From: Hymenobacter chitinivorans DSM 11115
GTDB lineage: Bacteria > Bacteroidota > Bacteroidia > Cytophagales > Hymenobacteraceae
Length of the DNA: 64,000 nucleotides
Reading direction: 5' to 3'
Assembly (NCBI RefSeq): GCF_002797555.1
Contig: NZ_PGFA01000001.1
Span: forward strand, 992,001-1,056,000
A model generated the notes under the pieces. It did no database searches, had not been told where the DNA came from, and saw nothing but the letters and a program-made list of their open reading frames with translations. This document shows positions 1-64,000 of this stretch, piece by piece. Positions within the stretch are counted from its first letter, which is position 1; the number at the start of each line of letters is the position of its first letter. The position numbers and the translations under genes are program-made.

Positions 1-112
1 AGGCTCCTAGCAATTTGGAGATTGTGTAGAGAGTTGGTAGGAGGTAAAATACTGTGGAAGCCAGGAATAAATTCGAAGCCCAAACGTAATCCTTGCGAGC
101 AGCTGGATGCAT
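1..112 (-). CDS. Small membrane protein, copy A, N-terminal part (runs off left edge)
   Basis: Only the first 37 codons are in the window. They read MHPAARKDYVWASNLF onward and match the paralogue at 10161-10610 almost residue for residue, more closely than the adjacent copy B. The ATG at 112-110 overlaps the TGA of copy B in a TGATG junction, so the two are probably translationally coupled. Function is unknown. Confidence 0.8.
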   Translation of the reverse strand, partial: MHPAARKDYVWASNLFLASTVFYLLPTLYTISKLLGA

Positions 113-549
113 CAGTTAGGTGGGTCATAACTGCCCCCAGCATCTGGGGACTCTGGCTTTCGGAGCTTGTTTCTGAATAGAAAGAAGGCAATAGAGAGTT
201 GAAAGCAAAGGGCCAGCAAGTTGCGGCCAATATCCCAGGAGCCTCGTTGAGGCAGAATGGGTAGCTCCCGCGCAAACAAGTAAAGTGACCAGGCAAAATA
301 GATGGAGAAAAGCACTTTCGCCCAAGTTTTTCCGGAGCGCATACTTAAGCCAACCCAAATGAAAGCGGCAAGAATAACCGCAAACATGATGGCTATTGCC
401 CAAAAGCTGCCATAATCCTTCCCTTGTGCTATGGTAATAGCTGCTAGCGGTTTGAGGAAAATATAGATAGTCGGCAGAAGATAGAATGCCGTGGAAGCCA
501 AGAATAGGTTCGAAGCCCAAACGTAATTCTTGTGAATAGCAGGAGGCAT
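112..549 (-). CDS. Four-helix small membrane protein, copy B of a tandem family
   Basis: A 145-residue protein with about four hydrophobic segments (near residues 13-33, 45-68, 78-95 and 105-125) and a polar tail ending LRKPESPDAGGSYDPPN. It is a paralogue of the prophage protein at 10161-10610, which is coupled to the repressor. Its ATG overlaps the stop of an upstream remnant (copy C) in TGATG, and its own TGA overlaps the start of copy A. The family is not one I recognise. A role in superinfection exclusion or membrane sensing is a guess based only on the repressor-linked copy. Confidence 0.75.
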   Translation of the reverse strand: MPPAIHKNYVWASNLFLASTAFYLLPTIYIFLKPLAAITIAQGKDYGSFWAIAIMFAVILAAFIWVGLSMRSGKTWAKVLFSIYFAWSLYLFARELPILPQRGSWDIGRNLLALCFQLSIAFFLFRNKLRKPESPDAGGSYDPPN

Positions 550-617
550 CAGTTCGGCCGGTTGTAGCTGCCGCCCACAGCCCCTACATCTGGCGCTTCA
601 GGCTTACGGACAACATC
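549..617 (-). pseudogene. C-terminal remnant of a third membrane-protein copy (copy C)
   Basis: Read on the minus strand in frame with TGA at 551-549, this stretch encodes RKPEAPDVGAVGGSYNRPN then stop. That is the conserved tail of copies B and D. No hydrophobic body is found upstream, so only the 3' end of a copy survives, at the place where the intact family members join the preceding gene. It points to recombination among repeats. From 618 to 726 I see no gene. Confidence 0.65.
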
Positions 618-726
618 TATTATTGATAGGTGCGTTCGAGCTGTCCTCGGTTAGGGACAGGCTCTCATTCAACGTCTATAGATGTATTCTTGGGCTGGAT
701 TTATCTGTCATCAGCTACGGGTTAAA

Positions 727-761
727 ACAAAACGCCCTCAGAGTAACCTGAGGGCGTTTTT
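727..761. terminator. Displaced tRNA-Arg terminator at the left prophage end
   Basis: The hairpin has arms AAAACGCCCTCA and TGAGGGCGTTTT around an 8-nt loop. It matches the terminator behind the intact tRNA at 46953-46986 except in the loop and one stem base. It marks the old 3' flank of the tRNA gene. Confidence 0.85.
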
Positions 762-777
762 GGTGGTCGCGCTAGGA
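749..777. repeat. attL core, copy 1 of 29-bp direct repeat
   Basis: Identical over 29 bp to 46974-47002. It holds the right arm of the terminator hairpin and the last bases of the tRNA-Arg T-arm and acceptor stem (TGGTGGTCGCGCTAGGA). The identity stops at 778, where the remaining tRNA sequence is missing, as expected for a tRNA 3'-end attachment site. No gene is seen from 778 to 900. Confidence 0.9.
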
Positions 778-890
778 CTTAAAATGTGGTTTTGGTTTCC
801 ATTCGCTTCCAATCAATGGGCCTCTACAGCCTGGAAACGCAATTTCTACGGTAAGCACTGGAAGCCGTTGGAAGGCAATTCCTCAAAATC

Positions 891-910
891 TGCCACTCAT
901 TTATGCCACT
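891..910. repeat. Paired TGCCACT repeats, possible integrase arm sites (left)
   Basis: TGCCACT occurs at 891-897 and 904-910. The same heptamer pair, in the same orientation, lies just inside the right end at 46924-46930 and 46936-46942. Paired short repeats on both sides of an att core are typical of the arm-type sites bound by tyrosine integrases. The second repeat overlaps the last codons of the integrase gene. Confidence 0.5.
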
Positions 911-2259
911 GACCGCGGCATGCCCGGCGAGCGACGGGCGTACTCCTGCAGGAGCTTGAGCGTGTCGACGCCGACGTAATGGTTGAAGCTGCGCTCGGTG
1001 GTGTGGCCCGTGGATTGCATCACTAGGCGCGTGGGTACGCCCTGGTACAGCTTCAAAGTTACGAAGGTTTTGCGGCCCAGCTTGCTGCTGAGTGTGAGGC
1101 GGGTGATGCCGGCCAGCTGCTGCACGATTTTCAAAAACTCATTGACCCGGTAACAGGTGGGCAGCAGCAGCCCATCGGGGGCCCGATCCTCATACTTATG
1201 GGCCAGCTCTACCAGGTGGAAGAGGTCATCATCGTAGAAGGGAATGTAGCACTCGTGCTGGTTCTTGCCGGCCTTGATGTGGATCATCTGGCCCTTGACG
1301 TGCTTCCATCCCAAAAGCTCGGCGTCGCTGATACGCAGGCCCGTGTAGGCGCACTCCAGGAACTTGTCACGGGCCAGCTCCACGTGCGCGGCCCAGGCCT
1401 GGAAGGAGGGAAGCTCCAGATCCATGCCCTTGGAGTGGCTCTGGGTGCGCAACTCGAGCAGGCGCTCCTGCACGGCCAGGGAGCGGAAGTCAATCTTGTA
1501 GATGCGCCGCAACTCCTGCTCGGTCAGTGCGTCGACGCCCACGTACTGCGAGGGCGCCGTGAACTTGCGGTACTTGCGGTTCACGTCCAGCTCCTGCTCA
1601 TCCTCGCACCAGGCCAGAAAGCTGCGCAGCCGGTTGATATGCTTGCCAAAGGTATTGACTTCCTGGCCCAGCTCGTCGAGCACGTAGGTGCGGAAGTCGT
1701 TGTAGAAGGCCGTGTTCATGCCCTCCAGGGTGAGCTCCACGCCGCGGTCCTGGGCATAGGCCTCGAAGCGGGCCATCGTGGCGTGCAGTCCGTCGATAGT
1801 GCTCTTGGCAATCTTGCGGAAGGTAAGCGGGTTGACCTTGCGCTCGTGGGCCTCAACCCACTGGGCCATGAGCTGAAAGAAGTACGACTTCTCGTCTTCC
1901 GCCGGGGACTCGTTGCCTGAGGTAACTGGGGTGGCAGGGGCTGCCTCAGGTGGTAGCTGCAGCAGGTTCTTCAGGATGCCGTCCAGTTCGGCCTTGTCCA
2001 GCCGGCGCCGCTGTTGCTCGGCCGTGAACAGGGCTTGCTCGGCCGTTTCGGAGATGCTGTTGAGCACCGGGTTGATGTGGTTGTAGTGGCTGCCCTTTTT
2101 GGGCATCACCTTCGACTCGGCCTCATCCCAAAACTCCGGCCGACACAGCTGGCCGGAGCTGATACGCAGGCGGTTGCCCTGCCAACAGATCGTAACCTGG
2201 ATGGGGGCGAAGCCTGTTTGGTTGAGTAGGTCCTTACGAAGTTGACGAGTGATCTTCAT
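901..2259 (-). CDS. int: Site-specific tyrosine recombinase (prophage integrase)
   Basis: A 452-residue integrase with the usual Bacteroidota layout: a short arm-binding N-terminus, a SAM-like core-binding domain (about 120-225) and a catalytic domain (about 240-440). Catalytic residues visible are R309 (TGLRIS), R396 (KLGRKTF), H419 (STGHT) and the nucleophile Y428 (NHYVG). The box usually written HxxR reads KLGR here, so a lysine (K393) replaces the first histidine. The gene sits 123 bp inside attL and points at it, the usual place for the enzyme that integrates and excises the element. Confidence 0.93.
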   Translation of the reverse strand: MKITRQLRKDLLNQTGFAPIQVTICWQGNRLRISSGQLCRPEFWDEAESKVMPKKGSHYNHINPVLNSISETAEQALFTAEQQRRRLDKAELDGILKNLLQLPPEAAPATPVTSGNESPAEDEKSYFFQLMAQWVEAHERKVNPLTFRKIAKSTIDGLHATMARFEAYAQDRGVELTLEGMNTAFYNDFRTYVLDELGQEVNTFGKHINRLRSFLAWCEDEQELDVNRKYRKFTAPSQYVGVDALTEQELRRIYKIDFRSLAVQERLLELRTQSHSKGMDLELPSFQAWAAHVELARDKFLECAYTGLRISDAELLGWKHVKGQMIHIKAGKNQHECYIPFYDDDLFHLVELAHKYEDRAPDGLLLPTCYRVNEFLKIVQQLAGITRLTLSSKLGRKTFVTLKLYQGVPTRLVMQSTGHTTERSFNHYVGVDTLKLLQEYARRSPGMPRSVA

Positions 2260-2311
2260 AGCTGATCAAAGTTTCATAACACTGATACAACAGGATTGGC
2301 TCTAGTTAAAA

Positions 2312-2350
2312 AGTAAAAAGGCTTTGCTGTTGCAGCAAAGCCTTTTTACT
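2312..2350. terminator. Strong bidirectional-looking terminator
   Basis: An 18-bp perfect hairpin: AGTAAAAAGGCTTTGCTG at 2312-2329, loop TTG, and its complement at 2333-2350. A-rich and T-rich flanks suit termination of the minus-strand cargo operon before the integrase. The right arm reaches into the stop codon of the gene ending at 2349. Confidence 0.85.
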
Positions 2351-3092
2351 ATGTTTCTTTAAGTGCCTTAGGTTCACTACTTGTCTCCAGAATAGCTGTA
2401 CTGATATCTTCTTTTTCCTCCTCTACAGAAGTACCTATACTCTGCTTGTACATATCTTCCGGATAGTTAACCGGAGCAGGAGGAGGTACCTCTGATTTGG
2501 CTTGTTCTATAAGTGTCGGCAGTATCAGTTTAGCAACTTTTTTTCTAAGCTTCTGAAACTGCTTATCCTCATCGTTGTCCTTTCCTATCAAATGGTTGCC
2601 GCTCGGATCACAGACATGAAGTTCAAAATGCCAGTAATTGCAGACAGTAGGCTGATGCTTTATTGAGCAGGAGTAAGTAATGTCATCAATTTTAATCTCC
2701 TTGCCATTCAAATGCTTGATAGGAATACGCCAGTATCCTACACCTACTTCGTATTGATATTCAGATGCAGTTGGCATTCGACCAGCATCACCTGGCTTCC
2801 ACTCTTTATGAACTTCATCTGAGTTGCTAATTCCTTTGATTGGCCGCCATGCGATGTCTGACCCTTGAAACAATCCAAACAAGCTTACAGACATCCGTTT
2901 GGCGATGTGATCTGTTTGAGGCTTCGTCAAGATGTCAGCTGCGAGCTTTCCACTAGCGTCAACATGCGGGTGAACTGGCTCATTTACGTAGCGCAGTAAC
3001 CACTCATTCTCAAAAGTCTTTATGGTGCCGTCAGATAGATCTAGGTAATCTGTATCAGGCAAGATATAGCCTGGGTAAGAAGGAGATGACAT
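2349..3092 (-). CDS. Unknown protein, candidate toxin partner of a Panacea antitoxin
   Basis: A 247-residue protein that I do not recognise. It has no signal peptide or membrane segment. The middle (about 75-165) is rich in aromatic residues and Cys/His (YSCSIKHQPTVCNYWHFELHVC) and looks folded; residues 200-247 are a Pro/Glu-rich acidic tail, probably disordered. It starts 5 bp after the stop of the Panacea-domain gene, the order antitoxin then toxin that is common in panAT modules. PanT toxins are very diverse, so lack of a known domain is compatible. The toxin role is inferred from context only. Confidence 0.5.
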   Translation of the reverse strand: MSSPSYPGYILPDTDYLDLSDGTIKTFENEWLLRYVNEPVHPHVDASGKLAADILTKPQTDHIAKRMSVSLFGLFQGSDIAWRPIKGISNSDEVHKEWKPGDAGRMPTASEYQYEVGVGYWRIPIKHLNGKEIKIDDITYSCSIKHQPTVCNYWHFELHVCDPSGNHLIGKDNDEDKQFQKLRKKVAKLILPTLIEQAKSEVPPPAPVNYPEDMYKQSIGTSVEEEKEDISTAILETSSEPKALKET

Positions 3093-3097
3093 TGATA

Positions 3098-4012
3098 CTA
3101 TGCTACTAGTTCTGTAGGGACTAATTGGTAGTAGATTGTTTCATTCGTTTGATGAAAAGCACAACTCACATTCCATTGCTCTTCTCCATTCAAAAACATA
3201 GCAAGGAAAGTATCATCCTCAGGGTCTGAGTCTTCACCAAATGTTACACTAGCGTGTAAGCTACGCCCACCAGCAATCTCTGCACGCACATACAGGTCAT
3301 GGTCATATGTGAGGCTTACAATGAACATACTAGGCTTTAATGACTGCATTGTCATCATCAAGTGCTGAGCGCGTTGCATTACTTCTTCTTTGGAGATACC
3401 AGTGAAGTACTCAGCTTTATTTTCCCATTGCTGTTGAAGTTCGGCAAGGGGTGATTCAAGGGCAAAATCGGAGGCAGACACGTCTTGAGAAGCGAAAGGG
3501 TTCAGCGGCTGGTGTTGATGAATACTACTTGAATAGTAGGTCTTCATGGTCTCTTTAGAAAGTTCTTTCGAACTGGGTTCAACAGAATCTAACCCAGCGC
3601 GTGCCTCAAGCCAAGGCTTTTCGCAATGAGTCTGGCGTACAAGCCATTCGGCCGTTTTTGGCACATACTCGTGAAGGACTGCTTCTAGTACTTGTTCCTG
3701 GTCACGCAACGCACTGATAGTAAACTCAGTTTGTGGGAAAGCCAATAATGCAGCAGTATTGACTGTTGCATTTGCATGCACAATTGGTGTTGCTTTGAGT
3801 TGGCAAAAACGGGTATATACTGCTGGATATACCGGTCCACGTACCCACGCCTGGGGAACATCATCAAAAAGATCATCGCCTGAGAATGCAAGGCTCCATG
3901 CCTGCAGATAGTACAAGACTTTCTGGAGCTTTAGCGGGGTTAGTTCAATGCCATTTTTTTTAGCATGTTCTATTACTAACTCAACGTAAGTGTGGATGTT
4001 GCGTTCGTACAT
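3098..4012 (-). CDS. Panacea (DUF4065 / SocA-like) domain antitoxin candidate
   Basis: A 304-residue protein. Residues 1-130 fit the Panacea domain: the helix TPLKLQKVLYYLQAW (25-39), then LFDDVPQAWVRGPVYPAVYTRF (48-69), whose GPVYP is the family hallmark. Panacea domains are known as hyper-promiscuous antitoxins that neutralise unrelated toxins by contact. The remaining 170 residues form a second, unrecognised part, long for a panA product. A TACCTTTG -7 box lies upstream and the next gene follows after 5 bp. The domain call is good; the antitoxin role is inferred. Confidence 0.7.
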   Translation of the reverse strand: MYERNIHTYVELVIEHAKKNGIELTPLKLQKVLYYLQAWSLAFSGDDLFDDVPQAWVRGPVYPAVYTRFCQLKATPIVHANATVNTAALLAFPQTEFTISALRDQEQVLEAVLHEYVPKTAEWLVRQTHCEKPWLEARAGLDSVEPSSKELSKETMKTYYSSSIHQHQPLNPFASQDVSASDFALESPLAELQQQWENKAEYFTGISKEEVMQRAQHLMMTMQSLKPSMFIVSLTYDHDLYVRAEIAGGRSLHASVTFGEDSDPEDDTFLAMFLNGEEQWNVSCAFHQTNETIYYQLVPTELVA

Positions 4013-4059
4013 GATGTTGGTAATTAGGTACTTATTGAAGCGTCCTAATATGCGGAGTG

Positions 4060-4067
4060 CAAAGGTA
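4060..4067 (-). promoter_or_regulatory. -7 box TACCTTTG for the Panacea gene pair
   Basis: On the minus strand this reads TACCTTTG, a perfect match to the Bacteroidota -7 consensus TAnnTTTG, about 48 bp before the start at 4012. I see no clear -33 TTG at 19 bp. The rest of 4013-4252 holds no gene. Confidence 0.45.
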
Positions 4068-4252
4068 CTACAAAACCATACGTATATACGGAAGATTCAA
4101 CTGGTTTAGCAAACTCTTACTAAAATTTATTGCAATAGCATAGGTATCTATACATACAGTCAGTAGTGCTAGGGGCGAAGCAGCCATAGATCACAGTGAG
4201 CAGCTAACTATTGGACTTAGCGTCGTAGCAATGGGTGAAGACTATGCTATGA

Positions 4253-4861
4253 CTAGTAAACCAACCCCTCTGCTTCATACAGCTCCTGCATAGTAGCGCG
4301 GTATTTCTCACAACCTCCACATTCTCCACAGGCAAGATTTGACTTCTGGCAGGAATGGGCGTAGCAGAGCAGAGAGCGGGTGATACCCGAAATTCTTACT
4401 AATTCAGCCGTAGTTAAAGAAATGGCTGGGGCCGTAATCTGTAGACCACCCTCCTGAAACGATACTAACTGGTTCATTAAACTAACGAAGTGCTCATGTC
4501 CATCCTTGTGAGAGGATTGATCAGTGGCCACTGTGCCAATCATAAGCTCAGTTACCTGCAAACGGCTGAGGTGCATGGCTGCTAAAGTGAGCAGCAGTTG
4601 GTTTCGGTATGGCCACCACTCAGCAGTGGGAGCATTTGAAAGCGAGGTAGTGCCTGCTAGGTCACCGCTGCCAAGTGCACGGCAATTAACCTGAACAATT
4701 TCGTGCTGGATGCCGAGAGCTGCCGCTACAGCTTTGGAAGCATCAATCTCTGCTTGCGCTGGCAACTGGCCATAATCAAGTGTGACGGCAATTGCTGGCC
4801 TTTTCCAATACGCAATGGCAATAGAATCCATGCCACCCGAGAGCAATAGGGCTGATTTCAT
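4253..4861 (-). CDS. QueC-like ATP-dependent enzyme (7-cyano-7-deazaguanine synthase family)
   Basis: A 202-residue protein with the PP-loop SGGMDS (8-13) that binds ATP and a C-terminal zinc site formed by C171, C178, C181 and C184 (CQKSNLACGECGGC). Both are hallmarks of QueC, which makes preQ0 from carboxy-deazaguanine. There are no queD, queE or queF genes nearby, so this is unlikely to be a housekeeping copy. QueC-like proteins are known parts of the Qat and type IV CBASS defence systems, where other partners occur. It is last in a minus-strand cluster with a Gly-rich protein, a PfkB-NDT fusion and a small domain protein. Substrate unknown. Confidence 0.8.
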   Translation of the reverse strand: MKSALLLSGGMDSIAIAYWKRPAIAVTLDYGQLPAQAEIDASKAVAAALGIQHEIVQVNCRALGSGDLAGTTSLSNAPTAEWWPYRNQLLLTLAAMHLSRLQVTELMIGTVATDQSSHKDGHEHFVSLMNQLVSFQEGGLQITAPAISLTTAELVRISGITRSLLCYAHSCQKSNLACGECGGCEKYRATMQELYEAEGLVY

Positions 4862-4898
4862 ATCAAGAAAATGCTAGAATAGAAACTAGGCTGAATAA

Positions 4899-5501
4899 CT
4901 AGGCAGCGCTCTGAACGCGCACTTCGCACGCGCCACCATCAACAGAAATGACAACTGCGATGAACCTGTATCCTTGCTTTATGCACTGGACTAGACGGGC
5001 AGGTTTACGGGAGATGACACCACAGATTTGGCCGCGGTCGTTCTCGACGATAGGCTGTGTGCCATTGGACTTCACAGTCAAAATATCTCTAGGACTAACA
5101 CTACTTAGTGCTGCTGTATTAGGATTGGCTAATGTTGTTCGGAAACTGATTTGGTCGCAGGGCTCCTCTAAGGTGTCGCCACCTTCGCCACCGCCACCTA
5201 TGCCACTACCCCCACCTGCGCCACCGCCGCCTACTCCACCACCCCCACCTTCGCCGGGTATAGCGCCGCCGCCGGATGTAGCACCGCCACCACCGCTGAA
5301 TCCACCGCCGCCACCGCCACCATTGGTAGGTAACTTCGTATCATTTACTGAAGTAGCGTTACCAGAAGCCGTGCCGCCAACTACAGCGTTACTGCTGCTA
5401 CCAGTATCTTGACCTGGAGCAGACCCACTGCTGGAAGTGCTGGGCTTGTTGTTACTTGATTTATTAGTGCCTTGTAATTTTCCACGATCACCGTTACTCA
5501 T
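4899..5501 (-). CDS. Gly-rich protein with a C-terminal domain shared with the 7057-7386 gene
   Basis: A 200-residue protein in two parts. Residues 1-112 are Ser/Asn/Gly low complexity, with nearly pure glycine around 60-110. Residues 115-200 form a compact domain that aligns with the 109-residue protein encoded at 7057-7386: both have F..TTLA.PN near the start, D.G.ICG.I, then AR(L/I)..C.K.G..F and G..C.V..Q.A. The pattern faintly resembles a HIRAN-type DNA-end-binding fold, but that is a weak guess. Its partners are the QueC-like gene 37 bp downstream and the PfkB-NDT gene upstream. The Gly tract could be a flexible linker or the target of modification. Confidence 0.7.
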   Translation of the reverse strand: MSNGDRGKLQGTNKSSNNKPSTSSSGSAPGQDTGSSSNAVVGGTASGNATSVNDTKLPTNGGGGGGGFSGGGGATSGGGAIPGEGGGGGVGGGGAGGGSGIGGGGEGGDTLEEPCDQISFRTTLANPNTAALSSVSPRDILTVKSNGTQPIVENDRGQICGVISRKPARLVQCIKQGYRFIAVVISVDGGACEVRVQSAA

Positions 5502-5534
5502 TGTATTCTTATAATGTTGGAGTGAGAAATAATT

Positions 5535-5789
5535 CTATTTCAGAAAGGCTACAGTCGTGCCTTCGTCTGATTCGTTACTGGACAGTGCCTGGCGCATATC
5601 CCGTTTCATGCGGGTTAGAAAATCATGCACCCAATGCCGGCCGGTTGTGTTGCGCCAGCGGCCGAACCAGCTTTCGGTACCTTCATCTAAATAAATCAGG
5701 ACAGCGCCGTCGCATTGGAATCGTTTCACAAATTCCTTAAGTACTTCTTCGTCGGTAAGGTCTCGTGCGGAGAGGAGTTGCTTCGCCAT
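5535..5789 (-). CDS. Small hypothetical protein in the QueC-like cluster
   Basis: An 84-residue protein I do not recognise. The N-terminal half is helical and charged (LTDEEVLKEFVKRF), followed by CDGAVLIYLDEG and an aromatic, basic stretch (WFGRWRNTTGRHWVHDF). There is no signal or membrane segment. It lies between the PfkB-NDT fusion (78 bp upstream) and the Gly-rich gene (33 bp downstream) on the same strand, so it is probably co-transcribed. It could be a small adaptor or inhibitor; nothing in the sequence decides. Confidence 0.55.
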   Translation of the reverse strand: MAKQLLSARDLTDEEVLKEFVKRFQCDGAVLIYLDEGTESWFGRWRNTTGRHWVHDFLTRMKRDMRQALSSNESDEGTTVAFLK

Positions 5790-5867
5790 TTGGGTTTAGA
5801 ATTATGTCACAAAATACACAATAAGTCCAAGTACGGGCGATATTCCTGTGCAGTCAAAAAATATTCT

Positions 5868-7052
5868 TTACCACGACGCTTTATAGATGGCTGTGGTGAG
5901 GTCACTGGTGATTTCACAGTGTGTGCCGAGGAACATAGTTAGGTCGTGGGGGCGGGAGTTGATGCTATACACTACCACCTTTTTGCCGAGGGCTTTTGCG
6001 TATCCAATTTCGAACACGGTGCCTGGATCGAAGCCTTCCAACAGGGCAAACACAGTGTCGCACCACTCGATAGCAGCTATATCCTGAGGTACTACCTGAT
6101 CAGCTGGGCCTAGGCCAATATCGTGATAGGGTGAGAAGACATTATTGCCAAACTCCAATAGCTTTGTCCGGCACTCATTGACCATCCAGCGTTCTGCAGG
6201 ATTGAAGAATGGAGCTGCCAGGTAAATTTTCTTGGGCTTAGCGCTAGGTTGTATAGCGGGAAATGTTTCGTCGGGCTCAGCGGGGAGGGGCAGGTACTTA
6301 AATTGGCAATACTGTGCCGTGAGCCGGGATGCTAACAGAGCTGCTTCGGCGGCTGGGCGTTGTTCGTGCAGCCACTGCCAGGCAAATACAGCAGAGAAAA
6401 TATCACCGGAACCGATGGAGAAAACAGTGCGGGTGGCAAATACCGGCACCCGGTACACGCCCGAGGACTCAATAACCAAGGCCCCATACGCACCATTCTT
6501 GATGACTACAACATCTGCGCCTTCACTGAGGAGCAGGTTGCGACCCACTGCCTCCAAGTCCTCGGCATCGGGCTGACCAAATAGATGCCGGGCTTCGCGG
6601 CTGTTGAGCACCAGCGCCAGCTGCTCGGCAGTAGAGCCAGTGCTGCGGAAAGAAAGGGGCGCGCCTGATTGAGGGTCATATACCACCCGTTTGCCATGTA
6701 CGATAGCAGATGCCTCGATAAGATCGAAGAGCAGGATGTTATCGGCCACAACTTCTGGTAGCTGAATGCGACTTTGTTCAAATTCATTGAATGAGTAGCT
6801 AGAAAGAGACAGTGGATAGGAGTATTCGAACGTGACTGTCTCCTCGATAGGAGTAACCGTTAAGGGTACATTATACATGGAGCATATCAACTCCAAGTCA
6901 GCCGCATCCTCAAGACCTACACATGTGGTAAATTGAAGCTCTGGAATATGTTTAGAAAGAGCTACTACAGCTCGTAGCCCAGAGCCGTATAACTCATTCC
7001 AATGAGGCTCTTGACAAACTTCACGATAGGTTCCTCCTACAATTGCTAACAT
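5868..7052 (-). CDS. Fusion of PfkB-family kinase and nucleoside 2-deoxyribosyltransferase
   Basis: A 394-residue two-domain protein. Residues 1-260 are a PfkB/ribokinase fold with the catalytic motif GSGD (214-217; D217 the expected base), although the N-terminal substrate lid is short. Residues 274-394 are a nucleoside 2-deoxyribosyltransferase domain: YLAAPFF near 277, and DPGTVFEIGYA (342-351), where E348 is the likely nucleophile. NDT enzymes swap or hydrolyse bases on deoxynucleosides; PfkB kinases phosphorylate sugars or nucleosides. Joined, they could process a nucleoside made or used by the QueC-like neighbour. The gene starts 4 bp after the stop of the 109-residue gene. Confidence 0.8.
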   Translation of the reverse strand: MLAIVGGTYREVCQEPHWNELYGSGLRAVVALSKHIPELQFTTCVGLEDAADLELICSMYNVPLTVTPIEETVTFEYSYPLSLSSYSFNEFEQSRIQLPEVVADNILLFDLIEASAIVHGKRVVYDPQSGAPLSFRSTGSTAEQLALVLNSREARHLFGQPDAEDLEAVGRNLLLSEGADVVVIKNGAYGALVIESSGVYRVPVFATRTVFSIGSGDIFSAVFAWQWLHEQRPAAEAALLASRLTAQYCQFKYLPLPAEPDETFPAIQPSAKPKKIYLAAPFFNPAERWMVNECRTKLLEFGNNVFSPYHDIGLGPADQVVPQDIAAIEWCDTVFALLEGFDPGTVFEIGYAKALGKKVVVYSINSRPHDLTMFLGTHCEITSDLTTAIYKASW

Positions 7053-7056
7053 TTAT

Positions 7057-7386
7057 TTATGCCGAAGCGTTTTGGATTAATACTTGACATTCAGCGCCGT
7101 TGATTTTAATGATTTTTGCCTCAAAATTTATTCCTTTTTTGAGGCATAATATAATGCGCGCCATGTTACTCATAATGGTGCCGCATATATCACCATTATC
7201 TGTAACGGCTATAACCATATTTAATGGCTCTGGAAATCTTACTTGTAATGTTTCTCCAGGCTTTAGTGTTGGTATTGTCATTATATTAGGCGATGCTAGG
7301 GTTGTTATGAAACTAAAGCTGCAGCTGTCAGATGCAGCTGTTACTGGTATTTGTGAGAGCTTAAAAAAAGGTGGGATGCCAGCCAT
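7057..7386 (-). CDS. Small protein made of the domain shared with the Gly-rich protein
   Basis: A 109-residue protein with no low-complexity part. Residues 23-109 align with the C-terminal domain of the 4899-5501 product (TTLASPN, DNGDICGTI, ARIILCLKKG, ECQVLIQNASA). Two conserved cysteines occur in both paralogues. Having the same domain twice in one cluster, once bare and once on a Gly-rich tether, suggests the pair works together or that one is sensor and the other decoy or substrate. Spacing is 12 bp from the CBS-HEPN gene and 4 bp to the PfkB-NDT gene, so one operon is likely. HIRAN-like at best. Confidence 0.65.
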   Translation of the reverse strand: MAGIPPFFKLSQIPVTAASDSCSFSFITTLASPNIMTIPTLKPGETLQVRFPEPLNMVIAVTDNGDICGTIMSNMARIILCLKKGINFEAKIIKINGAECQVLIQNASA

Positions 7387-7398
7387 TGTCGTATTTGC

Positions 7399-8880
7399 CT
7401 AGAGGGGGTTGTTCAAGTAGTAAGAAACAAGCGAAGATTGAGCACCCACTTGGTTTATAGTTGCAAGAAGCCGTTCTTCAGTAATGCCTAGCTTCTGAGC
7501 CCAAACGTTGACTTGTTCTGTATCTCCCTTGTTGATTATATATGACCAACGATAAAAGGAAATTTTCTGTCTGGTCAAACTCACACTCCTTACAGCCCAA
7601 CCCGCTAACAACCACTGACGAGACTGAGCAGAATAATCGGTCCACCATCCCGTATGCTCTCTCGCTGCTTTTGGCAAAGGCTGTCTGATTATTTCTTCTA
7701 TAAAATCAATGTCTGTTTCGAAAATTGCTGTCGAGTCTTTTAATTCATTTAATAAAAAATTCACAAAAGGCTGATATTTATTTTCAATCGATATCTCAAC
7801 CTCCTTCTCTATTCTACTAAAAGAATTGGTCCAAATTTTAGCAAGAATTTCTTTGGGTAATTTATATTCAATACTACCTTGATCTTCGAAACTTGTTTCA
7901 TTGTCTGTCGGTAGATTATTTATATTTCTATTGATATTGAGATCTGCATTTTCGCTATCTGCTACAGATTGAGTGTCTGCATTAATTGCTTCGTCTTTTC
8001 CCTTGTTTTGTAAAGGCTGGTGAGATTTATACCAATCTGCGCAGAATCGGACTTTGTATCTCTCTTCTGAAGAGAAGTTATTTCTAAAATGAGAGAAATC
8101 ATTTCGAATCTCACGAACATCGTTCATCATTTTTATCCAACCATCCTTAGATGTTCTAAATACAGGAGATAGTATTTTCCACGTATCCTTATTTTGTATT
8201 AGTTGTATAAACTCTGACAGAGTAAGTTTGTCTAAATGTATTGACTTGCCCCGTGCGGGGAAGGACACGTCAAGTCTTTTCTCAACATCGTCATTTGTCA
8301 ATTCTAGTGTTTTATCTGTGACAAGCTGATTTATCAATGTTTTTGCTCTAATGCGTAGGCCTCCTGCATTGTTGTTAAGATTATCAATGGCTTGCTGCAG
8401 TTCTGCAGATTGAGGTTCTATATCCGAGTTATATGCAAATCGAATATGGTCCTTCATACTCTTTTCAATCTCTCCCAATAGAATATTGTATTCTGCCCTC
8501 TCTTGTAAGTAGCGTGTTATATCGTGATGAGTAATTAGTCCAAATAGCTTCTTTGATTTATCTACTATGAGTACTGCTTCCGATGCACTGTTTAAGAAGT
8601 CGTCCAAAAGTTCCATCAGGTCCTCGTCAACTTCTATTGTCCTTGGTTTAACAACGGCGTCATTGACTGTTAATTCAGTAGGTGCAACGTTGAAATTTAT
8701 TAATGCATGAGTGATTGATTCTGTGGTTACTATGCCAAGCAATATGTTGTCGGAATCTACAATAGGTAGCTGGCTGAAGTGATTTTCAACCATAAGGTTA
8801 AAGGCATCACTTAGCTTAGTGTCTAATGAAGTAACTTCAAGTTGGTTCTTTTGTATTAAGTACCCAGCTAGAATAGGCAT
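7399..8880 (-). CDS. CBS-domain protein with a HEPN-like (Swt1-type) domain
   Basis: A 493-residue protein. Residues 1-130 are two CBS motifs (FSQLPIVDSDNILLGIVT and ASEAVLIVDKSKKLFGLIT), a module that usually binds adenine nucleotides. Residues about 210-290 resemble the HEPN domain of Swt1-type proteins: LTLSEFIQLIQN...W then REIRNDFSHF, giving the RX4H ribonuclease motif R259/H264. A polar linker (290-340) leads to a C-terminal region (345-493) I cannot name. HEPN domains of this kind are common RNA-cleaving effectors in toxin-antitoxin and phage-defence systems. A nucleotide-gated RNase is a reasonable inference. It lies 78 bp behind the DUF4062 gene. Confidence 0.72.
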   Translation of the reverse strand: MPILAGYLIQKNQLEVTSLDTKLSDAFNLMVENHFSQLPIVDSDNILLGIVTTESITHALINFNVAPTELTVNDAVVKPRTIEVDEDLMELLDDFLNSASEAVLIVDKSKKLFGLITHHDITRYLQERAEYNILLGEIEKSMKDHIRFAYNSDIEPQSAELQQAIDNLNNNAGGLRIRAKTLINQLVTDKTLELTNDDVEKRLDVSFPARGKSIHLDKLTLSEFIQLIQNKDTWKILSPVFRTSKDGWIKMMNDVREIRNDFSHFRNNFSSEERYKVRFCADWYKSHQPLQNKGKDEAINADTQSVADSENADLNINRNINNLPTDNETSFEDQGSIEYKLPKEILAKIWTNSFSRIEKEVEISIENKYQPFVNFLLNELKDSTAIFETDIDFIEEIIRQPLPKAAREHTGWWTDYSAQSRQWLLAGWAVRSVSLTRQKISFYRWSYIINKGDTEQVNVWAQKLGITEERLLATINQVGAQSSLVSYYLNNPL

Positions 8881-8958
8881 AGTAAGTTGGTTTTGTTCTT
8901 CGATTCCTGCTTCAGAGTGCCTTTTTTTAAGTGGTTATCAATTACACTTGAAAACTAC

Positions 8959-9924
8959 TTAGTAAGGATGCTCTATTCTTAGTATCAAGTCTTTGCCTTT
9001 GTCTGTTAGTATTAATGCTGCACTCTGTGAATCGTTGTTGTGAACCTGCTCAACTAATAGTAGGACGGTAAGTCGGTCTGCAAAATCCTTACATACACTA
9101 GAGTTTTTCTTTGAAACATTCTTATCGGGTTGATGATTTATCTCAAACATTTCCCTTTTAGTTAAAAGTGCAAAAATATCCATATAAAGCATATGGATAT
9201 AGGTGCCAGAGACTAGAATCCTCCTTATATCATGAAATAGTGACAAGTATGTTCCAGTGTACTTCTGGTCAAAGAAGTTGAACTCATATGGAATACCTTC
9301 TAATATATTATAAGCCTGCTGGACTTTGTCATTAGCTGGGTTGCTGGCAGCTACTAGAAGTTTCAACTCATTATTCTCTTTACTAAGGCGTGAAATTTCT
9401 TCGGCGACTAATGGGCTTGTAGTTGCCTCATTAGCGCGTATCCAGCCAATTCTAGGCTTGTTCGTAGTCAGCGTTGAGAGTGAAAGCGCCGCCTGTAAAA
9501 CGAGGTTGTCCGTGGATGTCCAGAAGTTGACAAGTCTATTTTTAAATCTGCCTTTGAAAGTATTAAGCTTCGTTTTTTTCTTGCCAGAATCGACATAGTC
9601 GTTATTCCAGTTTTTTACGGAGCCATCTAGTATGAAAGCAAGGCAAGGAATGCCTTGCTCTAAGGCATAATTATACTCCTTCTCGGTAAAGCCTACTCCA
9701 TCAGCATCTTCTGAGCCATAGCGGTGTGCGATGATGAGCAAGTAGTAATCAGAGTTATCGATATGGCGCTTTATGGTTTCCCATTGGCTTTCATCAGCGG
9801 CATCGAACATTTCCATGCCTACAGGTAAGTGGCCCATCCGCAAAACGGTCTTCACGATCTGGTTTCGTTCTTCCTTAAGGTCAATGTATGTTGAGCTGAT
9901 GAATATTTGGTACTTCTTATCCAT
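8959..9924 (-). CDS. DUF4062-domain protein
   Basis: A 321-residue protein starting MDKKYQIFISSTYIDLKEER; this internal ATG is preferred over the one 66 bp upstream because DUF4062 normally begins right at the start. The motifs ISSTYIDLKEER, MGMEMFDAADESQW (reads VGMEMF) and YLLIIAHRYGS cover residues 1-95. The domain is often found at the N-terminus of STAND-type defence ATPases and is thought to be a TIR/SLOG-like Rossmann fold. No NTPase is fused here; residues 110-321 are unrecognised, with a possible short coiled coil near 175-200. It is the first gene of the minus-strand cargo block. Confidence 0.72.
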   Translation of the reverse strand: MDKKYQIFISSTYIDLKEERNQIVKTVLRMGHLPVGMEMFDAADESQWETIKRHIDNSDYYLLIIAHRYGSEDADGVGFTEKEYNYALEQGIPCLAFILDGSVKNWNNDYVDSGKKKTKLNTFKGRFKNRLVNFWTSTDNLVLQAALSLSTLTTNKPRIGWIRANEATTSPLVAEEISRLSKENNELKLLVAASNPANDKVQQAYNILEGIPYEFNFFDQKYTGTYLSLFHDIRRILVSGTYIHMLYMDIFALLTKREMFEINHQPDKNVSKKNSSVCKDFADRLTVLLLVEQVHNNDSQSAALILTDKGKDLILRIEHPY

Positions 9925-10160
9925 AGATTCTTCTGTGCCTAGTTGAGTATGGTATTTCGTGGTAGTGAAGGCCGTGTCGCTTTCTAGCACGATGAAAACC
10001 GCACGGGTGTAGACAGTCGGCGCTTGGCAATGTGCTGGACTGATACTGTACTGTACAAATACCGTTGAGCTAAGTAATGCATAAAAAAGAGGAAATCATT
10101 ATATAAACACGAAATAGTAAGGTATTCTAATAACGGGAAGAACTTCCAATATTGGGATGT

Positions 10161-10610
10161 CTAATTCAGCCGGTCATAGCCGCCCCCCGCAACCCCAGCA
10201 TCTGGGGACTCTGGCTTGCGGAGCAGGAGGTCTTTGAATAGGAGGAAGGCAGTGGCGAACAGAGTGCTAAGGGCGAATAGGCGCCGGGCTATACTCCAAA
10301 GGTTTTGCTGGAGAATCAGTGGTAGCTCGCGCATAAACACAAAGAGTACCCAGGCAAAGTAGATGGAATAGAGGATTTTAGCCCACGTTTTCCCGGAGCG
10401 AATGCCCAAGCCGAGCCAAATGAAAGCGGCGATAAAAAGAGCAGATATGAGGACCATTACGCAGAAAATGCCATAGTCTATGCTTTTCTCTGCCGTAAAG
10501 GCGCCTAGCAATTTGGAGATTGTATAGAGAGTTGGTAGGAGGTAGAATGCTGTAGAAGCCAAGAATAGATTCGACGCCCAAACGTAATCCTTGCGAGTAG
10601 CTGGCTGCAT
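10161..10610 (-). CDS. Four-helix membrane protein coupled to the prophage repressor (copy D)
   Basis: A 149-residue protein with four predicted hydrophobic segments and a soluble Pro/Gly tail ending GGYDRLN. It is a paralogue of copies A-C at 1-617. Its ATG overlaps the TGA of the repressor gene (TGATG at 10612-10608), so it is probably made together with the repressor in the lysogen. Lysogen-expressed membrane proteins next to a repressor often exclude superinfecting phage, which is my best guess. The family itself is unknown to me. Confidence 0.7.
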   Translation of the reverse strand: MQPATRKDYVWASNLFLASTAFYLLPTLYTISKLLGAFTAEKSIDYGIFCVMVLISALFIAAFIWLGLGIRSGKTWAKILYSIYFAWVLFVFMRELPLILQQNLWSIARRLFALSTLFATAFLLFKDLLLRKPESPDAGVAGGGYDRLN

Positions 10611-11104
10611 CAGTTCGGCCGGTTATAGCCACCACGCAGCAGCTGGAGCATTTCATCCTTGGCCGCAATGAGGTCATCCTTCATGGCCAGCTGGTCGCGG
10701 AGTAGGGCTACTTCCTTCTGGGCTAGGTCCCGCTCGGCCCTGTAGAGGTCCCGCTCTTTCTCGCAGTCAGATAGGGTAGTGTTTGTCTGAGTGGCTTTGC
10801 CGCCAGCTATGTTCACTGCGTTCTTTTTGCCGGAAACATTTGTCTGGGTCAGCGGCGTGTCACCGCCACTTGTGAAGATTTCACCTTCTCCAAGTAGTAG
10901 CCATGACGTATTTACGTCACTGTAGGCTGAGGCTATCTTGTTCAGTATATCAAAGCCAGGCTTGTTCTTTCTGCCGCCTAATATGTCACTTACTACGCTC
11001 GGTGCTACACCAATGTGTCTAGCAAACGAAGACTTATTGCCTTTAGCTTTTAGGTCAACAAGAACTGCAATGCGTTGATTTATAGAATATTCTGGCTCTT
11101 CCAA
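10610..11104 (-). CDS. Prophage XRE-family repressor
   Basis: A 164-residue protein. Residues 8-70 form an HTH_3 DNA-binding domain with the helices KSSFARHIGV and PSVVSDILGG, followed by a linker and a coiled coil (about 113-156), which should mediate dimerisation; no peptidase (LexA-type) domain is present, so control of induction must be different from lambda CI. It is divergent from the early genes, the normal repressor position. The last residues, GGYNRPN, match the tails of the membrane-protein family downstream, a sign of past recombination at this junction. Confidence 0.85.
   Translation of the reverse strand: MEEPEYSINQRIAVLVDLKAKGNKSSFARHIGVAPSVVSDILGGRKNKPGFDILNKIASAYSDVNTSWLLLGEGEIFTSGGDTPLTQTNVSGKKNAVNIAGGKATQTNTTLSDCEKERDLYRAERDLAQKEVALLRDQLAMKDDLIAAKDEMLQLLRGGYNRPN
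10904..10919. promoter_or_regulatory. Inverted repeat TGACGTA-TT-TACGTCA inside the repressor gene
   Basis: Perfect 7-bp arms with a 2-bp spacer. The half-site TGACGTA recurs at 11154-11160 in the divergent control region, next to TGACGCA at 11146-11152. That makes it a candidate operator for the repressor. It could be chance, since it also encodes conserved-looking residues near the end of the HTH domain. Confidence 0.4.
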
Positions 11105-11231
11105 CGTTTTAACGTAAAATATTTAAAGCATTTGCGTTTATTTTTTGACGCAATGACGTATGTTTGTGTGGTGTACAGTACCGAACTATTGCAAGAAAGC
11201 AATTGCCGGGTGAATTGTGCCAATCACGAAC
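11105..11231. promoter_or_regulatory. Divergent control region between repressor and early genes
   Basis: AT-rich stretch in GC-rich surroundings. On the plus strand TATGTTTG at 11159-11166 is a perfect -7 box for the early genes. Around it lie TGACGCA (11146-11152), TGACGTA (11154-11160) and the facing pair TAACGTAAA (about 11110) and TTTGCGTTTA (11131-11140). This arrangement suits repressor operators over the early promoter. Confidence 0.55.
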
Positions 11232-11489
11232 ATGACTGAGCGTCAGAAATACCTTCGGCTGCTGTCCATTGTCATCGAGGACCTGCCCACCAGCGCCATC
11301 GATACGGCCGTGCGGGCGGGCTACGAGGCTCCCACCACCATGCTGGCCAACGTGCGCATTGGCCGGGTCATGAACCTGGAGCACCTGGTGGCGCTCATCG
11401 GCTTCGGCCTGCCCGAGTTCCAGATTCCCGCCGAGCTGCTGCCAGCCGCGCCGGCCCGGGTGGGTGCGGCCCTGCCGCTCAACTTATAG
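11232..11489 (+). CDS. First early gene, divergent from the repressor
   Basis: An 85-residue protein from the ATG at 11232 (a GTG at 11217 would add five residues). It is mostly helical, with TSAIDTAVRAGYEAPTTMLANVRIGR resembling a helix-turn-helix and then HLVALIGFGLPEF. Its place right across from the repressor, behind the candidate early promoter, is that of a Cro- or CII-like regulator. The assignment is by position and weak fold similarity only. Confidence 0.55.
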   Translation: MTERQKYLRLLSIVIEDLPTSAIDTAVRAGYEAPTTMLANVRIGRVMNLEHLVALIGFGLPEFQIPAELLPAAPARVGAALPLNL

Positions 11490-11522
11490 CTGCTATTTCT
11501 TCACTCTTTATCGCCAATACCC

Positions 11523-11786
11523 ATGCGCCTCAACACCGACGCCCCGGCCGGCCCCCGCAAGCCCTGCCTCCGCGACCTGGCCACGCTCGTGCAGAATCAC
11601 CTGCCCCCGGCCATCGTGCAGCTCACGCCCCTGAAGCAGCTCAAGCGCCGCCTACGCGAAATCGACGCCACCCACCCGCAGTACCAGGAGGAAACCCCGC
11701 TGGTGCTGGCTTACGAAGAGCGCCGCCGCGCCCAGCTCGGCGGCCAGTTGCAGGTAGCCACCTCCCAACGGGCGTCGCAGGCATGA
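11523..11786 (+). CDS. Hypothetical early phage protein
   Basis: An 87-residue, basic, helical protein with no recognised domain. Its middle (LKQLKRRLREIDATHPQYQEE) could be a short coiled coil. The stop overlaps the start of the next gene by 4 bp (ATGA), so the early genes are tightly coupled. Confidence 0.55.
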   Translation: MRLNTDAPAGPRKPCLRDLATLVQNHLPPAIVQLTPLKQLKRRLREIDATHPQYQEETPLVLAYEERRRAQLGGQLQVATSQRASQA

Positions 11787-12094
11787 AAAAGACGTTTACC
11801 AAGCCCGTTTCGCTCACCGATGCCCGCACCGGCAAGCGGGTGCGCGTGCAGGAGCTGCCCGCCGGCAGCGCCCTGGTGGCCGCGCCCGAGCCCATCCTGG
11901 GCTACTGCTACCGCCAGGGCCACCTCACCGTCTACGTGAGCGGCCCCATGCCCGCGGCCCTGCGCTCGGCCCAGGAGGAAGGCCGCACCCAGGACGAGGT
12001 GCTGCTGGTGGACGCGCTGCCCGCCGGCATCCGCGAAATCGACCTCACCGACTGCCGCCGCGAGTTCCGGCTGCTCTTGCCCCAGGCTGCCTGA
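11783..12094 (+). CDS. Hypothetical early phage protein
   Basis: A 103-residue protein, probably a small beta-rich fold (RTGKRVRVQELPAGSALVA, HLTVYVSGPMP). No family recognised. It overlaps its upstream neighbour by 4 bp and shares one base with the next start (TGATGG), in an early operon with the regulator at 11232. Confidence 0.55.
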   Translation: MKKTFTKPVSLTDARTGKRVRVQELPAGSALVAAPEPILGYCYRQGHLTVYVSGPMPAALRSAQEEGRTQDEVLLVDALPAGIREIDLTDCRREFRLLLPQAA

Positions 12095-12507
12095 TGGAAA
12101 CCCCGCCCGGCCCCCGCAATCTCTATGCCTCCGTGGCTGCGCTGCTGCGCGGGCTCGGCTTCACCATCTGGGAGCAGGCCGCGCCCACGCCCAGCCTCTC
12201 GCTGGTCACCGGCACCTGGACCGGCCTCACCGGCGAGCAGTTCCACTTCCAGTACGCCCACCATCATCCCGCCACCGGCCCCGCGCACTGGGCCGGGTGC
12301 AGCATGGGCGTGCTGCCAGCCGGTGCCACGGTGCCCACCGTCTGCTTTGCCACGACCCAGGTGCGCCGCCTGCGCGAGGTGCGCTTGCTCTTGCTGGCCA
12401 ACGACCAGTTCGACGCCGCCCGCCAGCGCCTGCGCACCGCCAACAAGCTACCCCATTCATCCACTTCCTCGACTGCCCTGCCATGTCCGTCGATGCCAAC
12501 CAAATAG
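12094..12507 (+). CDS. Hypothetical early phage protein
   Basis: A 137-residue protein with a folded part of about 115 residues (LTGEQFHFQYAHHHPATGPAHW, then a helix LREVRLLLLANDQFDAARQRL) and a Ser/Pro tail that is read through the start region of the next gene. No family recognised. The 25-bp overlap with the next gene suggests coupling. Confidence 0.5.
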   Translation: METPPGPRNLYASVAALLRGLGFTIWEQAAPTPSLSLVTGTWTGLTGEQFHFQYAHHHPATGPAHWAGCSMGVLPAGATVPTVCFATTQVRRLREVRLLLLANDQFDAARQRLRTANKLPHSSTSSTALPCPSMPTK

Positions 12508-12827
12508 CCACCAAGGGCGACCTGGAACAGCTCCTGCTCAAGCTGGAGCAGCGCCTGGCCGCCGCCCAGCCCGCCTCCGTCGCCGCCGACGAGTACCTCA
12601 CCCTGGACGAAGTGGCCAAGGCCACGCGCACCAGCGTGCGAACCGTCAAGAAATGGATTACCGAGGGCAAGTTTGACCTGAAGGGCAAGCGCATCACGCT
12701 CTTCGCCCTGGAGTTTTCCGACGGCTACTACCGCGTGCCCCGCGCCGCCCTGGTGGCCTACGGCTCCAAGATGGGCTTTACCGCCGCCGACCTGCCCACC
12801 CTGCCGCCCCAGCGCCTGGCCTCGTAG
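12483..12827 (+). CDS. Helix-turn-helix DNA-binding protein, excisionase/MerR-like
   Basis: A 114-residue protein from the ATG at 12483; an open frame extends upstream but only inside the preceding gene. Residues 6-27 form a short coiled coil, and residues 35-60 (YLTLDEVAKATRTSVRTVKKW) are the HTH_17 signature of excisionase-type proteins. It may be the directionality factor or an early regulator; it is far from the integrase, so regulator is equally likely. Confidence 0.65.
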   Translation: MSVDANQIATKGDLEQLLLKLEQRLAAAQPASVAADEYLTLDEVAKATRTSVRTVKKWITEGKFDLKGKRITLFALEFSDGYYRVPRAALVAYGSKMGFTAADLPTLPPQRLAS

Positions 12828-12841
12828 GGCGCGCCACTGCT

Positions 12842-13195
12842 ATGCACTTCCAGACCATCACCCTCTACACCTCCGACCCCACGCTGCCCCAGGCCCAAAC
12901 GGCGGCCGAGCTGCTGCGCCTCAAAACCGGCCTGCCCGTGCAGGTGCTCTCGCTCGAGCAGCTGCCCGTGGCCGACCCGCACCAGCGCCAACGCGTCCGC
13001 CTCGAGCACGAAGCCGCCGCCCTGCGCCGCCAGCTCCAGGCCGTGGAGTTCGTCCTGGCCCAGGGCCGCCAGAACCCGGTGCTGTATGCCTCCGACTTGG
13101 CCTTGGCCCAGCAGGACAAGCAGCGCTACGAGCGCCGCCTGCACCAGGTGCAGGGCGAGCTAATTCTGCAGCAAGTCAAAGCAGGGGAGGGGTAA
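12842..13195 (+). CDS. Hypothetical early phage protein with coiled coil
   Basis: A 117-residue protein. The N-terminal 35 residues resemble a small alpha/beta fold (FQTITLYTSDPTLPQAQTAA), and residues 45-112 are highly charged and helical (RVRLEHEAAALRRQLQAVEF; DKQRYERRLHQVQGELIL), probably a coiled coil. No family recognised. The 236 bp after it hold no convincing gene. Confidence 0.5.
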   Translation: MHFQTITLYTSDPTLPQAQTAAELLRLKTGLPVQVLSLEQLPVADPHQRQRVRLEHEAAALRRQLQAVEFVLAQGRQNPVLYASDLALAQQDKQRYERRLHQVQGELILQQVKAGEG

Positions 13196-13431
13196 TACCC
13201 CGGAGTGGGTCCACCTGGCCCCACCGCTCCGAACCCACCTTTCCCTGCCTGCAGAAGAGCTACCACTTGGGTAGGGCTGGCATCGTGGCCAGCCAGGGAA
13301 CCACAGGGCCTGCCGCAACGCAGCTCGGCGATGGTGCAGCGTGAGGAATACCCGCCTCCGCTGCCTCCCCATCGCCTTTTTCAGACCCCGCCTTACAACG
13401 GGGAAGTACCATTACCCACGCTCCAGTACCA

Positions 13432-14826
13432 ATGCTCCCCTCGCTTCGCTCCCTCAAAGATGCCCGCCTCGACGTGCACAAGCGCGTCTCGGCCCTGAAT
13501 GCCCACCGCCCCATCAAGACCCACACCCGCGTGTATACCACCGGCCCCAAGGCCGGCACCACCCGCACCGTGGCCCGCTACGGCCCCCGCGTCATCTGCG
13601 ACGGGGCCAAGACCACCCTGGTCGAGGTGCTGCTGCCCCGGGCCCGCGCGGCCGCCCAGCAAATGCTGGCCACGCCGCTGCTCTGGGACCAGCTCGTGAC
13701 CGACACGGGCCTGCTGAGCCCGCGCATCGAGGTCAACGGCCACGAGCTAGGGGAGGCCCGCGACGTGTGCGACCGGACCACGCGCAACCACCTGCGCCAG
13801 CTCAAGGCCCACAGCTTCATTACGGCCTACAAATTTCGCGGCAGAGAGCACAGCTTCTACCTGTGGGTAAACCCTGCTCTTGTGTGGGAAATGCCCGTGG
13901 AAAGCCCCAAAACGGCCCTCAGTGCCGATTCCAAAAGCACCCTGAACCCCTCCGACTTATCCACAAACGGTAAATATTTTCCGCCTACTGAGGTTCTTGA
14001 AACACTAGAAACTCAGATAAGGAAAGTCGTTCCAGTGGATAAGTCGGCACTCCAACCCGGCCAGGAACCGACAGGAACCCCCTTACTGGAACCACAGGGC
14101 CACCGCGACGGGGCGGCCGACGCCGGCCAGGCGTCGAAATCTCGGCACAGGGGGCGCGCCGCGGCCCGGGCGGCCCAGCAGGCCGCCGCGCCGGAGCCCT
14201 CGGCAGAAGCCCAGCAAACGGCCCGGGTGGACCGGTTCGTCGTCGAGTTTTGGACGATGGCCAAGCTGCTGCTCTATCCCACGCACCACTTCACCGAGGC
14301 CGAGAAGCAGAAGATTCTGCGCGCCATCTGGCAAGGCCAATACAAGCCGGCCCTCACCGCGGCGGCGCCGGCGAAGTGGGACCTGGTGCACCGGTACCTG
14401 CTCGACCGCCTAGTCCTGGTGCGCGAATACGTGCAGCGCCACCCGGATCCGCAGGAATGCTACCTGCCGCTGCCCTATGCCATGGTGCACCGCGGCCGCG
14501 GCTACTTCGACGCCGAAAACGAGAAGGGCTTTGCCGGCACCCGCCTGTGGCTGGCCAAGAAGCAAAACCGCCCCAAGGGTGGCCTCACGGCCCTGGACCG
14601 CGCCCTGCAGTTGGCCGAGACCGAGCTGCGCCAGCGCCAGAGCCTCGATCGGGGCGAGAAGGTGCCGGCCTCGGACCGCGCCAAGCGCAAGGATATACTG
14701 GCCCTGCACTGGTACCACCGCACCGAAGTCAAGCGCATCGGGGGCGAGGAAGGACTCTACCTCTACCATGCCCGCCTGAGCATGCTGGGCCTGGCCACCA
14801 CGATGGCCGTCGGCGCTGAGGCTTAA
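13432..14826 (+). CDS. Replication initiator-like protein (helix-turn-helix, origin-bearing gene)
   Basis: A 464-residue protein. Residues 85-150 look like a winged helix (LWDQLVTDTGLLS, RTTRNHLRQLKAHSFITAYKF), residues 165-260 are low-complexity linker, and residues 265-450 are a helical C-terminal domain. This three-part design is that of phage replication initiators such as lambda O. The linker DNA is unusually AT-rich and carries two DnaA-box sequences in a 13-bp inverted repeat. No helicase or helicase loader gene was recognised nearby. Function is inferred from this layout. Confidence 0.55.
   Translation: MLPSLRSLKDARLDVHKRVSALNAHRPIKTHTRVYTTGPKAGTTRTVARYGPRVICDGAKTTLVEVLLPRARAAAQQMLATPLLWDQLVTDTGLLSPRIEVNGHELGEARDVCDRTTRNHLRQLKAHSFITAYKFRGREHSFYLWVNPALVWEMPVESPKTALSADSKSTLNPSDLSTNGKYFPPTEVLETLETQIRKVVPVDKSALQPGQEPTGTPLLEPQGHRDGAADAGQASKSRHRGRAAARAAQQAAAPEPSAEAQQTARVDRFVVEFWTMAKLLLYPTHHFTEAEKQKILRAIWQGQYKPALTAAAPAKWDLVHRYLLDRLVLVREYVQRHPDPQECYLPLPYAMVHRGRGYFDAENEKGFAGTRLWLAKKQNRPKGGLTALDRALQLAETELRQRQSLDRGEKVPASDRAKRKDILALHWYHRTEVKRIGGEEGLYLYHARLSMLGLATTMAVGAEA
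13952..14047. other. Putative prophage replication origin inside the initiator gene
   Basis: CCGACTTATCCAC (13952-13964) and its exact inverse (14035-14047) flank 70 bp that include the AT-rich run TAAATATTTT (13971-13980). The first arm contains a perfect DnaA box, TTATCCACA (13957-13965); the second holds an 8/9 box, TTATCCACT, on the other strand (14034-14042). An origin within the linker of the initiator gene is the lambda plan. Confidence 0.55.
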
Positions 14827-14858
14827 CCTACCTTTTTTACACCTACATCTTTTCTACG

Positions 14859-15140
14859 ATGAATACCCAGCAAATCCGCTCTACCGCCCCACCCGTCCAC
14901 ATGCGCAGCCAGGCCCTGACCCGGGTGTGGGTCGTGTGGCAGGACGGCAACAAAAAGCACTTTACCTCCTTCGATACCAGCGGCCGCTACCAGGTCAAGG
15001 AGCCGCGCGAGTACGGCATCCGTGGCCTGCGCAAAATGGTCGAGAAGATGGGGGCCACGGTCAAGGAAGCCGTGCTCTATGACAACCAGACGGGCGCCCA
15101 GGAGGCGGTCTGGGTAAAAAACGGGGTCTGGGTAGGATGA
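14859..15140 (+). CDS. Hypothetical early phage protein
   Basis: A 93-residue basic protein. Residues 20-90 look like a small alpha/beta fold (RVWVVWQDGNKKHFTSFDTS; GLRKMVEKMGATVKEAVLYD). No family recognised. It ends inside the start of the next gene (ATGA overlap). Confidence 0.55.
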   Translation: MNTQQIRSTAPPVHMRSQALTRVWVVWQDGNKKHFTSFDTSGRYQVKEPREYGIRGLRKMVEKMGATVKEAVLYDNQTGAQEAVWVKNGVWVG

Positions 15141-15529
15141 ACCTGCGCCAACACGACCAGGTGCTGCTGCTGCACCAGGACGAAGCCGTGGCCCTGTGCC
15201 ATGCGCTGCGGATGTATCACCACTGGCTTACCTACCACAGCAGCCGCCGGCCGCTCTACGTGCTGGAGCTGCTCAGCGTCGAGCCCACGGCGCGGCTGCT
15301 GCGCCAGCTCGAGCGCCTTACCGCCGGCAGTTGGCCCCGGGACAAGATGCGCCGGCTCAAGGCCCGCCGCTGGCACCTGCAGGTGCACGAGGTGGTGCTG
15401 CTCAATTCGCTCTACCTGCAGACCCGGCTGTTCTCGGCCCAAGATGCCCACGATGTGCCGTTTATGAACCTGCTGGCCAAGGTCAACGCGGCAGCCCACA
15501 ACGTGAAGCAGTTCTTTGAAATCGTCTGA
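15137..15529 (+). CDS. Hypothetical early phage protein
   Basis: A 130-residue, largely helical, basic protein with no signal or membrane segment. It is the last gene of the early plus-strand operon and converges on the TonB-like gene with only 11 bp between stops and no obvious terminator. Not recognised. Confidence 0.55.
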   Translation: MNLRQHDQVLLLHQDEAVALCHALRMYHHWLTYHSSRRPLYVLELLSVEPTARLLRQLERLTAGSWPRDKMRRLKARRWHLQVHEVVLLNSLYLQTRLFSAQDAHDVPFMNLLAKVNAAAHNVKQFFEIV

Positions 15530-15540
15530 ACACGGATAAG

Positions 15541-16593
15541 CTAATGCCTATTCCGCTTTCCCCTTCGCGCAATAGACTTGTACACTTGTATGGGTACGGT
15601 CAGTGACACATTTAGCGGCTTTCCGTTCATCCGGCCGGGGCTGAAGGACGGCATATGTCGTGCCGCCGCCAGCACTGCTGAATCGGAACTGGCGCTTAAT
15701 CCCTTTGCAATATGCAGATTCCGCACAGCACCTGTTTTGTCTACTACGAAGCCTAAAAAAAGTGTCCCCTCCTGTGCATCGCGGGGCACTTTGAGCCATA
15801 CCAGAACGGCTTGCGCGACTTCCAGCGTCAGGGCTTTGCCCGGGTAACCGAGCAATTTAGGCATCTCCTCCACGTAGGTGTAGACCTTGTTGTCATCTAC
15901 TGAATCCTCCGCTACAACTACTGGTTCGGCTGGCGGCTCTGGTGGCGGTACGCCGTTATTGTGGTAGGGCGGGTTGACCTCAAAGGGCACATCCTGGCCA
16001 TTATGCCGTGCCACCCCGCGGTTTTTGCTCGGGTCAAAGGAAAGCGCGGACACACCGTGCCACCACTCCATCCGTTCCGGCACATTATTGCCCGTATGCT
16101 CAAGGACTATTTTGCCCATGGGCTTTTCAAAGAGGAGCCCGTGTGTACGATATAGTTCTACATCCGTGTAGATCAGATTGTCAATCTGAAAGGATTCATG
16201 GGTGTTAATCGTAACGGTATAATTGCTATCCGAGTAGGCGACATCGGAAGGGGTAGAATTATCTAGGCCGGAAATCAATAAGGGCGCAGCGATGCCTACT
16301 AGTATGGCCTGTATAGTACTGAGTGGCGTTGAGCGCGTCAGTTTGAGCCGTGCGCGAATACCGCCGAGCAGGCCGCTGGCAAGCAGTAAAATTAAAAGTG
16401 GCCCCCATGATTTGAAGGTCCATTCACCTAAAGTCAAGAGTGGTATGCAGGCCGTGAGCAAACACATGCCCGAGGTGAGCCAATGCAGACGCCTCAGTAG
16501 TGGATACGTCCGTTCAGGGAGTACGCGAGCTAAGAGCCACACTAGGGCAAAGTAGCTACCGCTGATGAGTAGCCAAACGATAAAAAAGTCCAT
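15541..16593 (-). CDS. Membrane protein with C-terminal TonB domain (cargo gene)
   Basis: A 350-residue protein with three hydrophobic segments in the first 105 residues (about 3-22, 37-56, 62-78) and one near 90-108, a periplasmic middle, a Pro-rich stretch (PPPEPPAEPVVVAE near 216-230) and a TonB-type C-terminus (about 255-340: GTLFLGFVVDKTGAVRNLHIAKG, VPIQVYK). TonB domains pass energy to outer-membrane transporters; BlaR/MecR-like proteins of this shape are common in Bacteroidota. It stands alone on the minus strand and is lower in GC than the phage genes around it, so it is likely a cargo gene. Confidence 0.65.
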   Translation of the reverse strand: MDFFIVWLLISGSYFALVWLLARVLPERTYPLLRRLHWLTSGMCLLTACIPLLTLGEWTFKSWGPLLILLLASGLLGGIRARLKLTRSTPLSTIQAILVGIAAPLLISGLDNSTPSDVAYSDSNYTVTINTHESFQIDNLIYTDVELYRTHGLLFEKPMGKIVLEHTGNNVPERMEWWHGVSALSFDPSKNRGVARHNGQDVPFEVNPPYHNNGVPPPEPPAEPVVVAEDSVDDNKVYTYVEEMPKLLGYPGKALTLEVAQAVLVWLKVPRDAQEGTLFLGFVVDKTGAVRNLHIAKGLSASSDSAVLAAARHMPSFSPGRMNGKPLNVSLTVPIQVYKSIARRGKRNRH

Positions 16594-16954
16594 AGCGAGG
16601 CGTTTACTCTACTAAGCAGCCGCTGAGCATAAGCGTAGTGGTAGGAAAGATAAAGTTTTAGGCCTGGAAAAGGTCATAGTAGCCTAAGCCGTGAGAAGCT
16701 TCAGTAGAAAACGCTAGGAAATAAAAGTATACTATGGTTCTAAGTTGGACTCTTATGCTAAACTGATATAGCATGCTACTGCATAAGCAACAAAGTAATT
16801 TTCTCTATTTATTCCATGGTATAGCCCATTTGAACCTTTGGCAGGGCGTTGAAGATTAGCTATATTGTTCGACTGCAAACACTGTACAATTCTAAGAACT
16901 ATGAAAACACGTTTACGCGTTGCGGTGCCCGCCTGGGCGCCGTGCCAGGAGTCC

Positions 16955-16985
16955 TTTGGCCCGGGGTGTAGCGCAGGTACGTTTG
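16955..16985 (+). promoter_or_regulatory. Canonical Bacteroidota promoter in front of the late region
   Basis: TTTG at 16955-16958, a 19-bp spacer, then TACGTTTG at 16978-16985: both boxes and spacing fit the Bacteroidota consensus exactly. It sits 22 bp before the GTG start at 17008. The rest of the 414-bp gap (16594-17007) holds no gene and should also contain the promoter of the TonB-like gene, which I cannot place. Confidence 0.7.
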
Positions 16986-17007
16986 CTAACGCTAATCCCT
17001 CGACCCT

Positions 17008-17571
17008 GTGAAAAACCTCCAAATTCCCGTTAAACCGCATATTCTAAAATATCTGCAGTTCTACCTCGGTACTGAGTACAGCTTGTCGGAGAGTGATCCT
17101 TACGGGCTGATGTTGTTTGGGCTGCTGCGCCGGCCCGTCACGGATAGCCGCAAAGACGAGCTGGTAGCCAAGTACACCGGCCGCTTCGTGGTGAGCTACG
17201 GCGCCTATTCGCCCCAGCAGTTTGGCCTGAAAAACCTCACGGGTAAGACCGTATACCTCTTTAATAGCTTCGTGCATAGCCTCCTCAAGCAGGATCTGCA
17301 TAGCTACGTCGACCTGATGACCGACATGGGCAACCAGGTGAAGTACTCCATCGAGTGCTTCATGCTTAAGTACGGCTTCGAGGAAAGTGACATTGCCTAC
17401 GACACGCTGCTTAAGAGCTACCAGCGCTTCGTCGAGGAGCGCAAGGCTTCCAAAAAAAAAGGCCCGGCCGTGACGCCTCGTAAGGCCCTGAAGGACCTGC
17501 AGCGGAACCTGACGCGCATCGCCGCCATTGCCCCGCTGCCGGCCGCCGGGCTGCGGCAAATGAGCGTGTAA
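17008..17571 (+). CDS. Hypothetical phage protein, first gene after a strong promoter
   Basis: A 187-residue protein starting at GTG. It is mixed helix/strand and has no recognised domain; the tail (about 145-187) is very basic (ERKASKKKGPAVTPRKALKDLQR) and could bind DNA. It follows a perfect promoter and precedes three 21-bp tandem repeats that look like binding sites. A role as a late-gene regulator is possible but rests only on position. Confidence 0.55.
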   Translation: MKNLQIPVKPHILKYLQFYLGTEYSLSESDPYGLMLFGLLRRPVTDSRKDELVAKYTGRFVVSYGAYSPQQFGLKNLTGKTVYLFNSFVHSLLKQDLHSYVDLMTDMGNQVKYSIECFMLKYGFEESDIAYDTLLKSYQRFVEERKASKKKGPAVTPRKALKDLQRNLTRIAAIAPLPAAGLRQMSV

Positions 17572-17577
17572 AAATCG

Positions 17578-17635
17578 CTAAAGCGTTTGTCCATTTTACT
17601 AAAGCGTTTGTCCAGAAAATTTTACCATTTGTCCA
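17578..17635. repeat. Three tandem 21-bp repeats before the tail operon
   Basis: CTAAAGCGTTTGTCCA occurs at 17578-17593 and 17599-17614. A third, shorter copy (CATTTGTCCA) is at 17626-17635, directly before the GTG start at 17636. GTTTGTCCA starts at 17585 and 17606, and ATTTGTCCA at 17627, so the period is exactly 21 bp, two helical turns. This fits a regulator bound on one face of the DNA, or a translational control element. Confidence 0.6.
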
Positions 17636-18307
17636 GTGGCTGAAAACACCGATTCCTTTGGCCTGCGCAACCTCGAGCAGCGGGTCGACGAGAACGTGGC
17701 CGGCGTCGAGGCAGCCTGGTACACGGAGGCCAGCAACCTGGTCAACTTCCCGGCCCTGGGCCCGCTGCTCATCGAAGCCGACCTGCAGCTGCTGCCCGGG
17801 GCTACCTGGTACCAGCTCGTGAGCGTGCGCCGCTCGGTGCGCTACAAGCAGACCCCCAAGGACCAGGGCAAGCACGGGCAGAGCTGGACGCAGAAGTTCA
17901 CCGGGGCCCTGGCCAAACACACGGAAGGGCTGGCCGGCGGGCTGGAGACGCTGGAGGGCCGCAAGCTCGTGTGCCTCTACCGCGATATGAACGGGCAGGT
18001 GCAGCTGGTGGGCACGCCCGAGCACCCGCTGGTTTTCTCCGACGTGTTCGACTCGGGCCTGGAGCCCTTCGGCCAACGCAACGGCTTCGACTGGACGCTG
18101 CAGGGCGAGACCGTGCGCCGGGCCCGCCCGTACCGTGGCACCTGGACCGTGAGTGGCCGCGGCCTGGAGTACGCCGTGGAGCTGCAGCAGGGCGGAAGTG
18201 GCACCGTGCTGCTCAAAACGGCGGACGGCCGCCTACTGGCCACCGTTACGCCGGGCAAAACAGTGGTGCTCAAATCCGGATTCAAGCTCTCTTACACCAT
18301 TAGCTAA
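17636..18307 (+). CDS. Hypothetical phage protein, probably structural
   Basis: A 223-residue protein starting at GTG. It is beta-rich, especially the last 70 residues (GTWTVSGRGLEYAVELQQGG, TVTPGKTVVLKSGFKLSYTI). No family recognised. Its stop overlaps the next ATG (TAATG), tying it to the fibre-like genes that follow. Confidence 0.55.
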   Translation: MAENTDSFGLRNLEQRVDENVAGVEAAWYTEASNLVNFPALGPLLIEADLQLLPGATWYQLVSVRRSVRYKQTPKDQGKHGQSWTQKFTGALAKHTEGLAGGLETLEGRKLVCLYRDMNGQVQLVGTPEHPLVFSDVFDSGLEPFGQRNGFDWTLQGETVRRARPYRGTWTVSGRGLEYAVELQQGGSGTVLLKTADGRLLATVTPGKTVVLKSGFKLSYTIS

Positions 18308-19719
18308 TGCCCAGTACGATTACCAAGGCGCAGTTTGGCCCCAAATGGGCGAACCTGCTCGGCCGATTTAAAGACAACGACACTTTCGATATTGTCGAGG
18401 CCGATTTTCGCGAGTTTGCGGCCGATATCGACAAGCTTCTCTCTGAAGGTGGCGAGCCTCATACCAATAAAGTACGCGGTGGCCCAAAGCTGGTGCGCGA
18501 CCTGACCCGCCGCGACACGTTGCCCGTGACGGTTCTGGCCGTGGGCACGAGCTGCCTGGTGCTTAATGCCGTGACGGCCGACGAGGACGACGAGGGCAAG
18601 GTCGTGGGCCCGCGCACCTATACGCTCGTCTATGCTGGCGAGGGGGAAGCCGGCAGCTTTGCCATTCCAGCCGATGCCGTTCTGGACCTGAGCGAGGCCC
18701 GGGTCAAGTGGGTAGAGGCTGGGTCGAAGGAGGCCCAGCAGCCCAGCCTGAAGTTTTTCAACCCCACCAAATTCGACGGCTACGCCCTGGGCGAGCTGGC
18801 CAAGTGGATTTTCAACGGCAGCACTGAGTTTGTGCAGGCCCGCAAGGTGCTGGTGAAGCCGGCCAACGGCACGATCCCGGCCCCCACGACCGGCGACCAG
18901 AATGATGCGAACTGGGAGAAGGTATCAGCCGACTACGTCAGCGCCCTGACGGGCCGCATCACGCTGGACGTAGCTCGCACGTATGCCGAAGAGGAAGCCG
19001 GCACGGCCCACAAAGTCTTCTTCGTGCGCCGCCCCGACGGCAAGCCGGAGGTGCGGCTGGAGATGGACGACGACAGCCGGTTCGATTTGCAGCGGGCCAA
19101 GCAGTTTAACCCGCAAACGGGGCTGTGGGAGCTGGGCAGCTATGACCTGGTGAATGATGAATTCGACGTGGCCACCAGTGGGCAGGATGCGGCCGTTTTT
19201 GTCGGCGACCCCGAAGACGGCAATATCATTATCAACAACCTGGAATCAAGCGGTAACCAAATCCAAGGCGGTATTCTGGGGACCATCGTGAACGGCATTC
19301 TCAATAGGATTGCCGGGGGCCTGCGCAATGCCATTTATGGCGGCAACCAAAACACGATTCCCGCCTCCTGCCAGGATGTGCTGTTGATTAATTGCCAAGC
19401 CTTCACGGTGCCCGAAAATACCACGGGCAAAACCTATATCAACAACCTGGAAGCCGGCACCGGGGGCAACAGCACCCAGGCGGAATTCATTGTGGCCTTT
19501 TCGCTCTCGGGACCCCAAGAGGTCCAGGTGCATGTGAACCGGTCCGAGAAGGTGGGCACCGTCACGGCCGCCTCCCTGCTCAACGTGAGCGGGGTCACCA
19601 TCACCAAGAACGGCGTGGCCGTCAACTTCCCCTTCACGACGGCCCTCAATGACCAGCTGCTGCTCAGTGGCACGGCGGCGAGTGGCGGCGGGCTGGTAAC
19701 CCTGGAGGTGAACGGATGA
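18307..19719 (+). CDS. Phage tail-fibre-like protein
   Basis: A 470-residue protein. Residues 1-300 are unrecognised; residues 300-370 contain Gly/Asn-rich short repeats (NIIINNLESSGNQIQGGILG, NRIAGGLRNAIYGGNQN) as in beta-helical fibre shafts, followed by a beta-rich C-terminal head (395-470). It overlaps the next gene by 4 bp. A receptor-binding or fibre role is likely. It is unusual that these genes precede the head genes. Confidence 0.55.
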   Translation: MPSTITKAQFGPKWANLLGRFKDNDTFDIVEADFREFAADIDKLLSEGGEPHTNKVRGGPKLVRDLTRRDTLPVTVLAVGTSCLVLNAVTADEDDEGKVVGPRTYTLVYAGEGEAGSFAIPADAVLDLSEARVKWVEAGSKEAQQPSLKFFNPTKFDGYALGELAKWIFNGSTEFVQARKVLVKPANGTIPAPTTGDQNDANWEKVSADYVSALTGRITLDVARTYAEEEAGTAHKVFFVRRPDGKPEVRLEMDDDSRFDLQRAKQFNPQTGLWELGSYDLVNDEFDVATSGQDAAVFVGDPEDGNIIINNLESSGNQIQGGILGTIVNGILNRIAGGLRNAIYGGNQNTIPASCQDVLLINCQAFTVPENTTGKTYINNLEAGTGGNSTQAEFIVAFSLSGPQEVQVHVNRSEKVGTVTAASLLNVSGVTITKNGVAVNFPFTTALNDQLLLSGTAASGGGLVTLEVNG

Positions 19720-20507
19720 CGCTCTACAGCTTTTACTATACGGCCGCCGCGCCCGCAGCCCCCGGCCTGACCATCCCGGAGCCGTACCTGCACTTTGCCA
19801 CGGCCGGCCCTAACAAAAGCACGCTGGCCACCAGCGGCAGCGCCGTGACCAGCGTGACGGTCAGCACCGGCCAGCTGCTGTTGCCCGTCAACACGGTCGG
19901 CACCGTGGCGGCCCCGGAGCTTGGGGCGGGAGTGGTAGCCCTGCGCTGCGGTTACTACGGGTATATCGAGTTGCAGACTCTGTTGCCTGCGGGCTTCTAC
20001 GGGGCGGGCAGCAGGTCGCTGTTCTTCCTCTACCGGGCCCCGGTGGGCATAAGCCGGGAGGTGGCCACGCTCAACCCGAGTGTTTATTCGGTCGAGGGCT
20101 ACGACTTCTGCAGCCTGGACAACCCCAGTCACACCGGCATCGGCTGCGGCATTCACCTGATCAGCAATGACGCCCAGCCGGCGCTGCCCGCGGCGACGGA
20201 GTTTGTGTGGCGGCCCATGCTGCTGCGCTACGACAGCACCGCCAACGGCCAAGGGGCCGGGATGGAACTCGGCGTGCAGTACATCCAGGACCATCAGCTC
20301 AGCAACTCCCGGCCCTATGGCCAGCTCAAGACCGGGCAAACCACCAAGGCGAAGCCGCGCATCGGTCTGGGGAGCGAAATTCTGGGCGGCGGCGGGATGC
20401 TTGACATTGCCGACGTGCGCTGGTGGCCTGCCTTCCTTCGTGATGAACAGGCCATTATGCTCCTACAGCAAGTGGCCAACCAATACAATACCATCTATTC
20501 CGTCTAG
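19716..20507 (+). CDS. Phage tail-fibre or host-recognition protein (lectin-like)
   Basis: A 263-residue all-beta protein. Segments such as HFATAGPNKSTLATSG at the N-terminus and LDIADVRWWPAFLRDEQAIMLLQ at the C-terminus resemble concanavalin A-like/LamG adhesin modules in phage fibres, whose final strand and helix often follow this pattern. It is coupled to the fibre-like gene before it. Inferred to bind the host surface. Confidence 0.5.
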   Translation: MTLYSFYYTAAAPAAPGLTIPEPYLHFATAGPNKSTLATSGSAVTSVTVSTGQLLLPVNTVGTVAAPELGAGVVALRCGYYGYIELQTLLPAGFYGAGSRSLFFLYRAPVGISREVATLNPSVYSVEGYDFCSLDNPSHTGIGCGIHLISNDAQPALPAATEFVWRPMLLRYDSTANGQGAGMELGVQYIQDHQLSNSRPYGQLKTGQTTKAKPRIGLGSEILGGGGMLDIADVRWWPAFLRDEQAIMLLQQVANQYNTIYSV

Positions 20508-20509
20508 CC

Positions 20510-20986
20510 ATGCCCCTGCTACTATTCGCCGAACAACAGCAACCCATCGAAATTGACCTGCCCGACCTGGTGCTGGGCGAAACCCGCATCTGCCGCCGGG
20601 CCCGCTTTGTCAAGCTGGAGCAGGCCAAGAGCCCGGCCGGCGAGTTCAGCCTGGTCATGCAGACGGAAGTTCGTCTGCACGAAGCCACCGCCGACGGGGC
20701 CGGGAGCCTCATTGAGCGCATGGGCTTTTCGACCTACCCCGTGCTGTTGCGGGGCAACAACGAAACGGTGGTGGCCTTCCCAAGCGGCGAAATCCTGGCC
20801 TACCGCACGACCCATACCCCCGAGGAATGGGCGGCCGTGGTAGCCCGCTACGCCGCCGACCAAACCCTGGACACGATGCTGCAGGGCGACTGGTTTGAAT
20901 GGCTGGCCGAACACAACCCGCCGTCCCAACCCGCGCTGATTCGGCTGCACATGCAGCAGGCCATGCTCATGGGCCGCTACGCCTGA
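20510..20986 (+). CDS. Hypothetical phage protein, possible fibre assembly factor
   Basis: A 158-residue protein, beta-rich N-terminus (QQPIEIDLPDLVLGETRICR) and helical C-terminus (TPEEWAAVVARYAADQ). No family recognised. It follows the fibre genes by 2 bp and its TGA overlaps the ATG of the 28-residue membrane peptide gene, so an accessory role in fibre folding is possible. Confidence 0.5.
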   Translation: MPLLLFAEQQQPIEIDLPDLVLGETRICRRARFVKLEQAKSPAGEFSLVMQTEVRLHEATADGAGSLIERMGFSTYPVLLRGNNETVVAFPSGEILAYRTTHTPEEWAAVVARYAADQTLDTMLQGDWFEWLAEHNPPSQPALIRLHMQQAMLMGRYA

Positions 20987-21072
20987 TGCTCGACCCCTGG
21001 TTTATTATCGGCCTGGTAGCGCTGGTGGCCTTCTGCTGCGGCCTGGTCGTAGGACGCTATTTGCGCCCCTGA
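20986..21072 (+). CDS. 28-residue single-pass membrane peptide
   Basis: The ATG at 20986 overlaps the TGA of the preceding gene (TGATG). The product starts MLDPWFIIGLVALVAF, continues with a hydrophobic core and ends GRYLRP, i.e. one membrane helix with a basic cytoplasmic end. The gene is complete and is followed 4 bp later by a terminator. Its function is unknown; it could be a lysis or assembly helper. Confidence 0.55.
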   Translation: MLDPWFIIGLVALVAFCCGLVVGRYLRP

Positions 21073-21076
21073 CCCA

Positions 21077-21107
21077 AAGCCCCGACCTCCCCGGCCGGGG
21101 CTTTTTT
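21077..21107 (+). terminator. Rho-independent terminator after the fibre operon
   Basis: Stem AAGCCCCG (21077-21084) with CGGGGCTT (21096-21103), then a T-run. The promoter-like repeat of the next unit begins directly behind it. Confidence 0.8.
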
Positions 21108-21113
21108 GTGTCC

Positions 21114-21144
21114 TTTTTGCCGGGCTGTGGCGCCGGCAGCTTTG
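21114..21144 (+). promoter_or_regulatory. Late promoter-like repeat 1
   Basis: TTTTTG (21114-21119), 17 bp, CAGCTTTG (21137-21144), within the wider match GTCCTTTTTGCCGG...GGCAGCTTTG. The same arrangement recurs at 24955, 29676 and 35542. CAGCTTTG is one base off TAnnTTTG. The protease gene starts 19 bp downstream. Confidence 0.7.
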
Positions 21145-21163
21145 CATCATTCACTCCTGAACG

Positions 21164-22108
21164 ATGCTTGGTTTAATCGCACGACTCTCTTCTTCGCCCT
21201 GGGCCATGTCCCTGGAGCACGCGCAGTCCTATCTGCCATTGGTGGCTGGGCTGCTCACTGGTAGTGCGCCCCTGATGGCGGACCAGAACATGGCCGAGCT
21301 GCGGGCGGCCGCAGCTCCAGCTGATTACGTGGCCACGCTCGGGGCCCGCGGTGGCATCAGCTACGCGGCCCGCGCGGCCGCTGGCCTCAGTGGCGGCGCT
21401 GCCGGCAGCACGGATGGCATTGTGGTGCGGGTGATGGGCGTGAATGGGCCCTTGATGAAGGCCGACCAGGAGTGCGGGCCCCGGGGCCTGATGTCACTGG
21501 CCAATGACCTGCAGCGGGCTTCCCGCGACACGGAAATCAGCGCCGTACTGCTGCGCATCGACTCGCCGGGTGGCCAGGTATTCGGTACCCAGAGCGTCGT
21601 CGATGGCGTGAAGGCCTGTCAGGCCGCCGGCAAACCCGTCGTGGCCTTGTGTGAGGACGGGCTGATGTGCTCAGCTGCCTACTGGATTGGCTCGGCGGCT
21701 GATACCATCATCGTGACCCACGAAACCTGCACCATCGGTAGCATCGGCATCATGGCCAGCTGGATGGACGTGCAGCCCTACCTGGCCAGCCTGGGCGTGA
21801 AGTTTCATGAGGTGTATGCCGAGCAGTCAAAGCAGAAGAATGCCGACTTCGCCGCGGCCGCCAAAGGCGACTACAAAGCCGTGCAGGCCAACCTGACGGC
21901 CATTGCCACGGGCTTTTTGGGCGACGTGCGCACCAACCGGGGCAGCCGCCTCGATACCAAACTTTTCGAGAAATCCGGTGCCGCGGCCGGCAAAACCTTC
22001 TTCGCCAGCCAGGCCGGCGACATTGGCCTCATCGACGCCATCGGCTCCTTTTCGGATGCCATTGGCGAGTGCGTGCGCCTGGTGCAGGCCGGCGGCGCAG
22101 GCAAGTAA
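21164..22108 (+). CDS. S49-family prohead protease
   Basis: A 314-residue protein of the SppA/S49 (ClpP-fold) group used by phages to mature the prohead. Visible features are the oxyanion segment RIDSPGGQV (131-139), the catalytic serine S170 in MCSAAYW, and the downstream Lys region EQSKQKNADF (220-229), where K223 or K225 would complete the Ser-Lys dyad. Residues 1-80 are a Gly/Ala-rich leader. The scaffold-like and capsid genes follow, the normal head-assembly order. Confidence 0.85.
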   Translation: MLGLIARLSSSPWAMSLEHAQSYLPLVAGLLTGSAPLMADQNMAELRAAAAPADYVATLGARGGISYAARAAAGLSGGAAGSTDGIVVRVMGVNGPLMKADQECGPRGLMSLANDLQRASRDTEISAVLLRIDSPGGQVFGTQSVVDGVKACQAAGKPVVALCEDGLMCSAAYWIGSAADTIIVTHETCTIGSIGIMASWMDVQPYLASLGVKFHEVYAEQSKQKNADFAAAAKGDYKAVQANLTAIATGFLGDVRTNRGSRLDTKLFEKSGAAAGKTFFASQAGDIGLIDAIGSFSDAIGECVRLVQAGGAGK

Positions 22109-22136
22109 CCATACATCTCTTTTTCAAGCACATACC

Positions 22137-22580
22137 ATGAAGCTTTTCGGGAACAAAACCACCGCTACACCCCTGACCCTGGGCGCCGCTATGCTGGCGC
22201 TGGTGGGCAAAGAAACCGTCTCGGCCGAAGAAGCCGAAGCCGCCAACACGGAGTTGGAGGGCCTCAACATCACCGGTGCCGCGCTGATCAACTCGGCCAC
22301 CTACGAGGAGCTCAGCGAGAAGGCCGCCCGCGTCGACGCCGCTGAGCAGGCTGCTACCCAAGCCAGCGAGAAGGTCAAGGACCTGGAAGCGGCCAACAAA
22401 ACCCTCACTGAGGACCGTGACGCGCAGAAGCTGCGGGCCGACAAACTGGGCAAGACGCCCGGTGCCGAGCACACCTCGGCCGTGCGCACGCCCGGCGAGA
22501 ACGACCTGGCCGATGAGCCCTCGGATGCCGAGGCCAACCAGAAGCTGGTCGAGGCCCTGCACGCTGAAATGCTCAGCTAA
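22137..22580 (+). CDS. Scaffold-like protein
   Basis: A 147-residue acidic protein. Residues 55-105 form a coiled coil (EELSEKAARVDAAEQAATQA then SEKVKDLEAANKTL). The remainder is low complexity, and a hydrophobic helix lies near 16-24. Length, coiled coil and place between protease and capsid fit a prohead scaffold that the protease would digest. The start at 22137 is chosen because the open frame upstream lies within the protease gene. Confidence 0.65.
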   Translation: MKLFGNKTTATPLTLGAAMLALVGKETVSAEEAEAANTELEGLNITGAALINSATYEELSEKAARVDAAEQAATQASEKVKDLEAANKTLTEDRDAQKLRADKLGKTPGAEHTSAVRTPGENDLADEPSDAEANQKLVEALHAEMLS

Positions 22581-22634
22581 GCCGGCGCCACTTCCCTCAT
22601 TTTTTCACCCATTTGCTTCTATTCGTTACCACTC

Positions 22635-23600
22635 ATGGCTTTAACTATCACCCAGGTCGTCGCTCAGTTTGGCGCCTACTACCTCAACCAGGGCCAGAAC
22701 CTGTCCCGCCTGTACAGCTTGCTGCGCTCGACGACCAATACCGAGAGCATGTTCACGCCCATCAACACGGACGACACCATCTGGCGCGCCGCCAAAACGA
22801 TGTTCAGCCGCGTGGTGCAGCCCTTCCAGAAAGCCTTCACCCCGCTGGCCGGCGTGGAGTTCACGCCCGTGGAGATCAAGCAGTTCAAGATGAAGGTCGA
22901 TGCGCAGGAATATCCGGATGAGCTCGAAGCCACCTGGTTGGGCTTCCTTGACGGCCTTGACGCGGACATCGACCGCAAGACCTGGCCCTTCGTGCGCTGG
23001 TACTGCGAGGTGTACCTGATTCCGCAGATCAAGCAGGACATCGAGCACCACGAAATCTACGGCGGGGTGTACGTGGCCCCCGTTGCCGGCACCCCCGGCG
23101 CTGCCGGCACGTCGATGGACGGCCTGCGCAAGACCATCAACGGCCACGTGACGGCCGGCCGTATCACGCCCATCATCACCGGTGCGTTGGATGTGACCAA
23201 CCCCGAGGCCCTGGTGGAGCAGTTCGAGAAGTTTGCCGATGGCATCCACCAGGACTACTGGGACATTCCCATGATCCTGGGCACCTCGCCGGCCGTGGCC
23301 CGGGCCTTTTTGCGGGGCCAGGAGCGCAAGTACGGCAAGAACACCGGCGGTGGGGAGCTGGGCAACACCATCCACAAGACCAACATCACGGTGCAGGGCC
23401 TGACCTCGCACCGCGGCACCAGCAAAATCTGGTGCACGCCCAAGGGTAACGCCATCGTGCTGCGCAAGCGCATCCAGAACCAGTCCAAGATCATGGTCGA
23501 GAGCATCGACCGCTTGCTCAAGTTCTTCACCGACTTCAGCATGGGTATCGGCTTCATCATCCCCGAAATCGTCTTCACCAACGACCAGGATCTGGGCTAA
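22635..23600 (+). CDS. Major capsid protein candidate
   Basis: A 321-residue protein with no signal peptide. It has the length and place (after protease and scaffold) of a major capsid protein. The C-terminal half has the mix of strands and loops seen in HK97-fold capsids (WDIPMILGTSPAVARAFLRG, TSKIWCTPKGNAIVLRK, IIPEIVFTN). No unmistakable motif is visible, so the call rests on order and general character. Confidence 0.65.
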   Translation: MALTITQVVAQFGAYYLNQGQNLSRLYSLLRSTTNTESMFTPINTDDTIWRAAKTMFSRVVQPFQKAFTPLAGVEFTPVEIKQFKMKVDAQEYPDELEATWLGFLDGLDADIDRKTWPFVRWYCEVYLIPQIKQDIEHHEIYGGVYVAPVAGTPGAAGTSMDGLRKTINGHVTAGRITPIITGALDVTNPEALVEQFEKFADGIHQDYWDIPMILGTSPAVARAFLRGQERKYGKNTGGGELGNTIHKTNITVQGLTSHRGTSKIWCTPKGNAIVLRKRIQNQSKIMVESIDRLLKFFTDFSMGIGFIIPEIVFTNDQDLG

Positions 23601-23691
23601 CCCCTCGCCCCGGGCCGGCCTCCTACAGCAGGGTGCCGGCCCGCTGGTGAGCCCCTTTTTTCATCCATAAACGCATTTTCACGGCACCATC

Positions 23692-24051
23692 ATGGCCCAG
23701 GAAACCCCCGAACAAACCATTGCCCGCCTCACCGCTGAGCTGGAGGCCAAGCAGCGTCTGGTTGACGACCAGAACACCATCATCACCGAGCAGTCGGAGG
23801 TGATTGCCAATGCCGAAGCGGCCCAGACGCAGGCCGAGGTGACCATCGTCAGCTACGAGCAGAAGCAGTACCGCGTGCTCGCCAAGCAGTTCAACATCAA
23901 CGGCAAGGTGGTGAAGGCCGCCGAGCTGGGGCAGGACAAAGAGTCGCTGAAGTACCTGGTGGAGAAGAACAGCGGCCTGCTGCAGCCGGTGGAAAAGGCC
24001 CCCGCCAAGCCCAAGGCCAAAGCGGGTGCCGGCACGGAGGCTGAAGCCTAA
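23692..24051 (+). CDS. Hypothetical head-region phage protein
   Basis: A 119-residue protein: residues 5-50 are coiled coil (EQTIARLTAELEAKQRLVDD), the middle is a small alpha/beta part (YRVLAKQFNINGKVVKAAEL), and the tail is Lys/Ala-rich. No family recognised. Possibly a head decoration or connector helper. Confidence 0.5.
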   Translation: MAQETPEQTIARLTAELEAKQRLVDDQNTIITEQSEVIANAEAAQTQAEVTIVSYEQKQYRVLAKQFNINGKVVKAAELGQDKESLKYLVEKNSGLLQPVEKAPAKPKAKAGAGTEAEA

Positions 24052-24101
24052 GCTGCCTTGCAGCCCCTAAACTCATTCGACCATCGTCAAACAGCACCCG
24101 T

Positions 24102-24653
24102 ATGGATCTGTCTAAATTAACGTCACTGCCCGGCCTGGAAGGCGTCGACAACACGCCCGGCCTGCGCGGCTACGTGCTCTGGGCGGCCGAGTCATGGTTT
24201 GAAACCATCGCCACGGCCCCGGCTTACTCGGCCGCTGCAGCCCCGGGCACGTCGGCCGTCATTGCCACGCCGCACACCTTCCAGGAAGGCTACGGCTTCC
24301 TGGAAATCTACATCACCTTGGACTCGAACGAGCTCAAGGCCGAGATTGTCGGGGAGCGGGACGGCCGCGGCCTGAAGGTGAGCTTCGAAGGCTTCCACCC
24401 CGGCAACAAACCCGAGTCGCTGGAATTCCTCAACATCGTCAAGAACATCGGCGGCATCATGCTGGTGCCTGACGCCGACGATACCTACATCCAGGTGGGG
24501 GCCAAGGGCCTGCCCGTGGAACTGACGCCCAGCTGGGGCTCGGGTAAGCTCTCCAGTGGCCGCCGCGGCACTATGGTGAAGGGCGAGTGCTACGCCACGG
24601 CCATCAAGCTCTACAAGGCCAACGTGGTGCATAAGCCGACACCAACGGTTTAA
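24102..24653 (+). CDS. Phage structural protein, possible tail tube
   Basis: A 183-residue, beta-rich protein (GYGFLEIYITLDSNELKAEI; GRGLKVSFEGFHPG; GRRGTMVKGECYATAIKLYK). The size, fold character and the sequence toward the C-terminus are reminiscent of tail-tube or head-decoration proteins. It sits between capsid and terminase genes, so either role is possible. No motif decides between them. Confidence 0.45.
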   Translation: MDLSKLTSLPGLEGVDNTPGLRGYVLWAAESWFETIATAPAYSAAAAPGTSAVIATPHTFQEGYGFLEIYITLDSNELKAEIVGERDGRGLKVSFEGFHPGNKPESLEFLNIVKNIGGIMLVPDADDTYIQVGAKGLPVELTPSWGSGKLSSGRRGTMVKGECYATAIKLYKANVVHKPTPTV

Positions 24654-24657
24654 GGCC

Positions 24658-24882
24658 ATGGCAACGAAATCCCTGTACCAGCAGCGGCTACGGCCCGAAG
24701 TTGCCGAGAAGTACACAGCCACTATACCGCCCTGTGTTATCGACCTCCACAACCCGCGCCGGCGCATCGATATGACCAAGCTCACCGTGGCTGACGTCGA
24801 GGAGCTGGTACAGGACCCTCAGTTTACCTACCTGGTGGCCAAGAAGACGCGCAAAGCAAAACAGCCGCCAGGCGTAGGATAA
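24658..24882 (+). CDS. Small hypothetical phage protein
   Basis: A 74-residue basic protein (RLRPEVAEKY, LTVADVEELVQDPQFTYLVA, KKTRKAK). It begins 4 bp after the preceding stop and is last before a terminator. The helix in the middle is followed by a basic tail. Not recognised. Confidence 0.5.
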   Translation: MATKSLYQQRLRPEVAEKYTATIPPCVIDLHNPRRRIDMTKLTVADVEELVQDPQFTYLVAKKTRKAKQPPGVG

Positions 24883-24919
24883 GGAGCCGTAGGCGGGAGC
24901 ACTACGGTGGGAGAGGGAA

Positions 24920-24950
24920 AGGCCCGGGGCAGTGCTCCGGGCTTTTTTGC
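24920..24950 (+). terminator. Rho-independent terminator
   Basis: AGGCCCGGGGC pairs with the GCTCCGGGCTT arm, followed by a T-run ending at 24948. It closes the head operon directly before promoter repeat 2. Confidence 0.75.
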
Positions 24951-24954
24951 GTCC

Positions 24955-24985
24955 TTTTTAGCCGAGGTAGCCGGCGGCAGCTTTG
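24955..24985 (+). promoter_or_regulatory. Late promoter-like repeat 2
   Basis: TTTTTA (24955-24960), 17 bp, CAGCTTTG (24978-24985). The ATG of the next gene is only 4 bp beyond, at or near the expected transcription start, so the mRNA would be leaderless or nearly so. Confidence 0.7.
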
Positions 24986-24989
24986 GGGT

Positions 24990-25628
24990 ATGATACCGCC
25001 TGAACTCTTCGCCTGGCTGGCCCAGCCGGCTGATTTTGCCGCCGGTGCGGCCCTATATGCGCAGCTGGGTGGCAGCCCGGTGTACCAGCAACTCTTCGCC
25101 GCCGGCACCACTGGCTACAGCCGCCAGGTGCTGCGACGTGAGCTGCAGGCACTGGCCAGTAACCCGGCGCCACCAGCGCCCATGGCACCAGCCCCTGCAG
25201 TGTCGAAACCTGCCCCAGTGCCGGCACCTGCCGCGCAAGTGACCACCCACGTCGACGCACCCGACCTACCAGTCGTGCGGGCCCAACTGCGGGCCCTGCG
25301 GGATGAGCGTAGCCAGCTGCACGCGCAGCTCACGGCCCTGGGGCGCAAGGCCCGCGGTGCTGCGGCGCTGCGGATCCTGGATATTGGCGACGAGGTGACC
25401 CGGCTACTCAAGCTCGAGGACCACGTGCTGGCCCATGGCCAGCTGCCGGCCGGCCCGGTGGCGCTGGCCGACATCACCGACGAGGGCGAGCTGCGCCGCC
25501 GGCTGAGCAACCTGGTGGCCCTGCGCGCCAAACTGCGCAAGAACGAGAAGCGCGCCGGCGAGCTGCCCGGCGTCGAGGCCGATATCGACCTGATCCGAAC
25601 CAAACTAAATCGTACTACACGTGTCTGA
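24990..25628 (+). CDS. Hypothetical phage protein upstream of the packaging genes
   Basis: A 212-residue protein. Residues 1-50 are a small helical domain, 52-88 an Ala/Pro linker, and 90-205 a long charged helical region (VVRAQLRALRDERSQLHAQL; RRLSNLVALRAKLRKNEKRA), probably coiled coil. No family recognised. It overlaps the methyltransferase gene by 8 bp and starts 4 bp behind promoter repeat 2. Confidence 0.5.
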   Translation: MIPPELFAWLAQPADFAAGAALYAQLGGSPVYQQLFAAGTTGYSRQVLRRELQALASNPAPPAPMAPAPAVSKPAPVPAPAAQVTTHVDAPDLPVVRAQLRALRDERSQLHAQLTALGRKARGAAALRILDIGDEVTRLLKLEDHVLAHGQLPAGPVALADITDEGELRRRLSNLVALRAKLRKNEKRAGELPGVEADIDLIRTKLNRTTRV

Positions 25629-26985
25629 ACAACTGATTCCCCTGAAGTGGAGCACGCAGGAGCGCCGGGTGCGCGACCTGGTGCCGATGGACTACAACCC
25701 ACGGATCCTGACTGAGGAAGGCCGCCAGCGCCTCACCAACAGCATCCTTAAGTTCAACCTGGCCGAAATCCCGGCCATCAACGCCGACAACCTGGTGCTG
25801 GCCGGCCACCAGCGCCTGGCCGTGCTCGTGGACCTGGGCCGTGGCGACGAGCGCATCGACGTGCGCGTGCCCAACCGCCTGCTCACCAAGGCCGAAGTCG
25901 ACGAGTACAACGTCACCTCGAACGTCGGGGCCGGCCAGTGGGACTACCAGAGCCTGCTCGATAACTTCAGCCACCTGAACCTTGCCAGCATCATGGATGC
26001 TACCTCCCTGGAGGCGCTAGCCGCGTTGTCGGCCGTTACCTTGCCGCCGGCTGAGGAGCAGGAGTTCGACCCGGTGCTGCCCAGAATGCCCGTCACGGTG
26101 CTGGGCGACGTGTACGAGTTTCGCAGCCATGGGCGCGACTTGGCACACCGCCTGGTGTGTGGTTCCTCCACCGAGGCCGATGTGCTGCAGGCGCTGCTGC
26201 AGGGCCGCGGCATCCGGCTCACGCTGACCGACCCGCCCTACAACATCAACTACGAGGGCGGCACCAAGGAGGCGCTTACCATCCTGAACGACAACATGGA
26301 CAGCGCCGCCTTCCGGGCGTTTCTCTACGACTTCTATTCCAATGCCTACGCCCACATGGAGCCCGGGGCGCCCCTCTACGTGTTCCACGCCGACAGTGAG
26401 GGCGCCAGCTTCCGGGACATGCTGCAGCAGGCCGGCCTGAAGCTTTCGCAGTGCCTGATCTGGGTCAAGCAGGCCTTCGTGCTCAGCCGCCAGGACTTTC
26501 ACTGGCAGCACGAGCCCATTCTCTACGGCTACAAGGACGAGGGCCCGCACCCCTGGTTCTCGGAGCTGCAGGAGTACGTGGAGCAGCACACGCCCATTCT
26601 CTACGGCTGGAAGGAGGGAGCTGCCCACCCCTGGTACGCCGACCGCAAGCAAACGACCGTGCTCAAGTTCGACCGGCCCACCCGCAATGCCGAGCACCCG
26701 ACCATGAAGCCCCTGGACATCCTGGAGTACCTGCTCGATTGCTCCAGCAAGCAGGACGACGTGGTCTTCGACGGCTTTGGCGGCTCGGGCTCGCTGCTGA
26801 TTGCCTGCGAGAAGACCCAGCGCAGTTGCCACGCCGTGGAGCTGGATCCGCGCTTCTGCGACGTGCACGTGCGCCGCTTTGCCCAGTTCATGCGCGACAA
26901 CCAGCGCGCCTTCTCCATCTTCCGCAACGGCGTAGAGCTCACTGCCGCCCAACTCGACGAGTATGTCCACGCCGCAGCTGCCTAG
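25621..26985 (+). CDS. ParB-like nuclease domain fused to a DNA methyltransferase
   Basis: A 454-residue protein starting at GTG. Residues 15-105 are a ParB/Srx-type domain (DYNPRIL; NLVLAGHQRLAVL). Residues 155-430 are an adenine or N4-cytosine methyltransferase with the catalytic DPPY (204-207) before the SAM-binding FGGSGS (386-391), the beta-class order. Between them is an odd internal duplication: PILYGYKDEGPHPW (299-312) and PILYGWKEGAAHPW (325-338). Such fusions are common next to phage terminase genes, where methylation may protect the genome or mark the packaging site. Confidence 0.88.
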   Translation: MSEQLIPLKWSTQERRVRDLVPMDYNPRILTEEGRQRLTNSILKFNLAEIPAINADNLVLAGHQRLAVLVDLGRGDERIDVRVPNRLLTKAEVDEYNVTSNVGAGQWDYQSLLDNFSHLNLASIMDATSLEALAALSAVTLPPAEEQEFDPVLPRMPVTVLGDVYEFRSHGRDLAHRLVCGSSTEADVLQALLQGRGIRLTLTDPPYNINYEGGTKEALTILNDNMDSAAFRAFLYDFYSNAYAHMEPGAPLYVFHADSEGASFRDMLQQAGLKLSQCLIWVKQAFVLSRQDFHWQHEPILYGYKDEGPHPWFSELQEYVEQHTPILYGWKEGAAHPWYADRKQTTVLKFDRPTRNAEHPTMKPLDILEYLLDCSSKQDDVVFDGFGGSGSLLIACEKTQRSCHAVELDPRFCDVHVRRFAQFMRDNQRAFSIFRNGVELTAAQLDEYVHAAAA

Positions 26986-27637
26986 TGTACCCGGGCTGAG
27001 CCTGCCCACCTCGACGGCCGTCGAGCGCATCTACGCGGCCGCCATCGAGGAGGCCGAGGGCACGGGCCCCGGGCTCTCGGCGTTGTCGCCGGCGGATAAG
27101 CTGCGCAACCAGCAGATGGAGGCCGCCTACGCGCTGCTGCTCAACTACCACACCTTCGACCAGGCCTGGCCGCTGCTGGCCAAGCAATTTGGCCTCAGCC
27201 GGGCCACCTGCTACCGCCGCCTGGCCGATGCCCAGAACATGATGGGCGACTTGAAGAAGGTCAAGAAGCAGGGTGCCCGGGCCCTGCTCATCAGCCATGC
27301 CCAGATGCTCAAGCAGCTCTGCCTGACCCAGCGCCCACCCGACGTGCGCGGGGCGTTGGCCGCGGCCAAGTTCGAGGCCCACCTGATGGGCCTGCACCGG
27401 ACCGATACGGGCTACGAGGACGCCGGCGGCAACGGCAACACGAGCTACACCATCAACCTGACGGTGCAGGGCGCCCGGGGGCCGAAAACGCATGCCATCG
27501 ACATCGGCAAGCTCGACGCCATCGAGGATGCGCAGTACGAGCTGCTGCAGGAAGCGGTCAACAGCAACGTGCTGGGCGTGGAGCAAATGGAAAACCTAAT
27601 GCGTGGCGAGGAGGCCCATCCGGATGACGATCATTGA
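26963..27637 (+). CDS. Terminase small subunit candidate
   Basis: A 224-residue protein that starts inside the methyltransferase gene (23-bp overlap) and overlaps the large subunit by 14 bp. Residues 50-92 hold a helix-turn-helix (DQAWPLLAKQFGLSRATCYR RLA), as expected for binding the packaging site; a helical oligomerisation region follows (95-150). Length, HTH and place directly before the ATPase support the call. Confidence 0.7.
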   Translation: MSTPQLPSVPGLSLPTSTAVERIYAAAIEEAEGTGPGLSALSPADKLRNQQMEAAYALLLNYHTFDQAWPLLAKQFGLSRATCYRRLADAQNMMGDLKKVKKQGARALLISHAQMLKQLCLTQRPPDVRGALAAAKFEAHLMGLHRTDTGYEDAGGNGNTSYTINLTVQGARGPKTHAIDIGKLDAIEDAQYELLQEAVNSNVLGVEQMENLMRGEEAHPDDDH

Positions 27638-29327
27638 TCAGGTGAAGCTCAAATTTAACCAGCCCCAGATGCGCTACATCACGGCCCGGGGCAAGAAGGA
27701 GGGCATCAGCCTCTGGGGCCGGGGGACGGGCAAGTCGAGCATCATCGCCTGGGACATTCACGAAATCGTGCAGACGATGCCCCGCAGCTGCTGGGTCATT
27801 GTGGGCTCGACCTACAAGCAGGTGCTCAGCCGCACGCTGCCCTCGACCATTTCGTCGCTGGAGCGGCTGGGCTACCGCCTGAATCATGATTTCTACATTG
27901 GCCGCAAGCCGCCGGCGACGCTGAACTGGCCCCGGCCCCACGAGGGGCCGCTCAACTACGACCACTTCATCATTTTCAAGAATGGGACGGGGTTTCACCT
28001 GGTCTCGCTCGATGCCGGCGGCAGTTCGTCACGTGGTCTGAACGTGGACGGCTTTATCGGCGACGAGGCCCTGTTGTTCGATAAAAACAAGCTCGATGCC
28101 GACTTGTCGGCCACCAACCGCGGTAACGGGCAGTTTTTCGGCAAAAACCCAAAGCATCATGGCGTGTTTCTGTTTTCCAGCATGCCCTGGGGCGACCAGG
28201 GCCGCTGGCTGCTGGATAAGTCGCGGTATTACGAGCAGGAGGGCGTGGACCTGGTGGAGCGCCAGAATGCGCTGATTGAGGCCCAGGTGCGCTTCCTGGA
28301 TGCCACCTCCGACCAGGAGCGCCTGACCATCTGGCGCGACGAGGTGATGAAGCTGATGGCGGCCGTGCGCTACTTCCCCTCGGCCCCTAAAAAGGGCACG
28401 TTCTACTCGGAGGCCAACGCCTTCGACAACATTCAGAACCTGGGCCTGCAGTATTTGCTCGACCAGCGCAAGTTCATGACCGACTTCACCTTTATGGTGG
28501 AGATGATGAACCGGCGGCCCACCACGGTCGAGGGCGGCTTCTATCCGCAGCTCAATCAGGCCGTGCACGTGCAGGAGTGCGCCGATGACAGCTTTATCCT
28601 GGGCCTGGACATGAACCTGAAGCAGCTCAAGCAGGCCGGCGGGGCCATGTTTGGCGAAAAGGGCTTTGAAAAGGACCTCTCCACCAGCCTGGGTGACAGT
28701 GACTGCCGCAGCCACCAGGCCTTGCGCGTGTCGGTGGACTGGGGTGCCCGCATTACCACCCTGGTCGTCGGGCAGCCCCACGTGGACAAGCGGGAGTACC
28801 GCTTCCTCAAGGGCATGCACGTCAAGCACCCCGCCTTTATCGACGACCTGCTGGACGAGTTCTGCCGCTACTACCAGCCCCACCTGAAGAAGGAGGTGCA
28901 GTTCCTCAGCGACGAGGAGTACGGCAACGCCCGGCGCCCGGATAGCGCCTATACGCTCAACGAGCAGTTCATGCGGGGCCTGCGGGCCCGGGGATGGCGC
29001 GTGCAGCCCTTCGGCCTGGGTCGTATCCCAGGGCACCCCACGCGCTACCAGTTGGCCCAGGCCCTGCTCAGTGAGCGGGACCCCAAGCTGCTGCGCATGC
29101 GCTTCAACAAGGTCAACACCAAGGACGTGGTGCAGGCCATGCTTCTGGCCCCGGTGAGCCAGGACAGCAAGGGTCGCATCATTAAGGTCAAGACCAGCGA
29201 GAAGAAGGAGAGCTTCCCAGCGCAGCACGCCACCCACTATACCGATAACGTGGACCTGCACATGCTCAGCTGTGGCACCGACGTCATCAATGCCGGCATC
29301 GACTGGAGCAGGGCCCTGGTCGTGTAG
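27624..29327 (+). CDS. terL: Terminase large subunit
   Basis: A 567-residue DNA-packaging motor. The ATPase domain has Walker A GRGTGKS (32-38) and Walker B FIGDEA (144-149); the C-terminal nuclease domain begins near VSVDWGA (about 365) with LSDEEYGN further on. The motor docks on the portal and cuts and drives DNA into the head. The ATG at 27624, nine bases behind GAGGAGG, is preferred over the GTG at 27603 that would add seven residues. The unit ends at a strong terminator. Confidence 0.9.
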   Translation: MTIIDQVKLKFNQPQMRYITARGKKEGISLWGRGTGKSSIIAWDIHEIVQTMPRSCWVIVGSTYKQVLSRTLPSTISSLERLGYRLNHDFYIGRKPPATLNWPRPHEGPLNYDHFIIFKNGTGFHLVSLDAGGSSSRGLNVDGFIGDEALLFDKNKLDADLSATNRGNGQFFGKNPKHHGVFLFSSMPWGDQGRWLLDKSRYYEQEGVDLVERQNALIEAQVRFLDATSDQERLTIWRDEVMKLMAAVRYFPSAPKKGTFYSEANAFDNIQNLGLQYLLDQRKFMTDFTFMVEMMNRRPTTVEGGFYPQLNQAVHVQECADDSFILGLDMNLKQLKQAGGAMFGEKGFEKDLSTSLGDSDCRSHQALRVSVDWGARITTLVVGQPHVDKREYRFLKGMHVKHPAFIDDLLDEFCRYYQPHLKKEVQFLSDEEYGNARRPDSAYTLNEQFMRGLRARGWRVQPFGLGRIPGHPTRYQLAQALLSERDPKLLRMRFNKVNTKDVVQAMLLAPVSQDSKGRIIKVKTSEKKESFPAQHATHYTDNVDLHMLSCGTDVINAGIDWSRALVV

Positions 29328-29349
29328 GCACGTGACCATCACACAAGCC

Positions 29350-29383
29350 AAGCCCCAACGCGCCCTGCGTTGGGGCTTTTTGT
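29350..29383 (+). terminator. Strong terminator after terL
   Basis: Perfect 12-bp stem AAGCCCCAACGC (29350-29361) / GCGTTGGGGCTT (29367-29378) followed by a T-run. Confidence 0.85.
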
Positions 29384-29675
29384 TTGCCTGCGTCACATGC
29401 CTGTCACATAAACTGCCGATGGCGACTTCGGTGCGCACGAGCGCATCTGTGTCCTGTGTGGCTGTCGCCTGAGAGCCGTCTCGCCCACAGATATCCCCGA
29501 AGTCGGCCTTGGCAGCTGCCAAAACGCGACAGGGCAAGCCGGGGTGCGGCGCTACACCGGTGAGACTGGAAAACGCTCTGAACGCCCAAAATCGCCCTTT
29601 CCGGCGCGTGTAGGCGGTTGGCTGTGAGATTGGGTTTTTGCTTCGTTTCAGCCCGCTCAGGGTGGTTTTGTGTCC
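29384..29675. other. Noncoding stretch between terminase and portal units
   Basis: Nearly 300 bp without a convincing gene. It contains the perfect 14-bp palindrome TTGGCAGCTGCCAA (29509-29522) and several short direct repeats of TGTCACAT and GCGAC type. The position beside the terminase genes makes a packaging (cos/pac) site or a small RNA possible. Nothing is proven. Confidence 0.4.
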
Positions 29676-29706
29676 TTTTTGCCGGACCGCAGCGGGGGCA
29701 GCTTTG
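29676..29706 (+). promoter_or_regulatory. Late promoter-like repeat 3
   Basis: TTTTTG (29676-29681), 17 bp, CAGCTTTG (29699-29706), preceded by GTGTCC as in copies 1 and 4. The next ATG follows 7 bp later at 29714. Confidence 0.7.
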
Positions 29707-29713
29707 TCCCCCT

Positions 29714-30073
29714 ATGCAAACACCCGCCCCCCTTCACTTAAAGGATGCGCTGGAACTACTCGAAGCCGGCGCGCCGGTGGCCGTTCGGTACGTGAAAGCC
29801 AACCGCCGCACCAAAGTAGCCGGCGAGTTTGGCACGCTGCCGGCCGCGCGGTTAGGCACCGGCAAACGGACCGCCGAGGCCGTGCTGCGCGCCGCCCCTG
29901 CGGCGGAAGATGCCGCCGGCGTGGACGTGTGCCCCGTGCCGGTGCCGACGCCTAAGAATCCTAACCACTACGAAAACGCCACCCGCAACCTGGTCGATAC
30001 GCGCACCGGCGAGCTGGTCAAGGTGCATATCTACTTACTCGTGGCCGTAGCCGGCCGCAACGTCATCCTCTAA
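29714..30073 (+). CDS. Small phage protein before the portal gene
   Basis: A 119-residue protein. The ATG at 29714 is chosen because it lies just behind promoter repeat 3; a longer open frame upstream runs through the promoter. Residues 1-50 look like a small alpha/beta domain (LKDALELLEAGAPVAVRYVK; KVAGEFGTLPAARLG), the middle is Pro/Ala-rich, and the end is RNLVDTRTGELVKVHIYLL. No family recognised. It ends one base before the portal start. Confidence 0.55.
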   Translation: MQTPAPLHLKDALELLEAGAPVAVRYVKANRRTKVAGEFGTLPAARLGTGKRTAEAVLRAAPAAEDAAGVDVCPVPVPTPKNPNHYENATRNLVDTRTGELVKVHIYLLVAVAGRNVIL

Positions 30074-31429
30074 ATGCAGCAGGTAATCTTCAACTCGGGC
30101 GGCAACGTCGGGTATTTGAACGGCTCCGTGTTCCGAATCGGCGGGGCCATGGGCGCCACCAAGGGCGGCACCAGCGCCCCGGGCAAAGGTGGCGGGGCCG
30201 ACCTGACCACGGCCGTGGCTAAGGGCGAGTCCGGCGACGTGGCCCTATGGGGACCCAACAACGACTTTCCGCAGCAGGTGCTGGCCGAAATTTCCAAGTC
30301 GAGCATCATTCCCCCCGTGCTGGACTGGAAAACGCGGGCCATTTACGGCAAGGGCATCGTCTACGGCAAGGTTACGGGCTACGACGACAAGGGCAACGAA
30401 ATCTTCAAACGGGAGAAAAACGACGAAATCAAGGCGTTTTTTCGGCGCAGCAACATCCCGCGCTTCGGTTTCGAGGGGATTCAGAACCTGGTCAACTTTG
30501 CCAACGGCTGGCCCGAGCTGGTGCTCAGCAAGGACCGGAGCGAAATCACGAGCCTGGCTACGCTCGACACCACCTTCTGCCGCTACTCGGTGCAGAAGCC
30601 CGGCGAGGCGGTGCCGGCGCTGCTGCACCACTCGGCCAACTGGCCCGAGGCCAAGCCCGGCGACGGCTTTACAACCAGCATCCCGGTGCTGGACCCCTAC
30701 TTCGACGTAGCCGAGAGCCTGCGCGCCGATACCCGGGGCTTCAAGTACGTCTACCCGTTGTCACTGCCCAGCCCGGGCCAGGCCCTTTACCAGCTCATTC
30801 CCTGGAACAGCATCCGCAAGTCGGGCTGGCTCGACGTGGCGCAGACCATTCCCGAGTTCAAGAAGGCCCTGTTTAAAAACCAGCTCAGCCTCAAGTACAT
30901 CATCGAAGCCCACGAGGGCTACTGGAAGTGGAAATATCCCGACTGGGATACCAAAACGACCGAAGACCGCCGGCAGATTATCGGCGACGAGCTGGCCGAC
31001 TTCGAGAAGACCATGGCCGGCGCTGAGGGGGCGGGCAAGTCCATCCTGACCATCACCTTCACCGACCCGCAAAACCCCGGGCAGCTCATCCAGGCCTTCA
31101 AGGTGACGGCCATCGACGACAAGATCAAGTCAGGCATTTACATCGAGGACTCGCAGGAGGCGGCCAGCCACATCTACACCGCCCTGCAGGTGGACCCCAC
31201 GCTTTCGGGCATTTCGCCGGGCAAGGGCATGGGCGCCGGCTCGGGCTCCGACAAGCGCGTGGCCTTCAACGCCTTCATTGCCACGCACTACTACCTCCAG
31301 CAGCTGATTCTGGAGCCGCTCAACCTGGTGCGCGACTACAACGGCTGGGACCCGGATATCGAGTTCCGCTTCCTCAATACCGAAATCAACACGCTGGACC
31401 AGGCGGCTGAGTCCAGCAGCAAATTCTAA
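30074..31429 (+). CDS. Phage portal protein
   Basis: A 451-residue protein. The pattern GPNNDFPQQVLAEISKSSII and later SPGKGMGAGSGSDKRVAFNA is familiar from portal proteins of Bacteroidota prophages, and the length is right. The portal is the dodecameric ring at one head vertex through which DNA passes. Its neighbours (terminase upstream, connector downstream) agree. The first 35 residues are Gly-rich. Confidence 0.75.
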   Translation: MQQVIFNSGGNVGYLNGSVFRIGGAMGATKGGTSAPGKGGGADLTTAVAKGESGDVALWGPNNDFPQQVLAEISKSSIIPPVLDWKTRAIYGKGIVYGKVTGYDDKGNEIFKREKNDEIKAFFRRSNIPRFGFEGIQNLVNFANGWPELVLSKDRSEITSLATLDTTFCRYSVQKPGEAVPALLHHSANWPEAKPGDGFTTSIPVLDPYFDVAESLRADTRGFKYVYPLSLPSPGQALYQLIPWNSIRKSGWLDVAQTIPEFKKALFKNQLSLKYIIEAHEGYWKWKYPDWDTKTTEDRRQIIGDELADFEKTMAGAEGAGKSILTITFTDPQNPGQLIQAFKVTAIDDKIKSGIYIEDSQEAASHIYTALQVDPTLSGISPGKGMGAGSGSDKRVAFNAFIATHYYLQQLILEPLNLVRDYNGWDPDIEFRFLNTEINTLDQAAESSSKF

Positions 31430-31434
31430 GGCCC

Positions 31435-32436
31435 ATGTTATTGAAAACCCCCGAGGAGCTGGCGCAATTCGTCAAGATCGACGACAACGAATTTCCTACC
31501 GTGCTGCCGCCCGAAATCGAACGGCTGGAAAACGTGCTGCTGCGGCCCCTGCTGGGCGCCCCGCTGTTGGCCTGGCTGCAGGCGCAGTACGATGCCGGCA
31601 TTGAGGCCGACTCGCTGGCGGCCCGGCTGCTGCGCGTGGTGCAGGCGCCGCTGGCCCGCCTGGGCGTGGCCGGCGTGGTGGTGGAGCTGCAAATGACGGT
31701 GAGCAACACCGGCATTCAGATAATGTCCACCACGACGCACAAAACGGCCTTTCAGTGGCAGACCAAGCAGTTGGAGAAAACGCTGCTGCGCAAGGGCTAT
31801 CTGGACTTGTGCCACCTTCTTTACTGGCTGGAGCAAAGCCGAGAGGGTTCCCCGGAACTGCAGGCCTGGGCCGCGGGCCCGGGGCAGACGCTGCGCCGGC
31901 AGCTCATCGTCTCGGTCGAGGAGTTCAACCGCTTCGAGAACATCAGCTCCAGCTGGCCAGTCTTCGAAGCCCTCAAGCCCTTGATGCGCCGGCAGGAGCT
32001 CTTCATCCTGGCCCCCCAGCTCGGCGACGAGTTTCTGCAGGAGCTGCGCGACCAGGTGCGCACCCGCACGCTCAGCGAGGAGAACGAGGAGCTGCTGGAA
32101 ACCTACATGCGCCCGGCTCTGGCCAGCCTGACCCTGGCCCGGGCTATCCCGGAGCTGGGCCTGCGCCTGACCGGGGACGGCATTGAGCTGATGGTGGCCC
32201 GCATCGATGACGCCAACGAGAAGGAAGCCGATGCCGGCCTGGACCTCTTGCTCCAGGCCCGGGCCTTCGAGGCGCAGCGCGCGGCCGACATCCTGCTCGA
32301 GAAGATGCGCGCCTTCCTCAACCGCACGGCCTCAGCCACTCGGTACGCCACGTATTTCGCCAGCAGCATCTACAAGCCGGCGACGACACCCATTCCCCTC
32401 AATACCGCGGAATCCCGCGTTTACCGCGCCTGCTAA
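31435..32436 (+). CDS. Head-tail connector candidate (DUF6712-like)
   Basis: A 333-residue, largely helical protein. The first 75 residues (LLKTPEELAQFVKIDDNEFP; RLENVLLRPLLGAPLLAWLQ) resemble the connector proteins that follow the portal gene in Bacteroidota phages. Its stop overlaps the next start by one base (TAATG). The family name is from memory of the pattern and is uncertain. Confidence 0.5.
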   Translation: MLLKTPEELAQFVKIDDNEFPTVLPPEIERLENVLLRPLLGAPLLAWLQAQYDAGIEADSLAARLLRVVQAPLARLGVAGVVVELQMTVSNTGIQIMSTTTHKTAFQWQTKQLEKTLLRKGYLDLCHLLYWLEQSREGSPELQAWAAGPGQTLRRQLIVSVEEFNRFENISSSWPVFEALKPLMRRQELFILAPQLGDEFLQELRDQVRTRTLSEENEELLETYMRPALASLTLARAIPELGLRLTGDGIELMVARIDDANEKEADAGLDLLLQARAFEAQRAADILLEKMRAFLNRTASATRYATYFASSIYKPATTPIPLNTAESRVYRAC

Positions 32437-32942
32437 TGCTTTCGCTACTACTTCCTGACGCCCTGCGCACGGCCGGCGGCCTGTTTGAAAAGTTCGTGTT
32501 CAACGACTGGAATGCACTGGCCTTCCTGATGGTGCTCTTCCTGATTGATACGCTGCTGGGCATGGCCCGCAGCTTCCACCAGGGCCGCTTTCACAGCCGC
32601 GGCATGCGGCAGATGTTCACCAAGCTGCGCGACTACGGCGTGGGCATCGTCGTGGCGCACGTCTTCAGCGCCATCGAAATCGACGGCAGCCGCGTGCCCT
32701 GGGCCGACTATATGTCGCTGGGCATCAAGTTCGCCATCTACCTAATGATTCTAATCATCGAGGCCAAGTCCATTGACGAGAACCTGCGCGGGCTCGGTGG
32801 CCAGGGCCTGCCGCTGCCCAAGTTCCTGCGCAAGGGCATGACGGACTGGGAAGAAACTGGCTCGTTCCGCAGCAAAGAGCCCCCGGCCGACCTGAGCACG
32901 GCCACCACTGTTACGTCACCCATTGAAGAAGTTACCCCATGA
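32436..32942 (+). CDS. Phage holin (holin_4 type)
   Basis: A 168-residue protein with hydrophobic segments near 26-42, 67-83 and 96-112 (LAFLMVLFLIDTLLGMARSF is the family-like first one) and a polar tail from 115. Holins form the timed membrane lesion that starts lysis. It overlaps the endolysin start by 4 bp (ATGA), a normal lysis-cassette arrangement. Confidence 0.82.
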   Translation: MLSLLLPDALRTAGGLFEKFVFNDWNALAFLMVLFLIDTLLGMARSFHQGRFHSRGMRQMFTKLRDYGVGIVVAHVFSAIEIDGSRVPWADYMSLGIKFAIYLMILIIEAKSIDENLRGLGGQGLPLPKFLRKGMTDWEETGSFRSKEPPADLSTATTVTSPIEEVTP

Positions 32943-33439
32943 AAACCGGAGTAAAGGGCCTGGCCCTGATCAAAAAAGAGGAGCAGTTCATGGCTAAGGC
33001 CTACTACTGCCCGGCCCACATTCTGACTATCGGTTACGGCCACGTGATTCAGAAAGGGGAGGAGCACCTGAAAACGGCTGTGCTGACCGAGCCCGAGGCG
33101 GCCGCGCTGCTGGCCAAGGACCTGGCCCGCTACGAGGCGGCCGTCACTGGCGCCATCAAGGTGCCGCTGACCCAGAACCAGTTCGATGCCTGCGTGACCA
33201 TGTGCTACAACATCGGCACAACGGGTTTTGCCACTTCTAACCTGGTCAAGAAAATCAACGAGCGGGCCCCGGAGGCGGTGATTCGGCCTTATTGGGAAGT
33301 CTGGAACAAGATGGACGGCACGCGCAACCGCAAGGACGATGATAAGGATGGCCTGGTCGACGAGGCCGGCGAGAAGCAGGTAGCGCCCGGCCTGGTGCGC
33401 CGGCGGGCAAACGAGTTGGCTCTATACTTTTCAAAGTAG
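32939..33439 (+). CDS. Endolysin, GH24 lysozyme (T4/P22 type)
   Basis: A 166-residue muramidase. The catalytic E-8-C-5-T triad is present: E15, C24 and T30 (KKEEQFMAKAYYCPAHILT then IGYGH); Cys replaces the Asp seen in T4, a known variant. The C-terminal half (FDACVTMCYNIGTTGFATSN; VRRRANELALYF) is typical. There is no signal peptide, so it depends on the holin for release. Confidence 0.9.
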   Translation: MKTGVKGLALIKKEEQFMAKAYYCPAHILTIGYGHVIQKGEEHLKTAVLTEPEAAALLAKDLARYEAAVTGAIKVPLTQNQFDACVTMCYNIGTTGFATSNLVKKINERAPEAVIRPYWEVWNKMDGTRNRKDDDKDGLVDEAGEKQVAPGLVRRRANELALYFSK

Positions 33440-34009
33440 ATGAAAGCTTTTGTTACGTTCCTGCTCATGGTGCTGGCTGCGCTGAGCAGCTGCACCACCA
33501 GTCGCCCGCGGCCGGCCGACGTGCCGACGTTGTCGACGAGGGCCACCGACTCGCTCAGCCTCGACGAGCTGGCCCAGCTGCCAGCGTACCTGGTGCCGGC
33601 GCCGGCGGGCAGTACTCCGGCTGAAAAGCGCAAGTGGGCCCGTGCACAGCGACGGAACCTAGCCCGCGCCGGCGTGACGCCGACGACGGTGAAAATCAAG
33701 CACAGCACGCTGGCCGCCGGCGCCGGCGCCACGGCCGTCAGTACCGCCAAGAACAGTGGCGTAGCCGCCGGCGCCGGCGCCACGGCTGCGGCCGTCGGGA
33801 AGAGCAAGGCACCGGTGGCCGCCGGCAGCCTGGCTGCCGCCGTCGACCAACGCAAGGCCGCCCAGAAGGGTGGGGCCCTGGCGGCCGGCGACGGAGCCCA
33901 GGCTGCGGCCGTCACGAAGTCTGGCCTGCCCTGGTTGGTTATCGTATTGGCAGTACTGGCCACGTTGCTCTGCCTGAACAAGTGGCTGCGCGGCCGCTGG
34001 CTGCTCTAA
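33440..34009 (+). CDS. Likely unimolecular spanin (u-spanin)
   Basis: A 189-residue protein that begins directly after the endolysin stop. It has a lipoprotein signal with lipobox LSSC (C18), and a C-terminal membrane helix at about 164-180 (LPWLVIVLAVLATLL) followed by a basic end. An outer-membrane lipid anchor at one end and an inner-membrane helix at the other is the defining layout of u-spanins, which fuse the two membranes in the last step of lysis. The middle (about 90-158) is made of imperfect Ala/Gly-rich repeats around AAGAGATA. Confidence 0.72.
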   Translation: MKAFVTFLLMVLAALSSCTTSRPRPADVPTLSTRATDSLSLDELAQLPAYLVPAPAGSTPAEKRKWARAQRRNLARAGVTPTTVKIKHSTLAAGAGATAVSTAKNSGVAAGAGATAAAVGKSKAPVAAGSLAAAVDQRKAAQKGGALAAGDGAQAAAVTKSGLPWLVIVLAVLATLLCLNKWLRGRWLL

Positions 34010-34013
34010 AATA

Positions 34014-34046
34014 AACGCCCCGACCGTGCTGGTTGGGGCGTTTTGC
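34014..34046 (+). terminator. Terminator after the lysis cassette
   Basis: AACGCCCC (34014-34021) pairs with GGGGCGTT (34035-34042), then TTTT. The following 34047-34218 contains no gene that I can support. Confidence 0.75.
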
Positions 34047-34218
34047 TTTGCTACCTTCGCACCGCGAACTACCAATGAATGATTGAAGCCTGGGAATCTT
34101 TGGCCGTCGAAATACGGCCGGGGAGAAGAGTGGCAGGATGAGCCACATACTTAGGGTTCCTAGGAATCATTGGTGTTCGCAGCAATTTCCCCGGCTTGCC
34201 GCCGACTGCTGAACGCCC

Positions 34219-34533
34219 ATGGCCAAGAAAACCAGTAACCCCATCGGCTTCAAGAGCAAGCCGGATCCAGACCCCAACGGCACCGGCGACGGGTTCCGGT
34301 ACTCACTCGGCGATGTGGACGAACCTACTGCGGCGGAAGAAGTGCTCAAGCCACTGCGGCTGCCCCGAGTAGTGCCAGCTTACGTGGGTGACGGAGAGGC
34401 CCTGGAAATCCTGCAAGCCTACGACATCTTTCCGCTGACGCCGCTCAGCAACACTGAGAGTAAGCTGCTGCAAGTGGTGTCGGCTCTGGAGTTGGCTTTG
34501 GATAAGTACGAGCCTCGGCACGAGGGCGAATAG
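34219..34533 (+). CDS. Small hypothetical phage protein
   Basis: A 104-residue protein beginning MAKKTSNPIGFKSKPDPDPN, with a Lys/Pro-rich start and a helical, acidic second half (LKPLRLPRVVPAYVGDGEAL; SKLLQVVSALELALDKY). No family recognised. It lies alone between terminators. Confidence 0.5.
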   Translation: MAKKTSNPIGFKSKPDPDPNGTGDGFRYSLGDVDEPTAAEEVLKPLRLPRVVPAYVGDGEALEILQAYDIFPLTPLSNTESKLLQVVSALELALDKYEPRHEGE

Positions 34534-34686
34534 GGGAGGCCCCAGCCTAGCAGATGTCCTCGTTTAGATCTAAACGACCATTTAGGCTAACATAATTTTC
34601 TGCCTGAAGAAGCCCAACTGCATATCGGGGCTTTTGCGTTTATTTGAGCGGACCCTTTCCATAAAGTGGAAGCCTTTCGCTATTTG

Positions 34687-35271
34687 ATGAAAATGCCCCT
34701 CCTATACAGGCTGCTCTTAAGCTTACTATTCATCGGGCTATCTACCCCGGCAATACAAGCCCAAGTACTCCTACCACAAGATCTGACTGTAACAGCAGAA
34801 ATAACGGGAGAAGGAAAATCTTCTATGTTCTCGTTCCAGAAAAACTATGGGGACGAGGGGTATTTTGTGAAGCTGACCGTTCGCAACACATCCGGCACCC
34901 TGAGGGAGTTCTGGATCATGTCCTGCGGCTGGGATGAGAATTGGGTAACGAATAGGCAGGGAATATACTTATGGGGAAGTGAATGCGATAAGAACATCCC
35001 TACTCAAATACAGCTCAACCCCTATCAGAAGCTCGTTTTTTACGGGTTTATATCAAAGGACGCTGCCCTTATCCGTACCCAGGCCGAGCAGCTTGCTGCG
35101 TATGCAGCAGGGTCCTATAAGCGCCTTGTCAGTACCGTTCGCTTCGGATTTAAGGAAGTCCCTTATTTTCCTTCTTCTATGCATGGCATCCAGGATAAGG
35201 ATAGTAAGAAGACCTGGTGGAGTAATTCTGTCGATTTAATGTTCGACAACAACTCTTACAAAGTGGAGTAA
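34687..35271 (+). CDS. Exported hypothetical protein (lower-GC insert)
   Basis: A 194-residue protein. The ATG at 34687 gives a clean signal peptide (MKMPLLYRLLLSLLFIGLST...AQAQ); a GTG at 34666 would only prepend seven residues. The mature part is beta-rich (VTAEITGEGKSSMFSFQKNY, YFVKLTVRNTSGTLREFWIM) with two cysteines (CGWDENW and SECDKN). No family recognised. Its GC is clearly below that of the flanking structural genes, so it is probably a cargo gene acquired separately. Confidence 0.6.
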   Translation: MKMPLLYRLLLSLLFIGLSTPAIQAQVLLPQDLTVTAEITGEGKSSMFSFQKNYGDEGYFVKLTVRNTSGTLREFWIMSCGWDENWVTNRQGIYLWGSECDKNIPTQIQLNPYQKLVFYGFISKDAALIRTQAEQLAAYAAGSYKRLVSTVRFGFKEVPYFPSSMHGIQDKDSKKTWWSNSVDLMFDNNSYKVE

Positions 35272-35502
35272 TAGTGCTGCACTGCAAGAATAGTGGGGCT
35301 TCTTCGCTATTCGTAACTATGTAATTCCACTATCAGACGCTCCTTTTCCTGAACTACTGCTCATGCACTCTTACGGGCATAGCAAAGTGGTCCTATGGCC
35401 CAGTTTGAGTTCAAGAAACTGGTTCACCTTTCAAGTACAGAAAACCTAGAGTTGCGATGAGTTTCGTGAACTCCTCGCTTTTCGGAAGATCTGGCTAATG
35501 AC
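35272..35502. other. AT-richer intergenic stretch
   Basis: I see no gene here. An imperfect hairpin GAATAG...CTATTC near 35288-35312 may end the exported-protein transcript. The region ends at the terminator and promoter repeat of the next unit. Confidence 0.4.
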
Positions 35503-35536
35503 AAGCCCCACAGCCCCGCGCTGTGGGGCTTTTTTG
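35503..35536 (+). terminator. Strong terminator before promoter repeat 4
   Basis: Perfect 12-bp stem AAGCCCCACAGC (35503-35514) / GCTGTGGGGCTT (35520-35531), then a T-run. Confidence 0.85.
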
Positions 35537-35541
35537 TGTCC

Positions 35542-35572
35542 TTTTTACCCGAGGTAGCCGGCGGCAGCTTTG
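35542..35572 (+). promoter_or_regulatory. Late promoter-like repeat 4
   Basis: TTTTTA (35542-35547), 17 bp, CAGCTTTG (35565-35572). The spacer shares GAGGTAGCCGGCGG with copy 2. The ATG at 35577 is 4 bp beyond the box. Confidence 0.7.
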
Positions 35573-35576
35573 CCCC

Positions 35577-36371
35577 ATGGATACCCTGCAAATCTGGGGC
35601 ACGACCTACAAAGTGCCCACCACCTGGAATGAGCTCACCCGGGCCCAGCTGCTGCACCTGGTGCGCGTGCTCTACGGCCCCGAGGGCAAGTTGCCCCGGC
35701 CGCTGCAGCTGCTGCACGTGCTCAGCGGCGCGCCACTAGCCACGCTGCTCCAGCTGCCGGCCGTGCAGTGCGTGCAGCTCTACAGCGTCACCGACTTCGT
35801 GTTCGACGAGCAGCAGCTGTTCACCCAGCAGCTGCTGCCGGTGGTACGGGTGGGCGTCACCCGGTATGCGGGCCCAAAGAGCAGCCTGGGCAACGTGCTT
35901 TTCGGCGAGTTCATTTTCGCCGATACCTACTTCCGGGCCTGGGCTACCTGCCAATCGGCTGAGGCCCTGCACTTGTTCCTGGCGGCTCTCTACCGGCCGG
36001 TCGTGCCTGGGCTCGGACCCAGCGACCCCCGCTGGCAGGGCGACCAGCGCGAAGCCTTTAACGAGCACCGCCTGGAGTACTTCGCCGAGAAGCTCCAGCG
36101 CCTGCCCGACGACCAGAAGCTGGCCATCACTACCTGGTACCGCGGCTGCCGCGCCCAGCTCGAGCTGGAGTTCCCGGAAGTCTTCGATGTGCAGCAGCAG
36201 GAGGTCGGCGCCCAGCAGGATGGCGACTGGGGCCGGGTGCTACGCAAGCTCAGTGGCGGCGCCTTCGGCACGCTGGAGCAAACCGCCCGCCAGCACCTGC
36301 GCACCCTGATGGCCGAAATGCAGGACGCGGCCCGCGACTACAAAAAACAGCTCAAAGACGCCAAACGCTAA
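35577..36371 (+). CDS. Hypothetical tail-region protein
   Basis: A 264-residue, helical protein from the ATG at 35577, which follows promoter repeat 4; the longer frame to 35523 would run through the promoter. Sequence such as RLEYFAEKLQRLPDDQKLAI and a charged C-terminus (MAEMQDAARDYKKQLKDAKR) are visible. No family recognised. It is the first gene of the tail unit. Confidence 0.55.
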   Translation: MDTLQIWGTTYKVPTTWNELTRAQLLHLVRVLYGPEGKLPRPLQLLHVLSGAPLATLLQLPAVQCVQLYSVTDFVFDEQQLFTQQLLPVVRVGVTRYAGPKSSLGNVLFGEFIFADTYFRAWATCQSAEALHLFLAALYRPVVPGLGPSDPRWQGDQREAFNEHRLEYFAEKLQRLPDDQKLAITTWYRGCRAQLELEFPEVFDVQQQEVGAQQDGDWGRVLRKLSGGAFGTLEQTARQHLRTLMAEMQDAARDYKKQLKDAKR

Positions 36372-36375
36372 GAAT

Positions 36376-36927
36376 ATGCTTCTACGCCACTCCCAATACG
36401 TGGGCCTGCTTCGCCAGCTGGCCATGACTCACAAGCGCATCCAGCACACGGCGGCGCTGTCACGCTTTGCCCGCATTATCGTCGCGCAGGACCCCTATCA
36501 GCGCCAGGCTGAAATGCACGAGTTGACCAAGGTCATCGGCCGCACCGGCAAGGTCAAGCCGCCGGCGGGCAGCCATGTGCTCGTGGCCGAGTCCTGCGTG
36601 ACCGACTACCGCGACAACCAGGGCGACAACCGCCAGCGCGTGCGCCATGGTGCCTTTATGGTGCTCCAGCAAGTGCCCAGCGCCACCGACAACGACGCCA
36701 TCGAGCTGGCGCTGGATGACACGGAGCAGACGGCCGAGGAAATCATGGGCGCCATCGAGCATGCCCTGCAGGGCCAGGTGAAGGTGCGCATCACGCCCGG
36801 CAGCCTGGCCAGCGAGTCGCTGGGCCCGCTCGGCGACGGCACCTGGTACGGCACCCGCCTGGATTTTGAATTCACCACGCCGGCAACGGCCGCGCTGGCT
36901 TACAAGCCAGACGCCTTTACTTTCTAA
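36376..36927 (+). CDS. Hypothetical tail-region protein, possible tail completion
   Basis: A 183-residue mixed alpha/beta protein (ADSCVTDYRDNQGD reads ESCVTDYRDNQGDN; LGDGTWYGTRLDFEFTTPA near the end). The size and the beta-rich C-terminus before the large tail proteins fit a tail completion or terminator protein. Assigned by position only. Confidence 0.45.
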   Translation: MLLRHSQYVGLLRQLAMTHKRIQHTAALSRFARIIVAQDPYQRQAEMHELTKVIGRTGKVKPPAGSHVLVAESCVTDYRDNQGDNRQRVRHGAFMVLQQVPSATDNDAIELALDDTEQTAEEIMGAIEHALQGQVKVRITPGSLASESLGPLGDGTWYGTRLDFEFTTPATAALAYKPDAFTF

Positions 36928-36930
36928 CCG

Positions 36931-38886
36931 ATGGCAATGATTCGCATAAAACTGCAGTGGTTCGGCGACGGCACCTGGCAGGGCGACAACGGAGCGGACT
37001 ACGGCAGCAAGTTTATTGCCGACCGCTACGAGTTCAACACGGCCTCCAAAAAGGTCCTCTTTACCAACCAGGTCACCGATCAGGGGCGCAACACCTTCTT
37101 CCAGAACGATGCCGTCGGCGAAGCCCCACCCGAGGACTTCAGCTGGCCGCTGGACGTGCCCTTCTTCTCCGAGGCAATTGGAGCCACCTGGTACGGCTAC
37201 TTCCACGATGGCGCCGGCGGCTTCACGGTGCAGGAAGTGGTGCTCACCGCTACGGCCGTGCCCACCAAGGCCATCTGCTTTGGCAGCGCCACGGGCGCCA
37301 TCACTGTGACGCCTGGCGGCGGCACTGGTGTGTGGACCTATGCCTGGGCCGATGGCCCAACGACGAAGGACCGCAGCCTGGTCACGGCGGGCACCTACGT
37401 GGTTACCGTGACTGATGCCAACAGCAGCAAGGTCACGGTGCAGGTGGTCGTCGGGCAGAGCCCGCAGCTGCTGGTGCTGCTGCGTAAAACGCCGAACTCG
37501 GCCAGTGTGGAAGTCACCGGCGGGGTGCCGCCCTACAGCTTCCTGTGGGACGACGGCCCCACCACGCCCGACCGCCCGGACTTAGGCGCCGGTTCCTACG
37601 CCTGCATCGTGACCGACGCCCAGGGCTGCACGGCCGAGACGGTGACGTTCACCATCATCGAGAATAACTTCTTCTGGAGCGGCAACCCTATCACGCTGAA
37701 GCTCGATGCCGGCGCCGCCTACCGGGCCAACCCCAGCACCAAGCCTAACCTCTCGTTTGTCTGTGAGGTGTTTCTGGAAAAGGAGTATCTGAGCGAGAAC
37801 TTCGAGCTGGTGGGCACCGTGCTCGAGCAGCCCGCCGACCGCGACGGCCGCACGACCTTCCAGGTGCAACAGCTGCTGGCCAAGTTCCTGCAGCCGCACG
37901 TGCCGGCTCCGGGCCAGAACACCGTGACCCGGGCCGACAGCCTGTTTCGGCGCTTCTACCTCAAGCACGCGCAGGTGTACGGCAACCCGCCCGTGCGCAG
38001 CGGCTCGGTAACGGTGGCGCGGAACTACGTGGCCCTGGGTGGCCTCAACTTCACCGAGCAGCAGACCCGCACCTGGTTCAATAGCTATTTCAGTGGCGTC
38101 AAGCCCTTCCTGACCTGGGACGTCAATCCTAAGCCGGCGGCCGTGGACCAGCCCGAGTTTCTCTACTACCTGGTGCCCTCGGCTGAGGTGACCAGTTTTG
38201 CCCCACGCGTCGTCGTGACCTATACCGATAACAGCCAGGAGTCCTTCCTGCTCGACACGGTGTTCGGGGCCGGGCTGTTTGAAATCTATTGCCTGCCGGC
38301 GGGCTACCAGCAGCTGGGCCTGAGCGACAAGCTGGGCAAGCAAGTCGTGCGCTGGGAGGTGTCCGTCGTCGATGAAGATGGCGTGCCACTGAGTGAAAAA
38401 CGGCACTATGTCCTCGACCGGCTACCGGTGGCCCAGCGGCGCTACCTTCTGTACGCCAACTCGCTGGGCGGCAATAACACCTACGTGGCCACCGGCGAGG
38501 CCGACCAGGAAGCCGAGGTAACCGGTGAGGAAGCCCAGTTGGCCCTGGCCCTGGACTACGACCCACTACAGGGCGACACGGCCGTGCAGAAGCGGCAGCT
38601 GCGCCCCGTGCTCAAGCTGGCCAGCGGCGTGCACCTGACCCGGGCCACGATGCTGGGCCTGCAGGACTTGCTGCTCAGCCGGCGGGTGCTGCTGCGCAAC
38701 GGCTCGCGCTGGGTGGCCGGCTACCTCAAAGCCAAGCAGGTGCCCATCGTATCGGAGGGCAAAACCATCCAGACGCTGGACCTGGAGTTCTACCTGCCCC
38801 GGGAGAGTTATTTCACGCCCCTGCTGCCGCAGGTGCCGGCGGGCCAGCCGGTGCTGCCGGTGGGGCCAGACTCGGGCGCGTTATGA
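36931..38886 (+). CDS. Large tail protein with two SprB-type repeats
   Basis: A 651-residue protein. Residues 1-105 are a beta-rich N-terminal domain. Two repeats follow: 107-172 (ICFGSATGAITVTPGGGTG, TAGTYVVTVTDAN) and 180-241 (VTGGVPPYSFLWDDGPTTPD, GAGSYACIVTDAQGCTAET). They match the SprB repeat pattern (C.G...G.I.V...GG..PY.Y.W..G.....L.AGTY.V.VTDA.GC) known from the gliding adhesin SprB. Residues 250-651 resemble a baseplate or tail-tip protein. Overlaps the next gene by 4 bp. Likely surface-exposed on the tail. Confidence 0.68.
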   Translation: MAMIRIKLQWFGDGTWQGDNGADYGSKFIADRYEFNTASKKVLFTNQVTDQGRNTFFQNDAVGEAPPEDFSWPLDVPFFSEAIGATWYGYFHDGAGGFTVQEVVLTATAVPTKAICFGSATGAITVTPGGGTGVWTYAWADGPTTKDRSLVTAGTYVVTVTDANSSKVTVQVVVGQSPQLLVLLRKTPNSASVEVTGGVPPYSFLWDDGPTTPDRPDLGAGSYACIVTDAQGCTAETVTFTIIENNFFWSGNPITLKLDAGAAYRANPSTKPNLSFVCEVFLEKEYLSENFELVGTVLEQPADRDGRTTFQVQQLLAKFLQPHVPAPGQNTVTRADSLFRRFYLKHAQVYGNPPVRSGSVTVARNYVALGGLNFTEQQTRTWFNSYFSGVKPFLTWDVNPKPAAVDQPEFLYYLVPSAEVTSFAPRVVVTYTDNSQESFLLDTVFGAGLFEIYCLPAGYQQLGLSDKLGKQVVRWEVSVVDEDGVPLSEKRHYVLDRLPVAQRRYLLYANSLGGNNTYVATGEADQEAEVTGEEAQLALALDYDPLQGDTAVQKRQLRPVLKLASGVHLTRATMLGLQDLLLSRRVLLRNGSRWVAGYLKAKQVPIVSEGKTIQTLDLEFYLPRESYFTPLLPQVPAGQPVLPVGPDSGAL

Positions 38887-40349
38887 TTCGCCTCGAAACG
38901 GCTGCCGGCGGCCTGGACTTGACCGCCGGCAGCATCACCCTGGAGCTGGCCAATTCCTTCTTTTCCTTCGACTCGGTACCAGGCACCACTACGTACCCGT
39001 TCACCATCCCGCTCACGGATAACAACGCCATCCGCCTCAACTTCCCGCACATCCGGGCCGAGCAGGGGCAGAAGGTGGAGCCTGAGCCGGTGCTGTTCTT
39101 CATCGAGGAGCTGCTCTGGCGTCGGGGCAGCCTGGTGTACCGCGACTTCGACGAGGAGAAGGAGCTGCTCCAGTACCACTTCGTGGCCGACGCCACCGAC
39201 CTGCAAAGCAAAATCGAGGGCCTGTCACTGGCCACCATGGACTTGGGCGAAGTGCCCTGGGTGGTGACGGCCACCGCGGCGGACTATGCCATGCCTGTAG
39301 TGCAGAATACGGCCTTTTTCGGGGAGAAAAACCCGCTCTACAAAGGCTATCTGAACTATTACCGCAACGGCGCCTACCTGGCCGCCACCGACCCGAACGC
39401 CCACTTTCTGACCCCGTTTTTGCGGCTGATTCCGCTGCTGCGCCGGGTGATGGCGGCCCTGGGCTACTCGGTCAGCGGGCCCTGGCTGGACTCGGCCGAG
39501 GCCCAGAAGCTGGTGGTGTACTCCGACCGGGTGGCCACGCCCACGCTCTTCGGCAAGCTGCAGCTGAATCGGCACGTGCCCGACATGGGCCCGGGCCAAT
39601 TCCTGATTGCCCTGCAGAAACTGCTGGGCCTGGGCTACGACTTCAACCCGGTGCGCAACGAGCTGCTCATCACCCGGCTCAGCGACGTGGTGGCCGACCA
39701 CAGCTACATCGACCGGGTGGGCGGCGTAGCGCGCACGACGCCGGCCGAGGGCCTGGGCTTCACGCTCAAGCTGGAGCTGCTCGACGACGAGCTCAATAAA
39801 ACGCTCGACACAAGCTGGAGCACCTTCAAGGTGGGCGCCGGCAAAACCGTCGTCGACTGCGGGGCCGGCACTCTGCACATGGTCAAGGGCAAGGACTTGC
39901 TCCAGCCCACCGTGCGCCAGTGGCTCACGCCGGCCGTGTCGGCCCCGGGCGCCGGCGACGTGTACGAGCTGAGCCCGGAGAGCCGGGCCAGCCTGATGCT
40001 GCTCTTCGACCGCGGCCTGCAGCCCGACTCGACCGGGGCCCTCTACCCGCTGGCAACCAGCGGCGCCGAGACCTGGGCCGGTACCAGCATCGGCACCGAT
40101 ACGCTGCACTGGGCGGGCCCAAAAGGGCTCTACCAGCGCCACCACCAAGCCTGGTTGAGCTTCCTGGACAGCGCCAGCACGTCGGAGCGCACCATGCAGT
40201 TTGACGTGGCCGACCTGCTCACGCTCACGCCGGCGCGCAAGGAAATGGTCGGGATGCGCAAGTACCTCTGGCAGAAAATCTCGCTGAGCATTCCCACCGC
40301 CAGCCGGCTGGAGACGGCCCGCTTCACTTACCGATCCATTCGCTTATGA
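38883..40349 (+). CDS. Tail-tip or baseplate-like protein
   Basis: A 488-residue protein with a beta-rich N-terminus (MIRLETAAGGLDLTAGSITL; TYPFTIPLTDNN) and a mixed remainder. The opening segment is reminiscent of tail proteins that precede the tape measure in Bacteroidota phages. It overlaps both neighbours by 4 bp (ATGA). No catalytic motif is visible. Confidence 0.5.
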   Translation: MIRLETAAGGLDLTAGSITLELANSFFSFDSVPGTTTYPFTIPLTDNNAIRLNFPHIRAEQGQKVEPEPVLFFIEELLWRRGSLVYRDFDEEKELLQYHFVADATDLQSKIEGLSLATMDLGEVPWVVTATAADYAMPVVQNTAFFGEKNPLYKGYLNYYRNGAYLAATDPNAHFLTPFLRLIPLLRRVMAALGYSVSGPWLDSAEAQKLVVYSDRVATPTLFGKLQLNRHVPDMGPGQFLIALQKLLGLGYDFNPVRNELLITRLSDVVADHSYIDRVGGVARTTPAEGLGFTLKLELLDDELNKTLDTSWSTFKVGAGKTVVDCGAGTLHMVKGKDLLQPTVRQWLTPAVSAPGAGDVYELSPESRASLMLLFDRGLQPDSTGALYPLATSGAETWAGTSIGTDTLHWAGPKGLYQRHHQAWLSFLDSASTSERTMQFDVADLLTLTPARKEMVGMRKYLWQKISLSIPTASRLETARFTYRSIRL

Positions 40350-40795
40350 GCACCGCCCCAGATCTGCACCTTTCCGAGCACGCCCTGGCTCTGCAGTGGC
40401 TCGACATCACTGTCGAGCGGTTCCAGGCCAACATGCGCCAGCTCAAGATTAAGGACACCGGTGCGCTGCTGGCCAGCTTCAAGAAGCAGGTCATCGGCTC
40501 GGCGGACGGCCGCCTGCAGCTGCAGCTCTCTTATGCCCTGTATGGCAAGTTCGTCGACATGGGCGTGGGCCGGGGCATGGGCCAGGGCGTGCGCAAGGCC
40601 GATGACGGCTACGACCGGATCCGCACCAGCCGCGGCCGGCTGAAGCGCCACGAGCGCAAGGCCCGCAAGTGGTACTCGAAGGAGCTGGCCTACCAGACCA
40701 AGCGCCTGGCCGAGCTGATGAGTGAGCTGCACGGCACCATCCTGATCAGCGCCGTGACCGATGCGCTGCCTGAAACTACCCACATCAACCTTTAA
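40346..40795 (+). CDS. Hypothetical tail protein
   Basis: A 149-residue protein. A helical start is followed by LLASFKKQVIGSADGRLQLQ and a basic, Gly-rich middle (GVGRGMGQGVRKADDGYDRI). This resembles HK97 gp10-like minor tail proteins in general outline. Uncertain. Confidence 0.45.
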   Translation: MSTAPDLHLSEHALALQWLDITVERFQANMRQLKIKDTGALLASFKKQVIGSADGRLQLQLSYALYGKFVDMGVGRGMGQGVRKADDGYDRIRTSRGRLKRHERKARKWYSKELAYQTKRLAELMSELHGTILISAVTDALPETTHINL

Positions 40796-40803
40796 GTGAC
40801 GTC

Positions 40804-40980
40804 GTGAACCAACATCCACACCCCCAATCCTTGCGCAGCCTGCGCATCACCCAGAAGGTGCTGACCACAAACCTGCAGCAGATCGAAGTAGGCTCCGATG
40901 AGTTTGACCAGTCCGTGCAGGAGCTGCTGGAGGTCGGTCGGAAGATTTCGGAGCTAGAAAACGGCCGCAAGAGCCTCTAA
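40804..40980 (+). CDS. 58-residue tail assembly protein candidate
   Basis: Starts at GTG 40804 and ends at TAA 40980, 4 bp before the tape measure ATG. The product runs from NQHPHPQSLRSLRITQKVLT through an acidic helix (DEFDQSVQELLEVGRKISEL) to ENGRKSL. A short helical protein directly before the tape measure is where tail assembly chaperones sit. No frameshift signal is obvious. It is missed if only longer frames are considered. Confidence 0.5.
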   Translation: MNQHPHPQSLRSLRITQKVLTTNLQQIEVGSDEFDQSVQELLEVGRKISELENGRKSL

Positions 40981-40984
40981 GACC

Positions 40985-43900
40985 ATGGCAGACAATAGCG
41001 AAGAGCGGAAGATAAAAATCCTGCTGGATGCGGTACAGCCCAACGCCAGCATTAAGGAAATGACCGCCGGTGCCAGCCTGATGAACAACCAGCTGGCAAA
41101 AATGAGTGCCGACGACCCGGGCCGGGCCAAGCTCCAAGATGATTTTGCGCGCCTCACGGCCCGCATTACGGAAGCCCGCATGGCCCAGCGCACCATTATC
41201 AAAACGACCGAGGAGCTGGCCGAGGAGCAGCGTCAGCTGCAACTGGCCACCGAGAAGCTTAACCAGGAAAACCGGGAGGTAGTCCTGAATGGGCAGAAGG
41301 TGTCGGCCTCATTCAAGGACATGAAGGCCGCCGGCGCGCTGCTCGAGCAGCAGCTGCACGAGTTGTCGGCCGACGACCCGGGCCGGGCCAAGCTGCTCAG
41401 GGACTACCAGGAGCTGCAAAAGCGCATCGACGGTGTGAAGAAGGAAATGGGCGAAACGGCCGAGAAGGGCTTCACGATGAAGGACGCGCTGACCTTCGCC
41501 GGCGTCGGCGTCGGCCTGGAAGCCGCCGTCGACGTGGTGAAGGAAATGGGCGCCGAAATTGCCCAGACGGTCAAGGAGTTCGAGGACCTGCGCAGCCAGA
41601 TCAACACGCTGACCGGCGCCACTGGGGCGGAGCTCGACGAGCTGAGCACCAGCGTGGCGGCCGTGGCCAAGACCTTCGACAAGGACTTCAACGAAGTGCT
41701 CCTAGCCAGCAACACGCTGAGCAAGCAGATGGGTATTTCCCAGCAGGAGGCCATCCGGCTCATCGAGCAGGGCTTCCTGAGCGGCGCCGACGCCTCGGGC
41801 GAGTTCCTCGACCAGGTGAAGGAGTACGCGCCGCAGTTCAAGGCCGCCGGCCTCTCGGCCAACGAAGCCATCGGCGTGATTTCGCAGTCGGTGACCACCG
41901 GCATCTTCTCCGACAAGGGCGCCGACGTGGTCAAAGAGTTCGGCCTGCGGATCCGGGAGCAGACCAAGTCCACCAAGGACGCCATGTATGCCGCCTTCGG
42001 GCCCGAATTCACCAAGGAAATCCTCGACGGCGTTAACGACGGCAGCCTCAGCTCGGTGGAGGCCCTGCGCAAGGTGTCGCAGCAGATGAACGACACCAAG
42101 ATTCCGGCCTCGCAGCTGCAAACCGTGATTGCCGACGTGTTCGGCGGCCCGGGCGAAGATGCGGGCCTGGAGTACTTGAAGTCCCTGCGCAACGTGTCGA
42201 CCGGCGTCGACGGCCTGGTCGACAGCACCAACGTGTACACCCAGCGCCAGCAGGTCCTACTGGCCAGCCAGAAGGAGTTGGCCTCGGTGCAGAACGACCT
42301 GGCCAAGCAGTTCGAAGGCAGCAGCACCGTGCTCGACACGCTGACCAACAAGGGCCTGACGGTGCTCTATGCGCTGCTGGGTTCGTTGGCGGCTACCTTC
42401 AAGGAGCTGGTTGCCCCGGTGCAGGAAATCTGGGATGCCTTTGTCGAGCTGGGCGAGTCGTTGGGCCTGGTCTCGAAAGAGGGCCTCTCGGCCAAATCCA
42501 TGGGCGAGGCCCTAGGCAATGTGTTCCGGCTCCTGATGGTACCCACCAAGCTGCTCTGGGGCTTGGTGGCCGACCTGGTGCGCGGCTTCGTCGACTGGGC
42601 CAAGTCGTCGGAGGTGGCCCGGGCTGCGCTGACGGTGATGACGCTGCCTATCCGCACCCTGTTTGAGCTGCTCAGCAACGGCCCGGCGTATTTCGCCGGC
42701 TTCTCCGCTGCAGCTGAGAGTTCGTTCGGTACCATCGGCCGGGCCTGGCGCAAAATCCTCGACCGGGACTTCGGCGGCGCAGCCGACGAGTTCAAGAATA
42801 TCGGCAAGGCGGCCGGCGATGCCTATACCAAGGCATTTGCCGATGCGACGGCCAAGCGTGCCGCGGCCAGCAGCACGTCGACGTCGGGTGGGGCCGAGGC
42901 TCCGGAGGGCCCTACGAAGGCGGCTGGTGGCGACGGCATGACCGAGTCGGACAAAGCCAAGGCCGAGAAGGATGCGGAAGCAGCCCGAAAAAAAGCCAAG
43001 GAGGCGCGGGACAAGGTAGATCAGGACCGCCTGAATGATATCAAGCGCTTCGTTCAGGCTGAGGGTAAGGAAATGGAAGGGCGCAATGCCCTGCTCAACC
43101 AACTGGGGGAACGGGAAGTCTCCGATGCGGAGGCCCGGCGCATACTGGAGCAGCAGAAAATCTTCGATGCCGCCACCGACCGGGTCCGGAAGCTCACAGG
43201 TTCGGAAGCGGACTATACGGAGCAAGTGAAAGCCATCGTCGAGGAGCGGGACCTGCAGCTGCGCGAGTTGGCCGACAAGCATGCCGAGGAAGAGGAGAAA
43301 CGCCGGCAGGAGGCTATCGATAAAAAGCTGGAGCTGGCCGCGGCCGAAGCGGAGGAGCAACTGGCAGCGCTGGAGCTGAAGCTGGCCAACGGCGTACTGG
43401 ATGAGTGGGCCTACCAGGATGCGGTGTACGCCGTGAAGCTGGCCGCCCACGAGCGGGAGCTAGAGCTGCTCAAGGAGAAAAGTGGGGCCGAAACGGCCGA
43501 GTATAAGAAAGCCAATGCCAACAAGCTCAAGGAGCAGGCCGAGTATGCCGCCAAGAAAAAGAACCTCGACCAGGACCTGGTCAAGGCGGAGCAGCTGGTG
43601 AGTGCCGTGAAAAAGGTGCTGGGTGAGGGGGAGATAAACCTGCTGGCGGAAATCTTCGGCAAGAAGTCCGCCATCTATAAAGCGGCCGTGGTCGTGCAAA
43701 AGACCATGGCGGCGGCTGAGGTCGGCATTAGCCTGGCCAAGCAGATTGCCGTCAATACCGAAACGGGCACCAAGATTTCGGCCATGGCCCCGCCGGTGTC
43801 GATTCCCATCGGCACGGCCTATACCATCGGGGCTAACTTATTCGCCGGCGGCGTGGCGGCCGTGCAGATTGGTAAAATCATGGGCATGGGTTTCCGCTCC

Positions 43901-44344
43901 GGTGGCCGCACCAGCGGCGGGGGTGGGCCTCTGGATCTGGCCGGCCTGCAGGTGGGCCCCAACGGCAAGCTCATCGACCAGGATGGCTTCGCCGTGGCCG
44001 GCGTGGTGCACGAGAATGAGTACGTGATTCCGGAGTGGATGCGGGCTGACCCGCAGGTAGCTCAGATGGAGCAGTGGCTGGAGGCCCGGCGCCAGCGGGG
44101 CTTCATCACCGGTGGCCCCACCACCGAGGGCAGTAGCCAGGCCGTGGATCCGGACGTGGAGCTGCTGGGCTCGGGCGACGTGGTGAGCCTGCTCCGGCAG
44201 CTGGTGGCCGGCCAAGAGCACTATGCCAACGAAGTCGGCACTTGGGCTCGCGAGCTGCAGGTGGTGCAGCAGGACCTAGTTGATCTGAACAAGGACCTCG
44301 ATGTGGTGAAACAGATCCAGCGCGGCAACGGAATTACCGGCTAA
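40985..44344 (+). CDS. Tail tape measure protein
   Basis: A 1119-residue protein, by far the longest in the element. Long coiled coils (about 35-185 and 650-890) flank two hydrophobic regions (about 450-480 and 905-965, Gly/Ala-rich helices such as TAYTIGANLFAGGVAAVQIG). The N-terminus contains a repeated module: SADDPGRAKLQDDFARL and SADDPGRAKLLRDYQEL. This architecture is characteristic of proteins that set tail length and leave the tail with the DNA. By the usual 1.5 A per residue rule the tail would be roughly 160 nm. Confidence 0.87.
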   Translation: MADNSEERKIKILLDAVQPNASIKEMTAGASLMNNQLAKMSADDPGRAKLQDDFARLTARITEARMAQRTIIKTTEELAEEQRQLQLATEKLNQENREVVLNGQKVSASFKDMKAAGALLEQQLHELSADDPGRAKLLRDYQELQKRIDGVKKEMGETAEKGFTMKDALTFAGVGVGLEAAVDVVKEMGAEIAQTVKEFEDLRSQINTLTGATGAELDELSTSVAAVAKTFDKDFNEVLLASNTLSKQMGISQQEAIRLIEQGFLSGADASGEFLDQVKEYAPQFKAAGLSANEAIGVISQSVTTGIFSDKGADVVKEFGLRIREQTKSTKDAMYAAFGPEFTKEILDGVNDGSLSSVEALRKVSQQMNDTKIPASQLQTVIADVFGGPGEDAGLEYLKSLRNVSTGVDGLVDSTNVYTQRQQVLLASQKELASVQNDLAKQFEGSSTVLDTLTNKGLTVLYALLGSLAATFKELVAPVQEIWDAFVELGESLGLVSKEGLSAKSMGEALGNVFRLLMVPTKLLWGLVADLVRGFVDWAKSSEVARAALTVMTLPIRTLFELLSNGPAYFAGFSAAAESSFGTIGRAWRKILDRDFGGAADEFKNIGKAAGDAYTKAFADATAKRAAASSTSTSGGAEAPEGPTKAAGGDGMTESDKAKAEKDAEAARKKAKEARDKVDQDRLNDIKRFVQAEGKEMEGRNALLNQLGEREVSDAEARRILEQQKIFDAATDRVRKLTGSEADYTEQVKAIVEERDLQLRELADKHAEEEEKRRQEAIDKKLELAAAEAEEQLAALELKLANGVLDEWAYQDAVYAVKLAAHERELELLKEKSGAETAEYKKANANKLKEQAEYAAKKKNLDQDLVKAEQLVSAVKKVLGEGEINLLAEIFGKKSAIYKAAVVVQKTMAAAEVGISLAKQIAVNTETGTKISAMAPPVSIPIGTAYTIGANLFAGGVAAVQIGKIMGMGFRSGGRTSGGGGPLDLAGLQVGPNGKLIDQDGFAVAGVVHENEYVIPEWMRADPQVAQMEQWLEARRQRGFITGGPTTEGSSQAVDPDVELLGSGDVVSLLRQLVAGQEHYANEVGTWARELQVVQQDLVDLNKDLDVVKQIQRGNGITG

Positions 44345-44394
44345 GTGGTGTTCGGATTAGAGTTCTTTTCTGAACACTTTTAGCGACCCTCCTG

Positions 44395-44427
44395 AAGCCC
44401 AAAAAACGCTGTTTCTTGGGGGCTTTT
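44395..44427 (+). terminator. Probable terminator after the tape measure gene
   Basis: AAGCCCAAAAAAC pairs imperfectly with GTTTCTTGGGGGCTT, followed by T's. The gap 44345-44524 has no gene, and TCTGAACAC occurs twice in it (44369 and 44439 area). Confidence 0.5.
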
Positions 44428-44524
44428 TCGGACAGGTATTCTGAACACCGGTAGATGCTCAATAATGAGGCATTGATTCTCTTCTACTGAAAGAGATACT
44501 TGTCATATTGCACATATTTGTCCC

Positions 44525-45079
44525 ATGTCAGCAAAAGAGGTGTTCAATTACGCATTTAAGTACTGGTCTCAGATTGTAGTGTTGGCAAGTATTCCAGTTG
44601 CCATAGTGAAGATTGTATTAGACAGGCGTACTAAGCGAGAAGAGATTCGGTACAATGGGTTGTTAGCAATCCGCAACACAGAAATAAAGCACTACTCCAA
44701 TGCTGTTGGGGTAATGTTTGCCAGACTAAACACCCTTCCAGTAGTAATCAACACTGATGATGAAAAGCTAGAAAAGTTAGTGGGTGGGCTGTTAGCCGCA
44801 CACGAGAACTTGACAAGTACTTACGTATGCGTTTCGTTCTTTATCCCACTTGCTGACATAGGACCTCTGGCTGAGTTCAATGATACGCTTTCGAATATAT
44901 GCATGGCTTTTATCATGTTGATAAGTAAGCACCTGAATAATGCCATCACGTTTGAGGAGTTTGAAAATCAATTCAAGGAGTTACGGCCTACTTTAGATGA
45001 TTCTGCTAAGAGAATTATAACGTCTTCTCAGATAGTACAGGACATTATCCATAAGCACATTGGAGTAGAGAATCAATGA
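44525..45079 (+). CDS. Hypothetical membrane-anchored protein (lower-GC cargo)
   Basis: A 184-residue protein with one N-terminal membrane helix (about 13-30, WSQIVVLASIPVAIVKIVLD) followed by basic residues and a helical cytoplasmic domain of 150 residues. A second hydrophobic stretch lies near 97-125. No family recognised. GC is much lower than in the tape measure gene before it and the recombinase after it, which overlaps its stop by 4 bp. Confidence 0.55.
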   Translation: MSAKEVFNYAFKYWSQIVVLASIPVAIVKIVLDRRTKREEIRYNGLLAIRNTEIKHYSNAVGVMFARLNTLPVVINTDDEKLEKLVGGLLAAHENLTSTYVCVSFFIPLADIGPLAEFNDTLSNICMAFIMLISKHLNNAITFEEFENQFKELRPTLDDSAKRIITSSQIVQDIIHKHIGVENQ

Positions 45080-45693
45080 GAGTGGCCCTATATGCCCGAG
45101 TATCAACCCAGGATAAAGACCAGGACCCGGAAAACCAACTGCTGGTGCTGCGCCGCGAAGCCGAGCGCGCAGGCGACGTAGTCGTAAAGGAGTACGTCGA
45201 TGAGGACTCGGGCCGCAAGTCCAGCCGGAAGGCCTTCCAGCAGCTGCTGGCCGACGCCAGCAAGCGCAAGTTCGACCTGGTGCGTGTGTGGGACTTAAGC
45301 CGCTTTAGCCGCGAAGGAGTCGAGAAGGTGTTCGAGTATACGTCGCTGCTGGAGCAGTGCGGGGTGAGCTTCTGGAGCTACTCCGAGCCGATGCTCAATA
45401 CGGCCGGCCCAATGAAAGACTTTATGAAAGCGGTGCTCAGCTGGGCTGCCGGCTACTACAGTGAGCGGTTGAGCGAAAACGTCAAGCAGGGCTTGGCCCG
45501 GAAGAAGCTCAAGGCTACTGAGAAAGGAGAGGTTTACGTGCACGGCCGACGCGCCCTGGCTCCAGAGCTAGTCGCCCAGATCCGAGAGCTGCAAGCAGCA
45601 GGCCTCAGCGTCCGGAAAATCAGTGCGGCCGTCGACGTGCCGGTGGGTACGGTCCACAAGTACTTCATTAAAGAAGAGAACCCTGCCGAGTAG
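45076..45693 (+). CDS. Small serine recombinase (resolvase/invertase family)
   Basis: A 205-residue protein with the catalytic start VALYARVSTQDKDQ (R8, S10), the helper segment WDLSRFSREG and the E-helix leading into a helix-turn-helix C-terminus (about 160-200, LSVRKISAAVDVPVGTVHKY). It is a short, resolvase-type enzyme, not a large serine integrase, so it likely does not integrate the prophage. It may resolve multimers or invert a segment; I found no long inverted repeats flanking any tail gene to support inversion. Confidence 0.85.
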   Translation: MRVALYARVSTQDKDQDPENQLLVLRREAERAGDVVVKEYVDEDSGRKSSRKAFQQLLADASKRKFDLVRVWDLSRFSREGVEKVFEYTSLLEQCGVSFWSYSEPMLNTAGPMKDFMKAVLSWAAGYYSERLSENVKQGLARKKLKATEKGEVYVHGRRALAPELVAQIRELQAAGLSVRKISAAVDVPVGTVHKYFIKEENPAE

Positions 45694-45699
45694 CCGGGA

Positions 45700-46572
45700 T
45701 TATAGTTCACAAATTACATTACCTGCAGACTTCGTGCTCAAGTATCTGCGGGTGTATCCAAGGAGATCAGGCGCGGCTTCTGGGCGGCATATCGTATATA
45801 ACTCACGCCCGATATTAGTCATTTGCGCATCTCCGACAGGCAGAGCTACAAGAGCTTTGACTTCCAATCTAACATCGTTGTTCTCTATTCTGACGCTTGG
45901 CTTATTTAGATAATATGGGGTGACGTTTGCCCCAAAAGCGGCAATAGTAAAAAGTCCGATATCAGCTAGGTGTTTAAAGTTTTCAACTGTTATACCAGTT
46001 GGTAATGGTTCTTCTTGACTTAGATCAGCTATTACGTATAGCTGTTGTGTGTCAAGGTCTTTCCAGATAAAGGAACACGCTTGACGAAACCACATGGCCT
46101 CCTGCTGAGACATGGTGGATAAGAACTCAATGGTTCGACGGGAGTAGCAGCCCGGTGCATTTGCCTCTCCTGCTAGCACCTGGGCCCAGAGGTCTTGCAT
46201 CTGTTCATTGGAAACGAGCCGGGTCTTATCGAAGAAATGAGCCAACCAATCTTGATCAATATATTCAGGGGTGGCTGACTCCTGTAGATTAGGCAGTGAT
46301 TTTAAAATTGTGGTCTCAATATTTTGCTGCTCTTGCATTCCTTGAGCAATTAGGCGGTTCTGCGTGCGTAAAGCCAGTTCCTTTATAGCTTCATCCGCTT
46401 CGGCTTTAATGATGCTGGCTTGGCCCTCAGCCTTAGCCATTCGCACTATCTGCCAAGGTTTGAGCAGGCCGCCCATGGCCTCGCTGCATTTTTCGATCAG
46501 AGCCAAGCCAGCTTTGCTAGACAGGAAGCCAGCTCCGGCACCACTACCTAGTAATATGGTTTCGTAAAGCAT
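45700..46572 (-). CDS. DUF2806-like protein
   Basis: A 290-residue protein from the ATG at 46572; the frame upstream lacks a plausible start. Residues 1-30 contain a Gly/Ala-rich hydrophobic segment (LLGSGAGAGFLSSKAG). Residues 120-175 read LVSNEQMQDLWAQVLAGEAN...GCYSRRTIEFLSTMS, the core of DUF2806 proteins as I remember it. Function is unknown; such genes are often found in mobile islands. It is low in GC and converges on the recombinase gene with 6 bp between stops. Confidence 0.6.
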   Translation of the reverse strand: MLYETILLGSGAGAGFLSSKAGLALIEKCSEAMGGLLKPWQIVRMAKAEGQASIIKAEADEAIKELALRTQNRLIAQGMQEQQNIETTILKSLPNLQESATPEYIDQDWLAHFFDKTRLVSNEQMQDLWAQVLAGEANAPGCYSRRTIEFLSTMSQQEAMWFRQACSFIWKDLDTQQLYVIADLSQEEPLPTGITVENFKHLADIGLFTIAAFGANVTPYYLNKPSVRIENNDVRLEVKALVALPVGDAQMTNIGRELYTICRPEAAPDLLGYTRRYLSTKSAGNVICEL

Positions 46573-46707
46573 ATCACGTTCTATTTTCAATCTGCAAGAA
46601 CGGTGAGATTGGGGGAAGGACAAGGTTGAGCAGCCAGTCTTTTCGTGTCCTTTTCGAGGGTAGGAAAGGGGAGGTACTTGAGACCTCATTCTTTTCTACC
46701 TCATTTT

Positions 46708-46920
46708 ATGAAACGTTTGCTCGTTGTTCTACTCGCCGTAGCTCTCACGCTCGGGAGTACCGTAGCCGCCGTAAACTCGGCACCTCAACCGAAAATGAAG
46801 CGCTACCGCACCCGGTGGCACAAGGTGCAGGGACGCTGGTACAAATTTTTTTACCTGCCTGGCCGAAAGCGTGCCTCGCCGCAAGCTGGAAGAGGGGCAA
46901 AAATGAAGCAAATCGGATAA
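46708..46920 (+). CDS. Small exported basic protein near the right prophage end
   Basis: A 70-residue protein from the ATG at 46708. It has a clear signal peptide (MKRLLVVLLAVALTLGSTVA) and then a short, very basic mature part (MKRYRTRWHKVQGRWYKFF). The frame continues upstream but without a signal in place. Not recognised. It ends 3 bp before the arm-site repeats, so it is the last gene of the element. Confidence 0.55.
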   Translation: MKRLLVVLLAVALTLGSTVAAVNSAPQPKMKRYRTRWHKVQGRWYKFFYLPGRKRASPQAGRGAKMKQIG

Positions 46921-46923
46921 ATC

Positions 46924-46942
46924 TGCCACTGAAACTGCCACT
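46924..46942. repeat. Paired TGCCACT repeats, possible integrase arm sites (right)
   Basis: TGCCACT at 46924-46930 and 46936-46942. The left end has the same pair, and both are preceded by AATC or AAATC. They end 31 bp before the att core. Confidence 0.5.
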
Positions 46943-46952
46943 GACTATAATG

Positions 46953-46986
46953 AAAAACGCCCTCACGATACCGTGAGGGCGTTTTT
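46953..46986 (-). terminator. Terminator of tRNA-Arg
   Basis: Stem AAAAACGCCCTCAC / GTGAGGGCGTTTTT. It ends the tRNA transcript and partly overlaps attR. Confidence 0.85.
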
Positions 46987-47002
46987 GGTGGTCGCGCTAG
47001 GA
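46974..47002. repeat. attR core, copy 2 of 29-bp direct repeat
   Basis: Identical to 749-777. It overlaps the terminator arm and the 3' end of the intact tRNA, so integration kept the tRNA functional. Confidence 0.9.
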
Positions 47003-47060
47003 ATCGAACCTAGATCAAGAGCTTCGGAAACTCTTATACTATCCGTTGTACGACGCGACC
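46986..47060 (-). tRNA. tRNA-Arg (anticodon CCG), with encoded CCA
   Basis: On the minus strand a full cloverleaf is readable: acceptor GGTCGCG / CGCGACC, a D-arm, the anticodon stem AGAGT / GCTCT with loop TTCCGAA (anticodon CCG at 47027-47025), and the T-arm CTAGG-TTCGATT-CCTAG. Discriminator A and CCA follow. It decodes CGG. The prophage uses its 3' end as attB. Confidence 0.92.
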
Positions 47061-47234
47061 AGTCCGGAGCGGATATGGGGCAAAAGTAGAGAGAAAAATA
47101 TGCCCTGCCAAACGCAAAATGCATTTGCTGATGCTGGCGGCCCAATAATTCTGTGGCGCAGGAGCATAACCAAATCCGGCGGAAGTCAGTTAAGACAGAT
47201 ACACAACCGATTACTCGTCAACCAACACCTACCC

Positions 47235-47684
47235 ATGAAAAAGAATCTGTATACGGCCGAAGCTTCGGCTACTGGCGGCCGCAGCGGCCACGTGCGTTCC
47301 TCCGACAGCGTAATTGATATGGATATGTCGGTGCCGGAAGGGTTAGGCGGCAAGAAGGGAGCTACCAACCCCGAGCAGCTCTTTGCCGCCGGCTACGCCT
47401 CCTGCTTCCAACAGGCACTGATTGTCATTGCCGGCCGGGAAAACCTTAAGCTGAGCCCCGATAGCACCGTGCAATGCGCCGTGACGCTATTCCAGGACGG
47501 CGAAGCTTACGGCCTGAGCGCCGTGCTGGATGTGGACCTGAAGGATATGGACCAGCAAAAGGCCTTTGAGCTCGTGAACAAAGCCCACCAGATCTGCCCG
47601 TATTCGGTGGGTACGCGCGGCAATATGGAAGTAGAGCTGAAAGTAGCCGGCCAAGCGGCTCCCGTGGCAGCCGATAACGCTTAG
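47235..47684 (+). CDS. Organic hydroperoxide resistance protein (Ohr/OsmC family)
   Basis: A 149-residue Ohr-type thiol peroxidase with the two active cysteines C57 (GYASCFQQAL) and C121 (HQICPYS). These reduce organic peroxides in the cytoplasm. The ATG at 47235 is chosen as the family starts MKK.LYTAEA; the longer frame runs into the tRNA. A second Ohr lies at 58030-58464, there next to a regulator, whereas this copy has none. Confidence 0.92.
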   Translation: MKKNLYTAEASATGGRSGHVRSSDSVIDMDMSVPEGLGGKKGATNPEQLFAAGYASCFQQALIVIAGRENLKLSPDSTVQCAVTLFQDGEAYGLSAVLDVDLKDMDQQKAFELVNKAHQICPYSVGTRGNMEVELKVAGQAAPVAADNA

Positions 47685-47705
47685 CCTGCAGTCAGATCAG
47701 AGCAT

Positions 47706-47742
47706 AAAAAAAGCCTTCCCGTTTTGGCGGGAAGGCTTTTTT
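47706..47742. terminator. Terminator between convergent genes
   Basis: Stem AAAAAAGCCTTCCCG / CGGGAAGGCTTTTTT, symmetric A- and T-runs, so it can serve both strands. Confidence 0.85.
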
Positions 47743-47764
47743 GTGGGGTAACTGCTCGGTTGGC

Positions 47765-48661
47765 TTAGTAAGAACCGCTGCCTTCGGGCGCATGGGGCTT
47801 GTTGGCTTCCCCGGCCATAAAGTCGACTGGACGGGAATAGAACGTGGTTACTGAATTGGTGTAGCGCATGCGGCGAATGGGCGTGTCACGCTGAAACACG
47901 GTAGGGCATTTGGCGCCCAGGGGTACCAGCATAATGCCGCTAGGCTGAGTCTTCACCCCAAAACGGTTGTCCAAGACCGTGTCGAAGTAATAGAGGTAGG
48001 GGTTAAGCCAGTTGAAATAGGTTTTAGTCCGGGTGTTGGAGGCGGTTTCGATGCGTAGTCCCGGGTCGTTGGCCGCCAGGGCCTTCTGCAGTTCAATCAG
48101 GTTTACGGGCTCGTTGTTCAGAAAAGGCACCGCGTCCCATTGACCATCCAGCATGACCCACTTCTGCTGGTCACGCAGCCAGACTTCCGTCACGGCGTGG
48201 CCGGCGCCTTCGCGGCGGGTTTCCGAGTCGGCGGTTTTCAGGTACACGGCCCGGGCCGGCATTCCCATGGCCGTCAGCACCCCGCTCAGCACGATGCTGT
48301 ACTCGATGCACTGAAAGTTGTGGCCCAGGTCGGCATCCTTTAGAATGGAAAGTGGGTCGGGCTTTTTGGCGCGCACGTGGCCGTCATGCACCCAGCGGTT
48401 GTGTACCCAGGTACAGAGCGTGCGGGCTTTGTCCAGATCGGTCGTCTTGCCGGCCACAATATCATTTAGGGCGTAATTCTCGCGGAGCGTAACCAGGTAA
48501 GGCTCATCAGCGGAGCTGTATTGGAAAGTGCAGGGAGTTGGGTCCGGCGCCTGCGAGTACTCCAGGGGTTTGGTCGGCGGCGCCAATAATTGGGCCGGGG
48601 CAAAAAAACTGCTACTTAATGCCGCAAACAACGCAAATCCTGCAAATGCCTTAGATATCAT
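47765..48661 (-). CDS. Exported transglutaminase-like protein
   Basis: A 298-residue protein from the ATG at 48661, giving the signal peptide MISKAFAGFALFAALSSS; an ATG six codons upstream is possible. The transglutaminase core is recognisable: catalytic Cys in HNFQCIEYSIVLSG, His in GAGHAVTEVWL and Asp in MLDGQWDAV. Such proteins act as cysteine proteases or amidases in the cell envelope. Substrate unknown. No operon partner. Confidence 0.78.
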   Translation of the reverse strand: MISKAFAGFALFAALSSSFFAPAQLLAPPTKPLEYSQAPDPTPCTFQYSSADEPYLVTLRENYALNDIVAGKTTDLDKARTLCTWVHNRWVHDGHVRAKKPDPLSILKDADLGHNFQCIEYSIVLSGVLTAMGMPARAVYLKTADSETRREGAGHAVTEVWLRDQQKWVMLDGQWDAVPFLNNEPVNLIELQKALAANDPGLRIETASNTRTKTYFNWLNPYLYYFDTVLDNRFGVKTQPSGIMLVPLGAKCPTVFQRDTPIRRMRYTNSVTTFYSRPVDFMAGEANKPHAPEGSGSY

Positions 48662-48817
48662 GGGTAGAGGTGTATGCAAGTAGGGGGTAGGGTAAAGGTG
48701 AGGGCAGGGTTCTAACGTGATTCGCTAGTCTAGGTTTTTGTCAAATCATATTGCAATAACAATATTATTTTGTTATAAATCTAGACTAATGGCTGTGGTC
48801 ACATGATTATGTCACAT

Positions 48818-48853
48818 AAAAAAGCCCGCCCGATAATTCGGGCGGGCTTTTTT
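48818..48853. terminator. Terminator downstream of sucC
   Basis: Perfect stem AAAAAAGCCCGCCCGA / TCGGGCGGGCTTTTTT. It ends the sucC transcript on the minus strand. The gap 48680-48817 shows no gene. Confidence 0.88.
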
Positions 48854-48885
48854 GTCGTTTCCTGGCGTCAGGAAACGACTGGTAC

Positions 48886-50088
48886 TTAAGCGTTTTGGGC
48901 GGCCAAAACTTCTTTTACTTTCTGAGCGGCATCTTTCAGCAATACGGCCGAGTACACCTTCAGGCCGCTCTCGTCGATGATGCGGGCGCCTTCTTCGGCG
49001 TTGGTACCCTGCAGACGCACGATAATCGGCACTTTGATGTCGCCGATGTTCTTGTAGGCTTCTACCACACCGTTGGCCACCCGGTCGCAGCGTACGATGC
49101 CACCAAAGATGTTAATCAGGATGGCCTTCACATTCGGGTCCTTCAGGATGATACGGAAACCGGCTTCTACGGTCTGGGCATTAGCTCCACCCCCTACGTC
49201 GAGGAAGTTGGCGGGCTCCCCGCCCGAGAGCTTAATGATGTCCATGGTAGCCATGGCCAAGCCGGCGCCGTTGACCATGCAGCCCACGTTGCCGTCGAGC
49301 TTCACGTAGTTCAGGTTCGAGGCCGAGGCCTCTACTTCCAGCGGGTCTTCCTCGTTGGTGTCGCGCAGGGCTACGAAGTCCTTGTGGCGGTAGAGGGCGT
49401 TTTCGTCGAGGGTTACCTTGGCGTCCACGGCCAGGATCTTGTTGTCCGACGTTTTGAGGACGGGGTTAATTTCGAACATCGAGGAATCGGTGTCGTCATA
49501 GGCCTTATAAAGGGCCGTTACGAACTTCACCATTTCCTTGAAGGCTTCGCCCTCGGTGCCGAGGTTGAAGGCAATTTTGCGGGCCTGGAAGCCCTGCAGA
49601 CCCACGCGGGGGTCGATGATTTCCTTGTGGATTTTCTCGGGGTGCGCCTCAGCTACTTCCTCGATGTCCATGCCACCCTCGGTGGTGTAGATGATGACGT
49701 TCTTGCCCGAAGTCCGGTCGAGCAGCACGCTCATGTAGTATTCCTTGGGCTCGGAAGCACCGGGGTAGTACACGTCCTGGGCTACCAGCACTTTGTGCAC
49801 TTTGCGGCCTTCGGCACCGGTTTGCTTGGTTACGAGCTGCATGCCGATAATCTGGCCGGCAATTTCTTTTACCTGCTCCAGGTTTTTGGCGAGTTTCACC
49901 CCGCCCCCTTTGCCGCGGCCACCCGCGTGGATCTGGGCCTTAATCACGTGCCAGCTGGTGCCGGTGTCGGCGGTCAGCTTTTTGGCCGCTTCTACAGCTT
50001 CTTCCGCGGTGTCGGCCACAATGCCTTCCTGCACGCGGACGCCGTAGCTTTTGAGGATTTCTTTACCCTGATACTCGTGAATGTTCAT
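48886..50088 (-). CDS. sucC: Succinyl-CoA synthetase beta subunit
   Basis: A full-length, 400-residue beta subunit starting [19 protein letters not shown]. It has an ATP-grasp nucleotide-binding half ([15 protein letters not shown], residues about 51-65) and a C-terminal CoA-ligase half ([30 protein letters not shown]). It joins succinate to CoA with phosphate transfer in the TCA cycle. The alpha subunit gene is not adjacent, as is usual in Bacteroidota. Confidence 0.96.
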
Positions 50089-50302
50089 AGAGGGTCAGTT
50101 CAATGGGGGTTGACGGGGTGGTGTTCTACTAGGCCACGAAAGTAGGCATTATTCGCTGTCATTGCGAGTAAGGCCCCGGATTCCGGACGGGAGACGGCGA
50201 AAATTGCCCTTTCAACCGCCAGCACCCAGTTTTGTTAGCCGGACAATCGGTTGTCCTGGAGTTCGGCCCGCGTCTTGCTGCCGCCCAACGCTGAAACCCG
50301 CT

Positions 50303-51439
50303 TTATTGCCCAAACCAGCGGGCCATAACCTGCTCGGCGGGCTTGTGCTGGGGCGTGAAATCGGCGTGGCGGCGGGCGGGGCCGTCGGGGGCTAGGCCGG
50401 GGTACCATTTCCAGACAAACAGCCCCTTGAACCAGGGCTGGGGCCAGAACGTCTCAAACAAAGCGGCGTAGCAGTTGGCCTGGGTTTGCTCATCAGAAGT
50501 GAAGAATACGGCCGTGCGGTCGGGCCAAGTCCAGGGCTCAATGGCCGCGTCGGCAGTGTTGCGGTAGCCAGCTTCGGTGAAGACTACAGGCTTCCGGTAT
50601 TTCTTCCGTACCCGTTCGATGGCCGCCTGGTGGGCTTGCCAGGCGGCCCGCAGCTCAGCCGGGGGCGGACTCGAGTTCTTGCTCAGCGGGAAATAGGCTT
50701 GGATGCCGATAAAGTCCAGCGCATCCCAGAACCGGACCTGCTCGTACTCGCCGCTCCAGTTGGCAGCGTACGTGAGCGGGCCGTGATACACGCGGCGTAC
50801 CTCTTTAATAAGAGTACGCCATTCTTTCTCGTGGCTCACAGTTTTGCCCAGCTCCGTACCAATGCAAAGCGCGCCAAAGTGATTTTCTTCGGCCATTTGA
50901 GCGTAGTGCAGTATAAAAACGGAGTAGGAAGCAAACCAGGCCTGCCACGCGGCGGGCGTCGCCATGTCGATATTGCCGGGCCAAGCCCCGGGGCCCCGCA
51001 CCCAGAGGTGGGGCTTTAGCAAAGTCTGGATACCGCGCTGCTGGGCCAGCTGGGCCGTATAGATCAAGCCGTAGTCGGTTTCGCCCCAGAGGCCGCGCCG
51101 CCGGCTTTGCCCGGTGCGGGTGCCGGTATGCAGCTGCACGGCGGGCACCGTGGCGCTGGGCTGCCAGCCAAAGGGCGTTTGAGCTATCCAGGTGACGTGG
51201 GCCTGGGTCAGAGGCTCCAGATCGGCGGCCGTAATTGAATCGCCGGCTACCCAACTCACGCCCCGGAAGCGGTCATCGGCCAGCAGCTCGGCCAGGGGCC
51301 GGGCCGGGGGGGCAGCTGCGGGCCGGGGGGCGGGCGAGTGGGGCCAGTACCACCAGGCCGCTGCCACGGTCAGCAGCAGACCCAGGGCTGCTGCGGGGCC
51401 GGCCCAGAGCCAATGGCGCGCAGAAAACGAAGCAACCAT
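50303..51439 (-). CDS. Glycoside hydrolase, GH113-like TIM barrel
   Basis: A 378-residue protein from the ATG at 51439: signal anchor (LWAGPAAALGLLLTVAAAWW), then an (alpha/beta)8 domain typical of GH113 beta-mannanase-like proteins: RGVSWVAGD, LLKPHLWV, FGALCIGTELG (the acid/base Glu) and VVFTEAGY (the nucleophile Glu). It probably acts in the periplasm or at the cell surface on mannan- or glucan-type chains. It stands alone. Confidence 0.78.
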   Translation of the reverse strand: MVASFSARHWLWAGPAAALGLLLTVAAAWWYWPHSPAPRPAAAPPARPLAELLADDRFRGVSWVAGDSITAADLEPLTQAHVTWIAQTPFGWQPSATVPAVQLHTGTRTGQSRRRGLWGETDYGLIYTAQLAQQRGIQTLLKPHLWVRGPGAWPGNIDMATPAAWQAWFASYSVFILHYAQMAEENHFGALCIGTELGKTVSHEKEWRTLIKEVRRVYHGPLTYAANWSGEYEQVRFWDALDFIGIQAYFPLSKNSSPPPAELRAAWQAHQAAIERVRKKYRKPVVFTEAGYRNTADAAIEPWTWPDRTAVFFTSDEQTQANCYAALFETFWPQPWFKGLFVWKWYPGLAPDGPARRHADFTPQHKPAEQVMARWFGQ

Positions 51440-51579
51440 GCGTCGGGAAAGGGGAGGAGAGAAAAAAGAAAGTAGGCTTGCTGGCAGCACTAGCCGGGTT
51501 TTCTGCGTAGCAAGCCGGGAAGCTAGTCGGCAACTAAGGGCTAATCTGCAATTCAAACCCGACAACTCCCTACATTCCG

Positions 51580-51587
51580 TAGATTTG
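51580..51587 (+). promoter_or_regulatory. -7 box TAGATTTG for the ABC ATPase gene
   Basis: TAGATTTG matches TAnnTTTG and lies 34 bp before the start at 51622. No clear -33 element at 19 bp. Confidence 0.45.
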
Positions 51588-51621
51588 TTTTTAATACGCG
51601 CCCATTCAATTCTGCTTTCCC

Positions 51622-52278
51622 TTGCTGCAGGCCATCAACGTTCGGAAGAAATACAACACGCTGGAAGTGCTCCGGGGCATCGATCTGACAATTGAAAAGT
51701 CGGAAATCGTGTCGATTGTCGGCTCCTCGGGGGCTGGAAAAAGTACGCTGCTGCACATTTTGGGCACTCTGGACAACCCCGACTCGGGCGAGGTGCTGTT
51801 CGATGGTACTTCGGTCAGCTCGCTGGGTCGCTCCGACCTGGCCCGGTTTCGTAATCGCCACATTGGCTTTATCTTCCAGTTTCACAACCTGCTGCCCGAG
51901 TTCACGGCCCTGGAAAACGTGTGCTTGCCGGCTTACCTAGCCGGCCGCTCGGAAAAGGAAACCCGGGTGCGGGCCCGTGAATTGCTGGGTATGCTCAACC
52001 TGGAACGCCGCGCCGACCATAAGCCTTCCGAAATGAGCGGCGGGGAGCAGCAGCGCACGGCCGTAGCCCGGGCTCTGATCAACTCCCCCGAAATTATCTT
52101 CGCCGACGAGCCCAGCGGCAACCTCGATTCCCAGAATGCCCAGGAGCTGCACCAGATTTTCTTTCTGCTGCGCAAAGAGCTGGGTCAAACCTTCGTGATT
52201 GTGACCCACAACGACCAGCTGGCCGAAATGGCCGACCGCAAGATTACCATGCGCGACGGCAACATCTGGGAAGGCTAG
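51622..52278 (+). CDS. ABC transporter ATP-binding protein, LolD-like
   Basis: A 218-residue ATPase with Walker [10 protein letters not shown]-loop QFHNLLPEF, signature MSGGEQQR, Walker [11 protein letters not shown] and the switch VTHN. The pattern and length fit the LolD/MacB/FtsE group, which extracts lipoproteins from the inner membrane or extrudes substrates. It starts at TTG; no better start is present because the conserved MLQA..VRKKY begins there. The permease is not adjacent. Confidence 0.85.
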
Positions 52279-52330
52279 GCAGGCTAGCAAAGATTGCTAA
52301 GATAACTGGTTAAGCTTAAATACGTTATAG

Positions 52331-52366
52331 GCTCTGTTGGACGTTGGGTCCGGCAGAGCTTTTTTT
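52331..52366 (+). terminator. Terminator after the ABC ATPase gene
   Basis: GCTCTG-TT-GGAC / GGTCC-GG-CAGAGC stem, then T7. From here to 52554 the DNA is AT-rich and I see no gene. Confidence 0.75.
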
Positions 52367-52554
52367 ATTGCCCGCCGCTGCGGCCGCCGACGCTCAGTAG
52401 TCGGCTAAATATTTTAGCCAATGTTTAAGCGAATAGGAACACATAGTATATGTCTTACGTTTGCTATTGTGCTAACCAGGTTAGAAATAGGGTATTTGAA
52501 AATACTTTGTAACTACCTGATAATCAAGACAAAAATTTACTAAAAAAGCCCTGG

Positions 52555-52588
52555 TTTTTTGCACCAAAAACCCCGTACTTTAGTTTAG
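52555..52588 (+). promoter_or_regulatory. Promoter of the ERF-like gene
   Basis: TTTTTTG (52555-52561), 19 bp, TAGTTTAG (52581-52588). Both boxes and spacing fit the Bacteroidota consensus with one mismatch in the -7 box. Confidence 0.6.
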
Positions 52589-52621
52589 TAATAGAACAAC
52601 AGAACGTACTACAGGACACTT

Positions 52622-53434
52622 ATGGAAACCGCCATGAACGAAGCCACCAAAGCCCCTAAAACCCAGGTCAACAAGACCAAAATCGAGAGCTACGACATCT
52701 CGCGCTCCGATGAGACGTTGCACTTGGCCACGGATTTGGCCAAGTTCATCAAGGATAATAAGCTCACCACGAATGTGCAGGGCAAAGAGTTTGTGAATGT
52801 GGAGGGCTGGCAGTATGCCGGTTCCCGACTGGGCATCGTGCCCATCGTGGACCACGTCATCAATGTGAGCACCGAAACAGAAATAAAGTATCAGGCCAAA
52901 GTGACGCTGTTCGACTTGCGCAGCGGCCACACGGTGGGCGCGGGCTTCGCCATCTGCTCGAATAAGGAGCAGGGCAAGAAGTTCTACCAGGAGTTTGCCA
53001 TCATGAGCATGGCTCAGACGCGCGCTATTGGGAAGGCCTACCGTAACATTCTGGCCTGGATTATCCGGGCGGCGGGCTACGAGCCCACCCCGGCTGAGGA
53101 AATGGATTACGGCGGAAACACGACCGATGCGAAGGTGGTTGCCGCTGCTCCGGCTCCTCAGGAAGCTCCCGCTGCCCAGGTAGCCGCGGCCATGAAGGCC
53201 GTACCCGCTGAGCCAGTGGTAGCCGAAGCTGCTGCTCCCGCAGTAGCCTACGCCACGGCGTCGCAGAAAGAGGAAATCATCCGCTTGCTCAACCATCCGG
53301 TGATTACCCGTCAGGAAAAGACCAAGATGCTCCTCAACATCAACCGTCTGGACGAAGAGCGCGCTAACCAGGCCATTGCCAAGCTTAAGAAGGCCATCGA
53401 CGACCGTGAAAACGGCGAGTCGGCTGCCGCCTAA
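52622..53434 (+). CDS. ERF-like single-strand annealing protein candidate
   Basis: A 270-residue protein. Residues 20-160 form a folded domain ending MSMAQTRAIGKAYRNILAWI (about 120-140); the QTRA.G.A.R helix is the most conserved part of ERF/Sak-type annealing proteins in phages and of some ssDNA-binding proteins in Bacteroidota. Residues 165-220 are an Ala/Pro linker, and 225-265 a helical tail (RLDEERANQAIAKLKKAID). It is outside the prophage and behind its own promoter. recQ is the next gene, which supports a DNA-repair role, but the name is tentative. Confidence 0.5.
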   Translation: METAMNEATKAPKTQVNKTKIESYDISRSDETLHLATDLAKFIKDNKLTTNVQGKEFVNVEGWQYAGSRLGIVPIVDHVINVSTETEIKYQAKVTLFDLRSGHTVGAGFAICSNKEQGKKFYQEFAIMSMAQTRAIGKAYRNILAWIIRAAGYEPTPAEEMDYGGNTTDAKVVAAAPAPQEAPAAQVAAAMKAVPAEPVVAEAAAPAVAYATASQKEEIIRLLNHPVITRQEKTKMLLNINRLDEERANQAIAKLKKAIDDRENGESAAA

Positions 53435-53460
53435 GGATTTATCTATCCTTATTTATATCG

Positions 53461-53493
53461 AAAGCCCGGTTCCGTATGGAGCCGGGCTTTTTT
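53461..53493 (+). terminator. Terminator after the ERF-like gene
   Basis: AAAGCCCGGTTCC / GGAGCCGGGCTTT hairpin with a 4-nt loop, then T's. Confidence 0.82.
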
Positions 53494-53502
53494 GTCTTTG
53501 TA

Positions 53503-53702
53503 CCCGCTCGGCTGTCAGCCTTCATCTGGCGTACGCTTGCGAAGGACCTTCCTCGCCTTGGTGACAAGCTTGATTCAACCCGATAAAGCTATTTGCCAAC
53601 AGCATAATTGAAGGGTTTTTACATTGGCACTGAACTGCAGTGGGGTAGGAGAGAAGGGTCCTTCGCAAGCGTACGCCAGATGAAGGCTGGCAGATGAGCG
53701 GT
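53503..53702. repeat. 200-bp element with 46-bp imperfect inverted ends in front of recQ
   Basis: The inner 37 bp of the arms (53512-53548 and 53657-53693) are inverse copies with one mismatch; a further match (CCGCTC) extends them to about 46 bp. The interior is 108 bp and codes for nothing visible. The right arm ends just before the recQ start. It could be a non-autonomous transposon (MITE) or a long RNA hairpin in the recQ leader. No clear target-site duplication was seen. Confidence 0.7.
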
Positions 53703-53703
53703 A

Positions 53704-55704
53704 ATGCCCAACCGCCGCTTCCGTTTCCCGCCGGGCGGCGCTACCTTCGCCTTTCCTTATTCTAGCCCGGATTCTTACGCTTTGTCAGACCTACCTACCG
53801 ACGATATTCTGCTGGTCTTGCGCCAGACCTGGGGCCACTCGGCTTTCCGGCCCATGCAGGAAGACATTATCCGCTCGGTGCTGGCTGGGCAGGATACCCT
53901 GGCCTTGCTGCCCACTGGTGGCGGCAAAAGCATTTGCTTTCAGGTGCCCGCCCTGGCCCGGCCGGGCCTGTGCCTGGTCGTCTCCCCGCTGATTGCCCTG
54001 ATGAAAGACCAGGTGGAAAACCTGCGCAAGCGCGGCATCAAGGCCGAAGCGGTGTACGCGGGGATGAGCCACACTGAAATCGACCAGACGCTGGACAACT
54101 GCGTGTACGGGCCGGTGAAGTTCCTGTACGTAAGTCCGGAGCGGCTGCTGACCGACATGTTTCAGGCCCGCGTCAAGAAGATGAAGGTGAGTTTGCTGGC
54201 CGTGGATGAGGCGCACTGCCTTTCTCAGTGGGGGTATGACTTCCGGCCGCCCTACTTACGCATTGCCGAGCTGCGGGAGCTGCTGCCGGGCGTGCCCTGC
54301 ATTGCCCTCACGGCCACGGCTACCGAGCAAGTGCGCCAGGATATTGTGGAAAAGCTGCATTTTGGGGTCAACCACCGCGTTTTTCAGCAGAGCTTCGCCC
54401 GGCCGAACCTGTCGTACTCGGTGCTGGCTACCGAAGACAAGCTGCGGCGGCTGGAGGAAGTAGTGCGCGGGGTGGGGGCCGACAAAACCAGTATCGTGTA
54501 TGCCCGCACCCGGCGCCAGACGGAGGATACAGCGGCGTTTCTGCAGCAGGCGGGTGTAAAAGCTGCACCCTACCACGCCGGTTTGCCCTCCGAGCAGCGC
54601 ACCCGCACCCAGCAGGAGTGGATGCAGAACCGCATCCGGTGCATTGTGGCCACCAACGCCTTTGGTATGGGCATCGACAAGCCCGACGTGCGCCTGGTAG
54701 TGCACCTCGACGCGCCGGATAATCTGGAGGCCTACTATCAGGAAGCGGGCCGGGCCGGGCGCGACGAGAAGTACGCCTTTGCCGTGCTCTTGCAGGCTCC
54801 CAATGATGCCGACGAGTTGCGCCGCCGCACCCAGCAGGCCTTTCCTCCCCTCGATACGGTGCGGCGGGTGTACCAGGCGTTGGCTAATTTCTCGCGCACG
54901 GCCGTGGGCGGTGGCGAGTTGGTAGCCTTCGACTTCGACTTGCAGCAGTTTGCCGAAACCTACCGTATCAAGGCCCTGGACGCACACAACAGCCTGCGGA
55001 CCCTGGAGCGGGAAGGCTTCGTGCAGGTGAACGAGGCCGTCAACAACCCCGCCCGGGTGCACATTCCCATCGACCACACCGATTTGTACCGCTTTCAGGT
55101 GGCCAATGCCCAGCACGACCAGCTCATCAAAAGCTTGCTGCGCTTCAACGGTGGGGAGCTGTTCACCGGCTTTCAGCGGATTTCGGAAAACAGCCTGGCC
55201 CAGCACCTGAAAAAAAGCGTGCTGGACGTGCGCAAAATGCTCGTATTCCTCCACCGCTCGGGCATTATCCAGTACCAGCCCAAGCACGAATCACCCCAGG
55301 CCTTGTTCACGACGGGCCGCTACGACGCCGACAAGCTGCCCCTGGACCAGAAGCGCCTCAACCAGGCCCGGGAGCTAGCCCTGCACAAAACCGAGTCGGT
55401 AATTCGTTACGCTGATGGGGGCCGCTGCCGCCAGCAGCTGCTGCTGGAGTATTTTGGGGAGCTGGACGCCGTCCCCTGCAAGGTGTGCGACTATTGCCTG
55501 GCCCAGAAAAAAGCCCAGCAGGCCCCGGCGCCGGCGGCCGGATTGCGCGAGCAACTCGTGCAACTGCTCAAAGCCGCGCCCCAGACGCCCCGGGAAGTGC
55601 TGACCCATTTTGCGCCCGGGCAAGCCACCGAAGTTACCGAGCAACTGCGGGAGCTGGTCGAGCTGGGCCAGCTGCGCTACGCGCCCGACGGGCGGTTGGG
55701 GTAA
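53704..55704 (+). CDS. recQ: ATP-dependent DNA helicase RecQ
   Basis: A 666-residue helicase. Motif I is LLPTGGGKS (about 65-73), motif II VDEAHCLSQWGYDFRP (about 166-181), and motif VI YYQEAGRAGRDEK. The RQC zinc site is incomplete to my eye but CRQQLLLEYFGE...CKVCDYC is present near 575-600. A clear HRDC domain is not visible, so the end is short. The first 25 residues (RFRFPPGGATFAF) do not look native; a start nearer LPTDDILLVLRQTWG is likely. It unwinds recombination intermediates. Confidence 0.92.
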   Translation: MPNRRFRFPPGGATFAFPYSSPDSYALSDLPTDDILLVLRQTWGHSAFRPMQEDIIRSVLAGQDTLALLPTGGGKSICFQVPALARPGLCLVVSPLIALMKDQVENLRKRGIKAEAVYAGMSHTEIDQTLDNCVYGPVKFLYVSPERLLTDMFQARVKKMKVSLLAVDEAHCLSQWGYDFRPPYLRIAELRELLPGVPCIALTATATEQVRQDIVEKLHFGVNHRVFQQSFARPNLSYSVLATEDKLRRLEEVVRGVGADKTSIVYARTRRQTEDTAAFLQQAGVKAAPYHAGLPSEQRTRTQQEWMQNRIRCIVATNAFGMGIDKPDVRLVVHLDAPDNLEAYYQEAGRAGRDEKYAFAVLLQAPNDADELRRRTQQAFPPLDTVRRVYQALANFSRTAVGGGELVAFDFDLQQFAETYRIKALDAHNSLRTLEREGFVQVNEAVNNPARVHIPIDHTDLYRFQVANAQHDQLIKSLLRFNGGELFTGFQRISENSLAQHLKKSVLDVRKMLVFLHRSGIIQYQPKHESPQALFTTGRYDADKLPLDQKRLNQARELALHKTESVIRYADGGRCRQQLLLEYFGELDAVPCKVCDYCLAQKKAQQAPAPAAGLREQLVQLLKAAPQTPREVLTHFAPGQATEVTEQLRELVELGQLRYAPDGRLG

Positions 55705-55726
55705 AGCTGACGTGCGGTTTAAGTAA

Positions 55727-55774
55727 CAAGTCGCCCCGGCTGCCTCTGAGACTAGGGCGGCCGGGGCGGCTTGT
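55727..55774. terminator. Hairpin between convergent recQ and the PfpI gene
   Basis: CAAGTCGCCCCGGC pairs with GCCGGGGCGGCTTG with one mismatch, loop of about 16 nt. It can end both transcripts. Confidence 0.65.
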
Positions 55775-55793
55775 TTTCGAAAAGTTGACGGAA

Positions 55794-56474
55794 TTACTTT
55801 TTCAGCAGCTTGAGCAGCTCTTCGGCAGCCGGCTCCGAGGAAGCCGGGTTCTGGCCCGTAATTAAGTGGCCTTCGGTGACTACATACGGCTGCCAGTCGG
55901 CGCCTTTGGAGTAGTTGGCACCGTGGGCTACCAGCATGTCTTCCACCAAAAACGGCACCACGTCGGTGAGCTGTACGGCGGCTTCTTCGGAGTTGGTGAA
56001 GCCCGCTACTTGCTTGCCTTTCACCAGCGGCTCGCAGTTGGCGGCTTTCACGTGGCGCAGGACGCCGGGCGCGTGGCAGACGGCCGCCACCGGTTTGCCG
56101 GCGGCGTAAAAGCTTTCAATCAACTCAATCGACTTTTGGTCCTCGGCCAAATCCCAGAGCGGGCCGTGGCCACCGGGGTAGAATACCGCGTCGTAGTCGG
56201 CAGCCGATACGGAGGCGAGCTTTACCGTGCTGGCCAGGGCTTGCTGGGCAGCCGGGTCACTTTTGAAGCGCCGGGTAGCATCGGTCTGGGCGCCGGGGTC
56301 GTCACTCTTGGGGTCGAGGGGTGGCTGCCCACCGGCGGGGGAGGCCAGGGTCAGGGTCGCGCCGGCGTCTTTAAAAACGTAGTAGGGAGCGGCAAACTCT
56401 TCCAGCCAGAAGCCGGTTTTGTGGCCCGTGTTTCCCAGCTCGTCGTGGGAAGTCAATACCATCAGAATGTTCAT
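55794..56474 (-). CDS. DJ-1/PfpI-family protein (class I glutamine amidotransferase-like)
   Basis: A 226-residue protein starting MNILMVLTSHDELG. The nucleophile elbow AAVCHAPG places the reactive cysteine near 133; the GGHGPLWDL segment (about 98-107) is typical of the Hsp31/YhbO-like subgroup. Members act as glyoxalases, deglycases or chaperones. It forms a small minus-strand stress cluster with the monooxygenase and oxidoreductase genes upstream. Confidence 0.87.
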   Translation of the reverse strand: MNILMVLTSHDELGNTGHKTGFWLEEFAAPYYVFKDAGATLTLASPAGGQPPLDPKSDDPGAQTDATRRFKSDPAAQQALASTVKLASVSAADYDAVFYPGGHGPLWDLAEDQKSIELIESFYAAGKPVAAVCHAPGVLRHVKAANCEPLVKGKQVAGFTNSEEAAVQLTDVVPFLVEDMLVAHGANYSKGADWQPYVVTEGHLITGQNPASSEPAAEELLKLLKK

Positions 56475-56513
56475 GATGAATTAGGTACAGAGTGAAAAAG
56501 AAACGGCGCGGCC

Positions 56514-56822
56514 TTACAGCAGCAGCCGGTAGAAAGTGGTTTTGCGCTCGGCCAGCAGGGGCACAATCTGGCCCAGCACGATACGCTTGAAGTCGGCCGT
56601 TTCGCGGTGGGCCAGCTGAGCGGCCTGGTTCACGTACTGCTCGTAGATGAAGAAGCGCCCCGGCTCCTCGGTCGACTGATGGGCGGTGTACACCAGGTTG
56701 CCGGGCTCGTTGGCGCGCACGGCTTGGGCCGCTTCCCGCAGCAGGCGGCCCACCGTTTCCTCGTGCCCAGGTTGCACCAGCCACTCGGCCGCTACGCAAT
56801 AGATATCTGCTTCAGTACTCAT
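56514..56822 (-). CDS. Antibiotic biosynthesis monooxygenase (ABM)-domain protein
   Basis: A 102-residue ferredoxin-like protein with the usual ABM pattern (AAEWLVQPGHEETVGRLLRE, PGNLVYTAHQSTEEPGRFFI YEQY). Small members oxidise quinols or related molecules. It starts 112 bp behind the oxidoreductase stop and 39 bp before the PfpI gene, probably one stress operon. Confidence 0.85.
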   Translation of the reverse strand: MSTEADIYCVAAEWLVQPGHEETVGRLLREAAQAVRANEPGNLVYTAHQSTEEPGRFFIYEQYVNQAAQLAHRETADFKRIVLGQIVPLLAERKTTFYRLLL

Positions 56823-56934
56823 AAGGTTGGGAGTTTAAGGTTTCACGCAGTGGTTCGGGGGGTAAAACCGCAGGGTCGCGCAGTGGCTGTTCTGGAGACA
56901 CAGAACCAGCGCGAAACCCTGCGGGCAATAGATG

Positions 56935-57933
56935 TTAGCTGACTTTCACCAGGGCTTTGCCGGTATTTTCGCCTTTAAAGAGGCCCAGAAAAGCCGCCGG
57001 AATCTGGTCGAAGCCCTCGGTAATGGTTTCCTCGGCCTGCAGCTTGCCCTGGCGGTACCACTGCGTGAGCTGCTGCACGCCCTCGGGCCAGCGGCTGTAA
57101 TAGTCGCCCACGATGAAGCCTTGCAGCCGGGCGCTGCTTTTGAGTAGCTTGGTTTCGGGGCGCGGGCCCACCGGCGTTTCGGTATCGTTGTAGCTGGCAA
57201 TCTGCCCGCAGAGGGCAATACGGGCGTGCTTGTTGAGCAAATCGTAGACGGCATCGGTAATGGCACCGCCCACGTTGTCGAAGTAGCAGTCGACGCCGCC
57301 GGGAGCCGCTGCCGCCAGGGCCTGGGCCATGTCGGGCGTGGTTTTGTAGTTGATAGCCTCGTCGAAACCCAGCTGCTTGAGGTAGGCTACTTTCTCGGCG
57401 GAGCCGGCCGTGCCGATAACCCGGGCGCCCTGAATCTTGGCCAGCTGGCCCACCACCATGCCCACGGCCCCGGCCGCGCCCGATACCACCACGGTTTCGC
57501 CGGGCTTGGGCTGGCAGATGTCGAGCAGCCCGAAGTAGGCCGTCAGCCCGGGCATGCCCAGCAGCCCCAGGAAGTAGCTCACCGGCGCCTGGTCGGTTGG
57601 AATCCGGTTCAGGCCTTTGCCGTCGGAGAGAACAAACTCCTGCCAGGGCAGATTGCCGACCACCACGCTGCCCACCGGCAAGGCTTCGTTTTGGCTTTCA
57701 ATGACTTCGGCCACGGCCCCGCCGGCAATTGGCTCGCCCACCTGAAACGGCGCAATGTAGGACTTGCCCTCGTTCATGCGGCCCCGCATGTAGGGGTCCA
57801 CGGATACGTAGCGGGTCTGGAGCAGCACCTGGCCAGCGGCCGGGGCGGGCAGCTCCCGGGTTTCGAACTGAAATTGGGCGGCCGTGGGCAGGCCCTGAGG
57901 GCGGCTGGCCAGCAGAATGGTTTGGGTTTTCAT
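56935..57933 (-). CDS. NADP-dependent oxidoreductase (CurA/YncB, medium-chain type)
   Basis: A 332-residue enzyme starting MKTQTILLASRPQGLP. An N-terminal GroES-like domain (SVDPYMRGRM, about 41-50) is followed by an NADP-binding Rossmann fold (VVVSGAAGAVGMVVGQLAK, about 145-163). No zinc ligands, as expected for the leukotriene B4 dehydrogenase group. It reduces alpha,beta-unsaturated carbonyls. The ATG at 57933 is preferred over 57969. Confidence 0.9.
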   Translation of the reverse strand: MKTQTILLASRPQGLPTAAQFQFETRELPAPAAGQVLLQTRYVSVDPYMRGRMNEGKSYIAPFQVGEPIAGGAVAEVIESQNEALPVGSVVVGNLPWQEFVLSDGKGLNRIPTDQAPVSYFLGLLGMPGLTAYFGLLDICQPKPGETVVVSGAAGAVGMVVGQLAKIQGARVIGTAGSAEKVAYLKQLGFDEAINYKTTPDMAQALAAAAPGGVDCYFDNVGGAITDAVYDLLNKHARIALCGQIASYNDTETPVGPRPETKLLKSSARLQGFIVGDYYSRWPEGVQQLTQWYRQGKLQAEETITEGFDQIPAAFLGLFKGENTGKALVKVS

Positions 57934-58029
57934 AGACGTAGAAGGGAAGCGGGAAAGGATAGAAACCAAAAACTGTCATTCCGGGCGGTGGTCCGGCCCG
58001 AAATGACAGTTGGCAGCACTGCGCTAAAA

Positions 58030-58464
58030 CTACGCGTTGGTCGTCGTGCTCAGCGTTACCTCGATGTTGCCTTTGGTAGCGCGCGAGTAGGGGCAAATGC
58101 CGTGGGCGGCTTCCACCAGCTGCTCGGCCTGGGCCTGCTCGATACCGGGAATGTTCACGTGCAGGTCGGCCGAAATGCCGTAGCCGCCGTCTTCGGCCTT
58201 ACCGAAGCCGATGAAAGCTTCCACCGTCACGCCTTCCAGCTTCACCTTGGCCTGGCGGGCGGCCACCCCCAGGGCGCCTTCGAAGCAGGCCGCGTAGCCG
58301 GCAGCAAACAGCTGCTCAGGGTTGGTAGCTCCCGCCTTGCCGGGGCCGCCCATTTCCTTGGGCGTGCTCAGGTCGATGTCCAGCACGTTGTTGTTGGTGG
58401 TTACATGACCGTCGCGGCCACCTTTGGCCAGGGCTTGAGCGGTGAAGATTTTTTCGATTTTCAT
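58030..58464 (-). CDS. ohr: Organic hydroperoxide resistance protein Ohr
   Basis: A 144-residue Ohr with active cysteines C60 (GYAACFEGAL) and C124 (GICPYS). It reduces organic and fatty-acid hydroperoxides. It lies 44 bp behind the ohrR gene on the same strand, so it is co-transcribed with its own sensor. It is a paralogue of the protein at 47235-47684. Confidence 0.93.
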   Translation of the reverse strand: MKIEKIFTAQALAKGGRDGHVTTNNNVLDIDLSTPKEMGGPGKAGATNPEQLFAAGYAACFEGALGVAARQAKVKLEGVTVEAFIGFGKAEDGGYGISADLHVNIPGIEQAQAEQLVEAAHGICPYSRATKGNIEVTLSTTTNA

Positions 58465-58508
58465 CGGAGCAGAGAAAAAAAGTGAATTGGGTAGAAAAGC
58501 CGGCCGGG

Positions 58509-58976
58509 TTACGACAGCCGGGTTAAAAGCGTGTTGAGTTGGGCGCGCAGGGTGTCAAATTCAGCCGAAGTCATGCCCAGGTGCTGAAACAGCCGCTCGG
58601 GAATGTGGCAGGCCGGCTCGCGCAGGGCCCGGCCCGCTGGCTCGAGGCGGATAAGCACCGACCGTTCGTCGCGCGGGTCGCGGCGGCGGCTGAGCCACTG
58701 CTTCTGCTCCATGCGCTTGAGCAGGGGCGTGAGCGTGCCCGAATCGAGCAGCAGCTTCTCCCCCAGCTCCTTGACCGTCAGCTCGTCGTGTTCCCACAGC
58801 AGCAGGAACACCAGATACTGTGGGTAGGTCAGGTCGAGGGCCTGCAGGTAGGGCTGGTAGGCTTTGGTCAGCATCCGCGACACGGCGTACAGCGGGAAGC
58901 ACAGCTGATTATCAAGCTGCAGCAGGGCATCGGCGGAAGAAGAGGAAGCGGCGGGGTTGCTCATTGGGTTGTGCAA
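58509..58976 (-). CDS. ohrR: MarR-family peroxide sensor OhrR
   Basis: A 155-residue regulator. The N-terminal cysteine C26 in QLCFPLYAVSR is the peroxide-sensing residue of OhrR, and the winged helix runs through VKELGEKLLLDSGTLTPLLK to RRDPRDERSVLIRL. Oxidation of the Cys releases DNA and induces ohr. A second ATG at codon 5 is possible. A perfect inverted repeat upstream is the likely operator. Confidence 0.92.
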   Translation of the reverse strand: MHNPMSNPAASSSSADALLQLDNQLCFPLYAVSRMLTKAYQPYLQALDLTYPQYLVFLLLWEHDELTVKELGEKLLLDSGTLTPLLKRMEQKQWLSRRRDPRDERSVLIRLEPAGRALREPACHIPERLFQHLGMTSAEFDTLRAQLNTLLTRLS

Positions 58977-59001
58977 GTATAACGGGTTGTATTGTGTAAT
59001 G

Positions 59002-59021
59002 TTTAATTGTGTACAATTAAA
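59002..59021. promoter_or_regulatory. OhrR operator candidate
   Basis: Perfect 9-bp arms TTTAATTGT and ACAATTAAA with a 2-bp spacer, 25 bp upstream of ohrR. The sequence closely resembles the known Bacillus OhrR site (TACAATT/AATTGTA type). Confidence 0.75.
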
Positions 59022-59116
59022 TTTAGTTCATTCCAATATGTTATTGATAATGAGCTATAAAAAATGCCGACCCCGCAAGAGCGGAGCCGGCAGTGGCAGA
59101 AACCGGTGGTTGGAGC

Positions 59117-59416
59117 CTACTGGGCCTTATAGGCATTGTAGCCGCCGAGCAGGTTGCGCACGTGGCTGAAACCGTGTTGGGTGAGCAGAGCCTTGGCCGT
59201 GGCCGAGCGGCCGCCGCCCTTGCAGTGCACAATGATTTCGGCGTCTTTGTGGTCTTCCAATTCGGCAATTTTATCGGGCAGGGTGCCGAGCGGAATGTTC
59301 TGGCTGCCTTCGATGCGGCCTTCCTCATTTTCCCAAGGCTCGCGCACGTCCAGGATAATGGGGGTTTCGCCGGCGGCCTGCCGCTGCTTCAGCTCTTCGG
59401 GGGTGATGTCGTTCAT
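59117..59416 (-). CDS. Single-domain rhodanese
   Basis: A 99-residue sulfurtransferase starting MNDITPEELKQRQAAGETPI, with the active loop HCKGGGRS (C65). It carries sulfane sulfur between donors and acceptors in the cytoplasm. Complete length for a single-domain rhodanese. It follows the T9SS gene by 83 bp on the same strand. Confidence 0.92.
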   Translation of the reverse strand: MNDITPEELKQRQAAGETPIILDVREPWENEEGRIEGSQNIPLGTLPDKIAELEDHKDAEIIVHCKGGGRSATAKALLTQHGFSHVRNLLGGYNAYKAQ

Positions 59417-59499
59417 AAAAAAGAAAAGTAAATAAGAAACAAAGGCAACTGAGCCGCAACAATAGCCAATTCAACTGAAGAATTGGTGAATTCTGCCCG

Positions 59500-61410
59500 T
59501 TAGCGGGCCAGCACCAGGCGCTTGTTGACCAACAGCCCACTAGGCAAGGTAAGCTGCACGACGTAAACGCCGCCGGGCAGGTGCTGCAGGTTCAGTTCCG
59601 GCTGGCCCAGTTCCGCGGCGGGCTGGGTCCAGACGGTGCGGCCCAGGGCGTCGAGTACGGCGGCTTGCCGGTAGCTACCCTGCACTTGCACTAGGCCGCG
59701 GCTGGGGTTGGGGTAGAGCGAGTAGGCGGCGGCCGTTTGGGCGTCGGCGGTGGCGCTGACGGCTACGTTGTTGGTCATCACCGGACGCATCATGACGGCC
59801 CCGGCCGGGGCGCCGCCCACGCTGGAGAAGTCGAACGAGGCGTTTTCCCACACTCCAAATGTGTTTTTGAGGAAATAGCCTTCGGGCGGGGCATTGTTCA
59901 AATCCAGGCCGAAGGGCACTACTGAATTGCCGTACTGCCCGTGCCCGTAGCCCACGTAGAAGGCGCCCGATACCGGTACCGGCGCGGCAAAGAAGATTTC
60001 CATAAACTTCTGGCCGGCGGGCAGCGCGGCCGGAATCGTGAAGCTCTGGGTAGCCTTGGGCTGGGCGGCGGGCTTGCCACCCTGGTCATCCCAGACGTTG
60101 ACGGTAATCACGCGGCCGGCGGCGGCGGGCAGAATCGGGTAGAGGCGCAGGCTGCGGACCTGGTCGGGCTTGTTGAGGTCGTAGCGGTGGGCCCGGTAGC
60201 GCAGGCCGGTGGTCGAAAACCGCTCGATGCTGAGCGTGGCTTCCGGGGTGCCGTCGTCGTAGGCGTAGTAATTACGCAGCTCGGTAAGCCGCGAAATGGT
60301 GTCGTTGCGCACGGTTGGGGCGGTGGCGGCTTCCCCGGTGAGCAGATAAATAGAGTGGCGCAGCACTTTTTCCTCCGGCGTCAGCGGAATAGCCAGCGGG
60401 CGGGCATCCACGACCACTGGCGTCTGCCGGCTACCGGGGTCCAGGGGCTTGCCCGTTTTGGCGGTGGTAGCTACCGGGCCACCGGGCAGCACTTGCAGCG
60501 TGCCGAGCCAGTCGACGGGCGTGCTGGCCGGGCCGGGCCCGAGGTTGTTGACGGTAGTGCTGATAACGTCGTTCAGCTCCGCGCTGGGATTCGCGCTGGC
60601 GTTGTACTGCCACACCGGCATGCTGGTGTAGCGCTTGAGTAGGCTGCCCAGCGGCCGGCTCGTGGCAATGTCGCGGTTGGTGGAGTCGGTGGCCGAGCGG
60701 TTGCGGTCCAGGCGCACGTAGTCGATGCTCCAGGCGTCGTCGTTGTCCACGTTGCTCTGGTTGCCGGAGGTATGAAATCGGAAGCGGAAATCCGCGTGCA
60801 GAAAGCGCGGGTCGGTAACTGGGAAGAGCAACTGCTGGAAGCCCGTGCGCCGGCCCTGGCTGCGCTGGGTCCAGATCAGCTGCCAGTCGTCGGGCCCACC
60901 GTTGCCCAGGAATTCGAGCTGGATAAACACCGGCCGGGAGCTGCTGGCCGTCGTCGGGGCCGACACGATGTTGCCGGCCTGCCAGAAAAAGCTCAGGTAG
61001 GCATTGTCGCTCGTCTTGAGTCCACTCAAATCGATGGGCAGGGAGGTGAGCGTGTCGGTGTCGCTGAAAAAGCTGCCCCGAGGCAAACCCTTGGCGTTGA
61101 GTCCGTCGAAGGTAGCTGCCCCGCGCGACGGGGGCGCCAGCACGAAGCGGTTGTTGACCAGTACGCCGCCGCCGGCTTCCCAGCGCTGCGGGCTGGGGGC
61201 CCCTTCGGGCTGGGTAGAAAAGTCGTCGAAAAAGGGTAGGCTGAGCGCGGCGGGCCGGGCCGCTGCAGGGGCGCTACCCGGCGCCGGACTCCGGCTGGGG
61301 TCGGCGGGCAAGGCGCCGGGCACCTGGGCCCGGGCCGTCGTCGGTACTGTTAGGGGTAATAGGCCGGCGCCGAGCAGCAGGGCTGATAAAAGACGTAAGG
61401 AACGGGTCAT
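59500..61410 (-). CDS. Secreted protein with a type IX secretion C-terminal domain
   Basis: A 636-residue exported protein: signal peptide (LLSALLLGAGLLPLTVPTTA), a long beta-rich body with no recognised enzyme motif, and a type A sorting domain at 560-636 (YSLYPNPSRGLVQVQGSYRQ; LQHLPGGVYVVQLTL; KRLVLAR). This domain sends the protein through the type IX system and anchors or releases it at the surface. Its presence supports a Bacteroidota host. Confidence 0.88.
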   Translation of the reverse strand: MTRSLRLLSALLLGAGLLPLTVPTTARAQVPGALPADPSRSPAPGSAPAAARPAALSLPFFDDFSTQPEGAPSPQRWEAGGGVLVNNRFVLAPPSRGAATFDGLNAKGLPRGSFFSDTDTLTSLPIDLSGLKTSDNAYLSFFWQAGNIVSAPTTASSSRPVFIQLEFLGNGGPDDWQLIWTQRSQGRRTGFQQLLFPVTDPRFLHADFRFRFHTSGNQSNVDNDDAWSIDYVRLDRNRSATDSTNRDIATSRPLGSLLKRYTSMPVWQYNASANPSAELNDVISTTVNNLGPGPASTPVDWLGTLQVLPGGPVATTAKTGKPLDPGSRQTPVVVDARPLAIPLTPEEKVLRHSIYLLTGEAATAPTVRNDTISRLTELRNYYAYDDGTPEATLSIERFSTTGLRYRAHRYDLNKPDQVRSLRLYPILPAAAGRVITVNVWDDQGGKPAAQPKATQSFTIPAALPAGQKFMEIFFAAPVPVSGAFYVGYGHGQYGNSVVPFGLDLNNAPPEGYFLKNTFGVWENASFDFSSVGGAPAGAVMMRPVMTNNVAVSATADAQTAAAYSLYPNPSRGLVQVQGSYRQAAVLDALGRTVWTQPAAELGQPELNLQHLPGGVYVVQLTLPSGLLVNKRLVLAR

Positions 61411-61512
61411 ACGGGCAAGTTACGGAAGCCAAACGAGGGCAAGGGCGTGAATATTTCAAGCCCGGGCCGCCCGTTTGGTCAATGAGCCAGGCGGCCTTCT
61501 GAGCCTACAAGC

Positions 61513-61547
61513 AAAAGACCTTTCCGGTTGTTCCGGAAAGGTCTTTT
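61513..61547. terminator. Terminator downstream of the PASTA gene
   Basis: AAAAGACCTTTCCGG (61513-61527) / CCGGAAAGGTCTTTT (61533-61547), 5-nt loop; it closes the ddl-PASTA operon. Confidence 0.88.
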
Positions 61548-61574
61548 CTACTGGTTTTTCTTTGCCGTTGGGGC

Positions 61575-62360
61575 TTACTGTACCGTTTTGAGCGGGGCGT
61601 CGCCGGCAATCCAGAGGTCCACGAGCTGGCCCATGCGGATGGTGGCGCCGGGCGTAGCCACGGGCCGCTGCTTCACCACAGTTCCTTCGAGCTGGCCTTC
61701 CTCGGCGGGCTGATAGAAAATTTCGCCTACCTGCAGGCCCTGGCCCACGAGCAGCGTGGCAGCCTCATCCTGGGGCATGTTCACCACGTTGGGCACCGGG
61801 AACTCCTGGTTGCCCTGTCCGTCGCCGACCACCAGATCCACGCTGGTGCCTTTGGCAATGGGGGCGCCGGGAGCAATTTCCTTCCCGTTCACCATCTGCT
61901 TGAGCACCGCGTTCTGGGCCAAATCGGGCACCTTGATGATTTTGCCCACCATCAGGCCGTAGCTGCTCAAAATCATCTGGGCGTTTTTCTGGGAGCCGTC
62001 CACCAGCTTGGGCATCTTTATCACCGGCGGGTTTTTCATGCTCACCGAGATGTAGATTTTGCGGTCTTCCTTAACCCGCTCGCCCGGGGCTGGGTCCTGA
62101 GTCAGCACCGTGAAGGGCGCAATGCTGGGGTTGTAGCTGCTGTCGTCGACGAAGTAGCGCAGGTTCCGCTCGTCGAGGTAGTCTTCCAGGGCCTCCTGTT
62201 TCATGCCCGTAATCTTGGGCACCACGATGGTTTCGCCGTGGTTGGTAGTGATGGGCAGGTAGACGAAGAAGAAGCCGAACAGCAGCAGCGCCCCCGCGGC
62301 CCCAATCACCAGCAGGTGCTTGAGAACGTCAACGGGCGTATCTGATTTAAGAAATGACAT
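61575..62360 (-). CDS. Membrane-anchored PASTA-domain protein
   Basis: A 261-residue protein: cytoplasmic start, one membrane helix (about 15-36, LLVIGAAGALLLFGFFFVYL), then three PASTA domains (about 45-108, 112-178, 185-252). PASTA domains bind peptidoglycan fragments. No kinase domain is attached. It lies 74 bp behind the D-Ala-D-Ala ligase gene, supporting a role in cell-wall synthesis. Confidence 0.88.
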   Translation of the reverse strand: MSFLKSDTPVDVLKHLLVIGAAGALLLFGFFFVYLPITTNHGETIVVPKITGMKQEALEDYLDERNLRYFVDDSSYNPSIAPFTVLTQDPAPGERVKEDRKIYISVSMKNPPVIKMPKLVDGSQKNAQMILSSYGLMVGKIIKVPDLAQNAVLKQMVNGKEIAPGAPIAKGTSVDLVVGDGQGNQEFPVPNVVNMPQDEAATLLVGQGLQVGEIFYQPAEEGQLEGTVVKQRPVATPGATIRMGQLVDLWIAGDAPLKTVQ

Positions 62361-62384
62361 TGGAGAGGTTAGAACTTAGAGATT

Positions 62385-62464
62385 AGAGCTGAGAACTTAG
62401 AACTCAGAAGGCAGAAATGAGTGACGCAATATATCTAAGCTCTGAGTTCTAAGTTCTCAGCTCT
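62385..62464. repeat. 23-bp perfect inverted repeat between ddl and the PASTA gene
   Basis: The arms 62385-62407 and 62442-62464 are exact inverses (AGAGCTGAGAACTTAG onward), with a 34-bp loop. The right arm encodes the last residues of the ligase (AENLELRA). Within the left side, GAACTTAGA is repeated. It looks like a dispersed repeat of Bacteroidota genomes or an attenuator hairpin. Confidence 0.75.
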
Positions 62465-64000
62465 CTTTTTGCCAAATTCCAGAATCCGGTCGATGAAGTC
62501 GTAGGGCGTGTAGCCGTTGAGGGCTGTTTGGTGGAAGATGCAGGTGGCGGGCGTCATGCCGGGCAGGGAGTTAACCTCGATAATGATAACCTCTACGGCA
62601 CCGGTTTCGCGCACCCGCACGAAGGCGTCGATGCGGGCGTAACCCTGAATGTTGAGCACTTCGGCCACGCGCTTGAGCTCGGCTTTCACCTCGTCGGAAA
62701 TGCGCTGCCGCTCCTGGGCCTCGGGGGCGTAACGGGCGGGGGTGATGTTCTGACCTTCGCCGGCCAGGAACTTCTCCTCCAGACTCAGTACTTCGCCGCC
62801 AGCCAGGGCTTCAGAGGCTTCAAATACCTCGATTTCCAGTTGGCCGTTTTCTTTCCAGTGGGTGAGCAGGCCGCCGGTTACTTCCAGGAAGTGCTTGGCG
62901 CCGTCGCGCGAAATCAGGGTTTCAACCAGGAAAGCATCCTTCTGGGGGAATTCCTCCTTGAAGCCCAGGTTCAGCACGGTGGCGGGCTCGGGCATGAGGT
63001 CTTCCTGGTCGCGGAAGATGAGCTGGCAAAAGGCTTCGAGCTCCGCGCGGTTCTTGATTTTCTTCACGGCCGAGGAGCAGCCGTCGTCGGCGGGCTTGGC
63101 AATGAAGGGATAGGCAAACTGCGTTTCCAGGCTGCGATAGAAGCTTTCGGCGTCGGCTTCCCACTCCAGGCGGGCGGCCATGCGGTGCTCGGCCACGCGC
63201 AGGCCGGCTTCGCGCAGGCGGCGGTTCGTCTCAAACTTGTTGATGGTGATGCTGCTGCTTTCCACACCCGAGCCGTTGTAAGGCAGGCCATACTGCTCCA
63301 ACTGCTTCTGCAGGGCGCCGTCCTCGCCGGGGCGGCCGTGCAGGGCAATGAAGACCTCATCCACCTCGTGGGCCAGCTCCTCGAACGACAGGCGGCGGGG
63401 CTGGGCCGTGGCCTGCCCGGCGTAGGTGCTGGTAATGGCGCCGGCCTCCTGGCGAATCCGCTCCAGCACCGGGTGCAGGGCGTGCCCGGCCTCGGCGTAC
63501 TCTATTTTCTCCCGGATGTCGTCGGCGTTGTCCTTGAGCATCACGTTGATGGGCAGCACATAAAGGCGGAACTCCTGGCTGTTGCCGGTCAGAAAGACGG
63601 GCACCGGCTCGTACTTCACGCTGGAGCTGAGCTTCTCGTAGATGTTGCGCCCACTCTCCACCGAAATGTGGCGCTCCGATGAGTAGCCGCCCATAATCAC
63701 GGCCACCTTGGTGCGTTGCTTTTCCTCATGCTGGCGCGAGGCCACGGCCTCGTCGAGCTGCCGGAGCAGGCCGCCGAGGTGCACGGGCTTCATGCCGGCC
63801 CGGCGCCGGGCGGCCAACGAGGTACGAATCAGGTAGGTGAGGAACTGCGACGGATTCAGGCCGATTTCGGCGGCCTGGTGGAAGAAGAACGAAGCCGGCA
63901 ACATGCCCGAGGTGGTGTTCGGGTCGTTGAGGAAGATATTAGTTGTTGGTTGCTGGTTGTTCGTGGTTAGGTCGTGCTGGTTGGTGCCAGTAATGAATCC
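62435..64000 (-). CDS. ddl: D-alanine--D-alanine ligase, two-module form (5' end outside window)
   Basis: The frame is open to the right edge, beyond the ATG at 63904. From that ATG, a complete ligase begins near TKVAVIMGGYSSERHISVES and ends IIIEVNSLPGMTPATCIFHQ. Before it, the translated edge reads IFLNDPNTTSGMLPASFFFHQ, which repeats the C-terminal ligase signature (N.P...GM.P.S.F...A...G). So a second ligase module (or remnant) precedes it. The enzyme joins two D-alanines for peptidoglycan. Known Ddl proteins are about 350 residues; this product must be at least 521. Confidence 0.85.
   Translation of the reverse strand, partial: GFITGTNQHDLTTNNQQPTTNIFLNDPNTTSGMLPASFFFHQAAEIGLNPSQFLTYLIRTSLAARRRAGMKPVHLGGLLRQLDEAVASRQHEEKQRTKVAVIMGGYSSERHISVESGRNIYEKLSSSVKYEPVPVFLTGNSQEFRLYVLPINVMLKDNADDIREKIEYAEAGHALHPVLERIRQEAGAITSTYAGQATAQPRRLSFEELAHEVDEVFIALHGRPGEDGALQKQLEQYGLPYNGSGVESSSITINKFETNRRLREAGLRVAEHRMAARLEWEADAESFYRSLETQFAYPFIAKPADDGCSSAVKKIKNRAELEAFCQLIFRDQEDLMPEPATVLNLGFKEEFPQKDAFLVETLISRDGAKHFLEVTGGLLTHWKENGQLEIEVFEASEALAGGEVLSLEEKFLAGEGQNITPARYAPEAQERQRISDEVKAELKRVAEVLNIQGYARIDAFVRVRETGAVEVIIIEVNSLPGMTPATCIFHQTALNGYTPYDFIDRILEFGKKRAENLELRA

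Follow-up and report, generated by a model that had tools for sequence, protein, structure and literature searches.

A prophage-borne variant of a widespread QueC-like/PfkB-NDT operon that may attach a purine-type base to a tailed HIRAN-fold protein

The five genes studied here, carried by a prophage of Hymenobacter chitinivorans DSM 11115, represent a variant form of a widespread operon, and the modification of a protein by a nucleobase is the function that fits the data best. The operon would place a purine-type base on the N-terminal end of a tailed protein, and the tagged protein would be used in the defence against phages; the probability of this reading was estimated to be about one half. 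The anti-phage role is suggested by the genomic context and by analogy. The gene set is likely a further family of base-on-protein phage defences, because the predicted base-to-tail chemistry has been shown in one antiviral system, type IV CBASS (Cap9/Cap10; available text of PMC11996544 and PMC13279940), and proposed for a second, Qat.

In the window, i.e. the analysed stretch of 64,000 nucleotides, all five open reading frames of the initial annotation were found at their positions on the minus strand, and profile matches for integrase, repressor, terminase, portal and tape-measure proteins verified that they are prophage cargo. The first gene of the set codes for small protein 1 (7057..7386, 109 aa), which has the N-terminus MAG and a predicted HIRAN fold. 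It is followed by the PfkB-NDT fusion (5868..7052, 394 aa), an 84-aa protein (5535..5789), small protein 2 (4899..5501, 200 aa) and a QueC-like PP-loop protein (4253..4861, 202 aa), the candidate ligase; the 84-aa protein and small protein 2 thus separate the QueC-like gene from the PfkB-NDT gene. Both families of the proposed kinase-deoxyribosyltransferase fusion were recognised, PF00294 with 52.4 bits at residues 118-249 (window 6306-6701) and PF05014 with 67 bits at residues 276-371 (window 5940-6227). In the NDT part, the IYLA.PFF and D.GT.FE stretches align with solved NDTs; the PfkB match spans only positions 157-290 of the 302 in the profile. Small protein 2 combines a Gly/Ser-rich tail (approximately residues 1-107, window 5181-5501), beginning with MSNG, with another HIRAN-fold domain. 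A phmmer comparison of the two small proteins of the window confirmed that they share this domain (E 5e-14; 34% identity in the alignment). With the 84-aa protein, Pfam returned no family and a low-confidence model no fold match. Its relatives precede the small protein in locus L116, in the incomplete locus L014 and in 8 of the 9 PurA-type loci; none was detected in the remaining one, L008.

A divergent copy of a recurrent gene set is present in the window; the set was found in at least 87 further sequences from bacteria, archaea and viral contigs. The small protein is directly upstream of the PfkB-NDT fusion in 87 of the 88 fetched loci, the remaining one being incomplete, and the fusion is followed downstream by a QueC-like ligase in 77 loci and by a PurA-like ligase in 9. 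Such a conserved order across 87 loci from distant hosts is beyond chance, so the main objection foreseen in the initial annotation, a lack of recurring association, does not hold. An OGG-type glycosylase is present in 69 and a SagB-like dehydrogenase in 53 of the 77 QueC-type operons, while dGTPase genes were detected near 8 loci and HTH genes near several. The Lys and Asp of the glycosylases are kept in 69/69 aligned sequences (split pieces of L041 excluded); a sequence pattern for the Lys missed 22 of 71 ORFs, and the alignment was used for the final count. The glycosylase, the SagB-like protein, the dGTPase and, in one branch described below, TIR proteins and a Cap10-like part belong to the wider system and are absent from the window copy, which has two small proteins.

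The copies are found on plasmids and islands, in a mobile and defence context (the control set of the PADLOC comparison was not taxon-matched). The fusion was detected on 8 viral contigs, and a search of an annotated phage collection with the L089 fusion gave no match. A full-looking copy of the operon is present in E. coli genomes. In tandem loci, the NDT motif has been lost from the second fusion, which has a HIRAN protein of its own as partner (8/8). This pairing, together with the adjacency of the small protein and the fusion in 87 loci, would also agree with a toxin system without conjugation, in which PfkB-NDT is the effector that destroys nucleotides or NAD, the small HIRAN protein, co-translated with it, senses DNA ends and keeps the effector inactive, and the QueC-like protein makes a small signal. 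NDT-like effectors are known in retron defence systems. The conserved tail motif and the exchange of QueC-like for PurA-like enzymes are left unexplained by such a toxin, which was therefore considered unlikely.

A QueC paralogue beside PfkB-NDT has already been published as PF06508 Cluster 4 and interpreted as purine salvage (PMC13329287, 2026), so the description of the gene set as undescribed had to be narrowed. Common features are the type of the PP-loop protein, the PfkB-NDT neighbour (PF00294-PF05014; approximately 89% in PMC13329287, and present in the window), the C-terminal Cys motif and the nearby HTH genes. In the available Cluster 4 text, neither a tailed small protein nor a HIRAN, TIR, glycosylase, SagB-like or PurA-like partner is mentioned, and among the literature matches listed none was found to describe the HIRAN, PurA-like and TIR branches. 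Purine or nucleoside salvage is a chemistry performed elsewhere by the NDT and PfkB families. As the function of the operon it is very unlikely considering the patchy genus-level distribution (6/120 genomes), the location on plasmids and islands, the tailed HIRAN or TIR partner and the swap to a PurA-like enzyme although the window's host retains its own PurA.

The QueC-like protein of the window matched PF06508 with 97.8 bits, and the PP-loop (SGGMDS) and four Cys of the initial annotation were both seen. The residues noted in it are S8-G-G-x-D-S13, Y30/Q32/E38, R86-N87, H118, D120, C171, C178, C181, C184 and K186. The active-site residues of QueC, including the SGGxDS loop and the Asp reading the base edge, are kept in 75/75 aligned sequences (of 78 proteins). 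In the YGQ(x)6E motif region, five residues separate Y30-G-Q32 from E38 in the window vs six in the printed motif (PMC13329287), and the Glu is present in 75/75. The Cys, Gly and Lys of the CH(x)5CxxCxGCxK motif are kept; its His is Gln in the window and His in 72/75. At the position of the base-stacking Tyr of QueC and Cap9, 71/75 have His. The protein is not a canonical QueC of the queuosine pathway: TIGR00364 gave 83.8 bits vs the curated cut-off of 150.3, HKDG stands instead of the YPDC motif, and the genomic context also argues against it.

The QueC-like enzyme with a partner carrying a Gly-containing N-terminal tail resembles type IV CBASS (available text of PMC11996544 and PMC13279940), and the Rhizobiaceae branch shares in addition a Cap10-like part. 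In contrast to CBASS, the head of the tailed protein is here of the HIRAN or TIR type, PfkB-NDT and the glycosylase are extra, and the Tyr of the Cap9 pocket is His. With Qat the operon shares a QueC-family enzyme and a partner with a conserved N-terminal tail, whereas QatC has about 400 aa with extensions, compared with 202 aa here, and the partners are not alike. Membership in both systems was rejected because partners are missing: in the nine window proteins scanned with Pfam and PADLOC there was neither a CD-NTase nor a Cap10-like transglycosylase, and neither a QatA KAP ATPase nor a QatD TatD protein, as the initial annotation had stated.

The shared small domain is predicted to have the HIRAN fold, as judged by a structure search with the model of small protein 1 (pLDDT 84.8). 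Sequence searches of Pfam and PDB with the domain gave only chance-level matches, and Pfam HIRAN was not matched at E up to 1 among 58 small-protein members. The HIRAN domains of HLTF, Rad5 and Hachiman HamB share 9-13% identity with it; the operon's version differs in being stand-alone and tailed. An M-[STGA]-G start of the small protein was determined in 58/77 QueC-type operons vs 1/133 control ORFs by the first ATG, and in 73/77 vs 3/133 by homology-guided starts. This start resembles the tails MGGS and MGTS known from the Cap9 substrate and from QatB (available text of PMC13279940) and suggests, on sequence grounds, that the tailed small protein is the substrate. The Gly-rich protein had been proposed as substrate or effector; conservation lies in the extreme N-terminus, M-[ST]-G-[SG], and not in the long Gly-rich stretch. 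The tails are atypical in the window (MAG, MSNG) and in several PurA-type loci (MSKR, MKDG).

In a sister branch, the QueC-like ligase is swapped for a PurA-like one. The GDEGKG and related motifs are kept in 9/9 of these enzymes, whereas the TTGRPRR loop, present in the host's own PurA, is absent in 9/9. The combination of PurA- and NDT-family enzymes recalls the PurZ/DmtZ dZTP pathway of Z-DNA phages, where an NDT-family enzyme makes dZMP (available text of PMC12884076). Together with the weak match to the PurZ profile NF038379 (40.4 bits, cut-off 300), the dGTPase near 8 loci and the methylase and glycosylase beside the operon of E. coli H6, this would favour DNA-base modification: the ligase would produce the modified base in free form, from which NDT and kinase would make a deoxynucleotide for DNA, the dGTPase would supply deoxyguanosine, the glycosylase would police the base and the HIRAN protein would be a DNA-binding accessory. 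Here, however, NDT is fused to PfkB and a tailed protein is present, and no polymerase is recurrent among the clustered neighbour genes. DNA-base modification is rather unlikely: it would leave unexplained why the N-terminal tail is conserved and reappears on a TIR protein, and why a Cap10-like part occurs. The tail on a TIR protein and the Cap10-like part were both found in the cassette of Rhizobiaceae plasmids, which has two TIR proteins. One has an MGGG tail (3/3 loci of this branch), and the C-terminal part of the other had Cap10 as its best PDB match (E 6e-8, tested for L139).

The identity of the loaded base is uncertain. A clear 7-deazaguanine pathway is lacking in 3/31 hosts: in those of L018, L066 and L072, canonical QueC and PTPS were absent and QueE gave no full match. 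The hosts of L039 and L085 had no full QueE match. CDG is thus not assured as the base and was not upheld as a certain substrate. The QueE and PTPS misses are soft because hosts with canonical QueC show them too: QueE, sought with a single model, had no full match in G133 and G139, and PTPS was absent in six such hosts.

Base attachment to the tail would proceed as follows. After cleavage of the initiator Met, the tail would start with Ser, Gly or Ala, and the ligase would activate the base for attack by the tail amine; this step is proposed for the QueC-like enzyme by analogy with Cap9 and for the PurA-like enzyme because the loop with which ordinary PurA binds aspartate is missing. NDT would then couple a deoxyribose to the attached base, with subsequent phosphorylation by PfkB; this formation of a protein-linked deoxynucleotide is the weakest chemical step. 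The HIRAN domain of human HLTF binds DNA 3' ends. More speculatively, the HIRAN domain here might guide the tag towards ends of DNA, and the base might be excised from DNA or recognised in it by the glycosylase; for the Rhizobiaceae branch, the tagged protein would be a TIR protein. This sequence of events is supported by the fixed gene order in distant hosts, the tail enrichment over control ORFs, the kept QueC residues, the motif pattern of the PurA-like enzymes, the MGGG-tailed TIR protein and the Cap10-like part of the other TIR protein, and the predicted HIRAN fold with the mobile and defence context. The His in place of the base-stacking Tyr, the atypical window tails, the hosts without a clear CDG pathway, the missing Pfam HIRAN match, the unmatched PADLOC control and the Ser2/SagB result below count against it.

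A broader reading, considered tentatively, is a general immune class in which a base or deoxynucleotide is placed on an effector tail by exchangeable parts: a QueC-like or PurA-like ligase, an NDT-kinase or Cap10-like transglycosylase as the base-exchange enzyme, and a HIRAN or TIR head. In SagB operons, the QueC-like enzyme would use both QueC ATP steps, for amide formation at Ser2 and for subsequent ring closure to an oxazoline, which the SagB-like dehydrogenase would oxidise to an oxazole. Ser2 was present in 51/53 operons with SagB vs 12/22 without by homology-guided starts (Fisher p 3.6e-5), and in 43/53 vs 8/22 by the first ATG. On independent tree pairs the link lost significance (median p 0.25; approximately 3 pairs agreed with it and 0 ran against it), and the association was rejected as proof of oxazole chemistry.

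If base attachment is correct, it would point to a protein-linked deoxynucleotide, of which no description was found in the literature examined, and the orphan QueC Cluster 4 would gain a testable role. Nucleobase-protein conjugation would then be a general bacterial immune strategy, used also by this further, far more varied family with exchangeable ligase and effector.

The prophage in the window gave profile matches to an integrase, an HTH repressor, a terminase, a portal and a tape-measure protein, and the five-gene set, encoded on the minus strand, is flanked by the integrase on one side and the repressor on the other. Read 5' to 3', the genes code for small protein 1 (7386-7057), the PfkB-NDT fusion (7052-5868; Pfam NDT and PfkB, the latter match covering the C-terminal half of the profile), an 84-aa protein (5789-5535), small protein 2 (5501-4899), whose tail is long and Gly/Ser-rich, and the QueC-like protein (4861-4253; Pfam QueC, 97.8 bits). 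Small proteins 1 and 2 have one domain in common (E 5e-14). The gene positions and single strand, the location in prophage cargo, the domain occurring twice and the names of both enzymes, as proposed in the initial annotation, were thus borne out.

With an alignment of 35 fusion proteins as the query, 306 fusion relatives were matched in public genomes and the best 80 loci of these were retained; viral contigs contained 21 fusion loci, 8 in full length. The sample therefore comprised 88 loci, 87 of them countable, since the fusion of L050 runs off its contig. The recurrence in other genomes, for which the initial annotation had suggested a search, was found with the same order in all countable loci: a small protein from the family of small proteins 1 and 2 was located directly upstream of the fusion (87/87), the two genes often overlapping by four bases. 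Downstream of the fusion came a QueC-like gene in 77/87 and a PurA-like gene in 9/87 loci, whereas the contig of L014 ends. Within the fetched stretches of the 77 QueC-type loci, an OGG-type HhH glycosylase was present in 69 and a SagB-like dehydrogenase in 53, both family names having been checked on a few members; a Ser2/SagB link was not significant once relatedness was accounted for. A dGTPase was present in eight loci. Among further neighbours of at least 150 residues within 4 kb, no family was shared by more than four loci. After the dGTPase, several loci encode a protein which by eye resembles a nucleotidyltransferase (L136 of E. coli H6, 18417-19247; L028, 13168-13905; L116, 9620-10510), with no Pfam match for L136 and L028. 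In L142 (2471-5279, a Synechocystis plasmid), multiubiquitin and ThiF genes lie just upstream of the set.

The hosts, by record title, include Bacteroidota, Pseudomonadota, Verrucomicrobia, Pyrinomonadaceae, Geobacter, Myxococcus and one haloarchaeon. The set was found in 6/120 genomes of the window's genus. In 8/5,426 E. coli genomes the DNA matched in part, over 23% of the query at about 65% identity; in E. coli H6 the set, with a methylase, a dGTPase and an integrase, adjoins tRNA-Sec. The fusion was carried by 36 plasmid records, 18 of them conjugative. The nearest relative with examined context, L116, has the 84-aa protein, a small protein (MSGGGSS), the fusion, the QueC-like protein and a dGTPase in this order. 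The window copy is thus a rearranged version with two small proteins. A second HIRAN and PfkB-NDT pair was located downstream of the QueC-like gene in L053, L061, L065, L066, L072, L081, L082 and L087, and the second fusion was without the NDT motif in 8/8.

The QueC-like alignment included 75 of 78 proteins, leaving out one that lacked the search motif, a split one and a truncated one. The PP-loop, an R-N pair, four Cys and the Asp that corresponds in the alignment to the one reading the base in QueC and Cap9 were invariant (75/75); the position of the stacking Tyr was His in 71/75. These proteins resemble Cluster 4 of PMC13329287, which has a PfkB-NDT neighbour in about 89% of cases and for which purine salvage was suggested by the authors. 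The PurA-like proteins retain the GTP and IMP motifs. The TTGRPRR loop, which binds aspartate in PurA and is kept in the host's own PurA, was missing from all nine; the pattern N.xQG.F[RK] replaces it in eight, L008 having a variant. In the tree of 88 fusion proteins, the nine PurA-type loci adjoin the window and L116 and need one change, which indicates a single exchange between QueC-like and PurA-like ligases. With either ligase, a purine-like carbonyl or acid would be activated for amine attack, and the tail of the small protein would be the obvious candidate for the attacking amine.

QueE and PTPS were sought in 31 hosts, and canonical QueC as well in 29 of these. In the hosts of L018, L066 and L072, canonical QueC and PTPS were not found, nor was QueE, apart from a match to a generic radical-SAM stretch in one host. 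PTPS was present in the hosts of L039 and L085, where a full QueE match was not found. On these grounds the base may not be CDG. The window's host had a QueE-like match and two PTPS; canonical QueC was not found in it. In L002, which belongs to the host genome outside the window, a 639-residue frame matches QueC weakly and contains an SGGLDS PP-loop.

In L139, L143 and L144, on Rhizobium, Agrobacterium and Neorhizobium plasmids, the fusion occurs with two TIR proteins, a glycosylase and QueC; DUF4231 and another TIR gene are close by. This QueC is nearer to canonical QueC and Cap9, with only 24-25% identity to the window's protein. The C-terminal part of the first TIR protein of L139 matched Cap10 best in the PDB (E 6e-8), followed by archaeosine transglycosylase (5e-6); Pfam TGT gave 18.2 bits, under the cut-off. 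NDT was not found by Pfam in the L139 fusion, and the other two fusions were similar by eye. A transglycosylase-like part is thus present where the motif of the NDT part has been lost. All three loci, which as close relatives count as about one event, have MGGG at the start of the second TIR protein, and a TIR head therefore bears a tail of the same kind as the small protein. This Thoeris-like TIR set with QueC, a Cap10-like TIR protein, a glycosylase and a degenerate PfkB-NDT looks like putative nucleobase tagging of a TIR protein.

When the neighbourhoods were scored for known defence genes, as the initial annotation had advised, the 146 ORFs of the flanks gave matches to 326 PADLOC families, including AriA, PtuA, GajA, RmrA and SIR2 models, compared with 19 families for 133 ORFs from the window's genus that served as control; since the models are redundant and the control ORFs were not taxon-matched, the excess is support for a defence context and not a measure. 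The mad3 model matched flank and control ORFs similarly. AAA15 with DUF4435 is among the neighbours in L021. In the window prophage, a DUF4062 gene (8959-9990, 104.6 bits) directly upstream of a CBS gene is a second candidate defence gene of the cargo; the family, that of Swarozyc-type NADases, is described as anti-phage NADases in PMC13174449. The CBS gene (7399-8880; two CBS domains, DUF7662 and DUF3606) scored 102.9 bits against NF053863, a CBS anti-phage protein, under the cut-off of 260; it ends 12 bases before small protein 1 and is possibly co-transcribed with the set. A SocA/Panacea protein (3098-4012) and the 247-aa protein that follows it, together at 2349-4012, may form a toxin-antitoxin pair. 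Similar membrane-protein ORFs flank the cargo at 112-549, outside the integrase, and at 10161-10610, beside the repressor.

The candidate system of the initial annotation was rightly observed and is part of something larger; "undescribed" did not hold for the QueC-like/PfkB-NDT pair, which alone is already in print (PMC13329287). On the best reading of our analysis, the HIRAN and TIR heads and the ligase swap are new, and the set would represent a further family of putative nucleobase-protein conjugation immunity.
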